A stretch of DNA of 64,000 bases from Rheinheimera sp. (GTDB lineage Bacteria; Pseudomonadota; Gammaproteobacteria; Enterobacterales; Alteromonadaceae). The notes below the pieces were generated by a model. That model did no database searches. It was not told the origin of the DNA and was given only the letters and a program-made list of their open reading frames with translations. Positions within the stretch are counted from its first letter, which is position 1; every line of letters starts with the position of its first letter. The position numbers and the translations under genes were made by a program. The stretch is from NCBI RefSeq assembly GCF_030690345.1, contig NZ_JAUYGV010000007.1, positions 310,001-374,000 on the forward strand, read 5' to 3'. Below are positions 1-64,000 of this stretch, one piece after another.

Positions 1-19
1 CTTAGGCCAGGCAAACTAA
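1..19 (+). CDS. flgC: FlgC, proximal rod protein (last codons only)
   Basis: Only the last five codons and the stop are in the window. They read LGQAN followed by TAA, in frame from base 2. FlgC proteins commonly end in a short helix with a similar SLGQ tail, and flgC normally lies directly upstream of flgD, as here. Identity is inferred from position and this short tail, so the call is tentative. Confidence 0.6.
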
Positions 20-29
20 GGGCAGAATC

Positions 30-791
30 ATGACCACTAACGTAAATAACAATACTGCCCTTGACGGCATGTATTGGGATAACAAAGACAAAACACCGGA
101 GAAAAATAACGGTGCTTTAACGCAGTCAGATTTCTTTGCTTTGCTAACGCAGCAACTGGCGTTTCAGGATCCGACCAAGCCGGTAGAAAACGATCAGATG
201 ATTGCCCAAATGACCAACTTTACCATGGCCGACGGTATAGGATCTTTGAACGAGAGCTTTAAAGGCTTCGCCGAGAGCATGTCGTCAAACCAGGCGTTGC
301 AGGCCTCGTCTTTGGTTGGCCGCAGTGTGTTGACACAATCAGATGAAATTGTGTTTACCGGTGAAAGCTTAGCCCGCGGCAATATCGAGTTGGATAAGCC
401 GGCGACCAGGATGAAAATCAGTATCGAAAATGAAGCTGGCGAGCTGGTACAAACATTCAGTGTAGAAAACCCAAAAGTGGGTAAAAACGAATTTGTTTGG
501 GATGGTACCCATACCGGCTCCGGCGCGTCATCTGGTGGCAGCAATGCAGAAGGTGATGAGATACCTGCTGATGGCGATGATGAGGAGGTTATCGACAGGG
601 TAAACGCCGGTGTCTATAAAATTAAAGTAGATGTCAGTTATGCCGACGGCACCAATGCCAGTTTGCCGGTGAATGTCTATACCCCGGTAGGCAGCGTTAG
701 CATGAACGGTACCGGTGGCGGAATTATGTTAAACCTGATTGGCCTTGGCGCCGTGAAATTAGGTGATGTGTTAGAAGTTTCTTACGGTTAA
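30..791 (+). CDS. flgD: FlgD, hook-cap (hook scaffolding) protein
   Basis: FlgD caps the growing hook and guides assembly of FlgE subunits; it is exported by the flagellar type III system and lost before the filament forms. The N-terminal export/cap region shows the family signature around residues 30-60 (FFALLTQQLAFQDPTKPVEN, then MIAQMTNF). The C-terminal half is the usual Tudor/Ig-like part, with NEFVWDG near residue 155. At 253 aa it is slightly long because of an acidic insert (about residues 163-190, DADDE-type composition) before the strand VYKIKVDVSYADG. It lies 10 bases after the flgC stop and 19 bases before flgE, in the same operon. Confidence 0.95.
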   Translation: MTTNVNNNTALDGMYWDNKDKTPEKNNGALTQSDFFALLTQQLAFQDPTKPVENDQMIAQMTNFTMADGIGSLNESFKGFAESMSSNQALQASSLVGRSVLTQSDEIVFTGESLARGNIELDKPATRMKISIENEAGELVQTFSVENPKVGKNEFVWDGTHTGSGASSGGSNAEGDEIPADGDDEEVIDRVNAGVYKIKVDVSYADGTNASLPVNVYTPVGSVSMNGTGGGIMLNLIGLGAVKLGDVLEVSYG

Positions 792-810
792 CAGTGAGCT
801 GAGGTGAATT

Positions 811-2115
811 ATGAGTTTTAATATCGCACTAAGCGGCCTTGCCGCAGCACAGAAAGATTTGGATACTACGGCGAATAATATTGCCAACGTTAATACCACC
901 GGCTTTAAAGAGTCGCGGGCTGAATTTGCCGATGTGTATGCCACATCCATTTTTGCCTCCGGCCGCACTAAAGTAGGTGATGGTGTAACTACCTCTGTGG
1001 TGGCGCAGCAGTTTAGCCAGGGCTCGCTGCAATTTACCAATAACTCGCTGGATATGGCGATTACCGGCGAAGGCTTTTTTGCCTTAACCCCGGATCTGCA
1101 ATCGCGGGATTTAACCTATACCCGGTCCGGTGCGTTTAAATTAAATAAGGACAACTTTATTGTTGATAATAACGGCAACTTTTTGCAGGGCTTTGCCGTT
1201 AACTCGTTGACGGGTGATAACCAATCCGTCAGTTTAAGTACTGCACAGCCGATTACCATACCCACCACTGCTGGTGCGCCAAGGGCAACGAACAATATTT
1301 TTATCAATATGAATTTGGACTCACGACTGGATCCAACAGATGCTTTGCCGTTTGATGCCACTGATTCCGGAACCTATAACAATTCTACTTCTATAACGGT
1401 GTATGACAGCTTGGGTGAGTCTCATACTGCTACCATGTATTTTCGCCGCACAACTACCGTGCCACCGGCAAACTCCGAATGGGAAACCTTTGTGGTATGG
1501 GATGATGTAACTGCAGCGCCGTTCCAGGGAGACAACTTAGTCTTCGATTCAAGCGGTAACCTGGTTTTCACGCCGCCGGCACCGACACTAACAATGCCTT
1601 TTGCTGTACTGAACGACCCGCTAAACGGTTATCTGGATAACGGTGCGCAGTATCAGGCGGATATAGTGGTTAACTTCCGTGACCCGGCGAATACCAAATT
1701 ACCGACGCAAGTTGCCGGGGATTTTGACCCTACCAGCTTAAGCCAGGATGGTACTACAGTCGGTAGCTTAACCGGGGTAGATATTGATGCCTTTGGTCGC
1801 GTGCTGGCCAGTTACAGTAATGGTGATTCGGCTTATCTGGCCCAGGTAGCTATGGTACGTTTTGCTAATGTGCAGGGTTTAAAGCAGGTAGGTAATACGT
1901 CGTGGAAGCAGACTATTACTTCCGGTAAGCCTATCGGCGGCCAGGCCAATACCAATACCTTTGGTGCTATTAATGCCTCGGCACTGGAGCAGTCTAACGT
2001 TAACCTGACCACCGAGCTGGTGGATTTAATCAGCGCGCAGCGTAACTTCCAGGCGAACTCAAGGGCACTGGAAGTTAACAGTACCTTACAACAAACCGTA
2101 CTGCAGATCCGATAA
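811..2115 (+). CDS. flgE: FlgE, flagellar hook protein
   Basis: FlgE polymerises into the hook, the universal joint between rod and filament. The N-terminus (MSFNIALSGLAAAQKDLDTT) and the following ANNIANVNTTGFKESRAEF are the rod/hook signature. The C-terminal SNVNLTTELVDLISAQRNFQANSR is the matching D0 helix. 434 aa is within the range of polar-type hook proteins. The start is supported by GAGGTG eight bases upstream. Transcription from the flgBCDE operon may end here, because a hairpin follows and the next flagellar gene, flgF, has its own sigma-54 promoter. Confidence 0.97.
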   Translation: MSFNIALSGLAAAQKDLDTTANNIANVNTTGFKESRAEFADVYATSIFASGRTKVGDGVTTSVVAQQFSQGSLQFTNNSLDMAITGEGFFALTPDLQSRDLTYTRSGAFKLNKDNFIVDNNGNFLQGFAVNSLTGDNQSVSLSTAQPITIPTTAGAPRATNNIFINMNLDSRLDPTDALPFDATDSGTYNNSTSITVYDSLGESHTATMYFRRTTTVPPANSEWETFVVWDDVTAAPFQGDNLVFDSSGNLVFTPPAPTLTMPFAVLNDPLNGYLDNGAQYQADIVVNFRDPANTKLPTQVAGDFDPTSLSQDGTTVGSLTGVDIDAFGRVLASYSNGDSAYLAQVAMVRFANVQGLKQVGNTSWKQTITSGKPIGGQANTNTFGAINASALEQSNVNLTTELVDLISAQRNFQANSRALEVNSTLQQTVLQIR

Positions 2116-2161
2116 TTAAATTTTAATATTTATTTAATTGTCATTTGTTTCTGTTTTGGTT

Positions 2162-2192
2162 AACCTCCTGTTTCTTTAAATAGGAGGTTTTA
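2162..2192 (+). promoter_or_regulatory. Hairpin that masks the Shine-Dalgarno of the next gene
   Basis: AACCTCCT (2162-2169) pairs exactly with AGGAGGTT (2182-2189) across a 12-base A/T-rich loop. The right arm contains the AGGAGG ribosome binding site (2182-2187) of the gene that starts at 2192. In a flgE read-through transcript the SD would be paired. The right arm also runs into a short T stretch, so weak termination after flgE is possible. The pairing is seen; the function is inferred. Confidence 0.6.
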
Positions 2193-3223
2193 TGCAATTT
2201 ATCAGGTACTTAATATTAGTTACTTCTTTTTTATCTGCTTTGGCAGTAAAAGCTGAAGAGATTGTCGATATTGTTAATACTCATAATTACACCTTATATA
2301 ATAAGGCTGCTACGATAACCAGAGAGTTTAATATTGCCCCGCAGCCGGGTTTTGCTAACCTCACTATTGTTAGTGCTACACCGTCGTCTGATAGTAAGTT
2401 CATTATCTGTGAAATACGGGTTTTTCATCCTGATGGCAGGCGGATTAAAGATTTATTCTGTCAAGGCGAGGGGCATGATACCCGTGTTTTATCGCCGTCT
2501 GTTGATGCTAGCACCGGACTGAGGGTGGAAGTTGCGCTGCAGTACTTTGATAGCGAGCTGCCGGCTAGCACTGCAAAAAATTACAGCTTCAGCAGCCGGT
2601 TTCGTTTTTCAGATACAGTAGATACCGGAGAGGTCGTTGAGCCGGAGGAACCTGAAGAGCCGGTGGAGCCTACTCAGCCTGCCTTTTTATCGGATTATCA
2701 GTCTAAGAATAGCTCTATGGGGCCAAGCAGCTATGCGACCCAGTCTTTTATGTTCCGCCGCGATGAAGCTTACCCGGCACTGGTGGGGTTTAAACTCTCA
2801 AGTAGTTATACAGCTACTGTGGTTGATTGCTCGTTTCAGGTTAATGGCATAAGGACAGTTGATGGTGTCAGGGTTGCAGAACGGCTGTTGTCGGACAATT
2901 GCAGTAACCGTAACCGCAAATTATTTTTGGTAAAAACACCTGATAATCCGACAGATTTTGAACAAGTTAACGTGAGTGTGAGATTTCATAACCGGCATGT
3001 AAGAAACTCAGCTTTTACGCAAAGCACGTTTGAGCTTATAAAGGGTGCTGTTGATGATGCTGATGCTGATGGCTTGCCTGCCTGGTACGAAGAATATTTC
3101 AATTTATCTGACAATGATTATAACGATGCCTTTATAGATAGTGATGGCGATGGCTATAGTAATATTGATGAGTATTTAGGTGGTTCTGATCCCACATATG
3201 CTGCCAGTACTCCTGCGATGTAA
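2192..3223 (+). CDS. Secreted two-domain protein with C-terminal calcium-type repeats, function unknown
   Basis: I do not recognise a named family. The protein (343 aa) has a signal peptide (residues 1-21, cut after AVKA). Two similar beta-rich domains follow, about residues 30-142 and 165-283, each with one cysteine pair (C73/C90 and C213/C237) and comparable strand patterns. A Pro/Glu linker (PEEPEEPVEPTQP) joins them. The C-terminus (about 288-334) carries Asp-rich loops DADADGLP and DSDGDGYSNIDEY like thrombospondin type-3/dockerin calcium sites. It sits between flgE and flgF, where flagellar operons usually have no gene, and is closed by a strong terminator. A role at the cell surface or hook is only a guess. 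It could be an unrelated insertion. Confidence 0.75.
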   Translation: MQFIRYLILVTSFLSALAVKAEEIVDIVNTHNYTLYNKAATITREFNIAPQPGFANLTIVSATPSSDSKFIICEIRVFHPDGRRIKDLFCQGEGHDTRVLSPSVDASTGLRVEVALQYFDSELPASTAKNYSFSSRFRFSDTVDTGEVVEPEEPEEPVEPTQPAFLSDYQSKNSSMGPSSYATQSFMFRRDEAYPALVGFKLSSSYTATVVDCSFQVNGIRTVDGVRVAERLLSDNCSNRNRKLFLVKTPDNPTDFEQVNVSVRFHNRHVRNSAFTQSTFELIKGAVDDADADGLPAWYEEYFNLSDNDYNDAFIDSDGDGYSNIDEYLGGSDPTYAASTPAM

Positions 3224-3242
3224 CTGAAAAACGTGTTTTAAC

Positions 3243-3271
3243 AAGACCTGCACTATGCAGGTCTTTTTTTT
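3243..3271 (+). terminator. Strong intrinsic terminator after the secreted-protein gene
   Basis: AAGACCTGCA (3243-3252) and TGCAGGTCTT (3256-3265) form a perfect 10-bp stem with a 3-base loop, followed by a run of T to 3271. This separates the upstream flgBCDE-type unit from flgF. Confidence 0.93.
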
Positions 3272-3286
3272 GGCCTGTTTATTGCT
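3271..3286 (+). promoter_or_regulatory. Sigma-54 promoter of flgF operon
   Basis: TGGCCTGTTTATTGCT has GG (3272-3273) and GC (3284-3285) exactly ten bases apart, matching the TGGC-N8-TTGC type -24/-12 element of RpoN. It lies about 37 bases before the flgF start and immediately after a terminator, which is where a new promoter is needed. It is likely activated by FlrA or FlrC. Confidence 0.78.
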
Positions 3287-3322
3287 AGATAAAATACATA
3301 GATTTTATCTGCGGAGCACGTG

Positions 3323-4069
3323 ATGGATCGTCTGTTATATATCGCCATGAGCGGTGCCAAAGAAAATATGAACAGTATAGCGGTGCGGGCTAATAACCTG
3401 GCCAATACCGGTACTGTTGGCTTTAAAGCCGATTTTGAGCAGGCCAGATCAATGCAGGCCTTTGGTGAAGGTTTGCCCACCCGCGTGTTCTCGTTGACTG
3501 AGCAACCAGGTCAAAACTTTGACGCCGGTGCAATTATTATGACTGAGCGCGAGCTGGATGTTGCCATTCAGGGCGATGGTTGGCTGGCTGTGCAGGCACC
3601 GGATGGTAACGAAGCCTACACCCGCGGCGGTAATTTACAGATCAGTGCCACCGGTATGTTGGAAACCTCTTCCGGCCTGCCGGTAATGGGCGATGATGGC
3701 CCGATCCAGTTGCCGGTGCCGCTGGCAAAAGTGGAGATAGCACTTGATGGCACCATTAGCGTATTGCCACAAGGCGCTCCGGCTGACGCTATTTTGCCGG
3801 CCGGCAGAATTAAGTTGGTGCGGCCGCTGAACAGCGAGATGGAAAAAGGCAACGATGGCCTGTTCCGGCGTAAAGACGGCCAGATTGCGGAAGCCGCGGT
3901 GGATGTCAGCCTGCTCAAAGGCGCTATTGAGAGCAGCAATGTCAATGCGATAGGCGAGATGACTTATATGATTAGTCTGCAGCGTCAGTTTGAGCTGCAG
4001 GTAAAGATGATGAAAAGCGCTGAAGAGATGGATCGTCAGCAAAATCAGTTACTCAGAATAGTCGGCTAA
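3323..4069 (+). CDS. flgF: FlgF, proximal rod protein
   Basis: FlgF builds part of the proximal rod in the periplasm. The N-terminus (MDRLLYIAMSGAKENMNS) with VRANNLANTGTVGFKADF and the C-terminal ESSNVNAIGEMTYMISLQRQFELQ are the two halves of the rod D0 domain. The central domain carries the FlgE/F/G-like block (ELDVAIQGDGWLAVQ). The ORF track begins at a GTG (3320). I chose the ATG at 3323 because GCGGAG lies six bases before it. 248 aa is normal. It is the first gene of a unit running through flgL. Confidence 0.96.
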   Translation: MDRLLYIAMSGAKENMNSIAVRANNLANTGTVGFKADFEQARSMQAFGEGLPTRVFSLTEQPGQNFDAGAIIMTERELDVAIQGDGWLAVQAPDGNEAYTRGGNLQISATGMLETSSGLPVMGDDGPIQLPVPLAKVEIALDGTISVLPQGAPADAILPAGRIKLVRPLNSEMEKGNDGLFRRKDGQIAEAAVDVSLLKGAIESSNVNAIGEMTYMISLQRQFELQVKMMKSAEEMDRQQNQLLRIVG

Positions 4070-4110
4070 TTAGCTGAATAAGCAAAGGGCTCAGGCCCCG
4101 GGAGGCACAC

Positions 4111-4899
4111 ATGCATCCAGCATTATGGATCAGTAAAACCGGTTTAGACGCCAAACAGCGTGATATTTCGGTTATTTCAAACAACCTGGCCAATGCCAGT
4201 ACGGTAGGTTTTAAAAAGAGCCGTGCGATATTTGAAGACTTGCTGTATCAAAACGTTAATCAGCCGGGCGGTGCGTCTTCACAGAACTCGGAACTACCCA
4301 ACGGTTTAATGATTGGTGCCGGTACCAAGGTGGTGGCAACGCAGAAAAACTTTACTCAAGGCAATATGTTAACTACGGATAACAGCCTGGATATGATGGT
4401 GCAGGGCCATGGTTTTTTTGAGATCCTGATGCCGGACGGCACCATCTCCTACACCCGTAATGGCCAGTTTACCGTAGATGACGAAGGTAACCTGGTGACT
4501 TCGGGGGCCGGCTATCAGGTACAACCAAACATTGTTATTCCGCCGGATGCGCGCAGCATTACGGTATCGCAAGACGGCCAGGTGTCAGTGCAATTACCGG
4601 GCGAAGGCGAACCGGCCGTACTGGGCCAGCTTACGGTAACCAACTTTATTAATCCGGCCGGTTTAGAGCCTATAGGGCAGAACTTGTTTAACGAAACCGG
4701 TGCCAGTGGTGACCCGGTGCAGGGTATTCCCGGTTTGGAAGGCCTTGGCATTATTGTGCAGGGCGCGCTGGAAACCTCAAACGTGAATGTTACCGAAGAG
4801 CTGGTGAGTTTAATTGAGAGCCAACGGGTGTATGAGATGAACTCGAAAGTGATTTCGTCGGTAGACCAAATGCTTGGCTTTGCTATTCAGCAGCTGTAA
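4111..4899 (+). CDS. flgG: FlgG, distal rod protein
   Basis: FlgG forms the distal rod, the drive shaft through the P and L rings. The start MHPALWISKTGLDAKQ, the block NNLANASTVGFKKSRA and the ending SNVNVTEELVSLIESQRVYEMNSKVISS are diagnostic. The length of 262 aa matches the very conserved family size of about 260. A good SD (GGGAGG) sits six to seven bases before ATG 4111. It is 41 bases after flgF and 11 bases before flgH. Confidence 0.97.
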   Translation: MHPALWISKTGLDAKQRDISVISNNLANASTVGFKKSRAIFEDLLYQNVNQPGGASSQNSELPNGLMIGAGTKVVATQKNFTQGNMLTTDNSLDMMVQGHGFFEILMPDGTISYTRNGQFTVDDEGNLVTSGAGYQVQPNIVIPPDARSITVSQDGQVSVQLPGEGEPAVLGQLTVTNFINPAGLEPIGQNLFNETGASGDPVQGIPGLEGLGIIVQGALETSNVNVTEELVSLIESQRVYEMNSKVISSVDQMLGFAIQQL

Positions 4900-4910
4900 C
4901 AGGAGGCTTT

Positions 4911-5585
4911 ATGTTACGCATTATTACCGGATGTTGTGTGCTATTGCTGGCAGGCTGCGCGTCATTGCAGGAGCCACAGGCCGACGATCCTTACTTTGCG
5001 CCGTTAATGCCTGAGCCGCCGTCGCGGCCGCTGGTGCAAAACGGCTCGCTGTTTGCGCAAAATCACTCCAACAGCCTGTATTCGGATAATAAAGCGCGGC
5101 ACGAAGGCGACATTATTACCGTGGTGTTAAAAGAGCGCACCCAAGCCAGCAAAAACGCCAAGACCGAAATGAAAAAAGACAGTTCAGCCTCGTTTGAGCC
5201 AATCATAGGCCTTGGTGGGCGAAATGTATCGGCAGCCGGCAACGTACTGCAATTTGGTGCCGACTCGTCATCAGATTACAAAGGCGATGCCAAGGCGGAC
5301 CAAAGTAACAGCCTGGTCGGTGATATCTCGGTTAACGTATTACAGGTACTGAACAACGGCAACCTGGTGATCCGCGGTGAAAAATGGCTGACATTAAATA
5401 CCGGTAAAGAATATATCCGCTTAACCGGGGTGATCCGTTCTTCTGACGTCGATGTGAACAACACCGTAGAGTCGACCAAAATTGCCAATGCCCGCATTGA
5501 ATACAGTGGCACCGGGGCTACACACGGTGGCCAGTCTCCCGGTTGGCTAAGCCGGTTCTTTAACGGCCCGCTGTGGCCTTTCTAG
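4911..5585 (+). CDS. flgH: FlgH, outer-membrane L-ring lipoprotein
   Basis: FlgH forms the L ring, the bushing of the rod in the outer membrane. A lipoprotein signal with lipobox LAGC puts the lipidated cysteine at about residue 16. The typical FlgH blocks [20 protein letters not shown] and [25 protein letters not shown] are present. At 224 aa it is of normal length. An AGGAGG SD (AACAGGAGGC) precedes the start. Confidence 0.97.
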
Positions 5586-5595
5586 GAGAGATGTA

Positions 5596-6693
5596 ATGAA
5601 AGGCATATTGTATCCGTTATTGTCGCTGCTGTTACTACTGGCGCTGAGCCCGGTTAATGCTGCACGTATTAAAGATGTGGCTGACGTTGAGGGCGTGCGC
5701 AGTAACCAACTGGTAGGCTATGGCCTGGTAGTGGGGTTACCCGGCACCGGTGAACAAAGCCCGTTTACCGAGCAAAGCTTTCGCACCATGCTAAGCAATT
5801 TTGGTATTACTTTGCCGGGCAATATGAAAGCGCAAATTAAAAATGTCGCCGCCGTTGCCGTGCATGCGGAGTTGCCGGCTTTTGCCAAGCCCGGTCAAAG
5901 TCTGGATATTACCGTATCCTCCGTCGGCAGCGCCAAAAGCCTGCGTGGTGGCACCTTAATGCAAACTTTTTTAACCGGTTTGGACGGTAATGTTTATGCC
6001 GTGGCTCAGGGCAGCCTGATTGTCAGTGGCTTGGGCGCCGAGGGCCTGGACGGCTCACGTATTTTGGTTAATACGCCTACTGTCGGCCGTATTCCTAACG
6101 GCGCCATGGTTGAGCGCGAAGTTATTTCGCCCTTTGCTCAGGGCGACTTTATTACCTTTAATTTAAAACGGTCTGACTTTACCACCGCCAAGCGGTTGGC
6201 TGAAGCCATCAACAGTTTTATGGGACCGGAAACCGCTTACTCGATGGATGCTACCTCGGTACAGGTCAGGGCGCCGCGCGATATCAACCAGCGCGTGTCT
6301 TACTTGTCTACATTGGAGAACCTGAGTTTTGAGCCAGGCGATCACTCCGCCAAAATTATTATTAATTCGCGTACCGGCACTATTGTTATCGGCAAAGAGG
6401 TACGTTTGTTTCCTGCAGCGGTAACCCATGGCGGCTTAACGGTAACTATTGCGGAAAACCCGCGTGTAGTGCAGCCGGGGCCTTTAGCCGGTGGCGAGAC
6501 GGCCATTGAAGAGAACACTATTATTGATGTACGGCCGGATCAATCACGTATGTTTAAGTTTGACCCTGGCGTAACTCTGGATGATTTAGTGCGCACGGTT
6601 AATGCCGTAGGCGCCGCGCCCGGTGATTTAATGGCCATCCTGGAAGCGCTGAAAGAAGCCGGTGCTATTCATGGCGAATTGGTGGTGATCTGA
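5596..6693 (+). CDS. flgI: FlgI, periplasmic P-ring protein
   Basis: FlgI subunits form the P ring in the peptidoglycan layer. A Sec signal peptide (residues 1-22, ending PVNAA) is followed by the highly conserved start of the mature protein, [20 protein letters not shown], and [10 protein letters not shown]. The C-terminal block [21 protein letters not shown] is also characteristic. 365 aa is standard. AGGAGAG precedes the ATG. It is followed after one base by flgJ. Confidence 0.97.
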
Positions 6694-6694
6694 T

Positions 6695-7699
6695 ATGAGC
6701 CTGACGCCCAACAATGTGTCTTATCATGACCTTGCCAGCCTGCAGCAAATCAGCAGCAATTCGGCTAAGGATGAAAAAGCGGCATTACGTCAGGCAGCAC
6801 AGCAGTTCGAATCGATTTTTTTTGGTATGTTGCTCAGCAGTATGCGCAAAGCCAATGCCGGCTTTGAAGTAGACGGCATGATGAACAGCCAAACCACCAA
6901 GTTTTACCGTGATATGCATGACAGCCAAATGGCCACCGATTTAGCGCAAAAAGGCGCTTTGGGCCTGGCCGATTTGCTGGTGCAGCAATTAAGCCCGGCA
7001 CTGGGTGGCAGTGCAAAACCGGAAGAAAAAGCGGAAAAAACACTGCAGATGCCAACGCATATTCTGCCGGCGCGCAAAGCTAACGCCGTTACAGCGTTAG
7101 CAAATACCGTACAGACGGCGCCTGTCGCAGCAGATATATCAGCAGAAGCTGCCGGTGCTGCCGCACAAGAGAGCACCGGCTGGCAAGTGGCCAGCCCAGC
7201 CGATTTTGTCAAAAGTTTATTGCCGGCGGCAAGGCAAACCGCCAAAGCGCTGGGGCTGGATCCGTTGGCTCTGGTGGCGCAAGCCGCGTTGGAAACCGGT
7301 TGGGGCCAACGTATGATAAAAACGGCGCAGGGCGAAAACAGTTTTAACCTGTTTGGTATTAAGGCCAACAACGGTTGGCAAGGGCAAACGGCGGTGGTTG
7401 ATACGCTGGAGTACCGCGGTGGTGTGGCGAAAAAAGAGCAAGCCAAATTCCGCGCCTATGATTCACCGGCGCACAGTTTGCAGGACTATGTAGACTTTAT
7501 CAGTGGCAGTTCGCGCTATCAGGACGCGGTAAAGGTAACGACAGATGCAAAAGCTTATTTTGAGCAACTGCAGGCAGCAGGTTATGCCACCGACCCGGCT
7601 TATGCGCAAAAAATTATGGCCGTATATCAAAGTCCTGTGATGCAACAGGTACGCTCAGAGCAAGATGATGCTCAAGAAAGCAGTGTTGGCGCCGATTAA
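6695..7699 (+). CDS. flgJ: FlgJ, rod cap with muramidase (glucosaminidase) domain
   Basis: FlgJ caps the rod and opens the peptidoglycan for it. The N-terminal rod-binding domain (about residues 25-100) shows AAQQFESIFFGMLLSSMRKAN. A long Ala-rich linker follows. The C-terminal glucosaminidase-type domain (about 165-320) shows LVAQAALETGWGQ, whose Glu is the expected catalytic acid, and NSFNLFGIKA. 334 aa fits the two-domain gammaproteobacterial form. The linker DNA contains a perfect 8-bp inverted repeat (7079-7086/7094-7101). Confidence 0.96.
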   Translation: MSLTPNNVSYHDLASLQQISSNSAKDEKAALRQAAQQFESIFFGMLLSSMRKANAGFEVDGMMNSQTTKFYRDMHDSQMATDLAQKGALGLADLLVQQLSPALGGSAKPEEKAEKTLQMPTHILPARKANAVTALANTVQTAPVAADISAEAAGAAAQESTGWQVASPADFVKSLLPAARQTAKALGLDPLALVAQAALETGWGQRMIKTAQGENSFNLFGIKANNGWQGQTAVVDTLEYRGGVAKKEQAKFRAYDSPAHSLQDYVDFISGSSRYQDAVKVTTDAKAYFEQLQAAGYATDPAYAQKIMAVYQSPVMQQVRSEQDDAQESSVGAD

Positions 7700-7741
7700 T
7701 AATTGAATGGGCGCAGCATAGCGGCGCCAGCGGAGAGAGCA

Positions 7742-9760
7742 ATGTCAGACAATTTACTGAGAATAGGCACGTCGGCCATTTTGGCTAACAGCACCTTACT
7801 CAACACCACCAGTAATAACATTGCCAACATTAATACTGAAGGCTATGTGCGCCAGCGCACCGAATTTGAATCGCAAATTCTCGGCCTTGGGGTGGGTAAG
7901 GGCACTACAGAGCGTCTGGTCAGTGACTTTACGTTAAAACAGCTGCGTCGCGATACGTCTAACTATAGCTATGCGCAACAGTATGTTACCGAAGCCAACC
8001 GCGTCGATGCGTTGTTTTCTAACCCGGCTAACAGTATTGCTACCGGCATTAATGACCTGTTTAAGCAATTTCAAATTGCTAACAATGAACCGGCCACCCT
8101 GGCCAACCGGCAACTGATTATCGGTAGTTCGCAGGCATTGCTGGATAAATTCTCTACCTTGTCCAGTCTGGTGTTGGATCAGGAAAACTTTGTTAATCAA
8201 CAACTGGATATCTATACCAGTGAAACCAACGGTTACATTAAGCAAATTGCTGATTTAAACCTCGAAATTGCCTCATTTGGTACCGGCAACAGCCGGCCGG
8301 TGCCGCTGGATTTGCTGGATAAACGCGATTTGGCCATTAAAAACCTGGCGGAAATGGTGGAGATCCGCACCCTGGATGCAGACAATGGCGAGAAGCTGGT
8401 GTTTCTCGGCACCGGGCAGTCCTTAGTGGTTGAGCGCGGCCAGTTTAATCTGATGACACTGCGCGGCGATCCTGACCCTTCACAGCGCGATCTGAAGCTG
8501 CAATTGGCAGGGCGCACCAGTGTTGAACGTGATATCGATATAGAGGCCCTGGGTGGTAAAATCGGTGGCCTGCTGAAATTCAGAGAAGAAATTCTGGTAC
8601 CAACGCAAAACCGGCTCGGGCAATTGGCGCTGTCGATGACGGATGCCATGAACAGTCAAAACCGTTTGGGCATGAACCTTAACGGTGAAATTGGCGGTAA
8701 TTTGTTTACCTTGCCGGTAAGCAGTGGCTTTGCCTTATCAAGCAATGCCGGTACCGGTGCTGTTACGGTAGGTATTGAGCAGGGCGAGGGTGAGAGTTTA
8801 CCACCGAATGATTTTTTGCTTACGGTTGAAGCTGGCCAGGTAAGGATCCAGGCTATTGATATAAAGGGTAATGTTATTACCGGTTCTGATAAAGTGGTGC
8901 CGGTAGGCGGCTTCCCTGCCACTATCAGTTCGGCAGATGCCGGTGGCGACTTATACGGGCTGGAAATTACCCTCACCGGCGCACCGGCGGTAGGCGATCA
9001 GTTTCAATTAAAACCGCTGAGTACCGCATCCAGAACCCTAAACCTGGCGACAACGCGGCCGGAAGATATCGCCCTGGCTTCGCCGGTACGTACAGAGTTT
9101 AGCGTAACAAATTTAGGCAATGCTCAGGTTGAAGGCTTAACGGTAACTGATACTACGCCGGCAACCTTGCCTGATTATGGCTTTGATACACCGTCTGGCT
9201 TAATTAACGGCCCCTGGACCATGACGTATACCGGTGGCGATACCTTTGAAATAGTAGATAACCTGGGTAACCCGGTCGCAACGGCAGCTTTTGGTTCAAA
9301 TCAGTATCAGGATATTTTTGCCCAGGCGGGTATTGATGTCGGTTTTGATTTTTCGGTTACCGGCGTACCGGCTATCGGTGATACCTTTAATATCAGCTTT
9401 AACGACGGTGGTTTTAATGATAACCGTAATGGTTTGGCGTTGTCGGCACTGCAAACTGCGCAAACCACGCGGTTAAATCCGTTGTCGGTACCGGGTGGGG
9501 TTAACTCGGTCAGTTTTAATCAGTCTTATGGCGACATGGTCAGCTTAATTGGCGAGCGCACTAATCAGGCGCGTAATAACGAAGCAGCCGGCAAGGCCTT
9601 GTTGGAGCAAACCACGGCCTGGTATGAATCCTTGTCTGGTGTAAGTTTGGATGAAGAAGCGTCTAATTTAGTGCGGTTTCAGCAAACCTATGCGGCCGCG
9701 GCCAGGATCATTTCAACGTCGCAAACGGTGTTTGACACCTTATTAGCGGCAGTGAGGTAG
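7742..9760 (+). CDS. flgK: FlgK, hook-filament junction protein 1 (HAP1)
   Basis: FlgK joins the hook to the filament. The N-terminus has the axial-protein signature (LLRIGTSAILANSTLL, then SNNIANINTEGYVRQR). The C-terminus ends SLDEEASNLVRFQQTYAAAARIISTSQ, typical of FlgK. The ORF track starts at a TTG (7703). I chose ATG 7742 because GGAGAG lies just before it and the conserved N-terminus begins there, giving 672 aa. The middle region is large and variable as in Pseudomonas-type FlgK. flgL follows directly. Confidence 0.95.
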   Translation: MSDNLLRIGTSAILANSTLLNTTSNNIANINTEGYVRQRTEFESQILGLGVGKGTTERLVSDFTLKQLRRDTSNYSYAQQYVTEANRVDALFSNPANSIATGINDLFKQFQIANNEPATLANRQLIIGSSQALLDKFSTLSSLVLDQENFVNQQLDIYTSETNGYIKQIADLNLEIASFGTGNSRPVPLDLLDKRDLAIKNLAEMVEIRTLDADNGEKLVFLGTGQSLVVERGQFNLMTLRGDPDPSQRDLKLQLAGRTSVERDIDIEALGGKIGGLLKFREEILVPTQNRLGQLALSMTDAMNSQNRLGMNLNGEIGGNLFTLPVSSGFALSSNAGTGAVTVGIEQGEGESLPPNDFLLTVEAGQVRIQAIDIKGNVITGSDKVVPVGGFPATISSADAGGDLYGLEITLTGAPAVGDQFQLKPLSTASRTLNLATTRPEDIALASPVRTEFSVTNLGNAQVEGLTVTDTTPATLPDYGFDTPSGLINGPWTMTYTGGDTFEIVDNLGNPVATAAFGSNQYQDIFAQAGIDVGFDFSVTGVPAIGDTFNISFNDGGFNDNRNGLALSALQTAQTTRLNPLSVPGGVNSVSFNQSYGDMVSLIGERTNQARNNEAAGKALLEQTTAWYESLSGVSLDEEASNLVRFQQTYAAAARIISTSQTVFDTLLAAVR

Positions 9761-9762
9761 TG

Positions 9763-10998
9763 ATGAGATTATCTTTTAACATGAAGTTTAATGCCGGCTT
9801 AGACGGCATATTAAACACCCAGAGCAAGATGAACCGTGCTCAGGATCAACTGACCAAACAAACGCGTATTTTGACACCGGCGGATGACCCTGCAGCGTCG
9901 GCTAAGGTGCTGGGGTTAGATCAAAACCTGGAACAGGTGGCGCAGTTTCAAAACAACAGTGTGCTGTTAAAAAATAATCTGGCACTGGAAGAAACCGTGC
10001 TGACTAATATGCGCACCTCAATTGACCGCGCCAGGGTGCTGGCCATCGCATCAGGTAACGGCGCTTATACTGAAAATGACAAAAAGGCTGTGGCGCAGGA
10101 GCTGAAAAACATTCAGGTAGAATTGCTGGATTTAATGAATACCCGCAATGCTGAAGGCGGCTATATTTTTTCCGGCTTTCAGGACAAAAAACAAAGTTAC
10201 AGTTTTAATCAGGCTACCGGCATTTATGAGTTTCAGGGTGATGATGGCCAAAAAGCACTGCAAATATCACCTACCATAGCGCTGCCCGGCAATGACAGTG
10301 GCAAAATGGTGTTCGAAAATGTCGATGCCAGGTTTAAAACAACAGCAGCCGTTATCAGTGCCGGTGGCGCCACTGCAGCTGAAGTTTCAGTTGCAGACCA
10401 AAGTCAGTTTGATGCCTTTTACAAACAAGCTTACGACAGTCTGACGCCAGCCAATAATGATTTCAGCGTGGCGCTGACAGCACCGTCAAATTATGAAATT
10501 CTGCAAAACGGTGTTGCTCTGGTGCCACCGGTAACCGGCGCTTTTGTTGCCGATGCGCCGATACAATTTAACGGTTTAACCATCACGGTAAGTGGTGCGG
10601 CTGCCGTGCCCGGCCAGATAGACTTTTCGCTGCAAGCGCCGGAAAAGAAAAATATTCTTACGACCATAGGTGAGTTTATTACCGCGCTGGAAACTCCGGG
10701 CCTGACAAATTTTGAGTTTAACGAAGCCATCAGTGACACTATTACCCAGGTTACGTCCTCGGCGTCGAATATTGATAGTTTCTTGTCAACTATTGGTGGT
10801 CGGGTAAATGTGCTGGACAGTGTGTTTGGTACCAATGAAGACTTGACGATTAACAATAAGTCTTACCGCGCGGATTTATCAGAGGTCGATTACGCCGCCG
10901 CCTTGACCGAAATCACCAAGCAGGAAATAGCATTGGAAGCCATTTCCAATACCTTTGTTAAGGTGTCCGGGGTAAGTTTGTTCGATTATATCCGCTAA
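9763..10998 (+). CDS. flgL: FlgL, hook-filament junction protein 2/3 (HAP3)
   Basis: FlgL is the second junction protein between hook and flagellin filament. It has a flagellin-like N-terminus (MKFNAGLDGILNTQSKMNRA, then TPADDPAASAKVLGLDQ) and a flagellin-like C-terminus (LTEITKQEIALEAISNTFVKVS). At 411 aa it is longer than the enteric protein (about 317 aa), as in other polar-flagellum species. The track begins at GTG 9760. I prefer ATG 9763, which has GAGGT upstream and overlaps nothing but the flgK stop region. Confidence 0.94.
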   Translation: MRLSFNMKFNAGLDGILNTQSKMNRAQDQLTKQTRILTPADDPAASAKVLGLDQNLEQVAQFQNNSVLLKNNLALEETVLTNMRTSIDRARVLAIASGNGAYTENDKKAVAQELKNIQVELLDLMNTRNAEGGYIFSGFQDKKQSYSFNQATGIYEFQGDDGQKALQISPTIALPGNDSGKMVFENVDARFKTTAAVISAGGATAAEVSVADQSQFDAFYKQAYDSLTPANNDFSVALTAPSNYEILQNGVALVPPVTGAFVADAPIQFNGLTITVSGAAAVPGQIDFSLQAPEKKNILTTIGEFITALETPGLTNFEFNEAISDTITQVTSSASNIDSFLSTIGGRVNVLDSVFGTNEDLTINNKSYRADLSEVDYAAALTEITKQEIALEAISNTFVKVSGVSLFDYIR

Positions 10999-11056
10999 GC
11001 AAGCAGCGCCGGGTAAGGCCTCCGGCGCTACTAATATAAAATTCTGCAAAAAATAT

Positions 11057-11083
11057 TCAAGTTTCCGCTGCCGGTTCCGATAC
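11057..11083 (+). promoter_or_regulatory. FliA (sigma-28) promoter of flagellin gene 1
   Basis: TCAAGTTT (11057-11064), 11 bases, TCCGATAC (11076-11083). This matches the TAAAGTTT-N11-GCCGATAA class of flagellar promoters with three mismatches, and the spacing is exact. Transcription would start near 11090. Confidence 0.75.
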
Positions 11084-11097
11084 ATAAGTATCAGGTG

Positions 11098-11124
11098 ATA
11101 AACCCGAACAACAAACGGGTTTAT
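11098..11124 (+). promoter_or_regulatory. 5'-leader stem-loop of flagellin gene 1 mRNA
   Basis: ATAAACCCG (11098-11106) and CGGGTTTAT (11116-11124) form a 9-bp perfect stem with a 9-base loop. It starts about eight bases after the predicted start of transcription. A 5'-terminal stem of this kind can protect an abundant mRNA from decay; that role is inferred. Confidence 0.6.
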
Positions 11125-11153
11125 CCGACAGAACAACAGTTGGGAGCACTATC

Positions 11154-11981
11154 ATGGCTTTATACGTAAACACTAATACTTCTTCATTAAATGCCCAGCG
11201 TCAGCTGTTCAATTCAGGTAATTCACTGGATACGGCATTTAAACGTTTGTCATCCGGTTTTCGTATTAACAGCGCTGCTGATGATGCCGCCGGCTTACAA
11301 ATTTCTAACCGCTTAACCAGCCAGATCAATGGTTTGGACCAGGCTGCGCGTAACGCTAACGATGGTATTTCGCTGGCCCAGGTGGCAGAGGGCGCGATGG
11401 AAGAGATCACCAACTCTTTACAGCGTATCCGTACCTTGGCTATCCAGTCGCAAAACGGTATCAACAGCTCGACAGACCGTGCTGCACTGCAAAAAGAAGT
11501 CACGGCGTTAAAAGCCGAAATGAGCCGGGTGGCAACCACTACCCAATTTGGTACGCAGAACCTGTTGGCCGGTGGCTTCTCTGCTACTTTCCTGGTGGGC
11601 GCCAATGCCGGACAGAATATCGATATTAAACTGTCACGTACCGGTGGCTACGGTACTAATGCGCTGGGTTTAAGTGCACTGAGCGTATCGTCAGTGGGTG
11701 GCGCTTCAGCTGCCTTAGCACTGATTGACACCGCTATCGGTGTCATTGATGGTACCCGTGCAGATTTGGGTGCGGTACAAAACCGCTTCCAGGCCACTAT
11801 CCGTAACTTAACCAATATTTCTGAAAACGTTTCCGGCGCCCGCAGCCGGATCCGTGACACTGATTTTGCTAAAGAAACTGCAGAGTTAACCCGTACACAG
11901 ATATTGCAGCAAACCAGTACCACGGTATTGGCGCAGGCTAACCAGCGGCCTCAGGCAGCATTAAGCTTACTGCAAGGTTAA
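11154..11981 (+). CDS. Flagellin (copy 1)
   Basis: Filament subunit, exported by the flagellar type III system. The N-terminus (MALYVNTNTSSLNAQRQLFN) and SSGFRINSAADDAAGLQISNRL are classical flagellin D0/D1. The C-terminus (ARSRIRDTDFAKETAELTRT, ending NQRPQAALSLLQG) is equally canonical. At 275 aa it has only D0/D1 and a short central loop, so surface exposure depends on few residues. Ser/Thr in the central segment are the likely O-glycosylation sites for the Maf pathway downstream. It is nearly identical in protein sequence to copies 2 and 4. GGGAG precedes the ATG. Confidence 0.97.
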   Translation: MALYVNTNTSSLNAQRQLFNSGNSLDTAFKRLSSGFRINSAADDAAGLQISNRLTSQINGLDQAARNANDGISLAQVAEGAMEEITNSLQRIRTLAIQSQNGINSSTDRAALQKEVTALKAEMSRVATTTQFGTQNLLAGGFSATFLVGANAGQNIDIKLSRTGGYGTNALGLSALSVSSVGGASAALALIDTAIGVIDGTRADLGAVQNRFQATIRNLTNISENVSGARSRIRDTDFAKETAELTRTQILQQTSTTVLAQANQRPQAALSLLQG

Positions 11982-11994
11982 TTCATAACCTGTT

Positions 11995-12021
11995 AAAAAG
12001 CCACCTGAAGGTGGCTTTTTT
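11995..12021 (+). terminator. Intrinsic terminator of flagellin gene 1
   Basis: AAAAAGCCACC (11995-12005) pairs with GGTGGCTTTTT (12010-12020) around a TGAA tetraloop, followed by T-rich sequence. It makes copy 1 a monocistronic unit. Confidence 0.93.
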
Positions 12022-12069
12022 AGTTTTGATGTGTTTTTTATAGTTAAGTATTTATTTATATAAATTATC

Positions 12070-12096
12070 TAAAGTTTTCTGTTTATTTTCCGATAC
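12070..12096 (+). promoter_or_regulatory. FliA (sigma-28) promoter of flagellin gene 2
   Basis: TAAAGTTT (12070-12077), 11 bases, TCCGATAC (12089-12096). The -35 is an exact consensus match. The -10 flank (TTCCGATACATAA) is the same as that of copy 1, in line with a shared origin of the two units. Confidence 0.85.
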
Positions 12097-12176
12097 ATAA
12101 ATAGCACGAAGATATAGCAAAAATCATCATTAAGGTGGCTTCTGTTAGTGTTTAATCAGGTATCAGGAGAGTTAAC

Positions 12177-13001
12177 ATGGCTTTGTATGTAAATACCAAT
12201 ACTTCATCACTAAATGCCCAGCGGCAGCTGTTTAATTCCGGCAATTCGCTGGATACGGCATTTAAACGTTTATCATCCGGTTTTCGTATTAACAGCGCTG
12301 CTGACGATGCGGCCGGCTTACAAATTTCTAACCGCTTAACCAGCCAGATCAATGGTTTGGACCAAGCTGCGCGTAATGCTAACGATGGTATTTCGCTGGC
12401 CCAGGTGGCAGAAGGCGCAATGGAAGAGATCACCAACTCTTTACAGCGCATCCGTACCCTGGCTATCCAGTCGCAAAACGGCATCAACAGCTCGACAGAC
12501 CGCGCTGCGCTGCAAAAAGAAGTGACGGCGTTAAAAGCCGAAATGAGTCGTGTTGCGTCAACCACTCAGTTTGGCGTAACCAATCTGTTAGCCGGCGGTT
12601 TCTCTGCGTCATTTTTGGTCGGCGCCAATGCCGGACAAAATATCGATATTAAACTGTCACGCACCGGTGGCTACGGTACTAATGCGTTGGGTTTAAGTGC
12701 ATTGAGTGTATCGTCAGTAGGTGGTGCCTCAGCGGCCTTAGCACTGATTGATACCGCTATCGGTGTCATTGACGGTACCCGTGCTGATCTGGGTGCGATT
12801 CAAAACCGCTTCCAGGCGACTATCCGTAACTTAACCAATATTTCTGAAAACGTCTCCGGCGCCCGCAGCCGTATCCGTGATACCGACTTTGCCAAAGAAA
12901 CTGCAGAGTTAACCCGTACACAGATATTGCAGCAAACCAGTACCACGGTATTGGCGCAGGCTAACCAGCGGCCACAAGCCGCGTTGAGTTTACTGCAGTA
13001 A
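12177..13001 (+). CDS. Flagellin (copy 2)
   Basis: 274 aa, with the same D0/D1 architecture as copy 1 and almost the same sequence. Visible differences are few: STTQFGVTNLLAGGFSASF in place of TTTQFGTQNLLAGGFSATF, AIQNRF in place of AVQNRF, and loss of the final Gly. Long blocks are also identical at the DNA level, which suggests recent duplication or gene conversion. It carries its own FliA promoter and 3' hairpin. A GGAGAG SD precedes ATG 12177. Confidence 0.97.
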   Translation: MALYVNTNTSSLNAQRQLFNSGNSLDTAFKRLSSGFRINSAADDAAGLQISNRLTSQINGLDQAARNANDGISLAQVAEGAMEEITNSLQRIRTLAIQSQNGINSSTDRAALQKEVTALKAEMSRVASTTQFGVTNLLAGGFSASFLVGANAGQNIDIKLSRTGGYGTNALGLSALSVSSVGGASAALALIDTAIGVIDGTRADLGAIQNRFQATIRNLTNISENVSGARSRIRDTDFAKETAELTRTQILQQTSTTVLAQANQRPQAALSLLQ

Positions 13002-13014
13002 TTTTGATTAACAG

Positions 13015-13041
13015 GATAAAGCCGCCTTTTGGCGGCTTATC
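13015..13041 (+). terminator. Stem-loop terminator after flagellin gene 2
   Basis: AAGCCGCC (13019-13026), TTTT loop, GGCGGCTT (13031-13038), extended by GATA/TATC with one bulged A. The T-tract is interrupted (TTATCTATTT), so it may be a weaker terminator than that of copy 1. Confidence 0.75.
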
Positions 13042-13063
13042 TATTTGATATTAGTTAAAAAAC

Positions 13064-13090
13064 TAAAGAAAAGACTTTTCCCGCCGATAC
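13064..13090 (+). promoter_or_regulatory. FliA (sigma-28) promoter of flagellin gene 3
   Basis: TAAAGAAA (13064-13071), 11 bases, GCCGATAC (13083-13090). The -10 element is a one-mismatch consensus and the spacing is exact. Confidence 0.85.
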
Positions 13091-13118
13091 AGAATTAAGT
13101 CAGAAACTTTACCTTAAT

Positions 13119-13139
13119 GCACAGCTGTTATTACTGTGC
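13119..13139 (+). promoter_or_regulatory. Leader stem-loop just before the flagellin 3 ribosome site
   Basis: GCACAG (13119-13124) pairs with CTGTGC (13134-13139) over a 9-base loop. It ends one base before AGGA (13141-13144), the SD of ATG 13153. It could influence translation initiation; no direct evidence. Confidence 0.45.
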
Positions 13140-13152
13140 CAGGAACCGTGCT

Positions 13153-13980
13153 ATGCCTTTAGTCGTCAATACTAATCAGTCTTCACTGGCATCCCAGCGC
13201 TTGCTTAGCAACGCAACAGGTGGCTTAAGTACCAGCTTTGAGCGTCTTACATCCGGCTTTCGCATTAACCGCGCGGCGGATGATGCAGCCGGGCTGGTAA
13301 TTTCCAACGTGTTGACCAGCCAGGTGAATGGTTTGGACCAGGCGGTGCGTAATGCTAATGATGCGGTGTCACTGGTGCAGGTTACTGAAGGTGCGATGGA
13401 CGAAATTGCCACCAGCCTGCAACGTATGCGGGTGCTGACTATTCAATCTGAAAATGGCATTAATACCGCGGCTGACATTTCAGCAATTCAGCAGGAATAT
13501 GATGAGCTGGCGGCCTCCATTCAGAATATTGCCGATAATACCGAATTTGGTGGTATTAAACTGCTGGACGGCAGCACGCCTTCGGTAATTTTTCAGATTG
13601 GTGCTAACGCCGGTCAAAAAATTGAAATTGATTTATCCGCCGGCTACGGCAGCGGTGTTACCGGGTTGAATGTGGCGGCAGTGCAGTTAGGGGTTGATGA
13701 TGCGGCTGACTCACTGTTAGCGCTGGACCAGGCTATTTTAGCTATCGATGTCGGACGCACAGACTTAGGAGCCTGGCAAAATGTACTGACTACCACTATC
13801 CGTAATTTGAGCAATATCAGCGAAAATGTCTCTGCATCACGCGGCCGAATTCGCGATACCGACTATGCCAGAGAAACTACTGAACTTACGCGGACGCAAA
13901 TAATTCAGCAAAGCAGTACCACGGTATTAGCGCAGGCAAATCAGCGACCACAAGCGGCATTAAGTGTACTGGGTAATTAA
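13153..13980 (+). CDS. Flagellin (copy 3, divergent)
   Basis: 275 aa from the chosen start. It has flagellin D0/D1 blocks (MPLVVNTNQSSLASQRLLSN; GFRINRAADDAAGLVISNVL; RGRIRDTDYARETTELTRTQ) but clearly differs from copies 1, 2 and 4 throughout, including the central loop (DGSTPSVIFQIGANAGQKIE). It is therefore a distinct subunit, perhaps placed at one end of the filament as in species with several flagellins. The track starts at ATG 13117, inside a hairpin and without an SD. ATG 13153 has AGGA eight bases upstream and gives the canonical N-terminus. No clear terminator follows. Confidence 0.95.
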   Translation: MPLVVNTNQSSLASQRLLSNATGGLSTSFERLTSGFRINRAADDAAGLVISNVLTSQVNGLDQAVRNANDAVSLVQVTEGAMDEIATSLQRMRVLTIQSENGINTAADISAIQQEYDELAASIQNIADNTEFGGIKLLDGSTPSVIFQIGANAGQKIEIDLSAGYGSGVTGLNVAAVQLGVDDAADSLLALDQAILAIDVGRTDLGAWQNVLTTTIRNLSNISENVSASRGRIRDTDYARETTELTRTQIIQQSSTTVLAQANQRPQAALSVLGN

Positions 13981-14079
13981 AAAACATCCGGAATTGCGAC
14001 AAAATTATTTTTTATATCGCTGATATTTAATATCTTTTTATTTAAAATTAAAAAAACACAAAAAATTTAATTATTTCGC

Positions 14080-14106
14080 TAAAGTCACCGAAGTTACGGC
14101 CGATAA
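14080..14106 (+). promoter_or_regulatory. FliA (sigma-28) promoter of flagellin gene 4
   Basis: TAAAGTCA (14080-14087), 11 bases, GCCGATAA (14099-14106). The -10 is a perfect consensus, the best among the four flagellins. Copy 4 may therefore be the most strongly FliA-dependent. The 225-base gap from 13981 holds an AT-rich stretch and this promoter. Confidence 0.92.
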
Positions 14107-14114
14107 ACTGGTTA

Positions 14115-14134
14115 AGCCAAGTTGCAGCTTGGCT
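14115..14134 (+). promoter_or_regulatory. 5'-terminal stem-loop of flagellin gene 4 mRNA
   Basis: AGCCAAG (14115-14121) and CTTGGCT (14128-14134) form a 7-bp stem with a 6-base loop. This is within a few bases of the expected transcript start, as for copy 1. The long leader (about 90 bases) has further small pairings (GTAGC/GCTAC near 14175-14187). Confidence 0.55.
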
Positions 14135-14205
14135 CAATTAACGGGATAACCGTATTTTTAATCATAGTCGTACGTAGCTTGCTACCGAAGACTAAGGAGT
14201 GACTC

Positions 14206-15030
14206 ATGGCTTTATACGTAAACACCAATACGTCGTCACTGAACGCACAGCGTCAGTTGTTTAATTCAGGCAATAATCTGGATACCGCTTTTAAGCGTTT
14301 ATCTTCAGGTTTTCGCATTAACAGCGCAGCTGACGACGCGGCTGGCTTACAAATCTCTAACCGCTTAACCAGCCAGGTAAATGGCTTGGATCAAGCAGCC
14401 CGTAATGCCAACGATGGTATTTCAGTAGCTCAGGTTGCTGAAGGCGCGATGGAAGAGATCACTAACTCTTTGCAACGTGTTCGTACGCTGGCAATCCAGT
14501 CGCAAAACGGTATCAACAGTTCAACGGACCGTGCTGCACTGCAAAAAGAAGTAACAGCACTAAAAGCGGAAATGAGCCGTGTTGCTTCTGTAACTCAGTT
14601 TGGTACGCAAAATCTGTTAAACGGTACTTATTCAGCGTCTTTCCTGGTAGGTGCAAACGCCGGCCAGAACATTGATATTAAGTTATCGCGTACCGGAGGC
14701 TACGGCACTAATGCATTGGGCTTAAGTGCTCTGAGCGTATCGTCAGTAGGTGGTGCTTCAGCAGCTCTGGCGTTGATCGATACCGCTATTGGTGTAATTG
14801 ACGGTACCCGTGCTGACCTGGGTGCGATCCAAAACCGCTTCCAGTCAACTATCCGTAACTTAACCAATATTTCAGAGAACGTATCAGGCGCCCGCAGCCG
14901 GATCCGTGACACTGATTTCGCCCGTGAAACTGCAGAATTAACGCGTCAGCAGATCCTGCAACAAACCAGTACTACAGTATTGGCACAGGCTAACCAGCGG
15001 CCACAGGCAGCTTTGTCCTTATTGGGTTAA
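14206..15030 (+). CDS. Flagellin (copy 4)
   Basis: 274 aa, nearly the same protein as copies 1 and 2 (for example NGTYSASFLVG in place of GGFSATFLVG, and ARETAELTRQQ near the C-terminus). Many synonymous positions differ, so it is an older duplicate kept under strong protein constraint. It has the best FliA promoter and a structured leader. The SD is AAGGAG before ATG 14206. An imperfect hairpin follows the stop. Confidence 0.97.
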   Translation: MALYVNTNTSSLNAQRQLFNSGNNLDTAFKRLSSGFRINSAADDAAGLQISNRLTSQVNGLDQAARNANDGISVAQVAEGAMEEITNSLQRVRTLAIQSQNGINSSTDRAALQKEVTALKAEMSRVASVTQFGTQNLLNGTYSASFLVGANAGQNIDIKLSRTGGYGTNALGLSALSVSSVGGASAALALIDTAIGVIDGTRADLGAIQNRFQSTIRNLTNISENVSGARSRIRDTDFARETAELTRQQILQQTSTTVLAQANQRPQAALSLLG

Positions 15031-15045
15031 ACTAATACGCGTAGT

Positions 15046-15073
15046 GGTGAATGCTTTAATTAAAGCTTTCACC
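15046..15073 (+). terminator. Imperfect hairpin after flagellin 4, overlapping the flaG promoter
   Basis: GGTGAATGCTTT (15046-15057), AATT loop, AAAGCTTTCACC (15062-15073) form a 12-bp stem with one T-T mismatch. There is no T-tract, so it is a weak terminator or a 3'-end-stabilising stem. The right arm contains the -35 box of the flaG promoter. Confidence 0.5.
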
Positions 15074-15087
15074 CTGCGCGCCGATAA
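15061..15087 (+). promoter_or_regulatory. FliA (sigma-28) promoter of flaG-fliD-fliS
   Basis: TAAAGCTT (15061-15068), 11 bases, GCCGATAA (15080-15087). Both elements match the consensus well. The predicted start of transcription (about 15094) is only some five bases before the flaG ATG at 15099, which would give a nearly leaderless mRNA and put the SD-like AAAGGA within the promoter. Confidence 0.85.
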
Positions 15088-15098
15088 AGGAACAGACT

Positions 15099-15488
15099 AT
15101 GAGTAGCATTAACGCTAATAATTCGTCAGCGCTGACTTATCCGTTAAATGCGGAAAAGCCGGCAAAAGTAGCTACAGCGTCGGAGCAAGACCCCGTAGCT
15201 ACCGTTACGCCAATACAGCAGAGTAAGCCGGAAGCCGCAGTAAGCCGTACCGAATTGCAAAATGCAGTGGATGTGGTAAATCAGGCAGTTGCTCTGGAGC
15301 AACGCTCATTAAGCTTTTCGATAGATGATGTATCGGGCCGTTCGGTGATCAAAGTGGTAGACTTTGAGACTGATGAGCTGATAAAACAAATTCCGTCAGA
15401 AGAGTTGTTAAAAGTAGCGCAGGATATTAAGCGGTTGCAGGAAGAAATGGGACAGTCCATTGGCTTGTTAATCGATAGCAAAGTGTAG
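15099..15488 (+). CDS. flaG: FlaG family protein
   Basis: FlaG proteins are small cytoplasmic or filament-associated proteins that affect filament length in Vibrio and Pseudomonas relatives; the biochemical role is not settled. The variable N-terminal half (about 50 aa) is followed by the conserved FlaG domain (LQNAVDVVNQAVALEQRSLS, then GRSVIKVVDFETDELIKQIP and LLKVAQDIKRLQEEMGQ, ending GLLIDSKV). The length of 129 aa is usual. It lies between flagellins and fliD as in other polar-flagellum clusters. Confidence 0.93.
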   Translation: MSSINANNSSALTYPLNAEKPAKVATASEQDPVATVTPIQQSKPEAAVSRTELQNAVDVVNQAVALEQRSLSFSIDDVSGRSVIKVVDFETDELIKQIPSEELLKVAQDIKRLQEEMGQSIGLLIDSKV

Positions 15489-15497
15489 AGGTTTATT

Positions 15498-16961
15498 ATG
15501 TCGGGTATTAATTTTTTAGGTTCAGCTTCCGGTTTACCGCTGGAAGAGCTTGTCAGTACGCTGGTAAAGGTAGAGCGCGACAGTAAACTGGGCCGTATTG
15601 ATACCACGAAAAAGACCTTAGATGCCTCGCTCTCCGGCGTAGGGCAGCTGAAATCTGCACTTTCAGCTTTTCAGGATGCGATAAAAAAATTAGGCGGCAA
15701 TAATTTAAACGCCCGCGTTGCTACAGTTACGCAACCCACCGAGGATAAAACCTATATTGAAGCATCGGCCTCCAGCTCTGCTGTAGCCGCCAGTTTTGAT
15801 ATAAAGGTAAACCAGCTGGCATCAGGTAGCCGGCTGGAAAGTGCCGATTTGGCCTATGGCTCTGCCGATGACGTTATTTCCACCACCGATGGCACCTTGA
15901 CACTCACTGCGGGCAGCAAGAGCTTTGACGTTGAAGTTACCGCCGGCATGACGCTTAACCAGTTACGCCAACAAATTAATGCGCAGACAGATAATTTTGG
16001 CATCAACGCCAATATTATTAATGCCGGTGGCAGCGTCGGTACCAAGCTGGTGTTAACATCCAATGAAACCGGCGCCGGCAATGATTTGGTGATTACCAAT
16101 AACAATGCTGAGCTGGATGCCATCTCAACAGTACCTACCGGCGCGACAGCTGGTTTGACAGCCAGCCAGCTGGCGCAGGATGCCATTATAGAAATTGACG
16201 GCATCATTGCTACTAACAGCAGCAATACCTTTACCAACGCTATTCAGGATGTCAGCCTGACGGTGAAAGCCGTTACGCCGGATGGCAATAATGCCACTGT
16301 CGATATCGCCACCGATAAAGAAGCGGCTGAAGAGAATATTCAAAATTTTATTAATAATTACAATGTACTGGTTGATCAAATTGCTGACCTGACTAAAAGC
16401 CGTACTTTAGGCTCAGACGGTAAGACGGTAACGGCTGAGGGCGGTGCTTTGGCTGCAGATTCGTTGCCACGCTCTATTATGAATCAGCTCAAAGGCATGC
16501 TGGGTGGTGTGGTAGGCGAGTCAGGCTCTGAACTGGCGACACTGTATTCTATGGGCATTACGTTTGATAAAGACGGCAAGCTGGAAATTGCCGCCACCTC
16601 TGCTTTTGGCGGCGATTCCGGCCGTGTCCGGTTTGATAAGGCCTTAACTGAGAATTATGACGGTGTGGCGGCTATTTTTGGTGGTGATACCGGCCTGAGC
16701 GCTAAATTAGACCAATTCGTGTCACAATTTACCGAAGCCGGCGGCATTATTGCCAGCAAAGAGAGTTCACTGAAAATACAATTAGATAAAAACACTAAAG
16801 ATTTGGAAGCTGCTAACCGATATATAGATAGCTTTGAGCAAACGTTGCGCAAAAGGTATACCGCCCTGGATTCATTATTGGGCTCGATGCAGAATATGGC
16901 ATCAACAGTGACCTCGCAGTTGGCAAGTTTGCCCGGATTTGGAACCAATAAATCGAATTAG
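15498..16961 (+). CDS. fliD: FliD, filament cap (HAP2)
   Basis: FliD caps the filament tip and folds incoming flagellin. The N-terminal domain shows GLPLEELVSTLVKVERDSKL, and the C-terminal part shows YDGVAAIFGGDTGLSAKLDQFV and the coiled-coil tail IDSFEQTLRKRYTALDSLLGSMQ. 487 aa is typical for short-flagellin species. It is 9 bases after flaG; the fliS GTG/ATG region overlaps its stop, consistent with one operon. Confidence 0.96.
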   Translation: MSGINFLGSASGLPLEELVSTLVKVERDSKLGRIDTTKKTLDASLSGVGQLKSALSAFQDAIKKLGGNNLNARVATVTQPTEDKTYIEASASSSAVAASFDIKVNQLASGSRLESADLAYGSADDVISTTDGTLTLTAGSKSFDVEVTAGMTLNQLRQQINAQTDNFGINANIINAGGSVGTKLVLTSNETGAGNDLVITNNNAELDAISTVPTGATAGLTASQLAQDAIIEIDGIIATNSSNTFTNAIQDVSLTVKAVTPDGNNATVDIATDKEAAEENIQNFINNYNVLVDQIADLTKSRTLGSDGKTVTAEGGALAADSLPRSIMNQLKGMLGGVVGESGSELATLYSMGITFDKDGKLEIAATSAFGGDSGRVRFDKALTENYDGVAAIFGGDTGLSAKLDQFVSQFTEAGGIIASKESSLKIQLDKNTKDLEAANRYIDSFEQTLRKRYTALDSLLGSMQNMASTVTSQLASLPGFGTNKSN

Positions 16962-16972
16962 TGGAGCATCTT

Positions 16973-17407
16973 ATGAGTTACGGAATTAAAGCCTATAAAG
17001 CGGTTGGTATTAAAGATGATTTGGCGGTAGCCGATCCACATCGCGTTATTCAGCTGCTGATGCAAGGCGCGCTGGAAAATATGGCCAAAGCGAAAGGCTG
17101 TATTGACCGTAAAGACTTCGCAGGTAAGTCAGAAGCCATTTCTAAAGCTATCAATATCATTTCTGCTTTGCAGGGGTGTTTGGATATGAGCGCCGGCGAA
17201 ATCTCAGACAACCTGTTTTCCCTGTACGACTTTATGCTTAATCACCTTATTCAGGCCAGCCGGGATAAAAGCATCAGCAAGCTGGATGAAGTGATGGAAA
17301 TTTTATTAACGATTAAAGGTGCCTGGGATCAAATTCCGGTAAGCGATCGCGAAAAAGGCTATCAGCTGCAAGCGCAGAAAAATCAGCAGTTAGCTGTTGG
17401 TGCCTGA
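16973..17407 (+). CDS. fliS: FliS, flagellin export chaperone
   Basis: FliS binds the flagellin C-terminus in the cytoplasm and prevents early polymerisation. Conserved features are the start YGIKAYKAVGI, the block DPHRVIQLLMQGALENMAKA, and the helix AINIISALQGCLDMSAGEIS. The track begins at GTG 16961, overlapping the fliD stop. ATG 16973 has GGAG six bases upstream and gives the usual short N-terminus (144 aa). Its stop overlaps the next ATG (TGATG), suggesting coupled translation. Confidence 0.94.
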   Translation: MSYGIKAYKAVGIKDDLAVADPHRVIQLLMQGALENMAKAKGCIDRKDFAGKSEAISKAINIISALQGCLDMSAGEISDNLFSLYDFMLNHLIQASRDKSISKLDEVMEILLTIKGAWDQIPVSDREKGYQLQAQKNQQLAVGA

Positions 17408-17721
17408 TGCCGGCAACTGAAACCGTTAAACAACAGTGCGCAGCCCTGCGCGCCGACATTGATAGCCTGATACGGCAACCCGACTATGATGTAGCCAGGG
17501 TTGCTGATTTGGTTGAGCAATTAAATCAGCATTTATGCCAAACTGTTCCCCCGCAGGACAAAGTTGAGTCTTTTGCCGTGTTTCTGCAGCAAAACCTTGA
17601 CTGGCTACAGGCAACAATGGCAAAACTGTCAGCAGATAAAGATGCTGTAGCCGGCAATATGTTAGAAATAAAAAAGGGCCAGCGCGCCCGGCATAGCTAC
17701 GGCCAACATAACCAACAATAA
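17407..17721 (+). CDS. FliT-like flagellar chaperone (probable)
   Basis: A 104-aa, mostly helical protein at the place where fliT follows fliS. No strong motif is seen: there are two or three amphipathic helices (CAALRADIDSLI; VADLVEQLNQHL; FAVFLQQNLDWLQATMAKL) and a basic tail ending GQHNQQ. FliT proteins are short, poorly conserved chaperones of FliD, so the call rests on size, helical character and the one-base overlap with fliS. Confidence 0.6.
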   Translation: MPATETVKQQCAALRADIDSLIRQPDYDVARVADLVEQLNQHLCQTVPPQDKVESFAVFLQQNLDWLQATMAKLSADKDAVAGNMLEIKKGQRARHSYGQHNQQ

Positions 17722-17735
17722 AATCAGGCTCTTGC

Positions 17736-20558
17736 ATGCTGAAGTACATTAATTATCAGCTGGACTCAGACGACGCTGCTCAGGCGGCGTCTGAGCAAAA
17801 AGTCGCTGCCGGCATCAAGCAGCGTTTTAACAACAATCTTCAGGCGTTATCGCAGTACATTCCTTCCGTGGTACCAATAATTCAGCAACATAGTATGCAG
17901 CAGTATTCGGTATTCTGTACCCGCGCTGCAGAGCTGAATATTGTCGACTTTGCAACCGGCCGTGTGTGGTACAGCGAAACGCCCTTTGCTGAAGTATCAC
18001 GCGAAGTCGACAGCTTTTGCCGTAATGCACCCTATGTTGAACTTGATACATCTGCCTCGCCAACGCAGGCTGACCAGCCATGGCCTGTTGAGGCTTTACC
18101 GCCGCAGCCTGATGTGGTTGTTATGCTGGGGTTGGGGCTGGGTTATCAGATAAACGCTCTGCTGCAAAAAGCCGGGGTTAAGTACCTTATTGTGTACGAA
18201 CCCAATGTAGATGCGCTGATTTGCTCGGTGCAGGCTAATGATTGGCGGCAACTGTTTACCGTGGCAGAAGCTGCGGGCACACAGATTTTTTTGCAATTGG
18301 AAAATGACGGCAGCTCGGTTGCAGAAGACCTGGCAGAGCTGCGCAGCGTGGCCGGTTTTAGCCGTGTTTATGTATACCGGCATTACTGCCATCCGGTGAT
18401 GGATAAAGTAGCTGAATATTTATTTGCTCACAGCGGCCAGCCGGAGCAGTTGCTGGGCAGCACTGCACAGTTTGTCGCCTACGAAGACTTTAACGATTAC
18501 GTTGCCGAGCGCAGCGCTAACGTGCTGGGTAACCAACAACCGCATGCCGCGGCGCCGGCAGATGAGTTGTACCGGCGCAATATGGCGGCGCTGCAAAAGT
18601 TTTACCCCAAAGTACATGATGAAATTAATAAGCACCAAAGCCGGCATTGGCAAGCGGTAACCGATGACAATGGCAAAAGCAATTTATACCATCCGCAGCG
18701 TAAAGCATTTTTTTATCAGGACCTTGATGCGGAATCGGCCCGTTTGCTGGAGTATTTTACCCGGCAGCCGTATAAAGATGATGTGTTGTTAGGCCAGACC
18801 TCTGTTGATAAATTCAGCCACTACATTCATTACTCGCATATTGCGCAGACACAGCCGCTGATTAATAAACAACTGCAACAGAAAATTCAGTTGCCGCAAG
18901 AGGTCGACTCACTGATTATCTTCGGTGTGGGTTTGGGTAAACATATTCAGTTACTGACCGAACAGTATCAGATCAGCAATCTGTATATTTGTGAGCCCAA
19001 TTTAGATTTTTTTGCTGCCAGTCTTAAGGTAACGGATTGGGCCGCTATATTTGACCGTGCCGAGCAAAATGGCCTGCGGATATACCTGAACCTGGGCGGC
19101 GACGGCTCAACCTATTTTTACGATCTGATGGCGCAATTTTACCAGGTTGGTGCTTATTCCATCGCCAATACCTATATGTTTTGCTCTTACTTCAACCAAA
19201 AGATGCACAAAGCGATTGCCGACTTACGCGCCGAATTAAAGGTCGTACTGGCGCTGGGCGAATATTATGATCATTGTCGTTATGGTATTGCACATACTTA
19301 TAACAGCGTGGCTAAGCAGCATAAGTTTTTACAGTATGACAACAGCAGTTACCGCAATTTGCCGGCATTAAACCTGCCGGTGTTTGTGGTGGGTAATGGG
19401 CCGTCGTTAGACAGCAGCTTCGGCTATTTGCAGGAGCATCGCGACAAGGTGGTGTTAATCAGTTGCGGTACCGCTTTGTATTCACTGTACAAAAAAGGCA
19501 TTAAGCCGGACTTTCACGCCGAGGTGGAACAAAATCGCTCTACGTTCTGCTGGATAGGGCAGGTGAAAGATGCTGATTATTTAAAGGATATCCGGCTGAT
19601 CAGTGTGAACGGTATTCATCCGGATACAGCCGATCTGTTTAAAGAAACCTTGTTGTGTTTTAAAGACGGTGAGTCATCGACTAATTTTTTTGACTCGCGG
19701 TTAAAAAAACAAGGCGTGCAGGTAGCGTCACTTAGTTATGCTTACCCAACAGTTACTAATCTGGTATTAAATTACGCATTACGGTTGGGCTTTAAAGTAT
19801 TTTATCTGTTTGGGGTTGATCTTGGTTACGCTGATGTGCGCCAACACCACTCTCAGGCTTCGGCTTATTACCGTAACGACGGCACAGAAGTGTATGACTA
19901 CCAGCAAACTCATGGCGGCGGCATGCCGGCAAAGGGTAACTTTTTACCTTATGTGTTTACCAAGCCTGAATTTGATATGTCGCGAAAATTGCTGGAACAG
20001 GCTATCAGCAAAGCCGGACGCAAAGTAGAGATCTACAACTGCAGCAATGGCGTGAAGATTGATGGTGCTGTGCCGCTGCAGCCGGATAACATTTTATTCA
20101 GTGACTTACCCAAACACAAAGAGTTGATATTACAACAGCTGATCGATACGGCGTACTATGCCGATTTATCAGGTTATGCCAAGCCGATATTGGCCCAAAT
20201 CGACTTTACTGCTTTTCGTCGTACAATTGACGCCTGGTTGGCAATGTTTGATGCTGAGATTAGCAATGCGGAGCAGGCCAAAGCCTTTATTGCCGGGCAA
20301 TGGCGCTTGCTGCAAACTGCTGCGCGCGACCCGTCAGATCCAACCTTCTATTTGTTCTACGGCAGCACCAATTACTTCGGCGGCCTGATGACCAAGGTTG
20401 CATCTTGTATCAGTGACGATACGCCGGAGATCTTGCCTGTGTTTAACCAGGTTATGCAGGTATGGCGTGATTATGTGCAAAGCGCCGGCGAGCAGTTTGA
20501 ACAACAGCCGTTAAAGTTTGACGATGTGGATGTACAACACTTGTTTGCCAAAAGCTGA
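17736..20558 (+). CDS. Maf-type motility-associated glycosyltransferase (DUF115/MptE-like)
   Basis: Maf proteins transfer nonulosonic acids such as pseudaminic acid onto flagellin Ser/Thr in the cytoplasm; here a complete pse operon lies downstream. The Maf_flag10 core begins near residue 545 (LPVFVVGNGPSLDSSFGYL; IKPDFHAEVEQN) and runs to about 730 (FKVFYLFGVDLGYAD). At 940 aa it is long because the N-terminal half holds two similar Rossmann-like units: residues 127-200 (VVMLGLGLGYQ ... YEPNVDAL) and 393-465 (LIIFGVGLGKH ... CEPNLDFF). The C-terminal 200 aa are helical. It follows the fliT-like gene by 14 bases, so it is probably cotranscribed with fliDS. Confidence 0.9.
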   Translation: MLKYINYQLDSDDAAQAASEQKVAAGIKQRFNNNLQALSQYIPSVVPIIQQHSMQQYSVFCTRAAELNIVDFATGRVWYSETPFAEVSREVDSFCRNAPYVELDTSASPTQADQPWPVEALPPQPDVVVMLGLGLGYQINALLQKAGVKYLIVYEPNVDALICSVQANDWRQLFTVAEAAGTQIFLQLENDGSSVAEDLAELRSVAGFSRVYVYRHYCHPVMDKVAEYLFAHSGQPEQLLGSTAQFVAYEDFNDYVAERSANVLGNQQPHAAAPADELYRRNMAALQKFYPKVHDEINKHQSRHWQAVTDDNGKSNLYHPQRKAFFYQDLDAESARLLEYFTRQPYKDDVLLGQTSVDKFSHYIHYSHIAQTQPLINKQLQQKIQLPQEVDSLIIFGVGLGKHIQLLTEQYQISNLYICEPNLDFFAASLKVTDWAAIFDRAEQNGLRIYLNLGGDGSTYFYDLMAQFYQVGAYSIANTYMFCSYFNQKMHKAIADLRAELKVVLALGEYYDHCRYGIAHTYNSVAKQHKFLQYDNSSYRNLPALNLPVFVVGNGPSLDSSFGYLQEHRDKVVLISCGTALYSLYKKGIKPDFHAEVEQNRSTFCWIGQVKDADYLKDIRLISVNGIHPDTADLFKETLLCFKDGESSTNFFDSRLKKQGVQVASLSYAYPTVTNLVLNYALRLGFKVFYLFGVDLGYADVRQHHSQASAYYRNDGTEVYDYQQTHGGGMPAKGNFLPYVFTKPEFDMSRKLLEQAISKAGRKVEIYNCSNGVKIDGAVPLQPDNILFSDLPKHKELILQQLIDTAYYADLSGYAKPILAQIDFTAFRRTIDAWLAMFDAEISNAEQAKAFIAGQWRLLQTAARDPSDPTFYLFYGSTNYFGGLMTKVASCISDDTPEILPVFNQVMQVWRDYVQSAGEQFEQQPLKFDDVDVQHLFAKS

Positions 20559-20649
20559 CGCGTTAGTTTTTTGACATTTTATCGGTGTAAAACCAGTAAT
20601 ATTCTGCATATAGCCTACAGAGTCAGGTTATTTTATCCTGTGCAAAATA

Positions 20650-20665
20650 TGGCGTTATCTTTGCA
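20650..20665 (+). promoter_or_regulatory. Sigma-54 promoter of the flagellin-glycan island
   Basis: TGGCGTTATCTTTGCA, with GG at 20651-20652 and GC at 20663-20664 (spacing exactly 10) and an intact TTGCA -12 box. The ATG of the first island gene is about 50 bases downstream. Its location in a 156-base gap after maf supports a separate island transcript. Confidence 0.75.
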
Positions 20666-20714
20666 TGCTCAAGTGCACTATAGTTTGGTTATTGCGCTGA
20701 ATGGAAAGGGATAA

Positions 20715-22646
20715 ATGACGATTGCAGATATTAAGCAAACCGCTGTCATCTTAATTGATTGCCAGGATAGCGTTGGCGATGATGCGTACTTTAATACTGT
20801 GGCCCCGGGCAATGTGCTGGTGTTTAACTGCAGCACCAGAGGCTATATAGAGCCTTTATTGTCTGCGCTGCGGGCTCATTATGTAAAGTTTAACGCCGTA
20901 AGCTTTGTTACTAATAACGCGGGCATACATACTGAGTTAACCCGGTTCTTTCCCGAGTTGTTCCGCGGCATCCGTTTTATAGATCAACTGCCATTACCAC
21001 TGACAGAAACTGACATGACAGAGTTGATGTCAGTTGCTACGACCCTTCCGCCTTTTGAATTGGTGCCGGCTGAACCGCTGGTATCGACAGAATTTAATCA
21101 GTTAAAGAATTTCTTTCTATTAGATGAACGACTTACCGATATTGCTGAGCATGAATCAATAAGCCAGCTTACCGCTGCGTTTATTGCCGGGTTACAAAGC
21201 CAAAAATGCGCATTTTCTGCCTATGTACAGATTCGGTTGCTGAATTTTTATGCCAATAGATTAAACAAATATGGTGAGGTCTATTTCAAAAGTCTGTCAT
21301 TAAAACTGGGTGACACTAATGTCAGTATTTTACATTTGTGGCAATTGGTGTCGGATAGTCGCTTTACACTTAGTCAGCGCTACTTTATCTATAACCAACT
21401 TCTGTCGATGGAGTTTAGCGGAGCGTTAAAAAACAAGTCTGATTTTAATACCCGTTTTACCGCATATAGCCATGTGGTGCGGGAGTTTGCTTTGCAATTG
21501 GGCCCCCCCGGCGCTTTTATTGATAAAGAACAGCGAAATCCTGATATCGTGTTTGTTTTTATTGCACAGTTTCTCAGCCCCAGGCATGCCCCGAGTAAAA
21601 TTGTATTAGAAACCATTAAAGCGCTGTGTTTATCTGCAAATAAGCAGGTTGTATTAATAGACACCTGCGAGCTATTGCCCACGAGCGGCGCTTTGCCTTG
21701 GTACGATGCCGCATACGGTAGCAGGGGGCAATACAATGCTGAAACGCTGACTTATGAGGGGGCGCGTTTTAATTATCTGCAACTCTCTGCCGGCATGCCT
21801 AATCTTGTCGAGATAAACGGTGTGATCGAGTTGATTAAAACGTATAAGCCGTATTTCACCATAACAGTGGGCGAGAGTATTACTGCCGATATCATCAGCC
21901 AACTTGTGCCCAATGTGGTGGTACCAACAGTGTCACGGTTGCCTCATACCTTAAGCCAATACAGGGTTTTCAATAAGCGTTTTATTACAAATGCCGACGA
22001 AGTGCCGGAGTGTTTGCAGCCAGGGATCTTGTCTGTTGACATGTTACCTGAGCGCGCTTTGGCGCAGTCAGAGCTTACACGTGATCAATTTGGTATACCC
22101 CGCGATAAAGTTATATTGGCCGTGCCGGGTAACCGGCTTGATGCGGAAATAGACGATAGCTTTATTTCTATGCTGTTATGTATTTCCAGCGATAGATATT
22201 TTGTGGTCTTTGCAGGCGTTTTTAATGACTATGAAGATTACTGTAAAAGATTTCCTGTCCTGCGCAATATCTCTGTTTTCGTGGGCTATCAGGAAGACTT
22301 TCCGGCATTTATAAAGCTGGTTGATATATATGTCACGCCACAACGTGTTGGTGGTGGTTTAACGGCATTGTGTGCATTGAGTATGTCCGTACCGGTTTTA
22401 ACGTTGAAATACGGTGATACTTATTCGTTTGCCGGTGACCTTTTTGCTTTTAACACTTTGTCCGAAATGGGCAATTTAATCAGTACTGTCTGCAATGACT
22501 TTGCGTCGTTAGATGCGTTGAAACGTAACGCTTTGCAACGGTTTGTTGAGCTTGAGGCTCTTAGTGATAAATATACAGACCTGTTTGACAACGTGGTGAA
22601 TGGGCCATTGTTTAATGTAGCGTCTGTGGTAGCAAGGAGAGACTGA
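20715..22646 (+). CDS. Glycosyltransferase-like protein (GT-B fold, tentative)
   Basis: 643 aa, no family recognised with certainty. The C-terminal third resembles the nucleotide-sugar-binding half of GT4-type transferases: RDQFGIPRDKVILAVPGNRL, then a beta/alpha pattern with FVVFAGVFNDYEDY, ISVFVGYQEDFPAFIKLVDI, and the end block DIYVTPQRVGGGLTALCALSMSVPVLT, which is the position of the conserved Glu/Gly motif in such enzymes. The N-terminal part is unlike anything I know. The first gene of the island, its stop is directly followed by the next ATG. A role in building or attaching the flagellin glycan is inferred. Confidence 0.6.
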   Translation: MTIADIKQTAVILIDCQDSVGDDAYFNTVAPGNVLVFNCSTRGYIEPLLSALRAHYVKFNAVSFVTNNAGIHTELTRFFPELFRGIRFIDQLPLPLTETDMTELMSVATTLPPFELVPAEPLVSTEFNQLKNFFLLDERLTDIAEHESISQLTAAFIAGLQSQKCAFSAYVQIRLLNFYANRLNKYGEVYFKSLSLKLGDTNVSILHLWQLVSDSRFTLSQRYFIYNQLLSMEFSGALKNKSDFNTRFTAYSHVVREFALQLGPPGAFIDKEQRNPDIVFVFIAQFLSPRHAPSKIVLETIKALCLSANKQVVLIDTCELLPTSGALPWYDAAYGSRGQYNAETLTYEGARFNYLQLSAGMPNLVEINGVIELIKTYKPYFTITVGESITADIISQLVPNVVVPTVSRLPHTLSQYRVFNKRFITNADEVPECLQPGILSVDMLPERALAQSELTRDQFGIPRDKVILAVPGNRLDAEIDDSFISMLLCISSDRYFVVFAGVFNDYEDYCKRFPVLRNISVFVGYQEDFPAFIKLVDIYVTPQRVGGGLTALCALSMSVPVLTLKYGDTYSFAGDLFAFNTLSEMGNLISTVCNDFASLDALKRNALQRFVELEALSDKYTDLFDNVVNGPLFNVASVVARRD

Positions 22647-23369
22647 ATGAAGCGTGTAGCTATTACTCAGTCAAATTACATACCGTGGCGTGGCTATTTT
22701 GACCTGATTGCATCGGTGGATGAATTCATCTTGTATGATGATATGCAATATACCCGCCGGGATTGGCGCAACAGAAATAAGATAAAGACCGGGCAGGGAA
22801 CTTGTTGGTTAACGATTCCTGTTGAGGTAAAAGGTAAATATTTTCAGAAAATTAAAGATACCAAAGTATCAGATAGCCATTGGTATAAATCACACTGGCA
22901 AACGCTTTCGCAAAACTACAAGAAAGCCAGACATTACGCCGGGATTGCTGCTTGGCTTGAGCCTCTGTACCTGGCTGAAAATCAGGACATGCTGTCAAAT
23001 ATAAACTACACCTTTATTGTGGCGATATGCCGCTACTTAGGTATCAACACGACTATTTCACTGTCTTCTCAATACCAACTGATTGACGGTAAAACTGAAC
23101 GCTTGGTCGATATTTGCCGGCAGGCAGGCGCGGGGCTTTATGTATCAGGCCCGGCGGCGAAAGATTATCTCGATGTAGCCTTGTTTGAACAAGAGGGTAT
23201 TGATGTCGGGTGGGCTGATTACGACGGTTATCCGGCGTATCCCCAACAATGGGGTGGGTTTGAGCCTTTCGTCAGTATATTAGATCTGTTGTTTAACTGC
23301 GGTCCTGAGTCACTTCTCTATATGAAAAAGCCAACGGATTCGCTGATCAAATATGAGGGCAAAGCATGA
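22647..23369 (+). CDS. WbqC-like family protein
   Basis: The start MKRVAITQSNYIPWRGYFDL and the block YDDMQYTRRDWRNRNKIKT are the signature of the WbqC family (240 aa here, normal length). Members occur in O-antigen and other glycan clusters. The reaction is not established; a role in transfer or acylation of amino sugars has been proposed. The ATG is adjacent to the upstream stop (TGAATG) and the gene overlaps the next by four bases (ATGA). Confidence 0.85.
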   Translation: MKRVAITQSNYIPWRGYFDLIASVDEFILYDDMQYTRRDWRNRNKIKTGQGTCWLTIPVEVKGKYFQKIKDTKVSDSHWYKSHWQTLSQNYKKARHYAGIAAWLEPLYLAENQDMLSNINYTFIVAICRYLGINTTISLSSQYQLIDGKTERLVDICRQAGAGLYVSGPAAKDYLDVALFEQEGIDVGWADYDGYPAYPQQWGGFEPFVSILDLLFNCGPESLLYMKKPTDSLIKYEGKA

Positions 23370-23995
23370 AAGACAATAGTGGCATTATTAGTCAGGTATC
23401 TGATTATTACTCAAATAAGCTTTGTGAGCATGGCACAACCCCGCAGGGCGTGGATTGGAATGGCGCTGAGGGACAATTTCTGCGCTTTGAGCAATTGAAC
23501 AAGGTTATTTGCAACAGCGGAAAGTTTACGCTAAACGATATTGGCTGTGGCTATGGTGCTTTCTATGATTTCCTGCGGACAAAATACAGCTCTTTTGATT
23601 ATGTCGGCGTTGATGTTGCTGCCAATATGATTTCAGCCGCCCGGCAGCGCTATATTGGTTCAGCTAATGCAAAATTTCTCTGTGGTACCGTACCGGAAGT
23701 CGCGGCAGACTTTACTGTGGCCAGTGGTATTTTCAATGTCAAATTGGAAAATTCAATACATGATTGGAAGAGTTATGTGCTTGAGACTATTGCCATTATT
23801 GATAAATTCAGCACGAAGGGGTTCGCCTTTAATTGCCTGACGTCGTACTCGGATGCAGAGAGAATGAAAGACGGGCTTTTTTATGCTGATCCCTGTGAAT
23901 TGTTTAACCATTGCAAAATACATTACGGCCGGAATGTTGCTTTATTGCATGACTATAATCTGTTTGAGTTTACGATTATTGTGAGGAAGTCATGA
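23366..23995 (+). CDS. SAM-dependent methyltransferase (class I)
   Basis: 209 aa. Motif I is FTLNDIGCGYGAFYDFL (about residues 54-70), followed by an acidic residue at the end of strand 2 (YVGVDVAANMISAARQRY), as in class I methyltransferases. The substrate is not evident; in this setting the sugar nucleotide or the attached flagellin glycan is likely. It overlaps both neighbours by four bases (ATGA), which implies tight translational coupling. Confidence 0.85.
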   Translation: MKDNSGIISQVSDYYSNKLCEHGTTPQGVDWNGAEGQFLRFEQLNKVICNSGKFTLNDIGCGYGAFYDFLRTKYSSFDYVGVDVAANMISAARQRYIGSANAKFLCGTVPEVAADFTVASGIFNVKLENSIHDWKSYVLETIAIIDKFSTKGFAFNCLTSYSDAERMKDGLFYADPCELFNHCKIHYGRNVALLHDYNLFEFTIIVRKS

Positions 23996-24657
23996 AAAAT
24001 AAATTAGTTATATTTGGTTCGGGCGATATCGCACAATTAGCACACTACTATTTCAGCAATGACAGCCTCTATGATGTAGTGGCCTTTACTGTCGACAGCG
24101 AATACAAGACGGTTGAGGAGTTTTGCGGTTTACCTGTAATCGCATTTTCTGAGCTGAAGGCGTTTTTTTCACCACAGGACGTCAGCGTGTTTGTGGCGTT
24201 GAGTTACTCAAAATTAAATGCTGTAAGAAAACAGAAATACCTTGCAGTTAAAGCTATGGGATATACCCTGGCGAGTTATATCAGCAGCAAGGCGACAGTG
24301 TTGAACCAGCAGGACATCGGAGAGAACTGCTTTATTCTTGAAGATAACACCATCCAACCTTTTGTTAAAATTGGTAATAACGTGACCTTATGGAGCGGCA
24401 ATCATATCGGCCATCACTCGATAATACGGGATCACACTTTTATTGCCTCACATATCGTTGTATCCGGCGGTGTAGATATTGGCGAGCAATGTTTTATCGG
24501 CGTTAATGCCACATTGCGTGATCATATCCGGATTGGCGACCGCTGTGTTATTGGTGCCGGTGTATTATTGCTGGCTGATGCAGAAGCTGATGGCTTATAT
24601 AAAGGTACCGCTACTGAGCGGTCTGCATTACCCAGTTCAGGGTTGCGCAAAATATGA
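23992..24657 (+). CDS. NeuD/PglD-like sugar O- or N-acyltransferase
   Basis: 221 aa. An N-terminal Rossmann-like lobe (KLVIFGSGDIAQLAHYYF) is followed by a left-handed beta-helix of hexapeptide repeats (about residues 105-195; IGENCFILEDNTIQPFVKIG, VDIGEQCFIGVNATLRDHIRIG). This two-part design is that of the NeuD/PglD/PerB acyltransferases, which use acyl-CoA to modify amino sugars or sialic acids. The expected catalytic His lies in GNHIGHHSII. It could add an acyl group to the WecE-type 4-amino sugar or to pseudaminic acid. Confidence 0.85.
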   Translation: MKNKLVIFGSGDIAQLAHYYFSNDSLYDVVAFTVDSEYKTVEEFCGLPVIAFSELKAFFSPQDVSVFVALSYSKLNAVRKQKYLAVKAMGYTLASYISSKATVLNQQDIGENCFILEDNTIQPFVKIGNNVTLWSGNHIGHHSIIRDHTFIASHIVVSGGVDIGEQCFIGVNATLRDHIRIGDRCVIGAGVLLLADAEADGLYKGTATERSALPSSGLRKI

Positions 24658-25580
24658 CATTTCAACCTGAATGGAAAAAATTGGGCTTGCTGTATAGTCC
24701 GCAAGGCAAAAACCGTCACGCTAAACTGGCTACACATGCGGCCAACCCCTTAGCGTTGCATATGGCTGATGATGTCTTTCGGGTATATTACAGTGGCAGA
24801 GACGAGCAAAACCGCTCTTCTGTCGGGGCGGTAGATATCGATATTGTTCGCGGCGAAGTGGTTAAAGATCATTTTGAACCCTTTTTGATACATGGCGCTG
24901 CCGGCAGTTTTTTTGCTGACGGCATCAGTATTGGTAATCACTATCAGGTTAACGGTTCAACCTTTATTCTGTTTATGGGTTGGCAAACCCCGTCGGAGGG
25001 ACATTGGCGGGGGGATATTGGCCGGATAACCGTGGCTGAGGATTTGACGTTGCAAGTGACAGACAGGCAACCCTATTTAGCTTTGGACGCGGATGATCCT
25101 ATCAGTCTGTCTTATCCCTGGGTTATGCAAACCGCACCTCAGCGCTACGACATGTGGTACGGTTCAACTCTTACATGGGAAGCAGAGAACGGGGAGATGG
25201 TTCATATCATCAAGCATGCGCAGTCTGCCGATGGCGTTAGCTGGCACAAGACTGATTCAGCAGTACCCTATCAGCTAAACTATGCTCAGGTGTTTTCCAG
25301 ACCTTCAGTCATTAAAAGTTCTGAGCATAGGCTGGATATGTGGTTTTCTTACCGTTGCGGTACAGGGCAGAAATACCGTATCGGCTATGCATATAACACT
25401 GGTGAGGGTTGGCAACTGGCGTTGAACAACAGTGGTATCGATGTCTCAGAATCTGGTTGGGATTCAGAGATGATCGAGTATCCGTTTGTGTTTCAGCATA
25501 AAAGCAAAACCTACATGCTTTACAGCGGTAATGGGTATGGGCGTACTGGTTTTGGTCTGGCGGTTCTGAACACGCCGTAA
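24654..25580 (+). CDS. Five-bladed beta-propeller, glycoside hydrolase-like (GH43/GH32-like)
   Basis: 308 aa without a signal peptide. Repeated blades contain DDVFRVYYSGRDEQNRSSVG, MWYGSTLTWEAENGEM, LDMWFSYRCGTGQKYRIGYA and MLYSGNGYGRTGFGLA. This pattern is typical of proteins annotated as GH43/GH32-like or glucosyl hydrolases of the arabinanase/levansucrase fold, which are frequent in glycan-biosynthesis islands. Catalytic acids cannot be assigned. Being cytoplasmic, it may be a sugar-binding or modifying enzyme rather than a hydrolase. It overlaps neuD-like by four bases. Confidence 0.65.
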   Translation: MTFQPEWKKLGLLYSPQGKNRHAKLATHAANPLALHMADDVFRVYYSGRDEQNRSSVGAVDIDIVRGEVVKDHFEPFLIHGAAGSFFADGISIGNHYQVNGSTFILFMGWQTPSEGHWRGDIGRITVAEDLTLQVTDRQPYLALDADDPISLSYPWVMQTAPQRYDMWYGSTLTWEAENGEMVHIIKHAQSADGVSWHKTDSAVPYQLNYAQVFSRPSVIKSSEHRLDMWFSYRCGTGQKYRIGYAYNTGEGWQLALNNSGIDVSESGWDSEMIEYPFVFQHKSKTYMLYSGNGYGRTGFGLAVLNTP

Positions 25581-25605
25581 ATACGCATCTGAAGGTCCTT
25601 AAACT

Positions 25606-26430
25606 ATGGATGAAGGCAAAATTCCAACGCAGAGCTATGGCATTCTTGAGCAGAAGCAGGTGCTCACTGACATTGAAGAAATAAGGGAGCAATTTTTAAC
25701 CAACGGCTATGCTATTTTGGATGCTGGCTTGTCCGGTGAAGACATTGCCACTATACAAGCGGATTTTGACACTCTGTCCAGGCGTTATATCACGCATTAT
25801 GGCAGCGACAAGTTGAAAAGTTGTGATGAATATCACACGGTAAGAGCTCCGCTATTGTTTGAGAACAGCGATACGTTTTTACGCTTAGCGTTAAACCCTG
25901 TACTGCTTGAATTCGTCAGTAGTGTTATTGCAGGGAGTTTTATCCTTAACCAGCAAAATGCAATTACGAATCCTTCAAGGCAACCTTATAATCAGGGAAA
26001 ATGGCATCGGGATTTGCCTTATCAACACTTTGTAAGTTCACGGCCTATCGCGGTAAATGCGCTGTACTGTGTCGATGATTTTACCAGTGATAATGGTTCT
26101 ACCTATGTTTTACCTTTTTCTCATCTGCGCGAAGAAATGCCCTCAACGCGATACATAAAAAATCATGCTGTGCAGGTATGTGCAAAAGCAGGCCGGTTTA
26201 TAGTGATTAACTGTATGACTTTCCACACCGGCGGCTTCAACCTTTCACCTTTAGATCGTCGCGCAGTCAATCACTTGTTCAATATTCCTTTTTTTAAGCA
26301 GCAGATAAAAATACCCGGTAATTTGTCTGAAGAGGGTTTAACTGAGCAGCAGAAAAAGATTCTCGGTTTCGGCTTCGACGAAATACAGTCTATTGATGCT
26401 TTTGTCGCACAGCGGCTAAGGCGTGTTTGA
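25606..26430 (+). CDS. Phytanoyl-CoA dioxygenase (PhyH)-like Fe(II)/2-oxoglutarate oxygenase
   Basis: 274 aa. The iron-binding facial triad is visible: GKWHRDLPYQ gives His-X-Asp, and CMTFHTGGFNLSPLDRRAVNH gives the distal His together with the Arg that binds 2-oxoglutarate. The double-stranded beta-helix core spans about residues 85-225. PhyH members hydroxylate small molecules, including sugar-derived natural products. In this island it may hydroxylate an acyl group or the sugar. It is 25 bases after the previous gene and its stop overlaps an upstream start option of the aminotransferase. Confidence 0.8.
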   Translation: MDEGKIPTQSYGILEQKQVLTDIEEIREQFLTNGYAILDAGLSGEDIATIQADFDTLSRRYITHYGSDKLKSCDEYHTVRAPLLFENSDTFLRLALNPVLLEFVSSVIAGSFILNQQNAITNPSRQPYNQGKWHRDLPYQHFVSSRPIAVNALYCVDDFTSDNGSTYVLPFSHLREEMPSTRYIKNHAVQVCAKAGRFIVINCMTFHTGGFNLSPLDRRAVNHLFNIPFFKQQIKIPGNLSEEGLTEQQKKILGFGFDEIQSIDAFVAQRLRRV

Positions 26431-26453
26431 TGGTCAAATGCAGGGATCACAGC

Positions 26454-27632
26454 ATGCAAATTCCTTTTAACAAACCTTATATGACAGGTAAAGAGATCCA
26501 GTATATTGCCAGGGCACACAAGCTTGGTAAGCTTGCCGGAGATGGTGACTTTACCGCTAAATGTCACGGCTGGATTGAGCAGCATACCGGTTGCAATAAG
26601 GCGCTGTTAACCCATTCTTGTACTGCCGCACTGGAAATGGCCGCTATTCTGTTAGATTTGCAGCCGGGTGATGAAGTAATAATGCCTTCCTATACTTTTG
26701 TTTCCACCGCCAATGCCTTTGTCTTGCGCGGTGCTGTGCCTGTTTTCGTTGATATCAGACCCGACACACTGAATATCGATGAAAAGCTGATTGAAGCTGC
26801 CGTTACGGCGCGAACCCGTGCGATAGTGCCTGTGCACTATGCCGGTGTGGCATGTGAGATGAGTGAGATTTTGCGCATTGCAAAAAAACACAATTTGTCA
26901 GTGGTAGAAGACGCTGCACAGGGCGTTATGTCGACATACAAAGGCAAGCCACTGGGAACTATAGGTGATATAGGAGCCTATAGTTTTCATGAAACAAAGA
27001 ATGTCATTTCAGGCGAAGGTGGTGCCCTGTTAGTAAACCGGCCTGATTTAGCTGTAAGAGCCGAAATTATCCGTGAGAAAGGTACCGACAGAGCACGGTT
27101 CTTCCGCGGCGTTGTAGACAAGTATACCTGGCAGGATATTGGTTCCTCATTTTTACCGGGTGAGATTATTGCAGCATTTCTGCTGGCTCAGCTGGAAGAC
27201 GCTCAGAATATAACTGCACTGAGGCTTGCGCGCTGGGATTATTATCATACTTTACTTGAGAAAGCAGAAAATGAAGGTTTGCTCACAAGACCGTCAGTGC
27301 CTGCGCATTGTGGCCATAATGCTCATATGTACTATGTGTTACTGCCGGCGCAACTCGGGCGGCAGGTAATTATGGATAAACTTAAAGAAAAATTAATCAG
27401 TACAGTGTTTCATTACATACCATTGCACAGCTCTCCCGCGGGGCAACATTTTGGTCGTGCTGCGACTACGATGGCAGTAACAGATGATGCGTCTGCACGG
27501 ATTTTAAGATTGCCATTGTGGGTCGAGCTTACCGGTGAGCAACAGGAGTATATCGTTAGCGCTCTACTGGAAAGTATCAATGAACTGATTCATCGGAAGA
27601 ATTATGAACTCTCCGAAGCTTCACAGGCATAG
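26454..27632 (+). CDS. WecE/RffA-like dTDP-4-dehydro-6-deoxy-glucose aminotransferase
   Basis: PLP enzyme of the DegT/DnrJ/EryC1 class. The sequence closely follows E. coli RffA (WecE): SCTAALEMAAILLDLQPGDE, EVIMPSYTFVSTANAFVLRG, VEDAAQGVMSTYKGKPLGTI and YSFHETKN, in which Lys is the PLP-binding residue. It would make dTDP-4-amino-4,6-dideoxyhexose (Fuc4N or, less likely, viosamine). The track starts at TTG 26427. I chose ATG 26454 because CAGGGA lies upstream and the N-terminus IPFNKPYMTG then aligns with RffA. 392 aa. Confidence 0.88.
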   Translation: MQIPFNKPYMTGKEIQYIARAHKLGKLAGDGDFTAKCHGWIEQHTGCNKALLTHSCTAALEMAAILLDLQPGDEVIMPSYTFVSTANAFVLRGAVPVFVDIRPDTLNIDEKLIEAAVTARTRAIVPVHYAGVACEMSEILRIAKKHNLSVVEDAAQGVMSTYKGKPLGTIGDIGAYSFHETKNVISGEGGALLVNRPDLAVRAEIIREKGTDRARFFRGVVDKYTWQDIGSSFLPGEIIAAFLLAQLEDAQNITALRLARWDYYHTLLEKAENEGLLTRPSVPAHCGHNAHMYYVLLPAQLGRQVIMDKLKEKLISTVFHYIPLHSSPAGQHFGRAATTMAVTDDASARILRLPLWVELTGEQQEYIVSALLESINELIHRKNYELSEASQA

Positions 27633-27673
27633 TATTGAATGTCTGCAGAAGCCCGGAGGGATGCTGGCGGATA

Positions 27674-28453
27674 TCAAACGAAACTGATATTGGCTCTTTG
27701 TTTGCCATAAATAACTTTGGCAGATGAGATAAATTGATACGGCAATTCTACATAGGCGACGTCAGAGTTTGAGATAGCTATATCAACGGCCTGAATCATC
27801 GGGGAACCCTTTCTGACCAGGATTACGTCAGACCAGTCAGTATTGGTAAGTGCAAGCGGGATAAAATCTGTACGCTTCATAAAGCTTGTCAACGCTTCCA
27901 GAACGCCAAGATTCTGTTTAGTACCGGCGTCACTGTGACAGCAGTCATTCAGTATCATAAAGCCGTTTGGTGCCAGTAATTCTTTGTAGTACATCAGATC
28001 CCGTAAAACATATTCGTACTGATGACTGGCATCGACATATATCAGATCGAACTTATCTATGCCGGTAGCGGGGCGTATTTTACTGATTGCTTTAATTGTA
28101 TCGTCGCGGATCATGGTGACATTGCTAAAGTCGCTAAATTTAACTAAACATTCTTCGTATATTTTGTCAAAAGTTGACTGTTCGTTCAGAGAGCCACCAA
28201 AGTAGTAGGAATAGGTCTCAACCGGGTTTATCCAGGGTGGCAAAGTGTCAAAAGGGCTATATGTTTTTGTAATATCTTTACTCCAACTATCAATCAGCAC
28301 CATGTGCTCAGGAGATAAAATATTATACATATTTAGTGCATTCTCGCCTCTTAGTACGCCAAGCTCAGCAATCAAAGGTTTCTTACCGTAAGCGTTAAAT
28401 ACAGCGCTGACGACATGTAAGAAAAATTCTCTGTTAGCGTTGCAAACTTTCAT
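27674..28453 (-). CDS. SAM-dependent methyltransferase (class I, CmcI/Methyltransf_24-like)
   Basis: 259 aa on the minus strand, convergent with the wecE-like gene. Motif I is LIAELGVLRGENALNMY; the acidic strand-2 end is VLIDSWSKD; and IDKFDLIYVDASHQYEYVLRDL followed by LAPNGFMILNDCCHSD matches the metal-dependent small-molecule or sugar O-methyltransferase type. It is transcribed from its own sigma-54 promoter and not with the surrounding genes. A flagellin-glycan O-methyltransferase is the likely role. Confidence 0.83.
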   Translation of the reverse strand: MKVCNANREFFLHVVSAVFNAYGKKPLIAELGVLRGENALNMYNILSPEHMVLIDSWSKDITKTYSPFDTLPPWINPVETYSYYFGGSLNEQSTFDKIYEECLVKFSDFSNVTMIRDDTIKAISKIRPATGIDKFDLIYVDASHQYEYVLRDLMYYKELLAPNGFMILNDCCHSDAGTKQNLGVLEALTSFMKRTDFIPLALTNTDWSDVILVRKGSPMIQAVDIAISNSDVAYVELPYQFISSAKVIYGKQRANISFV

Positions 28454-28489
28454 ATAGCCACCCGTTAATTAAAAAAATCACAGATAACC

Positions 28490-28505
28490 AGCAATTTTTA
28501 TGCCG
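28490..28505 (-). promoter_or_regulatory. Sigma-54 promoter of the minus-strand methyltransferase
   Basis: On the minus strand CGGCATAAAAATTGCT has GG (complement of 28503-28504) and GC (28491-28492) ten bases apart with an intact TTGCT. The start codon at 28453 is about 37 bases downstream. The 252-base divergent gap also holds the upstream region of the next plus-strand gene, where I see no clear promoter. Confidence 0.75.
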
Positions 28506-28705
28506 CTATTTATATATACTGGCTGTAGATCTTACTTATGCCGTAAGACGTGTATCAGACGTGTAGCGGAGCACCCTGTCGTTTATAAACAGCTAAAATT
28601 AGTCTGGTTTTTTTATTCCCGATGTCATCTGATTGACTATGGGGTGTATGATAACAGTACTAAGCCGCTGGCCGGATTTTACTGTACGACTACAGAGGAA
28701 GAAAA

Positions 28706-29644
28706 ATGAAAACCGATCGCACTTTCGAGTTAAAACAGGCGTTGTTAACTAAATACCACTCCGCAATAGACAGTGCGGCGGATACTGCCGGAAAAAGCGG
28801 CTTTGTTGATTTAACAGCTGATCAATCAAGCAGTGACAAGCTAAACAAAGCAATGTACGACAATTCACAGTCTGTTGAGATATACAGAAATTTTCTTAAC
28901 TGGCTGTTTGGTACTTTTAACGTAGAGGAAATGGACTTTCGCAGAGACTGCTTTGCACGACTGGGGAATATCACGGGTAAAAAAATACTGATCACCAGCT
29001 GCGGACTTGGCGAAGATATTAAGGTCGCGGCAATGTTGGTGGGCAAAGATGGATTTGTGCATGCACAAGACCTCAGCAGGCATTTCATTTCTCTGGCGGC
29101 AGACAAGTATTCTGCGGAAAATATTGTTCTTACTGTTTCCAACGCCTTGGATCTGCCGTACAAAGATGGCTATTTTGACGCCGTTTTCCACTTTGGTGGG
29201 ATAAACCTTTTTGGCGATATCGGGCTGGCCATATCGGAAATGAATCGGGTTTGTAAAGTTGGCGGAACCATTCTATTTGGTGATGAATCTGTCGCTGAGC
29301 ATTTAAGAGCAGATGATTACGGCAAGATGTTTATGGAAAATAATGCCCTTTGGCAAGAAAAAGTTCCACTTGAACATCTGCCATTATGTGCATCTGACAT
29401 AAGCCTGAGTTACGTTTTAGGCAATTGTTTTTATCTTATTAAGTTCACTAAATCTGACCAATTGCCTTATGCCGATATTGATATAGAGCATGTGGGTTAT
29501 CGGGGCGGCTCTGTGCGCAAGCGGTATTTTGGAAAGATTGAAGGTATTGCTCCGGATTTGAAAAATTCACTCTACGAGCTGGCTAAGAAAGAAGGCAAAT
29601 CTGTCAGCCGGATTATCGAGGAACTAATCAAAACCAGATTGTAA
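28706..29644 (+). CDS. SAM-dependent methyltransferase with ribbon-helix-helix-like tail
   Basis: 312 aa. The methyltransferase core runs from about residue 80 to 195: KKILITSCGLGEDIKVAAML (motif I variant), FVHAQDLSRHFISLAADKY, and LDLPYKDGYFDAVFHFGGIN, then the Methyltransf_11-like CKVGGTILFGDE. The last 30 residues (LKNSLYELAKKEGKSVSRII, then EELIKTRL) resemble an Arc/CopG-type ribbon-helix-helix. Such a tail on an enzyme is unusual; it may be a dimerisation element. GAGGAAG precedes the ATG. It ends convergent with rfbA. Confidence 0.75.
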   Translation: MKTDRTFELKQALLTKYHSAIDSAADTAGKSGFVDLTADQSSSDKLNKAMYDNSQSVEIYRNFLNWLFGTFNVEEMDFRRDCFARLGNITGKKILITSCGLGEDIKVAAMLVGKDGFVHAQDLSRHFISLAADKYSAENIVLTVSNALDLPYKDGYFDAVFHFGGINLFGDIGLAISEMNRVCKVGGTILFGDESVAEHLRADDYGKMFMENNALWQEKVPLEHLPLCASDISLSYVLGNCFYLIKFTKSDQLPYADIDIEHVGYRGGSVRKRYFGKIEGIAPDLKNSLYELAKKEGKSVSRIIEELIKTRL

Positions 29645-29704
29645 TGAAGATGTCCGGAAACAGCCCGGTGCCGTTATGAAAAAGCGCCACTTGCACAGAG
29701 AGTT

Positions 29705-30583
29705 TTATAGCCGTGATTTAGAAATAATATTCTCTGACAAGTAGTCTTTATAACTGCAGTCGGGCATCGTTTGCATTTGCCTTAATACCTCTTCACGTGA
29801 TAGCCAGCCGTTCAGATGAGCAATTTCCTCCAGACAGGCAATTTGATAGCCTTGCCGCTTCTCGATGGTTTCGACAAAGGTAGATGCTTCCGACAAGCTC
29901 TCATGTGTACCGGTATCCAGCCATGCAAAACCACGGCCGAGCAATTCAATTTGCAGTTGTTTCTGCGCCAGATAGGCCTGATTAACACCGGTAATTTCCA
30001 ACTCACCACGCTTTGAAGGGCGCAGATTTTTGGTGATATCAACAACATTATTATCGTAAAAATACAGCCCGGTAACGGCATATTTGCTTTGCGGTTGTGC
30101 CGGCTTTTCTTCTATAGATTGCACTTTAAAGTCGGCGTCGAACTTTACTACGCCAAAACGTTCCGGGTCTTTTACCTGGTAGCCAAAAATCACTGCGCCC
30201 GGCAGGCGGCTGCGCGCTCTATGTAATTTAGGAGTAAAGCCTTCGCCATAAAAAATATTGTCGCCCAGCACCAGACAAACATCGTTATTGCCAATAAACT
30301 GCTCTGCAATTAAGAACGCCTGAGCAATACCTTCAGGTTTATGCTGCACGGCGTACTGCAGATGAATGCCAAATTTGCTGCCATCGCCGAGCAGGCGCTG
30401 AAACGCTGCCTGTTGCTCTGCAGTAGTAATTAACAAAATATCGCGTACGCCTGCCAGCATCAGCACCGATAAGGAGTAGTAAATCATTGGCTTGTTATGA
30501 ATAGGCAATAACTGTTTGGAAATGCCCAAAGTAATAGGGTAAAGCCGGCTGCCGGTGCCACCGGCCAGAAGAATTCCTTTCAT
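29705..30583 (-). CDS. rfbA: RfbA/RmlA, glucose-1-phosphate thymidylyltransferase
   Basis: Makes dTDP-glucose from glucose-1-phosphate and dTTP, the first step to dTDP-6-deoxy sugars. The nucleotidyltransferase signature is at the N-terminus ([20 protein letters not shown], then [18 protein letters not shown]). Substrate-loop blocks [11 protein letters not shown] and [15 protein letters not shown] follow. 292 aa is the standard RmlA length. It is the last gene of the minus-strand pse operon, 30 bases after the GNAT gene. It would feed the WecE-like enzyme. The required RmlB dehydratase is not in the window. Confidence 0.95.
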
Positions 30584-30613
30584 AAAACATCCTGTTGCAG
30601 CGTAATGTGAATA

Positions 30614-31060
30614 TTAGCCTGGTGTCTGGTATTCATAATACATAATGCCATTGTGCGTGTTTTGATAGGTTAATCCGGCATGTTGTGCAACCTTTATCGA
30701 CGCTGTATTGCCGGGCAAAATTTCAGCGACTATTTTTCCTGTTAGTTGGCTTAGCAACAATTTAACCATAGCTTTAGCTAAGCCTTTGCCGCGACACTCC
30801 GCAGCCACTGTCCAGGAGATACGATGACAGTCTGCTGTCGAATCCACTCTGACAGTGCCGACAGGCTGATTGGCATATTCTGCGATAAACAGCTTGCGCT
30901 GCGGATTATTCAGGCTTTGTTGTAGCCAGCGCATATGCTGCTGCTCAGTAATCTGCTCTGCGTTAAGGCTGAATCGTCGCGTGTCGGCGTCATTACGCCA
31001 GTGCAACAGGCGCTCAGCGTCGGCCATAGTAGCAAAGCGAAGCCGGACAGACGCAGTCAT
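30614..31060 (-). CDS. GNAT acetyltransferase, PseH-like
   Basis: 148 aa with the GNAT fold: VRLRFATMADAERLLHWRND at the start, then the acetyl-CoA-binding motif A around CRGKGLAKAMVKLLLSQL (pyrophosphate loop R-G-K-G-L-A). In the pseudaminic acid pathway PseH acetylates the 4-amino group between PseC and PseG. No other pseH candidate exists in this otherwise complete pse operon, so that role fits well. It begins three bases after the pseI stop. Confidence 0.75.
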   Translation of the reverse strand: MTASVRLRFATMADAERLLHWRNDADTRRFSLNAEQITEQQHMRWLQQSLNNPQRKLFIAEYANQPVGTVRVDSTADCHRISWTVAAECRGKGLAKAMVKLLLSQLTGKIVAEILPGNTASIKVAQHAGLTYQNTHNGIMYYEYQTPG

Positions 31061-31063
31061 GCC

Positions 31064-32113
31064 TTAGAGTAACTCCCAACTTAGCGGGGTGCCCATCGGC
31101 ACATCCTGTTTCACTTTACGGCCGAGAAACTGTGGCAGGTACTTTGGTGCCAGGCCAAGCCCGGGGCGCACTGAGCGCAGGTTTTCTGCAGTAAATATAT
31201 CTCCGGCTTGCATATCTTTGGCAATATAAAGTGAGCGGCGGTGTATCCGTGAAGCAATTTCTTTATCGGTACAGCCGTAATGCACTTTACCTAAGGCATC
31301 TTTAGCTTTACGACATTCCGATACCAGTAAACTGAACTCGTCCGGCTCCATAGAAAAGGCTGAATCAATGCCGCCTTCACTGCGGTCCAGCACAAAGTGC
31401 TTTTCAATCACAGTTGCGCCCAACGCCACTGCAGCGACGCTGACACCAATACCGGCGGTGTGATCAGATAAACCGACCTGGCAGCCAAACAGCGCGGCCA
31501 GGTGTGGAATAGTATTTAAGTTGGCGTCGATGGGGCGCGCCGGGTAATTGCTGGTACATTTTAACAAGATAATGTCGTGGCAACCGTTACGTTGCAGTAC
31601 CTCAACAGCTTCAGCCAGTTCGGTTTGTGTCGCCATACCGGTAGACACAATAACCGGCTTACCGGTGCGGGCAACGGCGGCGATTAAACCATGATCGATA
31701 TTTTCAAATGAGGCAATTTTATAGCAGGGCACATCCAGCTGTTCCAGATAGTCTACCGCAGTTAAATCAAACGGTGAGCTAAAGGCCAACATGCCTAACT
31801 CTTTTGCGCGGTCAAACAGTGGCTTGTGCCACTCCCACGGTGTCATTGCTTGCTGATACAGGCTGTACAGTGAGCTGCCGTGCCAAAGGCTGTCGGGGTT
31901 ATCAATAAAAAATTCGTTCTGGTGCAGGTTCAGCGTAATGGTATCCGGGGTATAGGTTTGCAGCTTTATCGCGTCAGCACCACATTTTGCGGCGGCCTCA
32001 ACCATCAACAATGCTTTGTCCAGGCTTTGATCATGGTTACCGGATAATTCGGCAATAATAAACGGCGCCTGGTCCGGCCCCACCGCGTGTTTGCCAAGCA
32101 TAATTACAGCCAT
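31064..32113 (-). CDS. pseI: PseI, pseudaminic acid synthase
   Basis: Condenses 2,4-diacetamido-2,4,6-trideoxy-L-altrose with phosphoenolpyruvate to pseudaminic acid. The NeuB-type TIM barrel spans about residues 15-260 (FIIAELSGNHDQSLDKALLM; DAIKLQTYTPDTITL; LLKCTSNYPA; GLSDHTAGIGV). The SAF/antifreeze-like domain is at 285-349 (RRSLYIAKDMQAGDIFTAEN, then LRSVRPGLGLAPKY). The SGNHDQ and CTSNYPA motifs and length (349 aa) suit PseI. It lies 12 bases after pseG. Confidence 0.95.
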   Translation of the reverse strand: MAVIMLGKHAVGPDQAPFIIAELSGNHDQSLDKALLMVEAAAKCGADAIKLQTYTPDTITLNLHQNEFFIDNPDSLWHGSSLYSLYQQAMTPWEWHKPLFDRAKELGMLAFSSPFDLTAVDYLEQLDVPCYKIASFENIDHGLIAAVARTGKPVIVSTGMATQTELAEAVEVLQRNGCHDIILLKCTSNYPARPIDANLNTIPHLAALFGCQVGLSDHTAGIGVSVAAVALGATVIEKHFVLDRSEGGIDSAFSMEPDEFSLLVSECRKAKDALGKVHYGCTDKEIASRIHRRSLYIAKDMQAGDIFTAENLRSVRPGLGLAPKYLPQFLGRKVKQDVPMGTPLSWELL

Positions 32114-32125
32114 TGCTTATCCTCG

Positions 32126-33175
32126 TTACGGATGCCCGTTATTCAGTGTATTCATTATAGTTTCAACTACCAGAGGTGTGCCTGCGGCAGCCGGTATCAG
32201 ACCGGCTGCCGTTTGGCCCATACTATCAAGCAGTGCCGGTTGCGACAGGTAATAGCACAGTTGCTCTGCAAAGAACTCTGCTGACATATCTGCAGCCTGT
32301 CCCAACCACACACAGGCGCCAAGCTGGTCAAGATAAGCCGTTGCCGCCTGCTGATTTTCGGCAACGGTAACAACCAAACCCGGCAGAGCACTAATACACC
32401 TTTCCCAATGGCTGGCACCACCACCACCAAGCATGAGTCGCGCTTGATGCATTAACTTCGCCATATAGTTACATTGCACATGTAACGTCATATCGGGCAG
32501 GCTTGCAGTAAGTTGCTTAATGTCTGCATGCCACGGATTATTCGCTCCAATTACTATATCGGCAGAAATGCCGGGAAGCTTTAGTTTATCTACAGCCTCT
32601 ATCGCCAGAGCGGTTAAATTTTGCTCGTCACTGCCGCCAAAGCCAATCAGAATGCGGTTGCTGTTAATGTTGCGGTCGCGTGGCGTTGCGTTCTGGTAAA
32701 ACTCTTCACGCAGCAAGGCATAACGCGGTCCCAGCAGCGGCTGGCAATGCGTTGGCAGCCATTTGCTGTAACGCTGCTCTGCGTTGGCTACCAGGTTTTG
32801 ATCCAGCAGCAGGTCGCAGTCATAGCTGCGGTTGGCCAGGTCATCTATCTGCAGAATAAACCGGCATCTGGTCCGCAGCATCCGGCAGTAATCAGCTGCC
32901 AGCGCGTAGTGATCCACCACCAGCAGGGCATAATTCTGCGTTAGCTGTGCCAGTGTTGCTGTTGCATCTGCAGTTTGACTGCTAAGAGCATCCGGTAGTG
33001 GCAGTACGTTAAAGCCCTGGCTGCGGATAACATCTGCCAAATGGCCTGATGTTATCCGGCAGGCAAAATCACAGCTGGCACCAAGCTTTCGCAAAGCCTG
33101 TGCCAGCGTCAGGCAACGCATAACATGGCCTGAACCCAGGGTTACGGAAGCATCTGTGCGAAACAGCACCTTCAC
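32126..33175 (-). CDS. pseG: PseG, UDP-2,4-diacetamido-2,4,6-trideoxy-altropyranose hydrolase
   Basis: GT-B-like enzyme that removes UDP before the PseI step. The N-terminal motif VLFRTDASVTLGSGHVMRCL carries the Gly-rich loop and the catalytic His region; GGSDEQNLT and MLGGGGASHWERCISALPGL form the nucleotide-binding C-lobe. The track extends to 33223, but GTG 33175 overlaps the pseF stop as GTGA and gives the canonical MKVLFRTDAS-type start (349 aa). The overlap points to coupled translation. Confidence 0.93.
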   Translation of the reverse strand: MKVLFRTDASVTLGSGHVMRCLTLAQALRKLGASCDFACRITSGHLADVIRSQGFNVLPLPDALSSQTADATATLAQLTQNYALLVVDHYALAADYCRMLRTRCRFILQIDDLANRSYDCDLLLDQNLVANAEQRYSKWLPTHCQPLLGPRYALLREEFYQNATPRDRNINSNRILIGFGGSDEQNLTALAIEAVDKLKLPGISADIVIGANNPWHADIKQLTASLPDMTLHVQCNYMAKLMHQARLMLGGGGASHWERCISALPGLVVTVAENQQAATAYLDQLGACVWLGQAADMSAEFFAEQLCYYLSQPALLDSMGQTAAGLIPAAAGTPLVVETIMNTLNNGHP

Positions 33176-33866
33176 TGCGCAGGTGCCTGCAGCAGTTGGT
33201 ACAACAGTTCGGCGCGCTGCCAATCCTCGGCCGTATCGATATCCTGCACTAAATGCGCAGGTAGCAGCAGCATTCTGGAACCGGTGCCGAATACGGCTTT
33301 GCCGGTATCCAGCCAGGTATCAGCTGTTGCCCAATACAACTGGCCGGCGTCATGGAAGGTTTCTGCCAGATCTTGCGAGCGCTGCATAATACTGGCCGGA
33401 TCAAACGGCACTACACCACCTGCTGCAGTTTGCAGCAGGGCGCGCTGAACAGGAAAAGAGAAACGGGCCGCGCTAAAGACATAATCCGCTTTGCTGCTTA
33501 ACAGCAGCTGGTATGCCGCGGCAATGCGCTCACTGTTTAACAAAGGGGTAGTAGCGTAAATACAGGCACAGCTGCTGAGCGGCCAGCCCAGTTGCTGCAG
33601 CTCAGTAACGGCGTTGCGGATAACCTCTGTGGTGCCGGTAAAGTCATCCGCCAGCTCTGCCTTGCGCATAAAAGGTGTTTCGGCACCGTAGTGCCGTGCT
33701 ATAGCGGCTATTTCTGCGTCATCGGTGGAGACCACCACTTTATCCACCACGCCGCTGTTTAGCGCTGCCTGGATCGGATAAGCCAGCATAGGCTGACCGC
33801 AAAAGGTTTTAATGTTTTTGCGTGGTATGCGTTTACTGCCGCCACGTGCCGGAATAATGGCCACTC

Positions 33867-33870
<4 letters not shown>
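33172..33870 (-). CDS. pseF: PseF, CMP-pseudaminic acid synthetase
   Basis: Activates pseudaminic acid with CTP to the CMP-sugar used by the Maf transferase. It starts MRVAIIPARGGSKRIPRKNI, the CTP-binding signature of CMP-sialate synthetases, followed by VVVSTDDAEIAAIARHYGAE and CIYATTPLL. 232 aa is typical. It overlaps pseC (ATGA) and pseG (GTGA) by four bases each. Confidence 0.95.
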
Positions 33871-36022
<2,152 letters not shown>

Positions 36023-36066
36023 TCAGGAACCACGCATTTTAGCGAATTGCTGTTTCGCCCGACTTT

Positions 36067-36082
36067 AGCATAAACTGTGCCG
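36067..36082 (-). promoter_or_regulatory. Sigma-54-like promoter of the pse operon
   Basis: On the minus strand CGGCACAGTTTATGCT: GG (complement of 36080-36081) and GC (36068-36069) are ten bases apart. The -24 part GGCACA is near the GGCACG consensus; the -12 has ATGCT in place of TTGCT. It is about 53 bases before the pseB start codon. The 203-base divergent gap also serves the flagellin-like gene, for which I find no good promoter. Confidence 0.6.
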
Positions 36083-36216
36083 CTGCTTCTAACATATTCA
36101 GATTAAACAGTTTTAATACTAATACATTGTTAAGATTTGTGCCGGGATTTAATTAATAGCGCTTTATTGTCGCTTTGACTAAACTTATAAGCAGTTTTCA
36201 ACAAAGTGGTGCCAAG

Positions 36217-37011
36217 ATGAAAATTAATACTCCCGGCAGTTTGAATACGTTAAATCAAGCGCAGTTGCAACAGGAAAGCCTGTTGAAAAAGCAGGCTACG
36301 GCAAAGCGCATTAACAGTGCAGCCGATGACGCGGCCGGTTTGCAGATAGCCAATCAGCTTAGCAGCAGTATTAACGGCAAAGGCCAGGGCGAGCGCAACC
36401 TGTATGATGGCGTGTCTTTGGCGCGGGTATATGAGCAGGGCTTGCAAGGCATCAATGATAACCTGGGCGAATTAAACCGGCTGGCGGTGGCTGCCGGCAA
36501 TGGCATCTACGGTGAGCAGGAGCGTGCAGCCTTGCAGGCCGAGGCCGACCAGTATACTGCCAATATTCAACAAACCATTGATAACACAGAATTTGCTGGT
36601 AAAAAGCTGTTTGATCAAGACGGCGCCTTAAGCTTTGGTACCGGCTCCGGCAGTTTAAGCTTCAGTACGGTAGATGTGGCGGCCGGCCTTAATGCGCAGA
36701 ATATTTTCAGCATCGATTTAAGCTCTGCCGGCAGTGCAGAGGCGTCGCTGAGTAATATTCAGCAGTCACTGGATTATATCGGCGGCCTGCAGGCGGATGC
36801 CGGAGCGTCCATCAACAGTTTCAGCTCTGCGGCCAGCAATTTAAACGGCCAACAAATTGCCGAATCGGCCGCGCGCAGCCGGATTGAAGATTTGGATTTT
36901 GCCCGTGCCAGCAGCGATAAAGCAGCAGCAGACATCTTAGCTAACACCTCTGTTAGTGTGGCAATGCAAGCCAGGCTGCAGCCTCAGCAGGCGTTAAACT
37001 TATTAGCCTGA
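36217..37011 (+). CDS. Divergent flagellin-like protein
   Basis: 264 aa from ATG 36217; the track start (36175) is an upstream TTG without support. The N-terminus (MKINTPGSLNTLNQAQLQQE) lacks the usual NTN-SSLNAQR pattern, but KRINSAADDAAGLQIANQL, NTEFAGKKLFDQDG and the C-terminal AARSRIEDLDFARASSDKAA are clear flagellin D0/D1 blocks, ending LQPQQALNLLA. It is much more diverged than the four clustered genes and has no recognisable FliA promoter. It may be a minor or specialised filament subunit, a junction-like protein, or a decaying copy. All coding features are intact. Confidence 0.85.
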   Translation: MKINTPGSLNTLNQAQLQQESLLKKQATAKRINSAADDAAGLQIANQLSSSINGKGQGERNLYDGVSLARVYEQGLQGINDNLGELNRLAVAAGNGIYGEQERAALQAEADQYTANIQQTIDNTEFAGKKLFDQDGALSFGTGSGSLSFSTVDVAAGLNAQNIFSIDLSSAGSAEASLSNIQQSLDYIGGLQADAGASINSFSSAASNLNGQQIAESAARSRIEDLDFARASSDKAAADILANTSVSVAMQARLQPQQALNLLA

Positions 37012-37024
37012 TGGCTTTTTAGTC

Positions 37025-37061
37025 ACGCTATTTTTTTGACACTGCGTCAAAAAAATAGCGT
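37025..37061. repeat. Perfect 16-bp inverted repeat upstream of flrA
   Basis: ACGCTATTTTTTTGAC (37025-37040), loop ACTGC, GTCAAAAAAATAGCGT (37046-37061). The T run is in the left arm and the A run in the right arm, the opposite of a normal rho-independent terminator on the plus strand. It lies between the flagellin-like gene and the flrA promoter region, so it may be an operator, a transcription barrier or a mobile-repeat remnant. Confidence 0.8.
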
Positions 37062-37067
37062 ATTACC

Positions 37068-37095
37068 TTGCATGCTGTTTTGTGCACAGTACAAT
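37068..37095 (+). promoter_or_regulatory. Possible sigma-70 promoter of flrA
   Basis: TTGCAT (37068-37073), 16 bases, TACAAT (37090-37095), about 30 bases before ATG 37125. A housekeeping promoter suits the master regulator, and no GG-N10-GC pair is intact here. The spacing is one base short of optimal. Confidence 0.45.
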
Positions 37096-37124
37096 ACAGT
37101 TAAAAGCATAATAAAAGCAGCGGC

Positions 37125-38576
37125 ATGTCGAATAGTCTTTCACTTTATATCGTTGATGAACACAGTAACCGCAGTAGCCGGTTAAGCACGGTACTGAGTT
37201 TTATTAATGAACCGCACCAATTACTGGATTTTGCTGTACTGCAGCAGAAACTGCAGCAGCAAGGCCCGGGTGTGGTGTTGTTAGGTGCTTTAGCCAATCA
37301 GCAGCATGCTCAGTTACTGCAAAGCTTTCCGGCCACCGCCTTTTTACTGCTTGGCGAAACCCTGCAGCCGTTATTGCAATATGCTAATGCCGTGGGCTTG
37401 TTAAGCGAGCCTTTTGCTTACGCTTCATTAACCCAACTCCTGCGCGACAGCCAGCAATATCACCGTTTGTTACCGGCACAGCGACAGCAAGAAGCAGCGG
37501 TAAAATTTGATGGCATGGTGGGCAATGCCGCCAGCATGCAGCAGGTACGTTTTCTTATTCAGCAAGTGGCCAAAACCGATGCCAATGTGTTGGTACTGGG
37601 GCCATCGGGCACCGGTAAAGAAGTGGTGGCGCGCAATATCCATTTATTATCGCATCGCGCCGCCGGGCCCTTTGTGCCGATTAACTGCGGTGCTATTCCG
37701 GCGGAGCTGCTGGAAAGTGAATTATTCGGCCACGAAAAAGGTGCTTTTACCGGCGCGATTTCTACCCGTAAAGGCCGTTTTGAACTGGCGCAGGGCGGTA
37801 CGCTATTTTTAGACGAAATCGGCGATATGCCGCTGCCGATGCAGGTAAAACTGCTGCGCGTATTACAGGAGCGCACATACGAGCGGGTGGGCGGCACTGT
37901 GCCGATTAAAGCCGATGTGCGTATTGTGGCGGCCACCCATCGTAATTTAGAACATATGATTAGCGACGGCAGTTTTCGTGAAGATTTATTCTACCGCCTT
38001 AATGTGTTCCCGATAGAAACACCGTCATTGCAGCAGCGCGCTGAAGACTTACCGCTGCTGGTGCAGGAGTTAATGCGCCGGCTGGAGCAAAGCCACCAAG
38101 CGCGGGTTAAGTTTACCGAACGCGCTATTGAAAGCCTGCAGTTACACAGCTGGCCGGGCAATGTGCGCGAGTTGGCAAACTTGCTGGAGCGGATGGTGAT
38201 TATGTATCCGGACCAGGTGGCGGATGTGGCCGAGCTGCCGGAAAAATACCGCCATCTTGATGTCGACAGCTATGTGCCGCAATACCCGGAAAGTTTGCAG
38301 GAGCGGGATCTGCTTAATGAGCTGTTTCAGGCCGACGACGAAGATGACACAGACGACAGCGGTACGGCATTTTTCAGCACAGATAGCGACCCACAGCATT
38401 TGCCTGAGCAGGGGCTGGATTTAAAAGAGTATCTGGCAGAGCTGGAAATCCGCTTTATTTCTCAGGCGTTAGAGCGGCATGAATTCGTGGTGGCCCGCGC
38501 CGCAGAAGTACTGGGGCTGCGCCGCACCACCCTGGTGGAAAAAATGCGTAAATATAACCTCGGTAAAGACGAGTAA
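37125..38576 (+). CDS. flrA: FlrA/FleQ, sigma-54-dependent master activator of flagellar genes
   Basis: Top regulator of polar flagellar synthesis with RpoN. The N-terminal FleQ domain (residues 1-125) is receiver-like without the phospho-acceptor pattern. The AAA+ domain has Walker A GPSGTGKE (159-166), the sigma-54 contact loop GAFTGA (206-211) and [10 protein letters not shown]. The C-terminal Fis-type helix-turn-helix is [20 protein letters not shown] (about 452-471). An unusually acidic linker (ADDEDDTDD) precedes it. 483 aa fits the family. In relatives its ATPase is controlled by FlhG and, for FleQ, by cyclic di-GMP. Confidence 0.95.
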
Positions 38577-38632
38577 TTAACGCTGTCAGAGAATTGACAG
38601 TATTAACTTACTAAAAAATAAGCATTTATAGC

Positions 38633-38648
38633 TGGCATAATGCCTGCA
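38633..38648 (+). promoter_or_regulatory. Sigma-54 promoter of flrBC
   Basis: TGGCATAATGCCTGCA has GG (38634-38635) and GC (38646-38647) ten bases apart, about 38 bases before the flrB ATG. In Vibrio the flrBC operon is a class II FlrA/RpoN target, so the position agrees with known hierarchy. A small hairpin (CTGTCA/TGACAG, 38582-38599) lies upstream. Confidence 0.82.
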
Positions 38649-38685
38649 TTACTCCCCTTAGATTAAGCTGTCGCAGGGGAAACTA

Positions 38686-39819
38686 ATGACAACGGCAAAT
38701 GCATACGATTTTACGCCATCCAACCTGAGCCGCCGGCCAAACAGTGCGCGGCCCGGGCTACAGTTACTGTCATCAGAATTACAAGACCCTATTTTACAGG
38801 CATTGCCGGCGGCAGTGATCCTGCTGGATCAGCGCGGGCTGGTGTATCAGGCTAATCCTGCGGCGGTGGCTATGTTGGGCGAGCCGTTAGTGGGGCAGCG
38901 CTGGTTTGCAGTGATCAGCCGGTGTTTTCGCCCGCGTAGTGATGATGGCCTGGAAGTCTCGTTAAAAGACGGCCGTCTGGTAAAACTTGAGATCAGCGCC
39001 TTACTCAGCCGCACCGAATACACTGAACCGGGCCAGCTGATTATGCTAACCGACTTAACTCAAACCCGGCAACTACAGGGCCGGCTCAGCCAAATGCAGC
39101 GGCTGTCTACGCTGGGCAAAATGATGGCCTCGCTGGCACATCAGATCCGCACGCCTTTATCCGCCGCCATGTTATATGCGCAGAACCTTGGCAACCCGAG
39201 GGCGACACTGCAGGTGCAGCAGCAGTTTCAGCAAAAGCTGTTATCAAGGCTGCAGGATTTGGAGCAGCAACTAAATGACATGCTGCTGTTTGCCCGCAGT
39301 GGCAGTGCGCAGGCGGTGGCACCTGTTAGTTGTAAAGCGTTAGCAGAGCAGGTGGTTACCGCTACCGAAGCTGTGCTGCAGCAAGGCGCTGCGTTGTTTA
39401 CCGTCACCGTGGCCGAACCTGATGTTACCGTGTTGGGTAACCTGAGCGCCCTAAGCGGTGCGGTGCAGAATTTAATTTATAACAGCGTACAGGCGCTGGC
39501 CGATATTACACCGGCGCAGGCGGATGCTGCCAGGGTGCAGCTGAATATTGCCCCTTCTGCATCAGACCCGGCCATGTTGTCCATTCAGGTAACCGACAAT
39601 GGCCCCGGCGTAGCTGCACATTTACTGAACCGTTTGTTTGAACCCTTTGTTACCGGCCGTGCTGATGGCACAGGCTTAGGTTTGGCAGTGGTGCAGGCGG
39701 TGGCCGCAGCGCACAACGGCACTGTGCAGTATCACAATAGTGCCACCGGCGGCGCTTGCTTTGAGCTGTTGCTGCCATACCACACGGCGTTAACGCAGCA
39801 AGGGAGTGAGCCATTATGA
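38686..39819 (+). CDS. flrB: FlrB, flagellar two-component sensor kinase
   Basis: Cytoplasmic histidine kinase that phosphorylates FlrC. A PAS domain (about residues 33-125; AAVILLDQRGLVYQANPAA) precedes the HisKA domain with H box ASLAHQIRTPLSAAMLYAQN (His152). The ATPase domain has the N box NLIYNSVQALADI, G1 VTDNGPGV and G2 GTGLGLAVVQA. There are no membrane segments, as in FlrB/FleS. 377 aa is normal. It overlaps flrC by four bases (ATGA). Confidence 0.94.
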   Translation: MTTANAYDFTPSNLSRRPNSARPGLQLLSSELQDPILQALPAAVILLDQRGLVYQANPAAVAMLGEPLVGQRWFAVISRCFRPRSDDGLEVSLKDGRLVKLEISALLSRTEYTEPGQLIMLTDLTQTRQLQGRLSQMQRLSTLGKMMASLAHQIRTPLSAAMLYAQNLGNPRATLQVQQQFQQKLLSRLQDLEQQLNDMLLFARSGSAQAVAPVSCKALAEQVVTATEAVLQQGAALFTVTVAEPDVTVLGNLSALSGAVQNLIYNSVQALADITPAQADAARVQLNIAPSASDPAMLSIQVTDNGPGVAAHLLNRLFEPFVTGRADGTGLGLAVVQAVAAAHNGTVQYHNSATGGACFELLLPYHTALTQQGSEPL

Positions 39820-41213
39820 GCCAGTGCATTTTATTGGTAGAAGATGACGCCGGCCTGCGCGAAGCGCTTAGCGATACGCTGCAGCTGGCCAATTATCAGC
39901 TGGTTGCTGTCAGCAGTGCAGAAGAAGCGTTGCTGCAGTTAAAGCAGCACAGCGTGCAACTGGTGATAAGCGACGTACAAATGGGCGCCGTGTCTGGTTT
40001 TACCTTGTTAAAGACACTGCGCAGCCAGTATCCGCAAATTCCGGTATTAATGATGACCGCCTATGCTACGGTGCAGGCGGCTGTTGAAGCCATCCGGCTG
40101 GGTGCCATTGATTACCTGGCCAAGCCGTTTTCGCCGGAGGTGTTGCTCAGCACCGTTAGCCGCTATGTGGCGCCGGAAGCCGTCGCTAATATTGAACCTG
40201 TCGTTGCAGCGCCGGCCAGTAAGCAGTTGCTGGCGCTATGTGCCAGAGTGGCGCGCACTGACGCCAGTGTGATGATCAGTGGCCCCAGCGGTTCGGGTAA
40301 GGAAGTGTTGGCGCGCTATATTCATCAGTTATCGGCACGCAGCAGCGGGCCTTTTATTGCGATAAATTGCGCCGCCATTCCGGAGAACATGTTGGAATCT
40401 ACCTTGTTTGGCTATGAGAAAGGCGCTTTTACCGGCGCGGTAAACGCCTGCCCCGGCAAGTTTGAACAGGCACAGCAGGGCACCTTGCTGCTGGATGAAA
40501 TTACCGAGATGGACCTTAACCTGCAGGCCAAGCTGTTGCGCGTATTGCAGGAGCGGGAAGTAGAGCGGCTGGGCGGGCGTAAAACCATTAAGTTGGATGT
40601 GCGCATTCTGGCTACCAGCAACCGCAACTTAAAACAGGCGGTGGCGCAGGGCGAATTTCGTGAAGATTTATTCTACCGGTTGAATGTGTTTCCGCTGGTG
40701 TGGCCGGCATTAGCTGAACGGCCGGAAGATATAGTACCGCTGGCGCAGCATTTACTGCAGCGCCATTGCCAGCACAGTGGCCGCAGCCAGGCGGTGTTAA
40801 CCGCGGCGGCTGAGCAGCTTTTGCAGCGCTACAGCTGGCCCGGCAATGTGCGTGAGCTGGATAACGTTATGCAACGGGCATTGATCATTGCTGCCGGCGA
40901 TGAGATTGGCACCGACGACATTATGCTGGAACAGGTGGATATGTTGCCGTCCGGCCGCGAGCCGGCTTTAGCAACAGCTGCCCTGTTTGCGGCTGACTGC
41001 CATATAGAACAGTGCACTGAAGATGACAATGAAGAAGGCGGTGGCGCTTTTAAAGCCTCAGTACATGAGCAGGAGCACCGCATTATTTTGGCCACCATGA
41101 AAGCCTGTGCTAACCGGCGCAAAGACGTGGCAGAAAAGCTGGGTATCAGCGACCGTACTCTGCGTTATAAGTTAGCGCGCATGCGTGACCATGGTATCGA
41201 CCTGCCGGCGTAA
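39816..41213 (+). CDS. flrC: FlrC, sigma-54-dependent flagellar response regulator
   Basis: Activates late basal-body, hook and, in relatives, some flagellin genes. The receiver domain (residues 4-115) has the acidic pair ED/D (10-11), phospho-acceptor Asp53 (VISDVQMG) and Lys near 104 (LAKPF). The AAA+ domain has Walker A GPSGSGKEVLARYIHQLS and the GAFTGA loop. The C-terminal Fis helix-turn-helix is ACANRRKDVAEKLGISDRTL. 465 aa. A good terminator follows. Confidence 0.95.
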   Translation: MSQCILLVEDDAGLREALSDTLQLANYQLVAVSSAEEALLQLKQHSVQLVISDVQMGAVSGFTLLKTLRSQYPQIPVLMMTAYATVQAAVEAIRLGAIDYLAKPFSPEVLLSTVSRYVAPEAVANIEPVVAAPASKQLLALCARVARTDASVMISGPSGSGKEVLARYIHQLSARSSGPFIAINCAAIPENMLESTLFGYEKGAFTGAVNACPGKFEQAQQGTLLLDEITEMDLNLQAKLLRVLQEREVERLGGRKTIKLDVRILATSNRNLKQAVAQGEFREDLFYRLNVFPLVWPALAERPEDIVPLAQHLLQRHCQHSGRSQAVLTAAAEQLLQRYSWPGNVRELDNVMQRALIIAAGDEIGTDDIMLEQVDMLPSGREPALATAALFAADCHIEQCTEDDNEEGGGAFKASVHEQEHRIILATMKACANRRKDVAEKLGISDRTLRYKLARMRDHGIDLPA

Positions 41214-41220
41214 GCCGCAA

Positions 41221-41249
41221 AAGCCCTCAAAAAGAGGGTTTTTTCTTTT
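41221..41249 (+). terminator. Intrinsic terminator after flrC
   Basis: AAGCCCTC (41221-41228), AAAAA loop, GAGGGTTT (41234-41241), an 8-bp stem with one G-T pair, followed by TTTTTCTTTT. It separates flrBC from the fliE operon. Confidence 0.88.
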
Positions 41250-41270
41250 ATAATTCAGTTGATTAAAATA

Positions 41271-41286
41271 TGGCACAACTCCTGCT
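41271..41286 (+). promoter_or_regulatory. Sigma-54 promoter of the fliE operon
   Basis: TGGCACAACTCCTGCT: GG (41272-41273) and GC (41284-41285) with exact 10-base spacing; TGGCACA is close to the best -24 consensus. It lies about 48 bases before the fliE ATG, as expected for the class II fliE-fliJ operon. Confidence 0.85.
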
Positions 41287-41333
41287 TTAGCTGGTGTAAC
41301 GGTAACAGCAGCAAATTTTTGACAGGTGTCGCT

Positions 41334-41669
41334 ATGAATATCAAAGGTCAGGCCCTTTACGCCGAAATGCAGTCGATGGTGAATCAGACCAGAGCTATCG
41401 GCAATGAGCTGAAACTGCAAAATGCGGCAGAAGTAAATCCAAGCCAAAGCGACTTCAGCAGCATGCTGACCAGCGCGCTGAGTAAGGTCAATAACCTTGC
41501 ACAGGAAACCGGCCAAATGCGTACTGCCTTTGAAATGGGCGACAAAAGCGTATCACTGGCACAGGTAATGATTGCCAGCCAGAAATCCTCTTTAGCCTTT
41601 GAAGCCACAGTGCAGGTACGCAATAAATTAGTTGAAGCCTACAAAGACATAATGTCGATGCCGGTATAA
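41334..41669 (+). CDS. fliE: FliE, MS-ring/rod junction protein
   Basis: Small rod protein that links the MS ring to FlgB and is the first exported rod component. The C-terminal block VSLAQVMIASQKSSLAFEAT and VQVRNKLVEAYKDIMSMPV is the family signature. The track starts at 41259, before the promoter. ATG 41334, with AGGT seven bases upstream, gives MNIKGQALYAEMQSM and 111 aa, the usual size. Confidence 0.95.
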   Translation: MNIKGQALYAEMQSMVNQTRAIGNELKLQNAAEVNPSQSDFSSMLTSALSKVNNLAQETGQMRTAFEMGDKSVSLAQVMIASQKSSLAFEATVQVRNKLVEAYKDIMSMPV

Positions 41670-41683
41670 CGGAGGGATAAGCA

Positions 41684-43372
41684 GTGGCTGAGAATCAATC
41701 CACCGAGCTGGCGCTGTCAGGCAACGACTACAACAGCGGCGAGCAACAGGAACAAAAACCGGGCTTTGTCGGCTCATTGGGCGGCATGGACCTGGTGCGG
41801 CAAATTACGCTTATCGTCGCGCTGACTATCTGTCTGGCCATCGCTATCTTAATTATCATGTGGGCGCGGCAACCGGAAATGCGTCCGCTGGGAACCTTCC
41901 CCACTGAAGAGCTGATCCAAACGCTGGATCATTTAGATGCGCAGAAAATTGATTACAAGCTCGAAGGCAATGTGATCATGGTTGCCGAAGATCAGTTCCA
42001 GAATATTAAACTGTCGTTATCCCGTGCCGGTTTGGCGAAAGAGCCCTCCAGCGGTACCGAGTTTTTGCTGCAGGACAGCGGCTTCGGCGTTAGCCAACGG
42101 TTGGAAATGGAGCGGTTAAAACACAGCCGTGAACAACAACTGGCGCGCACCATTGAAGAATTACAAAGCATCGCGCGGGCGCGGGTGTTACTGGCTATTC
42201 CAAAAGAAAACGTCTTTGCCAGGGTAGAAAAACTGCCGTCGGCTACGGTGCTGGTTACCGCCCGTGGCGGCACTATGGTGCGTGACAGCGAAGTGGATGC
42301 CATCGTCGATATCGTGGCTTCTGCTGTGCAGGGCTTATCGCCGTCCAGAGTGACAGTAACTGATCAGAACGGCCGCTTATTAAACAGCGGTTCTCAGGAT
42401 GCCAGCTCAGCCCGTACCCGTAAAGAGTACGAGCTGCAGCGCACCCGTGAAGAAGAATACCGCCAGAAAGTCGACTCTATTCTAATGCCGGTACTGGGCT
42501 ATGGTAACTATACTGCTCAGGTCGATTTACACATGGACTTTACCGCTACCGAGCAAACGCAAAAGCGCTTTAACCCTGATTTACCTGCCGTACGCAGTGA
42601 AATGACCATTGAAGAAAACAGTGTTGGTGGTGTAAGCGGCGGTATTCCGGGCGCACTGTCTAACCAACCGCCGTTAAATTCCAATATTCCGGAGCAGGCT
42701 AGCGGCGGTAACGCCCAGCCGGTGGTGCCTGGCCGCAACCATAAAGAAGCCACCCGCAATTACGAGCTGGATACCACTATCAGCCATATTTCCCAGCAAA
42801 GCGGCGTGATCCGCCGGCTAAGTGTGTCGGTGGCGATTGACTATGTTGCCGGCGAGAACGGCGAACAGCAACCGCGTGCTCAGGCCGAGCTGGCCAATAT
42901 CCGCCGCTTGTTGCAAGGCGGTGTCGGTTTTGATGCCCAGCGCGGCGACATGATAGAAGTGATCTCCGTGCCCTTTATGAAAGATGCGGTGGTAGAAGAG
43001 CCTGTACCGGCATTTTATGAAGAAGACTGGTTCCTGCGCGTGGTGCGTCTGGCCATAGGCGGCCTGATCATTATCGTGCTGATTTTGGCCATAGTGCGGC
43101 CGATGCTGAAAAAACTGATTTACCCTGAAGATACCAAAGATGCTTATGATGAAAATGCGCTGAGCAGCGGGCTGGATTTAGGGGATGATACTATCGACAT
43201 GCTAAGCTCATCTTTTGATGAGAACGCTGTGGGCTTTGCCGCAGATGGCACTCTGATGTTGCCGGACCTGCATGGTGATGATGACTTGTTACGCGCAGTT
43301 CGGGCTCTGGTAGCAAATGAGCCGGAATTATCCTCTCTGGTAGTGAAAAACTGGTTGGCTGAAGATGAGTAG
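41684..43372 (+). CDS. fliF: FliF, MS-ring protein
   Basis: Inner-membrane ring on which the basal body is built. The first transmembrane helix is at about residues 37-61 (ITLIVALTICLAIAILIIMW) and the second at 451-471 (LAIGGLIIIVLILAIV). The periplasmic ring-building motif DQFQNIKLSLSRAGL and SGTEFLLQDSGFGVSQRLEM are typical. The C-terminal cytoplasmic tail binds FliG. 562 aa. It starts with GTG 41684, supported by GGAGGG at 41671. Its stop overlaps the fliG start by eight bases. Confidence 0.96.
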   Translation: MAENQSTELALSGNDYNSGEQQEQKPGFVGSLGGMDLVRQITLIVALTICLAIAILIIMWARQPEMRPLGTFPTEELIQTLDHLDAQKIDYKLEGNVIMVAEDQFQNIKLSLSRAGLAKEPSSGTEFLLQDSGFGVSQRLEMERLKHSREQQLARTIEELQSIARARVLLAIPKENVFARVEKLPSATVLVTARGGTMVRDSEVDAIVDIVASAVQGLSPSRVTVTDQNGRLLNSGSQDASSARTRKEYELQRTREEEYRQKVDSILMPVLGYGNYTAQVDLHMDFTATEQTQKRFNPDLPAVRSEMTIEENSVGGVSGGIPGALSNQPPLNSNIPEQASGGNAQPVVPGRNHKEATRNYELDTTISHISQQSGVIRRLSVSVAIDYVAGENGEQQPRAQAELANIRRLLQGGVGFDAQRGDMIEVISVPFMKDAVVEEPVPAFYEEDWFLRVVRLAIGGLIIIVLILAIVRPMLKKLIYPEDTKDAYDENALSSGLDLGDDTIDMLSSSFDENAVGFAADGTLMLPDLHGDDDLLRAVRALVANEPELSSLVVKNWLAEDE

Positions 43373-44399
43373 CATAGAAGCAACAAAACCTGCCTTTGAC
43401 GTAGGTAAACTGGACGGTGTTGAAAAAGCCGCCATCTTACTGCTGAGCTTGTCAGAAGAAGATGCTGCGCAAATTTTAAAACACCTGGAGCCCAAGCAAG
43501 TGCAGAAAGTGGGTTTGGCCATGGCGCAGATGACCGATCTGAATCAGGCGAAAATCTCTGCCGTGCACCGCTTGTTTATTGAACAGATCCAGAATTTCAG
43601 CACCATCGGCTTCCAGAGCGAAGAGTTTATCAAGCGTGCTTTAACTGCAGCGCTGGGTGAAGAAAAAGCCGCTAACCTGATTGATCAGATTGTATTGGGT
43701 GGTGGCGCCAAAGGTCTGGATTCACTGAAGTGGATGGACTCGAAGCAGGTTGCCAATATTATCCGCAACGAGCACCCGCAGATACAGACCATTGTATTGT
43801 CTTATCTGGAGCCGGAGCAATCGGCGGAAATTCTGTCGCAGTTCCCGGAAAAAGTGCGGCTGGATCTGACCATGCGTATTGCCAACCTGGAAGAAGTACA
43901 GCCGGCTGCATTGCAGGAGTTAAACGAAATTATGGAGAAACAGTTTGCCGGTCAGGCCGGTACTCAAACGGCGAAAATGGGCGGCTTAAAAGCGGCAGCC
44001 GATATCCTCAACTATATGGATACCAATATTGAAGGCCAGCTGATGGATTCTATCCGTGAGCATGACGAAGAAATGGCGCAGCAAATTCAGGATCTGATGT
44101 TTGTATTTGAAAACCTGGTGGATGTGGATGACCGTGGCATTCAAACCTTACTGCGTGAAATTCAGCAGGACGTGCTGATGAAAGCGCTTAAAGGCACGGA
44201 TGAAAACTTAAAAGAGAAGATCCTGAAAAACATGTCGAAACGGGCCGCTGAATTGTTAACGGATGACCTGGAAGCCATGGGGCCGGTAAGGGTCAGTGAC
44301 GTTGAAGCGGCACAAAAAGAAATTCTGTCCACAGCACGGCGCTTGTCTGATGCCGGTGAAATTATGTTGGGCAGCGGCGGTGGCGATGACTTCCTCTAA
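43365..44399 (+). CDS. fliG: FliG, motor switch protein
   Basis: Rotor protein that interacts with the stator and sets rotation with FliM and FliN. The middle domain has the EHPQ motif (NIIRNEHPQIQTIVLSYL) and the C-terminal domain has the charged torque helix region (LFVFENLVDVDDRGIQTLLR-type, then MSKRAAELLTDDLEAMGPVR). 344 aa compares with about 331 in E. coli. It follows fliF with overlapping ends. Confidence 0.97.
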   Translation: MSSIEATKPAFDVGKLDGVEKAAILLLSLSEEDAAQILKHLEPKQVQKVGLAMAQMTDLNQAKISAVHRLFIEQIQNFSTIGFQSEEFIKRALTAALGEEKAANLIDQIVLGGGAKGLDSLKWMDSKQVANIIRNEHPQIQTIVLSYLEPEQSAEILSQFPEKVRLDLTMRIANLEEVQPAALQELNEIMEKQFAGQAGTQTAKMGGLKAAADILNYMDTNIEGQLMDSIREHDEEMAQQIQDLMFVFENLVDVDDRGIQTLLREIQQDVLMKALKGTDENLKEKILKNMSKRAAELLTDDLEAMGPVRVSDVEAAQKEILSTARRLSDAGEIMLGSGGGDDFL

Positions 44400-44404
44400 G
44401 TTAA

Positions 44405-45241
44405 ATGAGCCGTACTATGAGTGATGATGCCTTTAAATATAAGCGACCGTTTTCGCCGGATGAAGCCACCGATGAGCAGCTGAAGCAATGGCAAACGCCG
44501 GAGCTGACATCTGACAAGCGGGTAGATCCGCTGCGCACCAATGCGCTGAATAAAACCCGGCCGGTTGCCAAAGCGGCGCGGCATGAAGAAGACGAAGAGC
44601 TGGTTGTCAAACCTTTGACAGCAGAAGATATGGAGCAAATGCGTCAGGCCGCTTACGATGAAGGCTTTGCCGTGGGCAAGGATGATGGCTTCAGTAAAGG
44701 CTATGCTGAAGGGCGTGAACAAGGCCAGCAAGATGGTTTGGCTCAGGGCGTAGCCGAAGGTAAAAAGCAGGGCCTGGCTCAGGGCGAAACCGAACTGCAG
44801 GAAAAGCTGCAACAGTTGACCGCCTTGCTGGACCAACTGCAGCAGCCGCTGGCCAATGTCGATGAACAGGTACAACAGCAATTGCTGCAACTGAGCCTTG
44901 CCATGGCCCAAGCGGTTATTGCGGTTGAAGTAAAAACCAATTCGCAGGTGATATTGCAGGCGTTGGCAGAGGCCACGGCAGCGCTGCCGTTAGACGCTAC
45001 GCAATTGCTGATCAAACTCAACCCGGCCGATATCGCCATTATAGAGCAGCACTACAGCAAAGAAGATATACAGCAGCGCGGCTGGCAACTGCGCGCTGAA
45101 CCTGCTGTAGAGCAGGGCGGTTGTTTAGTGCAAAGCAGCCAGTCCAGTGTTGACCGTTCGTTAAGCCAGCGGCTGCAAAGCAGCCTTGAGCATTTCTTAC
45201 AGCTGCAGCAACACGCCGGGCAGCCGGATGTTGAGGAATAA
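44405..45241 (+). CDS. fliH: FliH, negative regulator of the export ATPase
   Basis: FliH binds the FliI ATPase and docks it at the export gate. The middle has the glycine-spaced repeat pattern typical of FliH (DEGFAVGKDDGFSKGYAEGR, then QGLAQGVAEGKKQGL), followed by a long coiled coil and the C-terminal V-ATPase-E-like domain (LIKLNPADIAIIEQHY). 278 aa. An internal ATG (44417) is an alternative start; neither has a strong SD. Confidence 0.93.
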   Translation: MSRTMSDDAFKYKRPFSPDEATDEQLKQWQTPELTSDKRVDPLRTNALNKTRPVAKAARHEEDEELVVKPLTAEDMEQMRQAAYDEGFAVGKDDGFSKGYAEGREQGQQDGLAQGVAEGKKQGLAQGETELQEKLQQLTALLDQLQQPLANVDEQVQQQLLQLSLAMAQAVIAVEVKTNSQVILQALAEATAALPLDATQLLIKLNPADIAIIEQHYSKEDIQQRGWQLRAEPAVEQGGCLVQSSQSSVDRSLSQRLQSSLEHFLQLQQHAGQPDVEE

Positions 45242-45244
45242 CGC

Positions 45245-46591
45245 ATGGCCAGCAGCGACACCTTAAGCCGTTTTTTGCAACAACAGCACAGCTATGTCCA
45301 TAGCTCAAAGCCGGCAGTGGCCGGGCATTTGGTACGGGTGGTAGGGTTAACTCTGGAAGCCACCGGCTGCAGCGCCGCCATTGGCCAGGCTTGCAGTGTC
45401 GAAACCGCCCGCGGCGCCATTATGGCGGAGGTGGTGGGTTTTGCTAACGAGCGGATTTACCTGATGCCCAAAGATGATGTGTCCGGGGTGGTGCCTGGCG
45501 CTAAGGTAACGCCGCTGCTGAATTTTAAAGGCGTACCGCTGAGTATGAGTTTACTCGGCCGCGTGATTGACGGCATGGGCACACCGCTTGATGGTAAAGG
45601 CCCTATTGCTGCACAGCAGTATGGCGGTGCTAAAGGCAAACCGATTAATCCGCTGCAGCGCCGGCCGATTAAACAGCCGCTGGATGTGGGCGTACGCTCT
45701 ATCAACAGCATGCTTACCGTTGGCAAAGGCCAACGCATGGGCTTGTTTGCCGGCTCCGGCGTAGGTAAAAGCGTGCTGTTGGGCATGATGACCCGCGGTA
45801 CCAGCGCCGATGTCATAGTGGTTGGCCTGGTGGGCGAGCGTGGTCGCGAAGTGAAAGAATTTATTGATGAAATCTTAGGCGACGAGGGTAAAGCCCGTTC
45901 GGTGGTTATCGCAGCCCCGGCCGATGTCTCGCCGCTGATGCGGTTAAAAGGCTGCGAAACAGCAGTACAGGTGGCTGAGTATTTCCGTGACCAGGGCCTG
46001 GATGTACTGCTGTTGATTGACTCTATTACCCGCTATGCTCAGGCGCAACGCGAAATTGCGCTGGCCGTAGGGGAGCCGCCGGCCACCAAAGGGTATCCGC
46101 CCTCGGTGTTTGCCAAATTACCGGCACTGGTAGAGCGTGCAGGTAACGGCAGTGGCAGCCAGGGCTCTATTACGGCGTTTTATACGGTGTTGTCAGAAGG
46201 CGACGACTTACAAGACCCCATCGCCGATGCGTCGCGTGCGATTCTGGATGGCCATATAGTGTTATCGCGCGCGTTAGCCGACGCCGGCCACTTTCCGGCG
46301 GTAGACGTGGAAAAATCCATCAGCCGGGTTATGCCGGCAGTTACCAGCCTTGAGCATCAGCAAATGGCCCGCACCTTAAAGCAGTTGTATTCCGGTTTTC
46401 AGCAAAGCAAAGACTTAATCGCCATTGGTGCCTATGTGCGTGGCAGTGATCCGCAGTTGGATAAAGCCATTGGCATGATGCCGAACATTAATCGCTTTTT
46501 ACAGCAAGGTATGCATGAAGTAGTTGGCTATGATGACAGCTTGCAGGGCCTGGCACGGTTGGTGCCGTTAACCGGGAATAACGGCTTATGA
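45245..46591 (+). CDS. fliI: FliI, flagellar export ATPase
   Basis: Cytoplasmic ATPase of the flagellar type III export apparatus, related to F1 beta. Walker A is in [18 protein letters not shown]; the Walker B region is [19 protein letters not shown]; and the export-ATPase block [19 protein letters not shown] is present. 448 aa is normal. It begins three bases after fliH and overlaps fliJ by four bases. Confidence 0.97.
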
Positions 46592-47043
46592 TAAACCACC
46601 GCTTTACTATGCTGATTAAAATTCAGCAGGACAGAGAAGAGAAATTACAGGCGCACTTTGTTAAGGCGCAGCAGTTTTATCAGCAGGCGCAAATGAAATA
46701 TCAGGGCTTGGCCAACTACCGTACTGAATATATTCAACAAAGCCAGCAGCAGGGCAGCGCCGGGTTACAAAGCCGGCAGTATAACCAGTTTGTCAGCTTT
46801 ATCGGCAAACTGGATCAGGCGATACAACAACAAGGCCGGGCGGTACAGCAAGCCAAAGCCGCTGCAGAGCAGCGCAAACAAAGCTGGTTAGCTATGCAGA
46901 AAAAGCGTAAAGCACTGGAGCTGTTAGTGCAGCGCAATGACGCTGCAGAGTTACAAAAACAGCTGCAACAAGAGCAGCGCAATGCCGATGAATATGCCAG
47001 CCAGCAGTTTATGCGTCGCCTTGCCGCTGAGCGGTTACAGTAG
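46588..47043 (+). CDS. fliJ: FliJ, export chaperone-escort protein
   Basis: A 151-aa protein that is almost wholly coiled coil and rich in Gln, Ala and Lys, as FliJ is. FliJ sits as a stalk in the FliI hexamer and recycles chaperones to the export gate. Motifs such as [20 protein letters not shown] and [12 protein letters not shown] match the family. It overlaps fliI (ATGA). Confidence 0.92.
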
Positions 47044-47056
47044 CGCTGTTATATTC

Positions 47057-47072
47057 TGGCCTGAATTTTGAA
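47057..47072 (+). promoter_or_regulatory. Degenerate sigma-54-like site before fliK
   Basis: TGGCCTGAATTTTGAA has an intact -24 part, but the -12 dinucleotide is GA in place of GC. It is 80 bases before fliK, in a 107-base gap between fliJ and fliK. Weak evidence for a separate promoter. Confidence 0.25.
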
Positions 47073-47150
47073 TGTAACCGGCTATCACCTTGTGGTTAAG
47101 GTAGTACAACATAAATCCGGCACAGTGTTGCCGGTAAACGGGAGAGTGGT

Positions 47151-48893
47151 ATGGCACAGGGCTTACAATTATCTACGCTGATGAGCGGTGCTGATCAGGC
47201 ACTGCGCTTTGATGCTGCTGCGGCTGAGGCCGGGGCTGAGTCAGGCGGCGGTAACGCTTTTGGCGAATTGCTCAGTGGCATGGCGCCCTCCACCGGCGAC
47301 AAAGCATCGACGCCCGGCGGCAAAATGCAAAGCGGGGCTATGCGGCAACTTCCTGCCGGCATCAGTTTATTGTCGGGTATCAGCCAGGCGCTGGCAGCTG
47401 CTAAAGCCGCCGATGCCGGTACTGAGCCGCTAACCGATGACACCGGTCTGCCACTTGGCGGCCAGTCCGGCGACATTGCCCTTGAAGATGCCGATGCAGA
47501 GACAATATTACTTACGGCCAGTCTGCTGGGGCAAATTGCTCTGAAAGACAAAGTACCGGCTGATAGCGACAGCAAAGCTAACGATGCGCAGCTTAGTGCT
47601 CTGTTGCAAACGCAAAGCGAAAATACCACCACCGGTGCTGACGGTGAAACAGAAACAAATGCAGAAACAGATGGTGGTATAGCGGCAACCTTAAGCGCAA
47701 AACAACAAGCAGCGGTATCTGCAGTAGCGGAAGAGGCAAAACCGCAAAGCTCTGCGACAGAGGCAGATCCGGATGCTGACGCAGCACAAAGCGCTGCGGC
47801 TACCCGGGCAGAGCCGGAAGCTGATTCAGCACAAAGCGCTGCTGATAAAGCCGGCAACCCTGCAGCTATACTGAACGCTGGCGCAGCAACCGCGGACAGT
47901 GCAGCAGACACCGGCACGGCGGCAGGGGCCAAAGCTATGCCGCCGGAGCTTAGTGCCAACGCCGTTACTGAGCAAAGCACTCAGCAACCAGCTCAGCACA
48001 GCTCGCAGCAAAGCAATGACCAAAGCAAGGCACAAGATAATGAACAAAGCGCCGGCTTTAATACTGCAGCGCAACAACAGGCCGCAGCATTAAAGCCGGA
48101 AGCGGTAGTTGGCGATAAGGTAAAAGCCGACGCGGCAGTTAACCCGGCAGATAAAAACAATTTAACCGGGAAAGACGCCGCCACTGCTGCTGGTGCAGAA
48201 GGGGGCGCTAAACCACAAACCGGCAGCGGAGCTGACAAACACAATACAGAGCAACAGCATCAGCAGCGTAACCCTGCGGCGCAGGCCGTTACTGATAGCC
48301 AGTTGTTGGCGCAAGATAACAATATGGCGCTAAAAGCTGTACCGGAGCAAGCGGGGGCCCAGCGCAGCGAAGCAGCCTTTAGCCATACCTTGCAGGCTGC
48401 AGAGCAGCGGCAACAGGCTACACTGCAAAAAACGGCAGCCAAAGCGCCGGCAGAGCAGTTAAAACAAAGCCTGAATTTATTGCAGCAAGATGCCGCAGGC
48501 CAATTGCGGGAGCGGGTTAGCCTGATGGTACGGCAAAATATTCAGGTGGCAGAAATTCGCCTTGACCCGGCCGGGCTTGGCCAAATGCAGATCAAAATAG
48601 ACATGCAGCAAGATCAGGCGTCTGTGCAATTTATCGTGCAACAGCCGCAAGCTAAGGAGCTGTTAGAGCAGCAGTTGCCGCGTTTACGTGAGATGTTGCA
48701 GCAGCAAGGCATAGCGCTTAGCGAGGGCAATGTGCAACAGCAAACGCAACAGCAGCAGGAGCGTCAGTTAGCCAGGGACAATAATAGTGGCGGCGGGGCA
48801 CAGCAGGGCGCAGCAGATGAGGGCGGGCCAATGGCCGGTGCCGTGGAGGTAACGGCGGTGGTCAGTGAGCGTCTGGTGGATTATTACGCATAA
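47151..48893 (+). CDS. fliK: FliK, hook-length control protein
   Basis: Secreted molecular ruler that stops hook growth and switches export specificity by contact with FlhB. The long N-terminal and central parts are low-complexity Ala/Gln/Asp-rich, with approximate repeats (AEPEADSAQSAADKAG-like). The conserved C-terminal domain is at about 445-540 (ERVSLMVRQNIQVAEIRLDP, then AGLGQMQIKI, VQFIVQQPQAKELLEQQLP). 580 aa is within the variable range. GGGAGAG precedes the ATG. Confidence 0.93.
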   Translation: MAQGLQLSTLMSGADQALRFDAAAAEAGAESGGGNAFGELLSGMAPSTGDKASTPGGKMQSGAMRQLPAGISLLSGISQALAAAKAADAGTEPLTDDTGLPLGGQSGDIALEDADAETILLTASLLGQIALKDKVPADSDSKANDAQLSALLQTQSENTTTGADGETETNAETDGGIAATLSAKQQAAVSAVAEEAKPQSSATEADPDADAAQSAAATRAEPEADSAQSAADKAGNPAAILNAGAATADSAADTGTAAGAKAMPPELSANAVTEQSTQQPAQHSSQQSNDQSKAQDNEQSAGFNTAAQQQAAALKPEAVVGDKVKADAAVNPADKNNLTGKDAATAAGAEGGAKPQTGSGADKHNTEQQHQQRNPAAQAVTDSQLLAQDNNMALKAVPEQAGAQRSEAAFSHTLQAAEQRQQATLQKTAAKAPAEQLKQSLNLLQQDAAGQLRERVSLMVRQNIQVAEIRLDPAGLGQMQIKIDMQQDQASVQFIVQQPQAKELLEQQLPRLREMLQQQGIALSEGNVQQQTQQQQERQLARDNNSGGGAQQGAADEGGPMAGAVEVTAVVSERLVDYYA

Positions 48894-48986
48894 TGCGTGC
48901 TAACGGCGCAAATTCGCCGGCGGTGATTTACATTGCCGGCGACAGATGAGCATAATAATGCCAAATAAACTCACAGGTAGCATGAC

Positions 48987-49508
48987 ATGGCCGCAGAAAA
49001 AGATTTAGTTATTGCCGATGGTGGCAAAAAGAAAAAAATATTGTTTATAGCCGGCGGTGCAGTGCTTGTTATCGTGTTGGCGGTAGTGGGGTTTATGCTG
49101 TTTTCCGGCGGTAGCGATACCGGCACTGCAGCCGGTAGTGACAATGGCGGCCAGACTGCCGCAGCCGGTGGTACAGAGCAGAGCAAAGGCAGTGCGCTGT
49201 ATGTGCCGATGCCGCGGCCTTTTGTGTTTAATGTACCGGGCGCTTCGCGTGATCGCATGGTGCAAATTAAAGTGCAGCTAATGGTACGGGGCAGCAATAA
49301 TGAAACTATCGCTATGCGGCATATTCCGCTGATAGAAGGCAGTTTGCTGCAAACGTTCAGTTCGGCCAATGCCGATGAGCTGGTTACTGTAGCTGGGCGT
49401 GATGCACTGAAAAATAAAGCGTTAAGTGATTTACAACAAGCCATGATTGAAGTGGTGGGCTCGGTGGTAGTGGATGAAGTACTTTTCACCGGTTTTGTAA
49501 TGCAATAA
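48987..49508 (+). CDS. fliL: FliL, basal body-associated protein
   Basis: Inner-membrane protein near the stator that supports torque. One transmembrane helix follows a short cytoplasmic N-terminus (ILFIAGGAVLVIVLAVVGFM, about residues 16-35). The periplasmic domain begins after a Gly/Ser/Thr-rich spacer (YVPMPRPFVFNVPG ... VMVRGSNNETI-type). It ends VVDEVLFTGFVMQ, typical of FliL. 173 aa. Confidence 0.94.
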   Translation: MAAEKDLVIADGGKKKKILFIAGGAVLVIVLAVVGFMLFSGGSDTGTAAGSDNGGQTAAAGGTEQSKGSALYVPMPRPFVFNVPGASRDRMVQIKVQLMVRGSNNETIAMRHIPLIEGSLLQTFSSANADELVTVAGRDALKNKALSDLQQAMIEVVGSVVVDEVLFTGFVMQ

Positions 49509-49520
49509 GAGTGAGCAGCC

Positions 49521-50609
49521 GTGACCGATTTACTGTCACAAGACGAAATTGATGCGCTGTTACATGGTGTTGATGACGTTGAAGAAGAAGAAATAGACGA
49601 CTCCGGCGGTGGCCGGGGTCGCTCTGCCATGGAATACGATTTCTCATCGCAGGATCGTATTGTGCGTGGCCGTATGCCAACGCTGGAGATGGTAAACGAG
49701 CGTTTTGCCCGGCATATGCGCATTAGTTTGTTTAATATGATGCGCCGTACTGCAGAAGTGTCGATTAACGGCGTACAGATGATTAAGTTCGGTGAGTACG
49801 TGCATACGCTGTTTGTGCCCACCAGCCTCAACATGGTGCGGTTCCGGCCGCTAAAAGGCACCGGCCTTATTACCATGGAAGCGCGGCTGGTGTTTATTCT
49901 GGTGGATAACTTCTTCGGCGGTGATGGCCGTTATCATGCCAAAATTGAAGGCCGTGAGTTTACACCCACCGAGCGGCGTATTATTCAGATGCTGCTGAAA
50001 TTGATTTTTGAAGATTACAAAGAAGCCTGGGCTCCGGTAATGGATGTGTCTTTTGAGTATCTGGACTCAGAAGTAAACCCGGCCATGGCCAATATTGTCA
50101 GCCCGACCGAAGTGGTGGTAATAAGCTCGTTTCACATTGAGCTGGACGGCGGTGGCGGTGACTTCCACGTTGCCCTGCCGTACTCCATGCTGGAGCCGAT
50201 CCGTGAATTGCTCGACGCCGGCGTGCAAAGCGATAAAGAAGATACCGACTTGCGTTGGAGTAAGGCGCTGCGCGACGAAATTATGGATGTAAAGGTAGAC
50301 TTAACTACCAAAATGATGGATTTCGACCTGTCGCTGCGCCAGATTATGGAGTTACAGGCCGGCGATATTATACCAATTGAAATGCCGGACCATATTACGG
50401 TGTTAGTGGAAGACTTGCCAACCTACAGAGCAAAACTGGGGCGCTCACGCGAGCATGCGGCGCTGAAAATTATTGAAAAAATTAAGCGGCCTGAATCAGT
50501 GAAATCTGAGATGCATGTGTTCACTAAAGGCGGGCGTCGGCTGGACAGCGATGCCGATATTTCGGAATTAGAGGCCGATCTGAACTTGTCAGATCGCGAT
50601 AGAAGGTAA
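49521..50609 (+). CDS. fliM: FliM, motor switch protein
   Basis: C-ring protein that binds phospho-CheY and changes the rotation sense. The CheY-binding N-terminal peptide is LLSQDEIDALLHGVDD. The middle domain (FDFSSQDRIVRGRMP-type; GNNFFGGDGRYHAK-type) and the SpoA C-domain follow. 362 aa. It uses a GTG start at 49521. It lies between fliL and fliN in the usual fliKLMNOPQR order. Confidence 0.97.
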   Translation: MTDLLSQDEIDALLHGVDDVEEEEIDDSGGGRGRSAMEYDFSSQDRIVRGRMPTLEMVNERFARHMRISLFNMMRRTAEVSINGVQMIKFGEYVHTLFVPTSLNMVRFRPLKGTGLITMEARLVFILVDNFFGGDGRYHAKIEGREFTPTERRIIQMLLKLIFEDYKEAWAPVMDVSFEYLDSEVNPAMANIVSPTEVVVISSFHIELDGGGGDFHVALPYSMLEPIRELLDAGVQSDKEDTDLRWSKALRDEIMDVKVDLTTKMMDFDLSLRQIMELQAGDIIPIEMPDHITVLVEDLPTYRAKLGRSREHAALKIIEKIKRPESVKSEMHVFTKGGRRLDSDADISELEADLNLSDRDRR

Positions 50610-50614
50610 GTAAC

Positions 50615-51007
50615 ATGGCTGATGATAAAGATACGATGGACGAATGGGCTGCAGCAATGGCTGAAGCCGAAGGCGGGGACGACGGTGCAGAGGCCGTTGA
50701 GCTGGAAGAGTTACGTGACGAAAAAGCCGATATTACGGTAGATGAGAAGCGTAAGCTGGATACCATCTTAGATATTCCGGTTACCATTTCGATGGAAGTG
50801 GGCCGCGCTAAAATCAGTATTCGTAACTTACTGCAGCTGAACCAGGGCTCGGTGGTGGAGTTAGAGCGGGTAGCAGGCGAGCCGTTGGATGTGCTGGTTA
50901 ACGGCACCCTGATTGCGCATGGTGAAGTAGTAGTGGTGAACGATAAGTTTGGTATTCGCCTGACTGACGTAATAAGCCAGATTGAACGGATTAAGAAGTT
51001 ACGTTAA
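50615..51007 (+). CDS. fliN: FliN, motor switch protein
   Basis: C-ring base protein, also a dock for FliH. The acidic N-terminal part (about 50 aa) is followed by the SpoA/SurA domain: LDIPVTISMEVGRAKISIRN, LLQLNQGSVVELERVAGEPL and VVVNDKFGIRLTDVIS. 130 aa is normal. The stop overlaps the fliO start (TAATG). Confidence 0.97.
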   Translation: MADDKDTMDEWAAAMAEAEGGDDGAEAVELEELRDEKADITVDEKRKLDTILDIPVTISMEVGRAKISIRNLLQLNQGSVVELERVAGEPLDVLVNGTLIAHGEVVVVNDKFGIRLTDVISQIERIKKLR

Positions 51008-51603
51008 TGCGAATATTCTATGTTTTAACGCTATTGTGGTTGATGTTGCCAGGCGCGGTAGCGGCCGATAACACAGCGCCGGCGGCACAACAGCAGCAGG
51101 CACAAGCTGAGCAACAAGCAGAACCGGAAACTAAATCCGAAGCTCAACCCGAAACGGCGACGCAAACTGAGGTCGCGGTGCAAGCCGCAGCGCAGCCGGA
51201 TAGCACAGCTGCGCCGGCAAAGCCGGCAGACGGCGGCACGCAGAACAACATACCGGCGCTTAGCGCTAAAGCGTCGCCTGGCGACGAGCGTCCCGCTGCC
51301 GGGTTAGGCTTAGGTAAAATGGCGCTGTCGCTGGCCATAGTGGTTGCTATTGTGATTGCGCTGGGTTGGGCGTTCAAAAAATTGACGCTGCGCCTGCCGG
51401 GTAGTCGGCATATAAAAATTATTTCCAGCATGCCGCTTGGGCCAAAAGAGCGCCTGTTAGTTATTGAAATGCAAGGAAAACAGCGGGTTTTAGGTGTTAC
51501 GGCACACAGCATAAATTTACTGTTTGAACTGGAAAATTCCCTGCCTGAAGAAAAGTTGGCATCAGACTTTCATACACAGTTGCAATCTTTACTCAAAAAA
51601 TAG
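51007..51603 (+). CDS. fliO: FliO, flagellar export-gate assembly protein
   Basis: Assists formation of the FliP-FliQ-FliR gate. A signal-like hydrophobic start (MRIFYVLTLLWLMLPGAVAA) leads to an 80-aa Gln/Ala/Glu-rich spacer. One transmembrane segment (KMALSLAIVVAIVIALGWAF, about 101-120) and a cytoplasmic FliO domain (HIKIISSMPLGPKERLLVIE) follow. At 198 aa it is longer than the enteric protein because of the low-complexity spacer. Confidence 0.9.
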   Translation: MRIFYVLTLLWLMLPGAVAADNTAPAAQQQQAQAEQQAEPETKSEAQPETATQTEVAVQAAAQPDSTAAPAKPADGGTQNNIPALSAKASPGDERPAAGLGLGKMALSLAIVVAIVIALGWAFKKLTLRLPGSRHIKIISSMPLGPKERLLVIEMQGKQRVLGVTAHSINLLFELENSLPEEKLASDFHTQLQSLLKK

Positions 51604-51611
51604 TGTGAACT

Positions 51612-52358
51612 ATGTTGCGACTGTTGTTCGTGGTGCTGGCCCTGCTGCTGAGCCCCGATGTTCTGGCTGATAACGGTGCCTTATCAGCCGTTACCGTAAC
51701 CACCGCTGCCGACGGCAGTCAGCAATACAGCGTAACGCTGCAAGTGCTGGCGATGATGACAGCACTGAGCTTTATTCCTGCCATGGTCATTATGATGACC
51801 AGCTTTACCCGGATTATCGTGGTGTTGGCTATTTTGCGCCAGGCCATAGGTTTGCAACAATCACCGTCGAATCAGGTGTTAATCGGTATTACGCTGTTTC
51901 TGACCTTTTTTATTATGGCGCCGGTATTTAAAACCGTTAACGACACGGCCATTCAGCCCTACCTGAGTGAAGAGATTTCGCCGGTACAAGCGCTGGACGC
52001 GGCAATTGCGCCGGTTAAAGCCTTTATGCTGCATCAAACCCGTACCAAGGATCTGGATACCTTTGCTCAGATTGCCGGCCATGAAGTGGCGGCATCGCCG
52101 CAGGATTACCCCATTACCATCGTTATTCCGGCTTTTATTACCAGTGAGCTGAAAACCGCTTTTCAAATTGGCTTTATGCTGTTTATCCCGTTTTTGATTA
52201 TCGACCTGGTGGTTGCCAGCGTACTGATGGCCATGGGTATGATGATGCTGTCGCCGATGATTATCTCCCTGCCGTTTAAGCTGATGATGTTTGTATTGGT
52301 TGACGGCTGGCTGTTGGTGATGGGCACCATGGCCACCAGTTACGGAGTAGGCACATGA
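51612..52358 (+). CDS. fliP: FliP, export gate protein
   Basis: Core of the export pore with FliQ and FliR. It has a cleavable signal peptide (ending VLADN) as FliP does. Conserved blocks are [40 protein letters not shown], and [20 protein letters not shown] followed by MGMMMLSP. 248 aa, four or five transmembrane helices. It overlaps fliQ by four bases. Confidence 0.97.
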
Positions 52359-52624
52359 GCCCTGAGGTGTTTGTTGACGTACTGCGTGATGCGCTTTATC
52401 TGGTGATTTTGCTGGTTAGTGCCATTATTTTGCCGTCGTTATTTGTCGGTTTAATTGTGGCCGTGTTTCAGGCGGCAACCTCGATTAACGAACAAACCTT
52501 AAGCTTTTTGCCGCGCTTAATTGTTACCTTGCTGGCACTTATTTTCGGTGGACACTGGTTTACCCGGGTGATTATGGAATACACCCATGAGCTGATCCTG
52601 AGCATACCAACTGTGGTAGGGTAA
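52355..52624 (+). CDS. fliQ: FliQ, export gate protein
   Basis: Small gate subunit with two transmembrane helices ([20 protein letters not shown] and [20 protein letters not shown]). The family motif [20 protein letters not shown] lies between them. 89 aa is standard. It begins within the fliP stop (ATGA) and ends five bases before fliR. Confidence 0.97.
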
Positions 52625-52629
52625 CTGCG

Positions 52630-53403
52630 ATGGACTTTCCGCTGCAGTTGTTAATGCAAACCATCGCGGACTATTTACTGCCATTGTGCCGCGTTACCGG
52701 TATGTTTTTAATTATGGCCGGTATTGGTGTGCGCAATGTGCCGATGCGGATTAAAACCGGGCTGGTGGTGATGATTACACTAATTATTATGCCAACGCTG
52801 CCGCCGGTAGCTAATCCTGACCTGATGTCCGGCCAGATGTTTTTAGAAGTGCTGTTGCAACTGCTGATTGGTTTTGCGCTGGGCTTTATCTCACTGATGT
52901 TTATTACCACTTTTGTGCTGGCGGGGCAGTTGCTGGCCACCCAGACCGGTTTGGGTTTTGCTTCGATGGTAGACCCGGCCAGCGGTGTCAATGTGCCGGC
53001 TATCGGTCAGTTTTATCTGATTTTGGCTACCTTATTGTTTTGGATCTTCGATGGCCATTTAATCATGATCCAAATGCTGGTATTCAGCTTTGACACCCTG
53101 CCGATTAACGGCCAGTGGTGGGATGTAACCAGTTACTGGACAGTAATAGAGTTTGGCGGCTGGATGTTTGCTACTGCCCTGGCGATAGCGCTGGCACCGA
53201 TAGTATCAATGCTGACGGTAAACCTGTCGTTTGGCATTATGACGCGGGCGGCGCCGCAGCTGAATATATTCTCCATTGGTTTTCCAATTACCATGTTGGC
53301 CGGTTTAGTGATTTTATGGCTGACGCTGGATACCTTTTTATTCCATTACGACAAACAGTGGCAGTACAGCATTGAGTACAGCTGCCGGCTGATTGGCTGT
53401 TAA
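52630..53403 (+). CDS. fliR: FliR, export gate protein
   Basis: Integral membrane gate subunit with about six hydrophobic segments. Family blocks are FLIMAGIGVRNVPMRIKTGL, TTFVLAGQLLATQTGLGFAS and MVDPASGVNVPAIGQFY, and NIFSIGFPITMLAGLVIL near the end. 257 aa is typical. It is 15 bases before flhB. Confidence 0.96.
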   Translation: MDFPLQLLMQTIADYLLPLCRVTGMFLIMAGIGVRNVPMRIKTGLVVMITLIIMPTLPPVANPDLMSGQMFLEVLLQLLIGFALGFISLMFITTFVLAGQLLATQTGLGFASMVDPASGVNVPAIGQFYLILATLLFWIFDGHLIMIQMLVFSFDTLPINGQWWDVTSYWTVIEFGGWMFATALAIALAPIVSMLTVNLSFGIMTRAAPQLNIFSIGFPITMLAGLVILWLTLDTFLFHYDKQWQYSIEYSCRLIGC

Positions 53404-53418
53404 ACACAGGGCGTTGCT

Positions 53419-54546
53419 ATGGCAGATGAAAGCACCGAAAAGACCGAACAGCCCACGCCCAAGAAGCTGCAAGACGCAGCGGAAAAGGGCCAGATAGCGC
53501 GTTCGAAGGATTTAGGCACGGCATTTGTGTTAATCGGCAGTGCTGCGGCAATTCTGGTGTTTGGCAAAATGCTGGCCGTAGGAATATTAGATGTTGGTCA
53601 GCGTATGTTGCAGCTGAACCCGAAAGATATTTTTGAAACCAATTCAATGTTTACGGCGTGGGGCGCAGTGGGCGAGCGACTTGCACCGCCGCTGGCCGGT
53701 ATTTTTCTGATCATTTTAATCGCCGCTTTTATCGGCAATACTCTGCTGGGCGGTTTTAATTTCAGCTGGCAGGCCGCGGGACCCAAGCTGAGTAAAATGG
53801 ATCCGATGAAAGGCTTTAAACGGATGTTTGGCTTACAGGCATTCGTAGAGCTGTTAAAAAGTATTCTCAAAGTGATAGTGGTAGTGGGCATTGCCTATCT
53901 GCTGCTGAAAATGTATTTCTTCGACATTATGGCGCTGTCTTTGATGAGCGAGCCGAATAATATTGAATCGGCGTTGTATTTTTTGGCTTGGTTGTTTTTG
54001 GGCTTGTGTGCCAGCGTATCAGTGATAGCCGTGGTGGATGCACCGTACCAAAAGTGGAATCATATTAAGCAGCTGAAAATGTCGCTGCAGGAAATTAAAG
54101 ACGAGCATAAAAACTCCGAAGGCGATCCGCAAATAAAAGCCCGTATTCGCCGCACCCAAATGCAGATGTCGATGAAACGCATGATGCAGGAAGTGCCCAA
54201 AGCCGATGTTATCGTGACCAACCCGACCCACTATGCGGTGGCGCTGAAATATGACCAAGGCAAGTTCCGCGCGCCGGTTGTCGTGGCTAAAGGCGTGGAT
54301 GAAGTGGCGATGCATATCCGTAAGATAGGCAATGAGCATAAAGTGCCGGTAATTGAATCACCGGGCCTGGCGCGCTCCATTTTTTACACCACCCAGCTGG
54401 ATCATCCTATTCCGGAGCAGTTATTCGCCGCAGTGGCCCAGGTGCTGGCCTATGTGTATCAGCTGAAGATGTATAAAAAAGGCAAAGGCAGCCGGCCGAA
54501 AACTCTGGCTAAAGAGCTGCCGATCCCGGACGATTACCGCCACTAA
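53419..54546 (+). CDS. flhB: FlhB, export-gate substrate-specificity switch
   Basis: Membrane protein with four transmembrane helices (about residues 33-205) and a cytoplasmic autocleaving domain. The NPTH cleavage motif is VIVTNPTHYAVALKYD (Asn268/Pro269). It starts ADESTEKTEQPTPKKLQDA, the FlhB signature, and ends beyond the conserved PIPEQLFAAVAQVLAYVYQL. 375 aa. It acts with FliK to switch from hook to filament export. Confidence 0.97.
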   Translation: MADESTEKTEQPTPKKLQDAAEKGQIARSKDLGTAFVLIGSAAAILVFGKMLAVGILDVGQRMLQLNPKDIFETNSMFTAWGAVGERLAPPLAGIFLIILIAAFIGNTLLGGFNFSWQAAGPKLSKMDPMKGFKRMFGLQAFVELLKSILKVIVVVGIAYLLLKMYFFDIMALSLMSEPNNIESALYFLAWLFLGLCASVSVIAVVDAPYQKWNHIKQLKMSLQEIKDEHKNSEGDPQIKARIRRTQMQMSMKRMMQEVPKADVIVTNPTHYAVALKYDQGKFRAPVVVAKGVDEVAMHIRKIGNEHKVPVIESPGLARSIFYTTQLDHPIPEQLFAAVAQVLAYVYQLKMYKKGKGSRPKTLAKELPIPDDYRH

Positions 54547-54566
54547 TTCTGCCTGCTGCGTTAAAC

Positions 54567-54600
54567 AAAACGTGCAGTTACGCAATGGCTTGCACGTTTT
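54567..54600 (+). terminator. Stem-loop after flhB
   Basis: AAAACGTGCA (54567-54576) and TGCACGTTTT (54591-54600) form a perfect 10-bp stem with a 14-base loop. It is followed directly by the flhA sigma-54 site. The short T-run suggests partial termination. Confidence 0.65.
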
Positions 54601-54615
54601 GGAACACTTCTTGCT
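54600..54615 (+). promoter_or_regulatory. Sigma-54 promoter of flhA
   Basis: TGGAACACTTCTTGCT: GG (54601-54602), ten bases, GC (54613-54614), with intact TTGCT. The expected start of transcription (about 54626) leaves a leader of about 28 bases before ATG 54654. In Vibrio flhA-flhF-flhG-fliA is a separate class II unit, in line with this. Confidence 0.82.
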
Positions 54616-54653
54616 GACTCCCTGTATTGCGCCAATTTACTGTCAGGGTTGTT

Positions 54654-56756
54654 ATGCAGTTAGCCGGTTATTTCACTAAGTTCGATCGCTCCCGTTTTGC
54701 TTTTGCAAAAGGCCTGGGTACGCCGCTATTTATCCTCGCTGCGCTGGCGATGGTGGTACTGCCACTGCCGCCGATGCTGCTGGATATGCTGTTCTCCTTC
54801 AATATTGCGCTGGCGCTTATTGTGTTGCTGGTTACGGTATACACCATGCGGCCGCTGGACTTCGGCGCTTTCCCCGCTATTTTGCTGGTCGCAACCATTA
54901 TGCGCTTAGCGCTGAACGTGGCCAGTACCCGGGTGGTATTGCTTGAAGGTCACAACGGCGGCGACGCTGCCGGTAAGGTTATCGAAGCCTTCGGCTCTGT
55001 GGTTATCGGCGGTAACTATGCCGTGGGTATAGTAGTGTTCTTAATTTTAATCATCATCAACTTTGTGGTGGTAACCAAAGGCGCCGGCCGTATTGCAGAG
55101 GTTTCTGCCCGCTTTACGTTAGATGCGATGCCCGGTAAACAGATGGCGATTGATGCCGATTTAAACTCCGGTCTGATTACTCAGGAAGATGCGCGTAAAC
55201 GCCGTGATGAAGTCACCAGCGAAGCCGACTTTTACGGCTCGATGGACGGTGCGAGTAAATTTGTTAAAGGTGATGCCATCGCCGGTATCGTTATTTTGGT
55301 GATCAACCTGGTAGGCGGTTTGTTTATCGGCATGATCCAGCATGGCTTATCGTTTGGCAATGCGATGGAAATTTATACCCTGCTGACCATTGGTGATGGC
55401 CTGGTGGCACAAATACCGGCACTGCTGCTGTCTATCGGTACTGCCATTATCGTGACGCGGCAAAACAAGTCGGAAAATATGGGCGAGCAAATGACCGCTC
55501 AGCTGGGTAACAAACAAGTGCTGTTTGTCGCCACCGGCGTACTGACCTTAATGGGTATAGTGCCCGGCATGCCGCATTTTGCTTTTTTAACCTTAGCTGC
55601 CGTAGTAGGCGGCATGGCTTATCTGATGCACAAACGTGCGCAGCAAAGCCAGGCCGAGCTGGTCAGCCGCAATACTGCAGAATTAACGCCGGTAGAGTCG
55701 GGAGTGGTAAAAGAGATTGGCTGGGATGATGTACAGGGCGTTGACACCATTGGCCTTGAAGTGGGTTACCGCTTGATCCCGCTGGTAGATAAAGCCCAGG
55801 GCGGCGAACTGTTAAGCCGTATCAAAGGTGTACGGAAAAAACTGTCGCAAGAGCTGGGCTTTCTTATTCCGGCTGTGCATATTCGCGATAATCTGGACCT
55901 GGAGCCGAACAGCTACCGCATGACCTTAATGGGCGTAACCAGTGGTGAAGGCGAGCTGCGGCATGATAACGAACTGGCGATTAACCCCGGCCAGGTATTT
56001 GGTACGGTAAAAGGCGTTGCTACCAAAGACCCGGCCTTTGGCCTGGACGCGGTATGGATAGCCAAAGATCAGCGCGAGCATGCACAAACACTGGGTTACA
56101 CCGTGGTGGATGCCGCCACCGTGGTAGCGACACACTTAAGCCAGATTTTGACCAATCATGCTGCCAGCTTGTTGGGGCATGAAGAAGTGCAGAACCTGCT
56201 GGATATGTTGGCAAAACATTCACCCAAACTGGTGGAGGGCCTGGTGCCGGACACGCTGGCATTAACCACCGTCGTGAAAGTGCTGCAAAATCTGTTACAG
56301 GAAGGCGTGCCTATCCGTGATATGCGCACCATAGTGCAAACCCTGGTGGAATACGGTGCCAAGAGCCAGGATGTGGATGTGTTAACTGCCGCCTGTCGTA
56401 TTGCGCTGCGCCGCTTGATCGTGCAGGAAGTGGGTGGCAGCCGTAAAGAAATCCCGGTTATTACCTTTGCGCCGGAACTGGAGCAAATGCTGCATCAGTC
56501 GATGCAGGCCGCCGGAAACGATGGCGCCGGTATTGAACCGGGTCTGGCCGACCGTATTCAGCAATCGTTGCAGGACGCACATCAGAACCAGGAACTTAGC
56601 GGTGACAGCGCCGTATTGTTAACGTCAGGAATTTTACGCTCAGTTATGGCACGATTCGTGAAGTACACCATTCCAGGGTTGCGGGTATTGTCCTATCAGG
56701 AAATCCCCGATGATAAACAAATTCGTATTGTCAGCGTTATTGGCCAGGCAAACTAG
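54654..56756 (+). CDS. flhA: FlhA, export gate protein
   Basis: Large gate protein with an N-terminal membrane half (about 8 helices, residues 20-330) and a cytoplasmic ring-forming domain. Signature blocks are DFGAFPAILLVATIMRLALN, VASTRVVL, and RIAEVSARFTLDAMPGKQMA with DADLNSG. The cytoplasmic domain contains IPAVHIRDNLDLEPNSYRMT. The track starts at TTG 54627. ATG 54654 with AGGG upstream gives the usual N-terminus and 700 aa. Confidence 0.96.
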   Translation: MQLAGYFTKFDRSRFAFAKGLGTPLFILAALAMVVLPLPPMLLDMLFSFNIALALIVLLVTVYTMRPLDFGAFPAILLVATIMRLALNVASTRVVLLEGHNGGDAAGKVIEAFGSVVIGGNYAVGIVVFLILIIINFVVVTKGAGRIAEVSARFTLDAMPGKQMAIDADLNSGLITQEDARKRRDEVTSEADFYGSMDGASKFVKGDAIAGIVILVINLVGGLFIGMIQHGLSFGNAMEIYTLLTIGDGLVAQIPALLLSIGTAIIVTRQNKSENMGEQMTAQLGNKQVLFVATGVLTLMGIVPGMPHFAFLTLAAVVGGMAYLMHKRAQQSQAELVSRNTAELTPVESGVVKEIGWDDVQGVDTIGLEVGYRLIPLVDKAQGGELLSRIKGVRKKLSQELGFLIPAVHIRDNLDLEPNSYRMTLMGVTSGEGELRHDNELAINPGQVFGTVKGVATKDPAFGLDAVWIAKDQREHAQTLGYTVVDAATVVATHLSQILTNHAASLLGHEEVQNLLDMLAKHSPKLVEGLVPDTLALTTVVKVLQNLLQEGVPIRDMRTIVQTLVEYGAKSQDVDVLTAACRIALRRLIVQEVGGSRKEIPVITFAPELEQMLHQSMQAAGNDGAGIEPGLADRIQQSLQDAHQNQELSGDSAVLLTSGILRSVMARFVKYTIPGLRVLSYQEIPDDKQIRIVSVIGQAN

Positions 56757-56766
56757 GAGTTAACTG

Positions 56767-58170
56767 ATGAAAATCAAACGCTTTGTGGCAAAAGATATGC
56801 GTACTGCCTTAACCGAGGTAAAAGAGTTCCTTGGTCCTGACGCCATTATTTTGTCAAATAAAAAAGTGGCCGGTGGCGTGGAAATTGTTGCGGCGATTGA
56901 TCATGATGCCGCAGCTGCCGTTAAAGCAGCGCCGGCAGTAGCAAAACGTGCGGAACCGCGCTTTGCCGTAACGGTGGCAGATGACGATAACCAGCTTAAT
57001 ACTGCTGAGCCGGAGAGCACTGCCGAAGCACCGGCCGACTCACTAAAAGCTCTGCTGGCACGGCAGATGATTAAGCAGCAGGTGAATTCCCAGACTGCAG
57101 CCAAGCCACAAGCACAGCAACAAGCGCCGCGCAGCGCGCAGTTTGAGCGTCAAACTTCCGGCGTGCCGCAGGGCGTTAGCAGCGTGCAGCTGACCGAGAT
57201 CAGTAAGCAGCAAGAGCAACAAGCCAAATTAGTGCAGCAACAAATGGATGCAATGCGCAACGAGATGCTGTCGATGCGGCAACTGCTGCAGCATCAGGTG
57301 TCCGGTTTAATGTGGCAAGATCTGGCACGACGCGAACCGGTACGGGCTTTGGTAATCGAAAACCTGCAACAACTGGGGTTGTCTGAGCAGGTAGCCGATC
57401 AGCTGGCGTGTTTTATGCCGGAAGAGCTGAACAGCGCAGATGCGTGGGATGCGGCATTGGAATTACTGGCGGGGCAGCTTAGCACTACTAATGACGATAT
57501 TTTACGCCGTGGCGGCCTGATTGCGCTGGTAGGACCTACCGGGGTGGGTAAAACCACGACTGTAGCCAAATTAGCGGCAGAGTTTGCCAAGCGGCACGGC
57601 GCTGACCAAGTCGCGCTTATCACCACTGACAGCTACCGTATCGGTGCTTATGAGCAATTGGCTACGTTTGGCCGTATTATTGGTTGTCCGGTGAAGCAAG
57701 CCAAAGACAGTGACGAGTTAGCGTTGTTAATTAATCAGTTACAACAACGTAAACTGATATTAATCGACACGGCCGGTATGAGCCAACGTGATGTACGTTT
57801 AGCGGAAAAACTTGCCGGTCTGGTGCATAATAGTCGTGTCAAAATAAAAAGTTATCTGGTATTGTCTGCCACAGCGCAGGCTAGGGTTATGCAGGAAAGC
57901 GTGACACATTTCAAACGTATACCTTTGTCTGGTTGTATTTTCACCAAACTTGATGAATGCTTAAGCTTAGGTGAAGTCATCAATGTTGCTATTCAGAATG
58001 CGTTACCTGTCAGTTACCTGACCAACGGCCAACGCGTACCTGAAGATATAGCAGTTGCCGATGCCCGTGTTATGGTGCAGCAGGCAGAAAAATTACGAAT
58101 CGCACACAGTAGTACGGGTCATCAGTGGTATAACGATGAGATGAGCCGCGCGGACGGAACCTATGCATAG
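56767..58170 (+). CDS. flhF: FlhF, SRP-like GTPase that places the polar flagellum
   Basis: Recruits early flagellar components to the cell pole. N-terminal B domain (MKIKRFVAKDMRTALTEVKE, then FLGPDAIILSNKK), Gln-rich linker, and NG domain with P-loop LVGPTGVGKTTTVAKLAAEF (near residue 255), TTDSYRIGAYEQLATF and LIDTAGMSQRD. 467 aa. GGAGT precedes the start. It overlaps flhG by eight bases. Confidence 0.96.
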   Translation: MKIKRFVAKDMRTALTEVKEFLGPDAIILSNKKVAGGVEIVAAIDHDAAAAVKAAPAVAKRAEPRFAVTVADDDNQLNTAEPESTAEAPADSLKALLARQMIKQQVNSQTAAKPQAQQQAPRSAQFERQTSGVPQGVSSVQLTEISKQQEQQAKLVQQQMDAMRNEMLSMRQLLQHQVSGLMWQDLARREPVRALVIENLQQLGLSEQVADQLACFMPEELNSADAWDAALELLAGQLSTTNDDILRRGGLIALVGPTGVGKTTTVAKLAAEFAKRHGADQVALITTDSYRIGAYEQLATFGRIIGCPVKQAKDSDELALLINQLQQRKLILIDTAGMSQRDVRLAEKLAGLVHNSRVKIKSYLVLSATAQARVMQESVTHFKRIPLSGCIFTKLDECLSLGEVINVAIQNALPVSYLTNGQRVPEDIAVADARVMVQQAEKLRIAHSSTGHQWYNDEMSRADGTYA

Positions 58171-59041
58171 TCATGACAATATCGACGATCAAGCCAATGG
58201 CCTGAGAAAAATGAATAAGCAGATGGTAAAAGTAATATCAATTACCGGTGGCAAGGGCGGCGTGGGTAAAACCAACGTTACGCTGAATCTTGCCATGGCA
58301 CTGGCGCAGATGGGTAAAAGAGTGCTGGTGCTGGATGCCGACCTTGGTCTGGCCAATTGTGACGTTATGTTAGGCTTGCGGGTCGAAAAAAACCTGTCGC
58401 ATGTACTGGCAGGTGATGTCGGGCTTGACGACATTATTATCGACGGTCCCTTCGGCATCAAAATTATTCCCGCTACATCCGGCTCGCAAAATATGACTGA
58501 GCTGGCACCGGCAGAACATGCCGGCCTTATCCGTGCTTTCAGCGAACTAAAAACCCCGGTAGACGTATTACTGGTGGATACGGCCGCCGGCATCTCCGAC
58601 ATGGTATTAAGCTTTTCCCGTGCATCTCAGGATGTAATGGTGGTGGTATGTGATGAGCCGTCATCGATTACCGATGCTTATGCACTGATGAAAATTCTCA
58701 GTCGCGATCATGGGGTGGAAAAATTCAAAATTGTCGCCAATATGGTGCGCAGTTTAAAAGAAGGCCAGGAGCTGTTTGCCAAATTAACCCGCGTAACCGA
58801 TCGTTTTCTTGATATAAGTCTGGAATTGGTCGCTACTATCCCGTACGACGAAAACGTACGTAAAGCTGCGCGCAAGCAAAAAGGCTTTGTCGAAGCGTTT
58901 CCGAAGACACCGGCCAGCATGGCGATAAAAAGCCTGGCGTTAAAAGCCGGCAAGTGGCCGTTACCGGCAACGGCATCCGGCCATTTGGAGTTTTTTCTGG
59001 AGCAACTGGTGCAACCTCAGGTTGATCGGGGGATCGCGTGA
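58163..59041 (+). CDS. flhG: FlhG/FleN, MinD-like regulator of flagellar number
   Basis: ATPase that limits flagellar number by acting on FlhF and on FlrA/FleQ. The deviant Walker A is ITGGKGGVGKTNVTLNLAMA; other blocks are VLDADLGLANCDVMLGLRVE and VLLVDTAAGISDMVLSFSRA. The C-terminal part ends with the amphipathic helix region FFLEQLVQPQVDRG. 292 aa from ATG 58163; the in-frame ATG 58211 (MNKQMVKVISITGG) is a possible alternative start. The stop overlaps fliA (GTGA). Confidence 0.95.
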   Translation: MHSHDNIDDQANGLRKMNKQMVKVISITGGKGGVGKTNVTLNLAMALAQMGKRVLVLDADLGLANCDVMLGLRVEKNLSHVLAGDVGLDDIIIDGPFGIKIIPATSGSQNMTELAPAEHAGLIRAFSELKTPVDVLLVDTAAGISDMVLSFSRASQDVMVVVCDEPSSITDAYALMKILSRDHGVEKFKIVANMVRSLKEGQELFAKLTRVTDRFLDISLELVATIPYDENVRKAARKQKGFVEAFPKTPASMAIKSLALKAGKWPLPATASGHLEFFLEQLVQPQVDRGIA

Positions 59042-59757
59042 ACAGTAAAGTTGCAGCTTATGGCGGTGTTGACCATATGCAGCAGTTGGTCGAACGTCAC
59101 GCGCCTTTGGTTAAGCGTATCGCTTACCATTTAATGGCAAGGTTACCCGCCAGCGTGTTGGTCGACGATCTTATTCAGTCCGGTATGATCGGTCTGATTG
59201 AAGCGGCAAAGAATTTCGACGGCAGCAAAGGGGCCAGCTTTGAAACCTTCGCCGGTATTCGTATCCGCGGTGCCATGCTCGATGAAATGCGCCGTGGCGA
59301 TTGGACACCACGCTCGGTGCACCGTAATGCCAGATTGATAGCGGAAACCATCGCCGGGCTGGAAGCTGAATATGGTCGTGATATTAAAGATACAGAAGTT
59401 GCTGAAAAACTTGATATATCTATAGATGAATACCATCATATGCTTAACGATATCAGTAGCGGCAGAGTTATTGGTATTGAAGACCTCGGGATTTCGGCAG
59501 ATGTATTGGTAACATCCGGTGATACAGACAGTGATCATTTGTATGAAACCCAGGCAAATGAAACTTTCCACCAGGATTTAGCGAAAACAATCAGTAATTT
59601 ACCTGAGCGTGAAGCATTAGTACTTTCGCTGTATTATAATGACGAGCTAAACTTGAAAGAGATCGGGGCGGTACTGAATGTCAGTGAGTCCAGGATTAGT
59701 CAAATTCATAGTCAGGCATTAATCAGGTTAAAAGCCAGAATGCAGGATTGGTTGTAA
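59038..59757 (+). CDS. fliA: FliA, flagellar sigma factor (sigma-28)
   Basis: Directs RNA polymerase to late flagellar promoters, including those before the flagellin genes here. Sigma-2 region: LVKRIAYHLMARLPASVLVD and GMIGLIEAAKNFD, then FETFAGIRIRGAMLDEMRRG. Sigma-4 region: LPEREALVLSLYYNDELNLK and ESRISQIHSQALIRLK. 239 aa is typical. It starts with GTG 59038, overlapping the flhG stop. Confidence 0.97.
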   Translation: MNSKVAAYGGVDHMQQLVERHAPLVKRIAYHLMARLPASVLVDDLIQSGMIGLIEAAKNFDGSKGASFETFAGIRIRGAMLDEMRRGDWTPRSVHRNARLIAETIAGLEAEYGRDIKDTEVAEKLDISIDEYHHMLNDISSGRVIGIEDLGISADVLVTSGDTDSDHLYETQANETFHQDLAKTISNLPEREALVLSLYYNDELNLKEIGAVLNVSESRISQIHSQALIRLKARMQDWL

Positions 59758-59797
59758 CCTATTCTGAGATAACAATAATATCTCGTCGGAGGGGATT

Positions 59798-60181
59798 TTG
59801 GATAAAAACATGAAGATTCTTGTGGTAGATGATTTTTCAACCATGAGACGAATTATAAAAAACCTGTTGCGTGACCTTGGCTTTACGAACGTGTCTGAAG
59901 CAGATGATGGCAGTACTGCCTTGCCTATGCTACAAAACGGCGACTTTGATTTTGTGGTAACAGACTGGAATATGCCCGGTATGCAGGGGATAGACTTGTT
60001 ACGTGCTATCCGCGCTGATGCCAAGTTAAAGCACATCCCGGTGCTGATGGTAACGGCAGAAGCCAAGAAAGAACAAATCATCGCTGCGGCTCAGGCCGGC
60101 GTAAATGGTTATATCGTCAAACCCTTTACTGCAGCCACGCTGCAAGAGAAGTTAGCTAAAGTATTTGAACGCATCGGCTAA
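59798..60181 (+). CDS. cheY: CheY, chemotaxis response regulator
   Basis: Single-domain receiver that binds FliM when phosphorylated. Asp11/Asp12 ([11 protein letters not shown]), phospho-acceptor Asp56 ([12 protein letters not shown]), and [20 protein letters not shown] with the KPF lysine are all present. 127 aa. A TTG start at 59798 is chosen because GGAGG lies five bases upstream, whereas the next ATG (59810) is too far from it; the resulting [18 protein letters not shown] is also the form I expect in related species. Confidence 0.96.
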
Positions 60182-60206
60182 CCGTAACTGACAAAGGAGC
60201 ATAGCC

Positions 60207-60962
60207 ATGTCTGCAATTACGGCGCCTTTAATTTCTCTGGACCAGGCCCGGGAGCTGGTACAGCTGCTGGAAATGGGGGAGCATGACTCTGCCAACGAAT
60301 TGGTGCAGCAATTGGCTGTGCCGGGTTCATCAGAGTTGTTTGCTGAAGTAGGTAAGTTAACACGCCAGCTGCACGACTCGTTAAAAAATTTCCAGATAGA
60401 CCCCTCACTGAACAACCTGCTTGAAGAAGATATTCCTGACGCGAAAAAGCGGCTTAATCATGTTATCGATATGACCGAGCAGGCTGCCAACCGTACTATG
60501 GACGCGGTAGAGTCGTGCTTACCCATTGCGGACCAAATTAGCCAAAAACTGGGCAGTATTCAGCCGCAGTGGCAAAAGCTGATGCAACGGCAAATGCAGT
60601 TAGGCGAGTTTAAATCGTTATGTCATAACCTCGATGCGTTTTTTCAGCAAGCCAGTGGTGATTCCAATACGCTGAACTCGTTGCTAACTGACGTATTAAT
60701 GGCGCAAGACTATCAGGATTTAACCGGTCAGATTTTGCGCAGGGTTATTGAGTTGGTGCGGGAAGTAGAAGAAAGTCTGATTGGTTTATTAACCGCGTTT
60801 GGCCAATCAAGTTTGATGGCGCCTGCTGCCGAGGCGAAGCCTGCAAAAAGTAAGCCCAAAGCACACGAAGCAGAAGGGCCTATTATTGATGCAGCAGAGC
60901 GTGATGATGTGGTCAGCGGTCAGGATGACGTCGATGATTTGTTATCCAGTTTAGGTTTTTAA
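60207..60962 (+). CDS. cheZ: CheZ, CheY-phosphate phosphatase
   Basis: Dephosphorylates CheY-P. A long four-helix hairpin includes the catalytic block LMAQDYQDLTGQILRRVIEL, in which the Gln is the active residue. The C-terminal CheY-binding peptide is DDVDDLLSSLGF. 251 aa is slightly longer than enteric CheZ (214). AAAGGAG precedes the ATG. Normally cotranscribed with cheY and cheA, as here. Confidence 0.95.
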   Translation: MSAITAPLISLDQARELVQLLEMGEHDSANELVQQLAVPGSSELFAEVGKLTRQLHDSLKNFQIDPSLNNLLEEDIPDAKKRLNHVIDMTEQAANRTMDAVESCLPIADQISQKLGSIQPQWQKLMQRQMQLGEFKSLCHNLDAFFQQASGDSNTLNSLLTDVLMAQDYQDLTGQILRRVIELVREVEESLIGLLTAFGQSSLMAPAAEAKPAKSKPKAHEAEGPIIDAAERDDVVSGQDDVDDLLSSLGF

Positions 60963-60977
60963 CAGAGGTGTCATTGC

Positions 60978-63131
60978 ATGAGCTTTGATATGGACGAAGA
61001 TATACTGCAGGACTTTCTGGTTGAAGCCGGTGAAATCCTCGAATTACTGCAAGAGCAGTTGGTAGAGCTGGAGAATAATCCGGACGACGCCAATTTACTC
61101 AATGCAATTTTCCGTGGTTTCCATACAGTAAAAGGCGGCGCCGGTTTCCTGTCATTAACTGAGTTGGTTGATGCCTGCCATGGTGCAGAGAACGTGTTCG
61201 ACATTCTGCGCACCGGTAAGCGCCGTGTTACGCCTGAGCTGATGGACGTTATTCTGCAGTCACTCGACAGCATTAATGAAATGTTTGTTGAAGTGCAAAA
61301 TCGTCAACCGTTAACACCTGCCTCTCCTGCCATACTTGAAGCTTTGCACCATTACAGCGAACCGGAGTCGGCTTCAAACCCGGCACCTGTTGTCGCTAAA
61401 GCTGCACCTGCGCCGGCAGAGCCTGAGCCGGTTGCGCCGTCGTCCGGTGGCAGTGTAGACGATATTACCGAAGAAGAATTTGAACGCATGATGGATGAGC
61501 TGCACGGCAAAAAAGGCGTCGCAGCCGCCAGCCCTGCACCCGCCGCAGCGGTAGCGAGCTCCTCCGGTAGTGAAGATATTACTGACGATGAGTTTGAATC
61601 TATTCTTGATCAGCTGCATGGCAAGGGCTCCTTTATTCCGGATAGCGCCGCTGCAGCAGAGAAAGCGGCTCCCGCACCTGCAGCAACGTCCGGCGCGGCA
61701 GCGAAGAAATCAGATGACGAAATAGACGATGCTGAATTTGAGGCCTTACTGGACCAATTACACGGTAAAGGTAAGGCCCCGGTAGAAGTGGCTAAACCGG
61801 CCGCAGCATCAGCGCCGGCTGCAGCAGCTGCCGCTCCGGCTAAAGCCGCGGTTGCCGAAACTAAGGTTGCACCGGCAGCTCCGGTAGCAGCAGATAAAGC
61901 TGCTGCCGCACAACAAGCTGCTCAGGTAGAGACCACAGTGCGGGTTGATACCAAACGTTTAGATCAGATCATGAACATGGTTGGTGAGCTGGTGCTGGTG
62001 CGTAACCGCCTGGTCAGCTTATCCACCACAGCGCAAAATGAAGAAATGAGTAAAGCCATTTCTAATCTGGATGTGGTTACTGCCGATATCCAGGGCGCGG
62101 TGATGAAAACGCGGATGCAACCGATTAAAAAAGTATTTGGTCGTTTCCCGCGGGTAGTACGCGACTTAGCGCGTTCGCTGCATAAAGATATTGAGCTGGT
62201 ATTAGAAGGCGAAGAAACCGATCTGGATAAAAACCTGGTAGAAGCGCTGGCTGATCCTTTAGTGCATTTGGTGCGCAACTCGGTAGACCATGGTATTGAA
62301 ATGCCGGATGTTCGGCAAAAAGCCGGTAAAAACCGTACCGGTACAGTTAAATTGGCTGCAGCTCAGGCCGGTGACCATATTTTGCTGACTATCCATGATG
62401 ATGGTGCCGGTATGGATCCGGAAAAACTCAAAGGTATCGCCATTAAGCGCGGCATCCTTGATACCGACGCGGCAGCCAGAATGTCGGATACAGAAGCCTT
62501 TAACCTGATTTTCGCGCCCGGGTTTTCTACTAAGGAGCAAATTTCTGACATCTCCGGCCGCGGTGTCGGCATGGATGTGGTAAAAACCAAGATCACCCAA
62601 TTAAACGGTACTGTGCATATTCACTCCAAGATGGGTGAGGGCACCTTACTGGAAATTAAAGTACCGCTGACTTTGGCTATATTGCCAACCCTGATGGTTA
62701 TTGTCGGCAAGCAAACCTTTGCTTTACCGCTGGCAGGTGTTAGCGAAATATTCCATCTGGACTTAAACAAAACCAATGTCGTTGATGGTCAGTTAACTGT
62801 GGTGGTGCGTAATAAAGCCATACCGCTGTTCTTCCTCGAGCACTGGCTGGTGAAAGGGTCAGACAAAAAACGCCGCCGCGAACAAGGCCATGTGGTCATA
62901 GTGCAAATTGGCACCCAGCAAGTTGGTTTTGTGGTTGACTCGTTGATTGGCCAGGAAGAAGTTGTAATTAAACCGCTGGATGCCTTATTGCAGGGCACGC
63001 CGGGGATGGCCGGCGCAACGATAACGTCTGACGGTGGTATAGCGCTGATCCTTGATGTGCCTAACCTGCTGAAACATTATGCGAAGAAATCAAAGATCAA
63101 ATTTGATCGCTTCAATAAAATTAATGCCTAA
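60978..63131 (+). CDS. cheA: CheA, chemotaxis histidine kinase
   Basis: Kinase that phosphorylates CheY and CheB in response to receptors. P1/HPt: FRGFHTVKGGAGFLSL with phospho-His49. A long Ala/Pro-rich linker (residues 120-325) carries three copies of an acidic motif (162-180, 200-217, 248-266; pattern D-I-x-D-x-E-F-E-x-h-h-D-x-L-H-G-K). P3 dimerisation helix: TKRLDQIMNMVGELVLVRNR. P4 kinase: LVRNSVDHGIEMPD, DDGAGMDPEKL and ISGRGVGMDVVKT. P5: CheW-like C-terminus. 717 aa. Confidence 0.97.
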   Translation: MSFDMDEDILQDFLVEAGEILELLQEQLVELENNPDDANLLNAIFRGFHTVKGGAGFLSLTELVDACHGAENVFDILRTGKRRVTPELMDVILQSLDSINEMFVEVQNRQPLTPASPAILEALHHYSEPESASNPAPVVAKAAPAPAEPEPVAPSSGGSVDDITEEEFERMMDELHGKKGVAAASPAPAAAVASSSGSEDITDDEFESILDQLHGKGSFIPDSAAAAEKAAPAPAATSGAAAKKSDDEIDDAEFEALLDQLHGKGKAPVEVAKPAAASAPAAAAAAPAKAAVAETKVAPAAPVAADKAAAAQQAAQVETTVRVDTKRLDQIMNMVGELVLVRNRLVSLSTTAQNEEMSKAISNLDVVTADIQGAVMKTRMQPIKKVFGRFPRVVRDLARSLHKDIELVLEGEETDLDKNLVEALADPLVHLVRNSVDHGIEMPDVRQKAGKNRTGTVKLAAAQAGDHILLTIHDDGAGMDPEKLKGIAIKRGILDTDAAARMSDTEAFNLIFAPGFSTKEQISDISGRGVGMDVVKTKITQLNGTVHIHSKMGEGTLLEIKVPLTLAILPTLMVIVGKQTFALPLAGVSEIFHLDLNKTNVVDGQLTVVVRNKAIPLFFLEHWLVKGSDKKRRREQGHVVIVQIGTQQVGFVVDSLIGQEEVVIKPLDALLQGTPGMAGATITSDGGIALILDVPNLLKHYAKKSKIKFDRFNKINA
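61461..61775 (+). repeat. Three-fold acidic motif repeat in the CheA linker
   Basis: Encoded motifs are DITEEEFERMMDELHGKKG, DITDDEFESILDQLHGKG and EIDDAEFEALLDQLHGKGK, separated by Ala/Pro/Ser spacers. This is a coding repeat within cheA, listed separately because it is a distinct element at the place of the P2 region. Confidence 0.85.
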
Positions 63132-63143
63132 AGAGAGATAATT

Positions 63144-64000
63144 ATGGCGATTAAGGTGTTAGTGGTCGACGATTCAAGCTTTTTTCGTCGCCGCCTGACA
63201 GAAATCCTGGCAAAGGATGGCGATATTGAAGTTATCGACACAGCCAATAATGGCAGGGAAGCTGTAGATAAAGCCTTAGCGCTGAAGCCTGATGTTATTA
63301 CCATGGATGTGGAAATGCCGGTATTAGACGGCATTTCGGCTGTGCGCGAAATTATGCAACAGCAGCGTATTCCTATTCTGATGTTCTCTTCATTAACACA
63401 TGAAGGAGCAAAAGCCACCTTTGATGCACTTGAAGCCGGCGCGGTAGATTTTTTACCGAAAAAGTTTGAAGACATTGCCCGTGACAAAGATGAAGCCGGG
63501 CAATTACTACGCGACAGGGTTAAAGCCGTAGCGCGTAAACGCCAGCCGGGCAGAACCACCTTTAGCAGCAGCTCTGCTGCGCGTACTGAAACCCCTGCAC
63601 CGCGTTTAAGCGAGCGTCCGGCGTTAACCCGTACGGCATTTGAACGGCCAAAGTTAAGCGACAGAGTCGCCGCGCCGACGCGTAGCGCTAATTTCCAGGC
63701 CAGCGGTAAGAGTTATAAGCTGGTGGCAATAGGCACCTCAACCGGCGGACCGGTAGCATTACAGCGCATTATTACCGCACTACCGGCGAACTTCCCGTTG
63801 CCAATTGTATTAATTCAGCATATGCCGGCTGCTTTTACCGGTGCTTTCGCTCAGCGCTTAAACTCGTTGGCCAAAATTGAAGTGCGCGAAGCCGCTGACA
63901 ATGATGTGCTGCGACCAGGCGTAGCCTATCTGGCACCCGGTGGTAAACAAATGCTGATCGAGGGTAATGAGCGCGAGGCGCGGTTACGTATAAAAGAAGA
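63144..64000 (+). CDS. cheB: CheB, protein-glutamate methylesterase (cut by window end)
   Basis: Not in the ORF track because it is open at the right edge. ATG 63144 opens [20 protein letters not shown], 12 bases after the cheA stop. The receiver domain has Asp9/Asp10 and phospho-acceptor Asp55 ([12 protein letters not shown]). A Ser/Arg-rich linker follows (about 125-190). The methylesterase domain shows the active-site Ser199 ([14 protein letters not shown]) and His226 ([10 protein letters not shown]). The final catalytic Asp lies beyond the window. Removes methyl groups from chemoreceptors for adaptation. Confidence 0.96.

Follow-up and report, generated by a model that had tools for sequence, protein, structure and literature searches.

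A predicted Sec-exported jelly-roll protein encoded at the flgE-flgF junction of Rheinheimera and a second genus

Introduction

In Vibrio cholerae, the boundary between flgBCDE and flgFGHIJ contains a sigma-54- and FlrBC-dependent promoter, which lies between flgE and flgF and drives flgFGHIJ independently of the flgB promoter, and the portion of that report drawn on here describes no extra gene at the boundary (PMC7064773). Among exported proteins encoded with flagellar genes, FlhE has been proposed as a periplasmic chaperone that controls rod assembly (PMC11247099). Bacterial TSP3 proteins (PF18884) are secreted and have, towards the C-terminus, acidic loops of the DxDxDG type that close with a G(S/T)DP motif. 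Jelly-roll domains occur in subtilisin Tk-SP, in the Ena subunits of endospore appendages, and in carbohydrate-binding modules. At the locus described here, as in V. cholerae, a sigma-54-type element lies between flgE and flgF, but an additional gene precedes it, and the product of this gene resembles the TSP3 proteins in its loops, motif and predicted secretion while differing from them in having only a short tail below the Pfam cut-off and jelly-roll domains outside PF18884.

Results

The window, a 64,000-nucleotide stretch of a Rheinheimera sp. contig (NZ_JAUYGV010000007.1, positions 310,001 to 374,000), contains the following features around the gene.

811-2115, flgE
2113..2191, plus strand, leader from the flgE stop codon to the ATG of the gene, with hardly any variation among the four Rheinheimera that carry the gene
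2162..2189, plus strand, 12-bp perfect hairpin AACCTCCTGTTT-CTTT-AAATAGGAGGTT
2192-3223, plus strand, the gene, ATG to TAA, 343 aa, between flgE and flgF
2192..2257, plus strand, Sec-type signal peptide, residues 1-22, cleavage site placed by eye
2258..2617, plus strand, domain D1, residues 23-142, with C73/C90, predicted jelly roll (AlphaFold; Foldseek jelly-roll matches)
2618..2686, plus strand, Pro/Glu linker, residues 143-165, from sequence and low pLDDT
2687..3046, plus strand, domain D2, residues 166-285, with C213/C237, D1-like strand order in the low-confidence whole-chain model
3053..3196, plus strand, TSP3-like tail, residues 288-335, two acidic DxDxDG-type loops
3243-3265, plus strand, intrinsic-terminator-like hairpin, then a T run
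3271-3286, plus strand, sigma-54-type element TGGCCTGTTTATTGCT before flgF
3323, start of flgF

The secreted-type open reading frame between flgE and flgF, noted in a preliminary description, is more than a chance reading frame, since it is kept at 79-85% identity in three other Rheinheimera species (R. lutimaris, R. oceanensis and R. pacifica) with a dN/dS of 0.16-0.26, indicating purifying selection. All the parts listed in that description were found again: a candidate signal peptide, read by eye as MQFIRYLILVTSFLSALAVKA with cleavage before EE and without a lipobox, one Cys pair in each domain, a Pro/Glu linker containing EPEEPEEPVEP, a C-terminal DxDxDG region with the motif DADADGLPAWYEE...DSDGDGYSNIDEYLGGSDP, and a terminator belonging to the gene itself. 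Judging from the signal peptide, the protein is probably exported via Sec, and disulfides would form within the Cys pairs. A flagellar axial protein (rod or hook, exported by the flagellar type III system) is not indicated, as no Flg_bb_rod-type match was found in Pfam and a Sec-type signal peptide, by eye, is present instead.

No Pfam family covering D1 or D2 was found, and searches of PHROGs, PADLOC and PDB sequences with the window protein returned nothing useful, with no solved structure matched by sequence. AlphaFold models were built from alignments of four sequences that left out the homologues from the genome searches. Under these conditions D1 alone was modelled as a seven-strand jelly roll (pLDDT 83.6, pTM 0.72) with its Cys residues in strands 4 and 5, and the strand limits make C73/C90 neighbours across the two strands of the 4-5 hairpin. 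C213/C237 occupy the same position in D2, although the whole-chain model from which this is read is poor (pLDDT 54). The nearest solved structures to D1 in Foldseek were generic jelly rolls (E 1e-5 to 1e-6, TM about 0.5, 11-15% identity), and the BFVD search likewise returned generic jelly rolls; the matches of the whole-chain model to tandem jelly-roll proteins, at a TM of about 0.2, were taken as a hint only. The predicted D1 fold is thus like that of Tk-SP, Ena and carbohydrate-binding modules, but at 11-15% identity and in so common a fold no function is fixed by the likeness. As for the earlier claim of two similar domains, strand order and Cys placement agree in the models, which supports a duplication, whereas sequence similarity ranges from nearly nil to suggestive: BLASTP gave no match between D1 and D2, a profile-profile comparison gave a probability of 2.8%, and HMM scores against shuffles reached about p 0.002-0.03, which is suggestive at most. 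Judged by the agreeing strand order, nothing found sets the two folds apart.

In Pfam, the window protein matched TSP3_bac (PF18884) alone, and below the cut-off (17.8 bits against 25); its NCBIfam matches were far below cut-off and confined to the tail region. The related protein P0005 of a second genus passes the TSP3_bac cut-off at 28 bits. The acidic loop residues of TSP3 type are present in the window tail, which probably binds calcium. Across the family, most matches of the whole protein were to large, unrelated proteins that share nothing with it but the TSP3 tail, and these were set aside.

The statement that the gene splits a standard flg operon was misleading, as the gap normally has a sigma-54-type element before flgF. 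In the 26 gene-less Rheinheimera gaps that we read, which span 119-251 nt, a terminator-like hairpin is accompanied by a TGGCAY-N5-TTGC element before flgF, identified by eye. A pattern search covering 32 flgE-flgF gaps from other genera of the family located the same element before flgF in 29 of them, and no reading frame of at least 70 aa was found in those 32 gaps. In the window the element at 3271-3286 directly follows the terminator of the gene; one occurrence of such a short pattern carries little weight, and the evidence is its place, which is conserved in relatives. Since the flgF side has a promoter element of its own both in relatives and in V. cholerae, the gene occupies an existing operon junction. 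No promoter of sigma-54 or sigma-28 type was recognised upstream of the gene itself. Gene-less sister genomes retain complete flgE and flgF, and in a few genomes flgF does not come next after flgE. The gap can hold other sequence: in one genome of another genus (G108) it is filled by an unrelated 241-aa reading frame (L133 631-1353) that looks exported and is without a Pfam match. In the flgE-flgF gap of genome G366 (L087), the place normally taken by the flgE terminator is occupied by a perfect palindrome of great length, GGGGTCAGATCACATTGTTAAC...GTTAACAATGTGATCTGACCCC.

The leader between flgE and the gene is far more conserved than the coding sequence flanking it: comparisons among the four Rheinheimera copies show 0-4 changes in 76 leader positions, while dS is 0.3-1.4. 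The full element was seen in gene-bearing genomes only. Its hairpin, which has the Shine-Dalgarno sequence AGGAGG (2182-2187) within its 3' arm, stands at the site of the flgE terminator of gene-less relatives; the leader fold has z scores of -4.5 and -3.5, and two substitutions within the hairpin (L003/L004) retain pairing as G-U. The hairpin may terminate, repress translation, or do both. Rfam gave nothing near the gathering score for the leader. No such leader was seen in the second genus, where an ordinary terminator usually lies between flgE and the gene.

The gene was found in 4 of 31 Rheinheimera genomes, each time directly after flgE, with flgF downstream in three; in R. pacifica the contig ends just past the gene. 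In that contig an IS-like sequence, by our reading, begins right behind the terminator of the gene, at the contig end (L004 6090-6182). In the second genus, the gap was read in 21 genomes: 12 encode a single-domain protein there (120-139 aa), in eight it is empty, and in one, G165, a two-domain protein is encoded between flgE and flgF. This last protein, P0005, has 381 aa, is 28% identical to the window protein, and has one TSP3 repeat behind each of its two domains. Between the single-domain proteins and D1 of G165 the match has an E value of 9.5e-20. Against the window D1, the single-domain HMM scored 10-12 bits, above all 3000 shuffles, while D1 of the Rheinheimera copy L003 fell inside the decoys; the strong profile comparison between single-domain proteins and the D1 group concerns a group that includes G165. 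The C-x16-C spacing in the 4-5 hairpin, the F-x-F end and the location are common to window D1 and the single-domain proteins, strengthening the link between them. The window protein therefore shares the location and the D1-type domain of the junction family, with a modest HMM signal for its D1.

With domain profiles and a limited number of candidates scored per genome, no further carrier genus was found among 399 genomes of the family. At the order level, with candidates limited in the same way, one further member appeared in 286 genomes, and at the class level no other member was found in 270. The additional homologue, in genome G619 of another family, has 331 aa in a domain-TSP3-domain arrangement (L161 6228-7223) and lies away from flagellar genes in a mobile-looking region, adjoining DarT and DarG (DarTG), a transposase-like reading frame (our reading; no Pfam match) and a phage GPA fragment. 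Two other genomes, G296 and G486, gave weak matches that were judged spurious. In total, 17 of 18 members stand directly after flgE, with flgF seen on the other side in 16, rather than at unrelated loci. A gene at this junction is undescribed in the open-access literature covered by a short search, and the junction proteins apparently form a small family not previously described.

On a FlgF tree of 51 genomes, which represents one neighbouring gene and not the species, the single-domain form constitutes one clade (support 100/100) in which all 12 genomes carry it and which spans a mean pS of 0.49 in flgF, whereas the two-domain form requires three separate changes. Median dN/dS of the single-domain gene is 0.18, with many pairs near saturation. 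Between the two Rheinheimera subclades, synonymous divergence amounts to 0.57 for the gene, below the values for flgE (0.79) and flgF (1.42). Identity along the gene is mosaic: the window copy is 87-97% identical to L003 over 2311-2490, whereas its identity to the sister copy L002 drops to 68% in two blocks, and a variable D1 patch (2371-2490, residues about 60-100) has 68% nucleotide identity to the sister but 87-93% to a more distant genome. The mosaic identity and the lower synonymous divergence point to exchange of alleles.

Elsewhere in the window there are two tandem, nearly identical flagellin genes (11154-11981 and 12177-13001), followed by more flagellin-like reading frames (13117-13980). 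A Maf-type flagellin glycosyltransferase gene (Maf_flag10_N; 17736-20558) and a DegT-type sugar aminotransferase gene (26427-27632) lie by the flagellin and FliD genes and probably form a flagellin glycosylation cluster. The same genome has a second flg gene set (G000:C10, about 671459-674182); such a set occurs in 11 of 31 Rheinheimera genomes, including all four gene carriers. A tie between the gene and a second flagellar system was rejected as a rule, because G165 has a single set.

Discussion

Our data suggest, without proving, that the gene encodes a lineage-specific, Sec-exported accessory of the envelope or the polar flagellum, a reading to which we give slightly less than an even chance. 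The protein would be Sec-exported and disulfide-stabilised, its pair of jelly-roll domains followed by a TSP3-like tail that would bind calcium and be stabilised by it; it would be the enlarged form of a small family whose single-domain form resides stably at the flgE/flgF junction of the second genus. An extracytoplasmic location is favoured because of the export signal, the Cys pairs, the jelly rolls and the tail, and the protein might act, for example, at the point where rod, P/L rings and hook pass through the envelope, as a factor of the periplasm or the outer membrane; where it acts, and whether it has any connection with hook or rod, is inference. A role tied to the locus is favoured by the conserved place, the retention and the purifying selection. 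In both genera every one of the 17 members stands after flgE, even though the two-domain forms share only 28% identity. A single-domain form and a two-domain form with one or two TSP3 repeats occupy the same junction, and the leader stays near constant while surrounding synonymous sites diverge. Against this reading, sister genomes without the gene retain complete flgE and flgF, a terminator separates the gene from flgE in the second genus, and the sequence signal behind the link of the single-domain form to window D1 is modest. A more specific proposal, in which a Sec-exported jelly roll at the hook/rod operon junction of two genera serves the flagellum itself, in single-domain and duplicated TSP3-tailed forms, and in which the leader hairpin holds back translation in Rheinheimera by hiding the ribosome-binding site, we consider unlikely.

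A substantial possibility, if still short of probable, is that the gene is cargo: a secreted or surface protein with a TSP3 tail and adhesin-like or glycan-binding jelly rolls, whose gene occupies a permissive space separating two operons, spreads by recombination through the conserved flgE and flgF flanks, and has no flagellar role. Four points weigh towards cargo rather than an accessory role: the patchy distribution, the exchange of alleles, the homologue outside this locus, and the fact that no flagellar promoter was recognised for the gene. The patchy presence amounts to three changes on the FlgF tree, synonymous divergence between the two subclades is smaller in the gene than in either flank, its mosaic identity is that expected of exchanged surface genes, the off-locus homologue lies by DarTG and a transposase-like reading frame, an unrelated reading frame fills the same gap in one genome of another genus, and carbohydrate-binding modules are among the jelly-roll folds. 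On the other hand, every member in the two genera stands at one place, with none elsewhere in those genomes, retention within the single-domain clade is complete, and the window's junction is free of mobile-element genes. Our searches found no phage copy of the gene, and plasmid matches were weak and partial.

An improbable alternative is an FlhE-like periplasmic assembly chaperone or gate that stops rods, hooks or filaments assembling in the periplasm. FlhE, from the enteric flhBAE operon, resembles the single-domain form, which is likewise small, exported, encoded within a flagellar gene cluster and present in some lineages only; the junction proteins differ from it in their operon, and no match to a flagellar Pfam family, FlhE included, was found for P0001, P0005 and 11 single-domain proteins, nor was a solved structure matched by sequence. 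To our knowledge, FlhE has neither a duplication nor a TSP3 tail, and a general assembly factor would hardly be expected to have such a tail or so patchy a distribution. Least probable is that the protein is exposed on the surface at the base of the flagellum and works there as a decoy or shield under selection from flagellum-using phages or grazers. This would account for the patchiness and the allele exchange and suits the variable D1 patch and mosaic alleles, but it is purely circumstantial, with no known defence protein matched and no association with phage.

If the protein is an accessory, two related genera would have added to the polar flagellum an exported part that is unnamed in profile libraries, and the single-domain version, about 115 aa after cleavage, would be easy to delete and to solve. 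If it is cargo, the junction of two conserved flagellar operons would be a natural landing site for surface genes. Under either reading, the nearly invariant leader with its trapped ribosome-binding site offers a clean, testable regulatory element.
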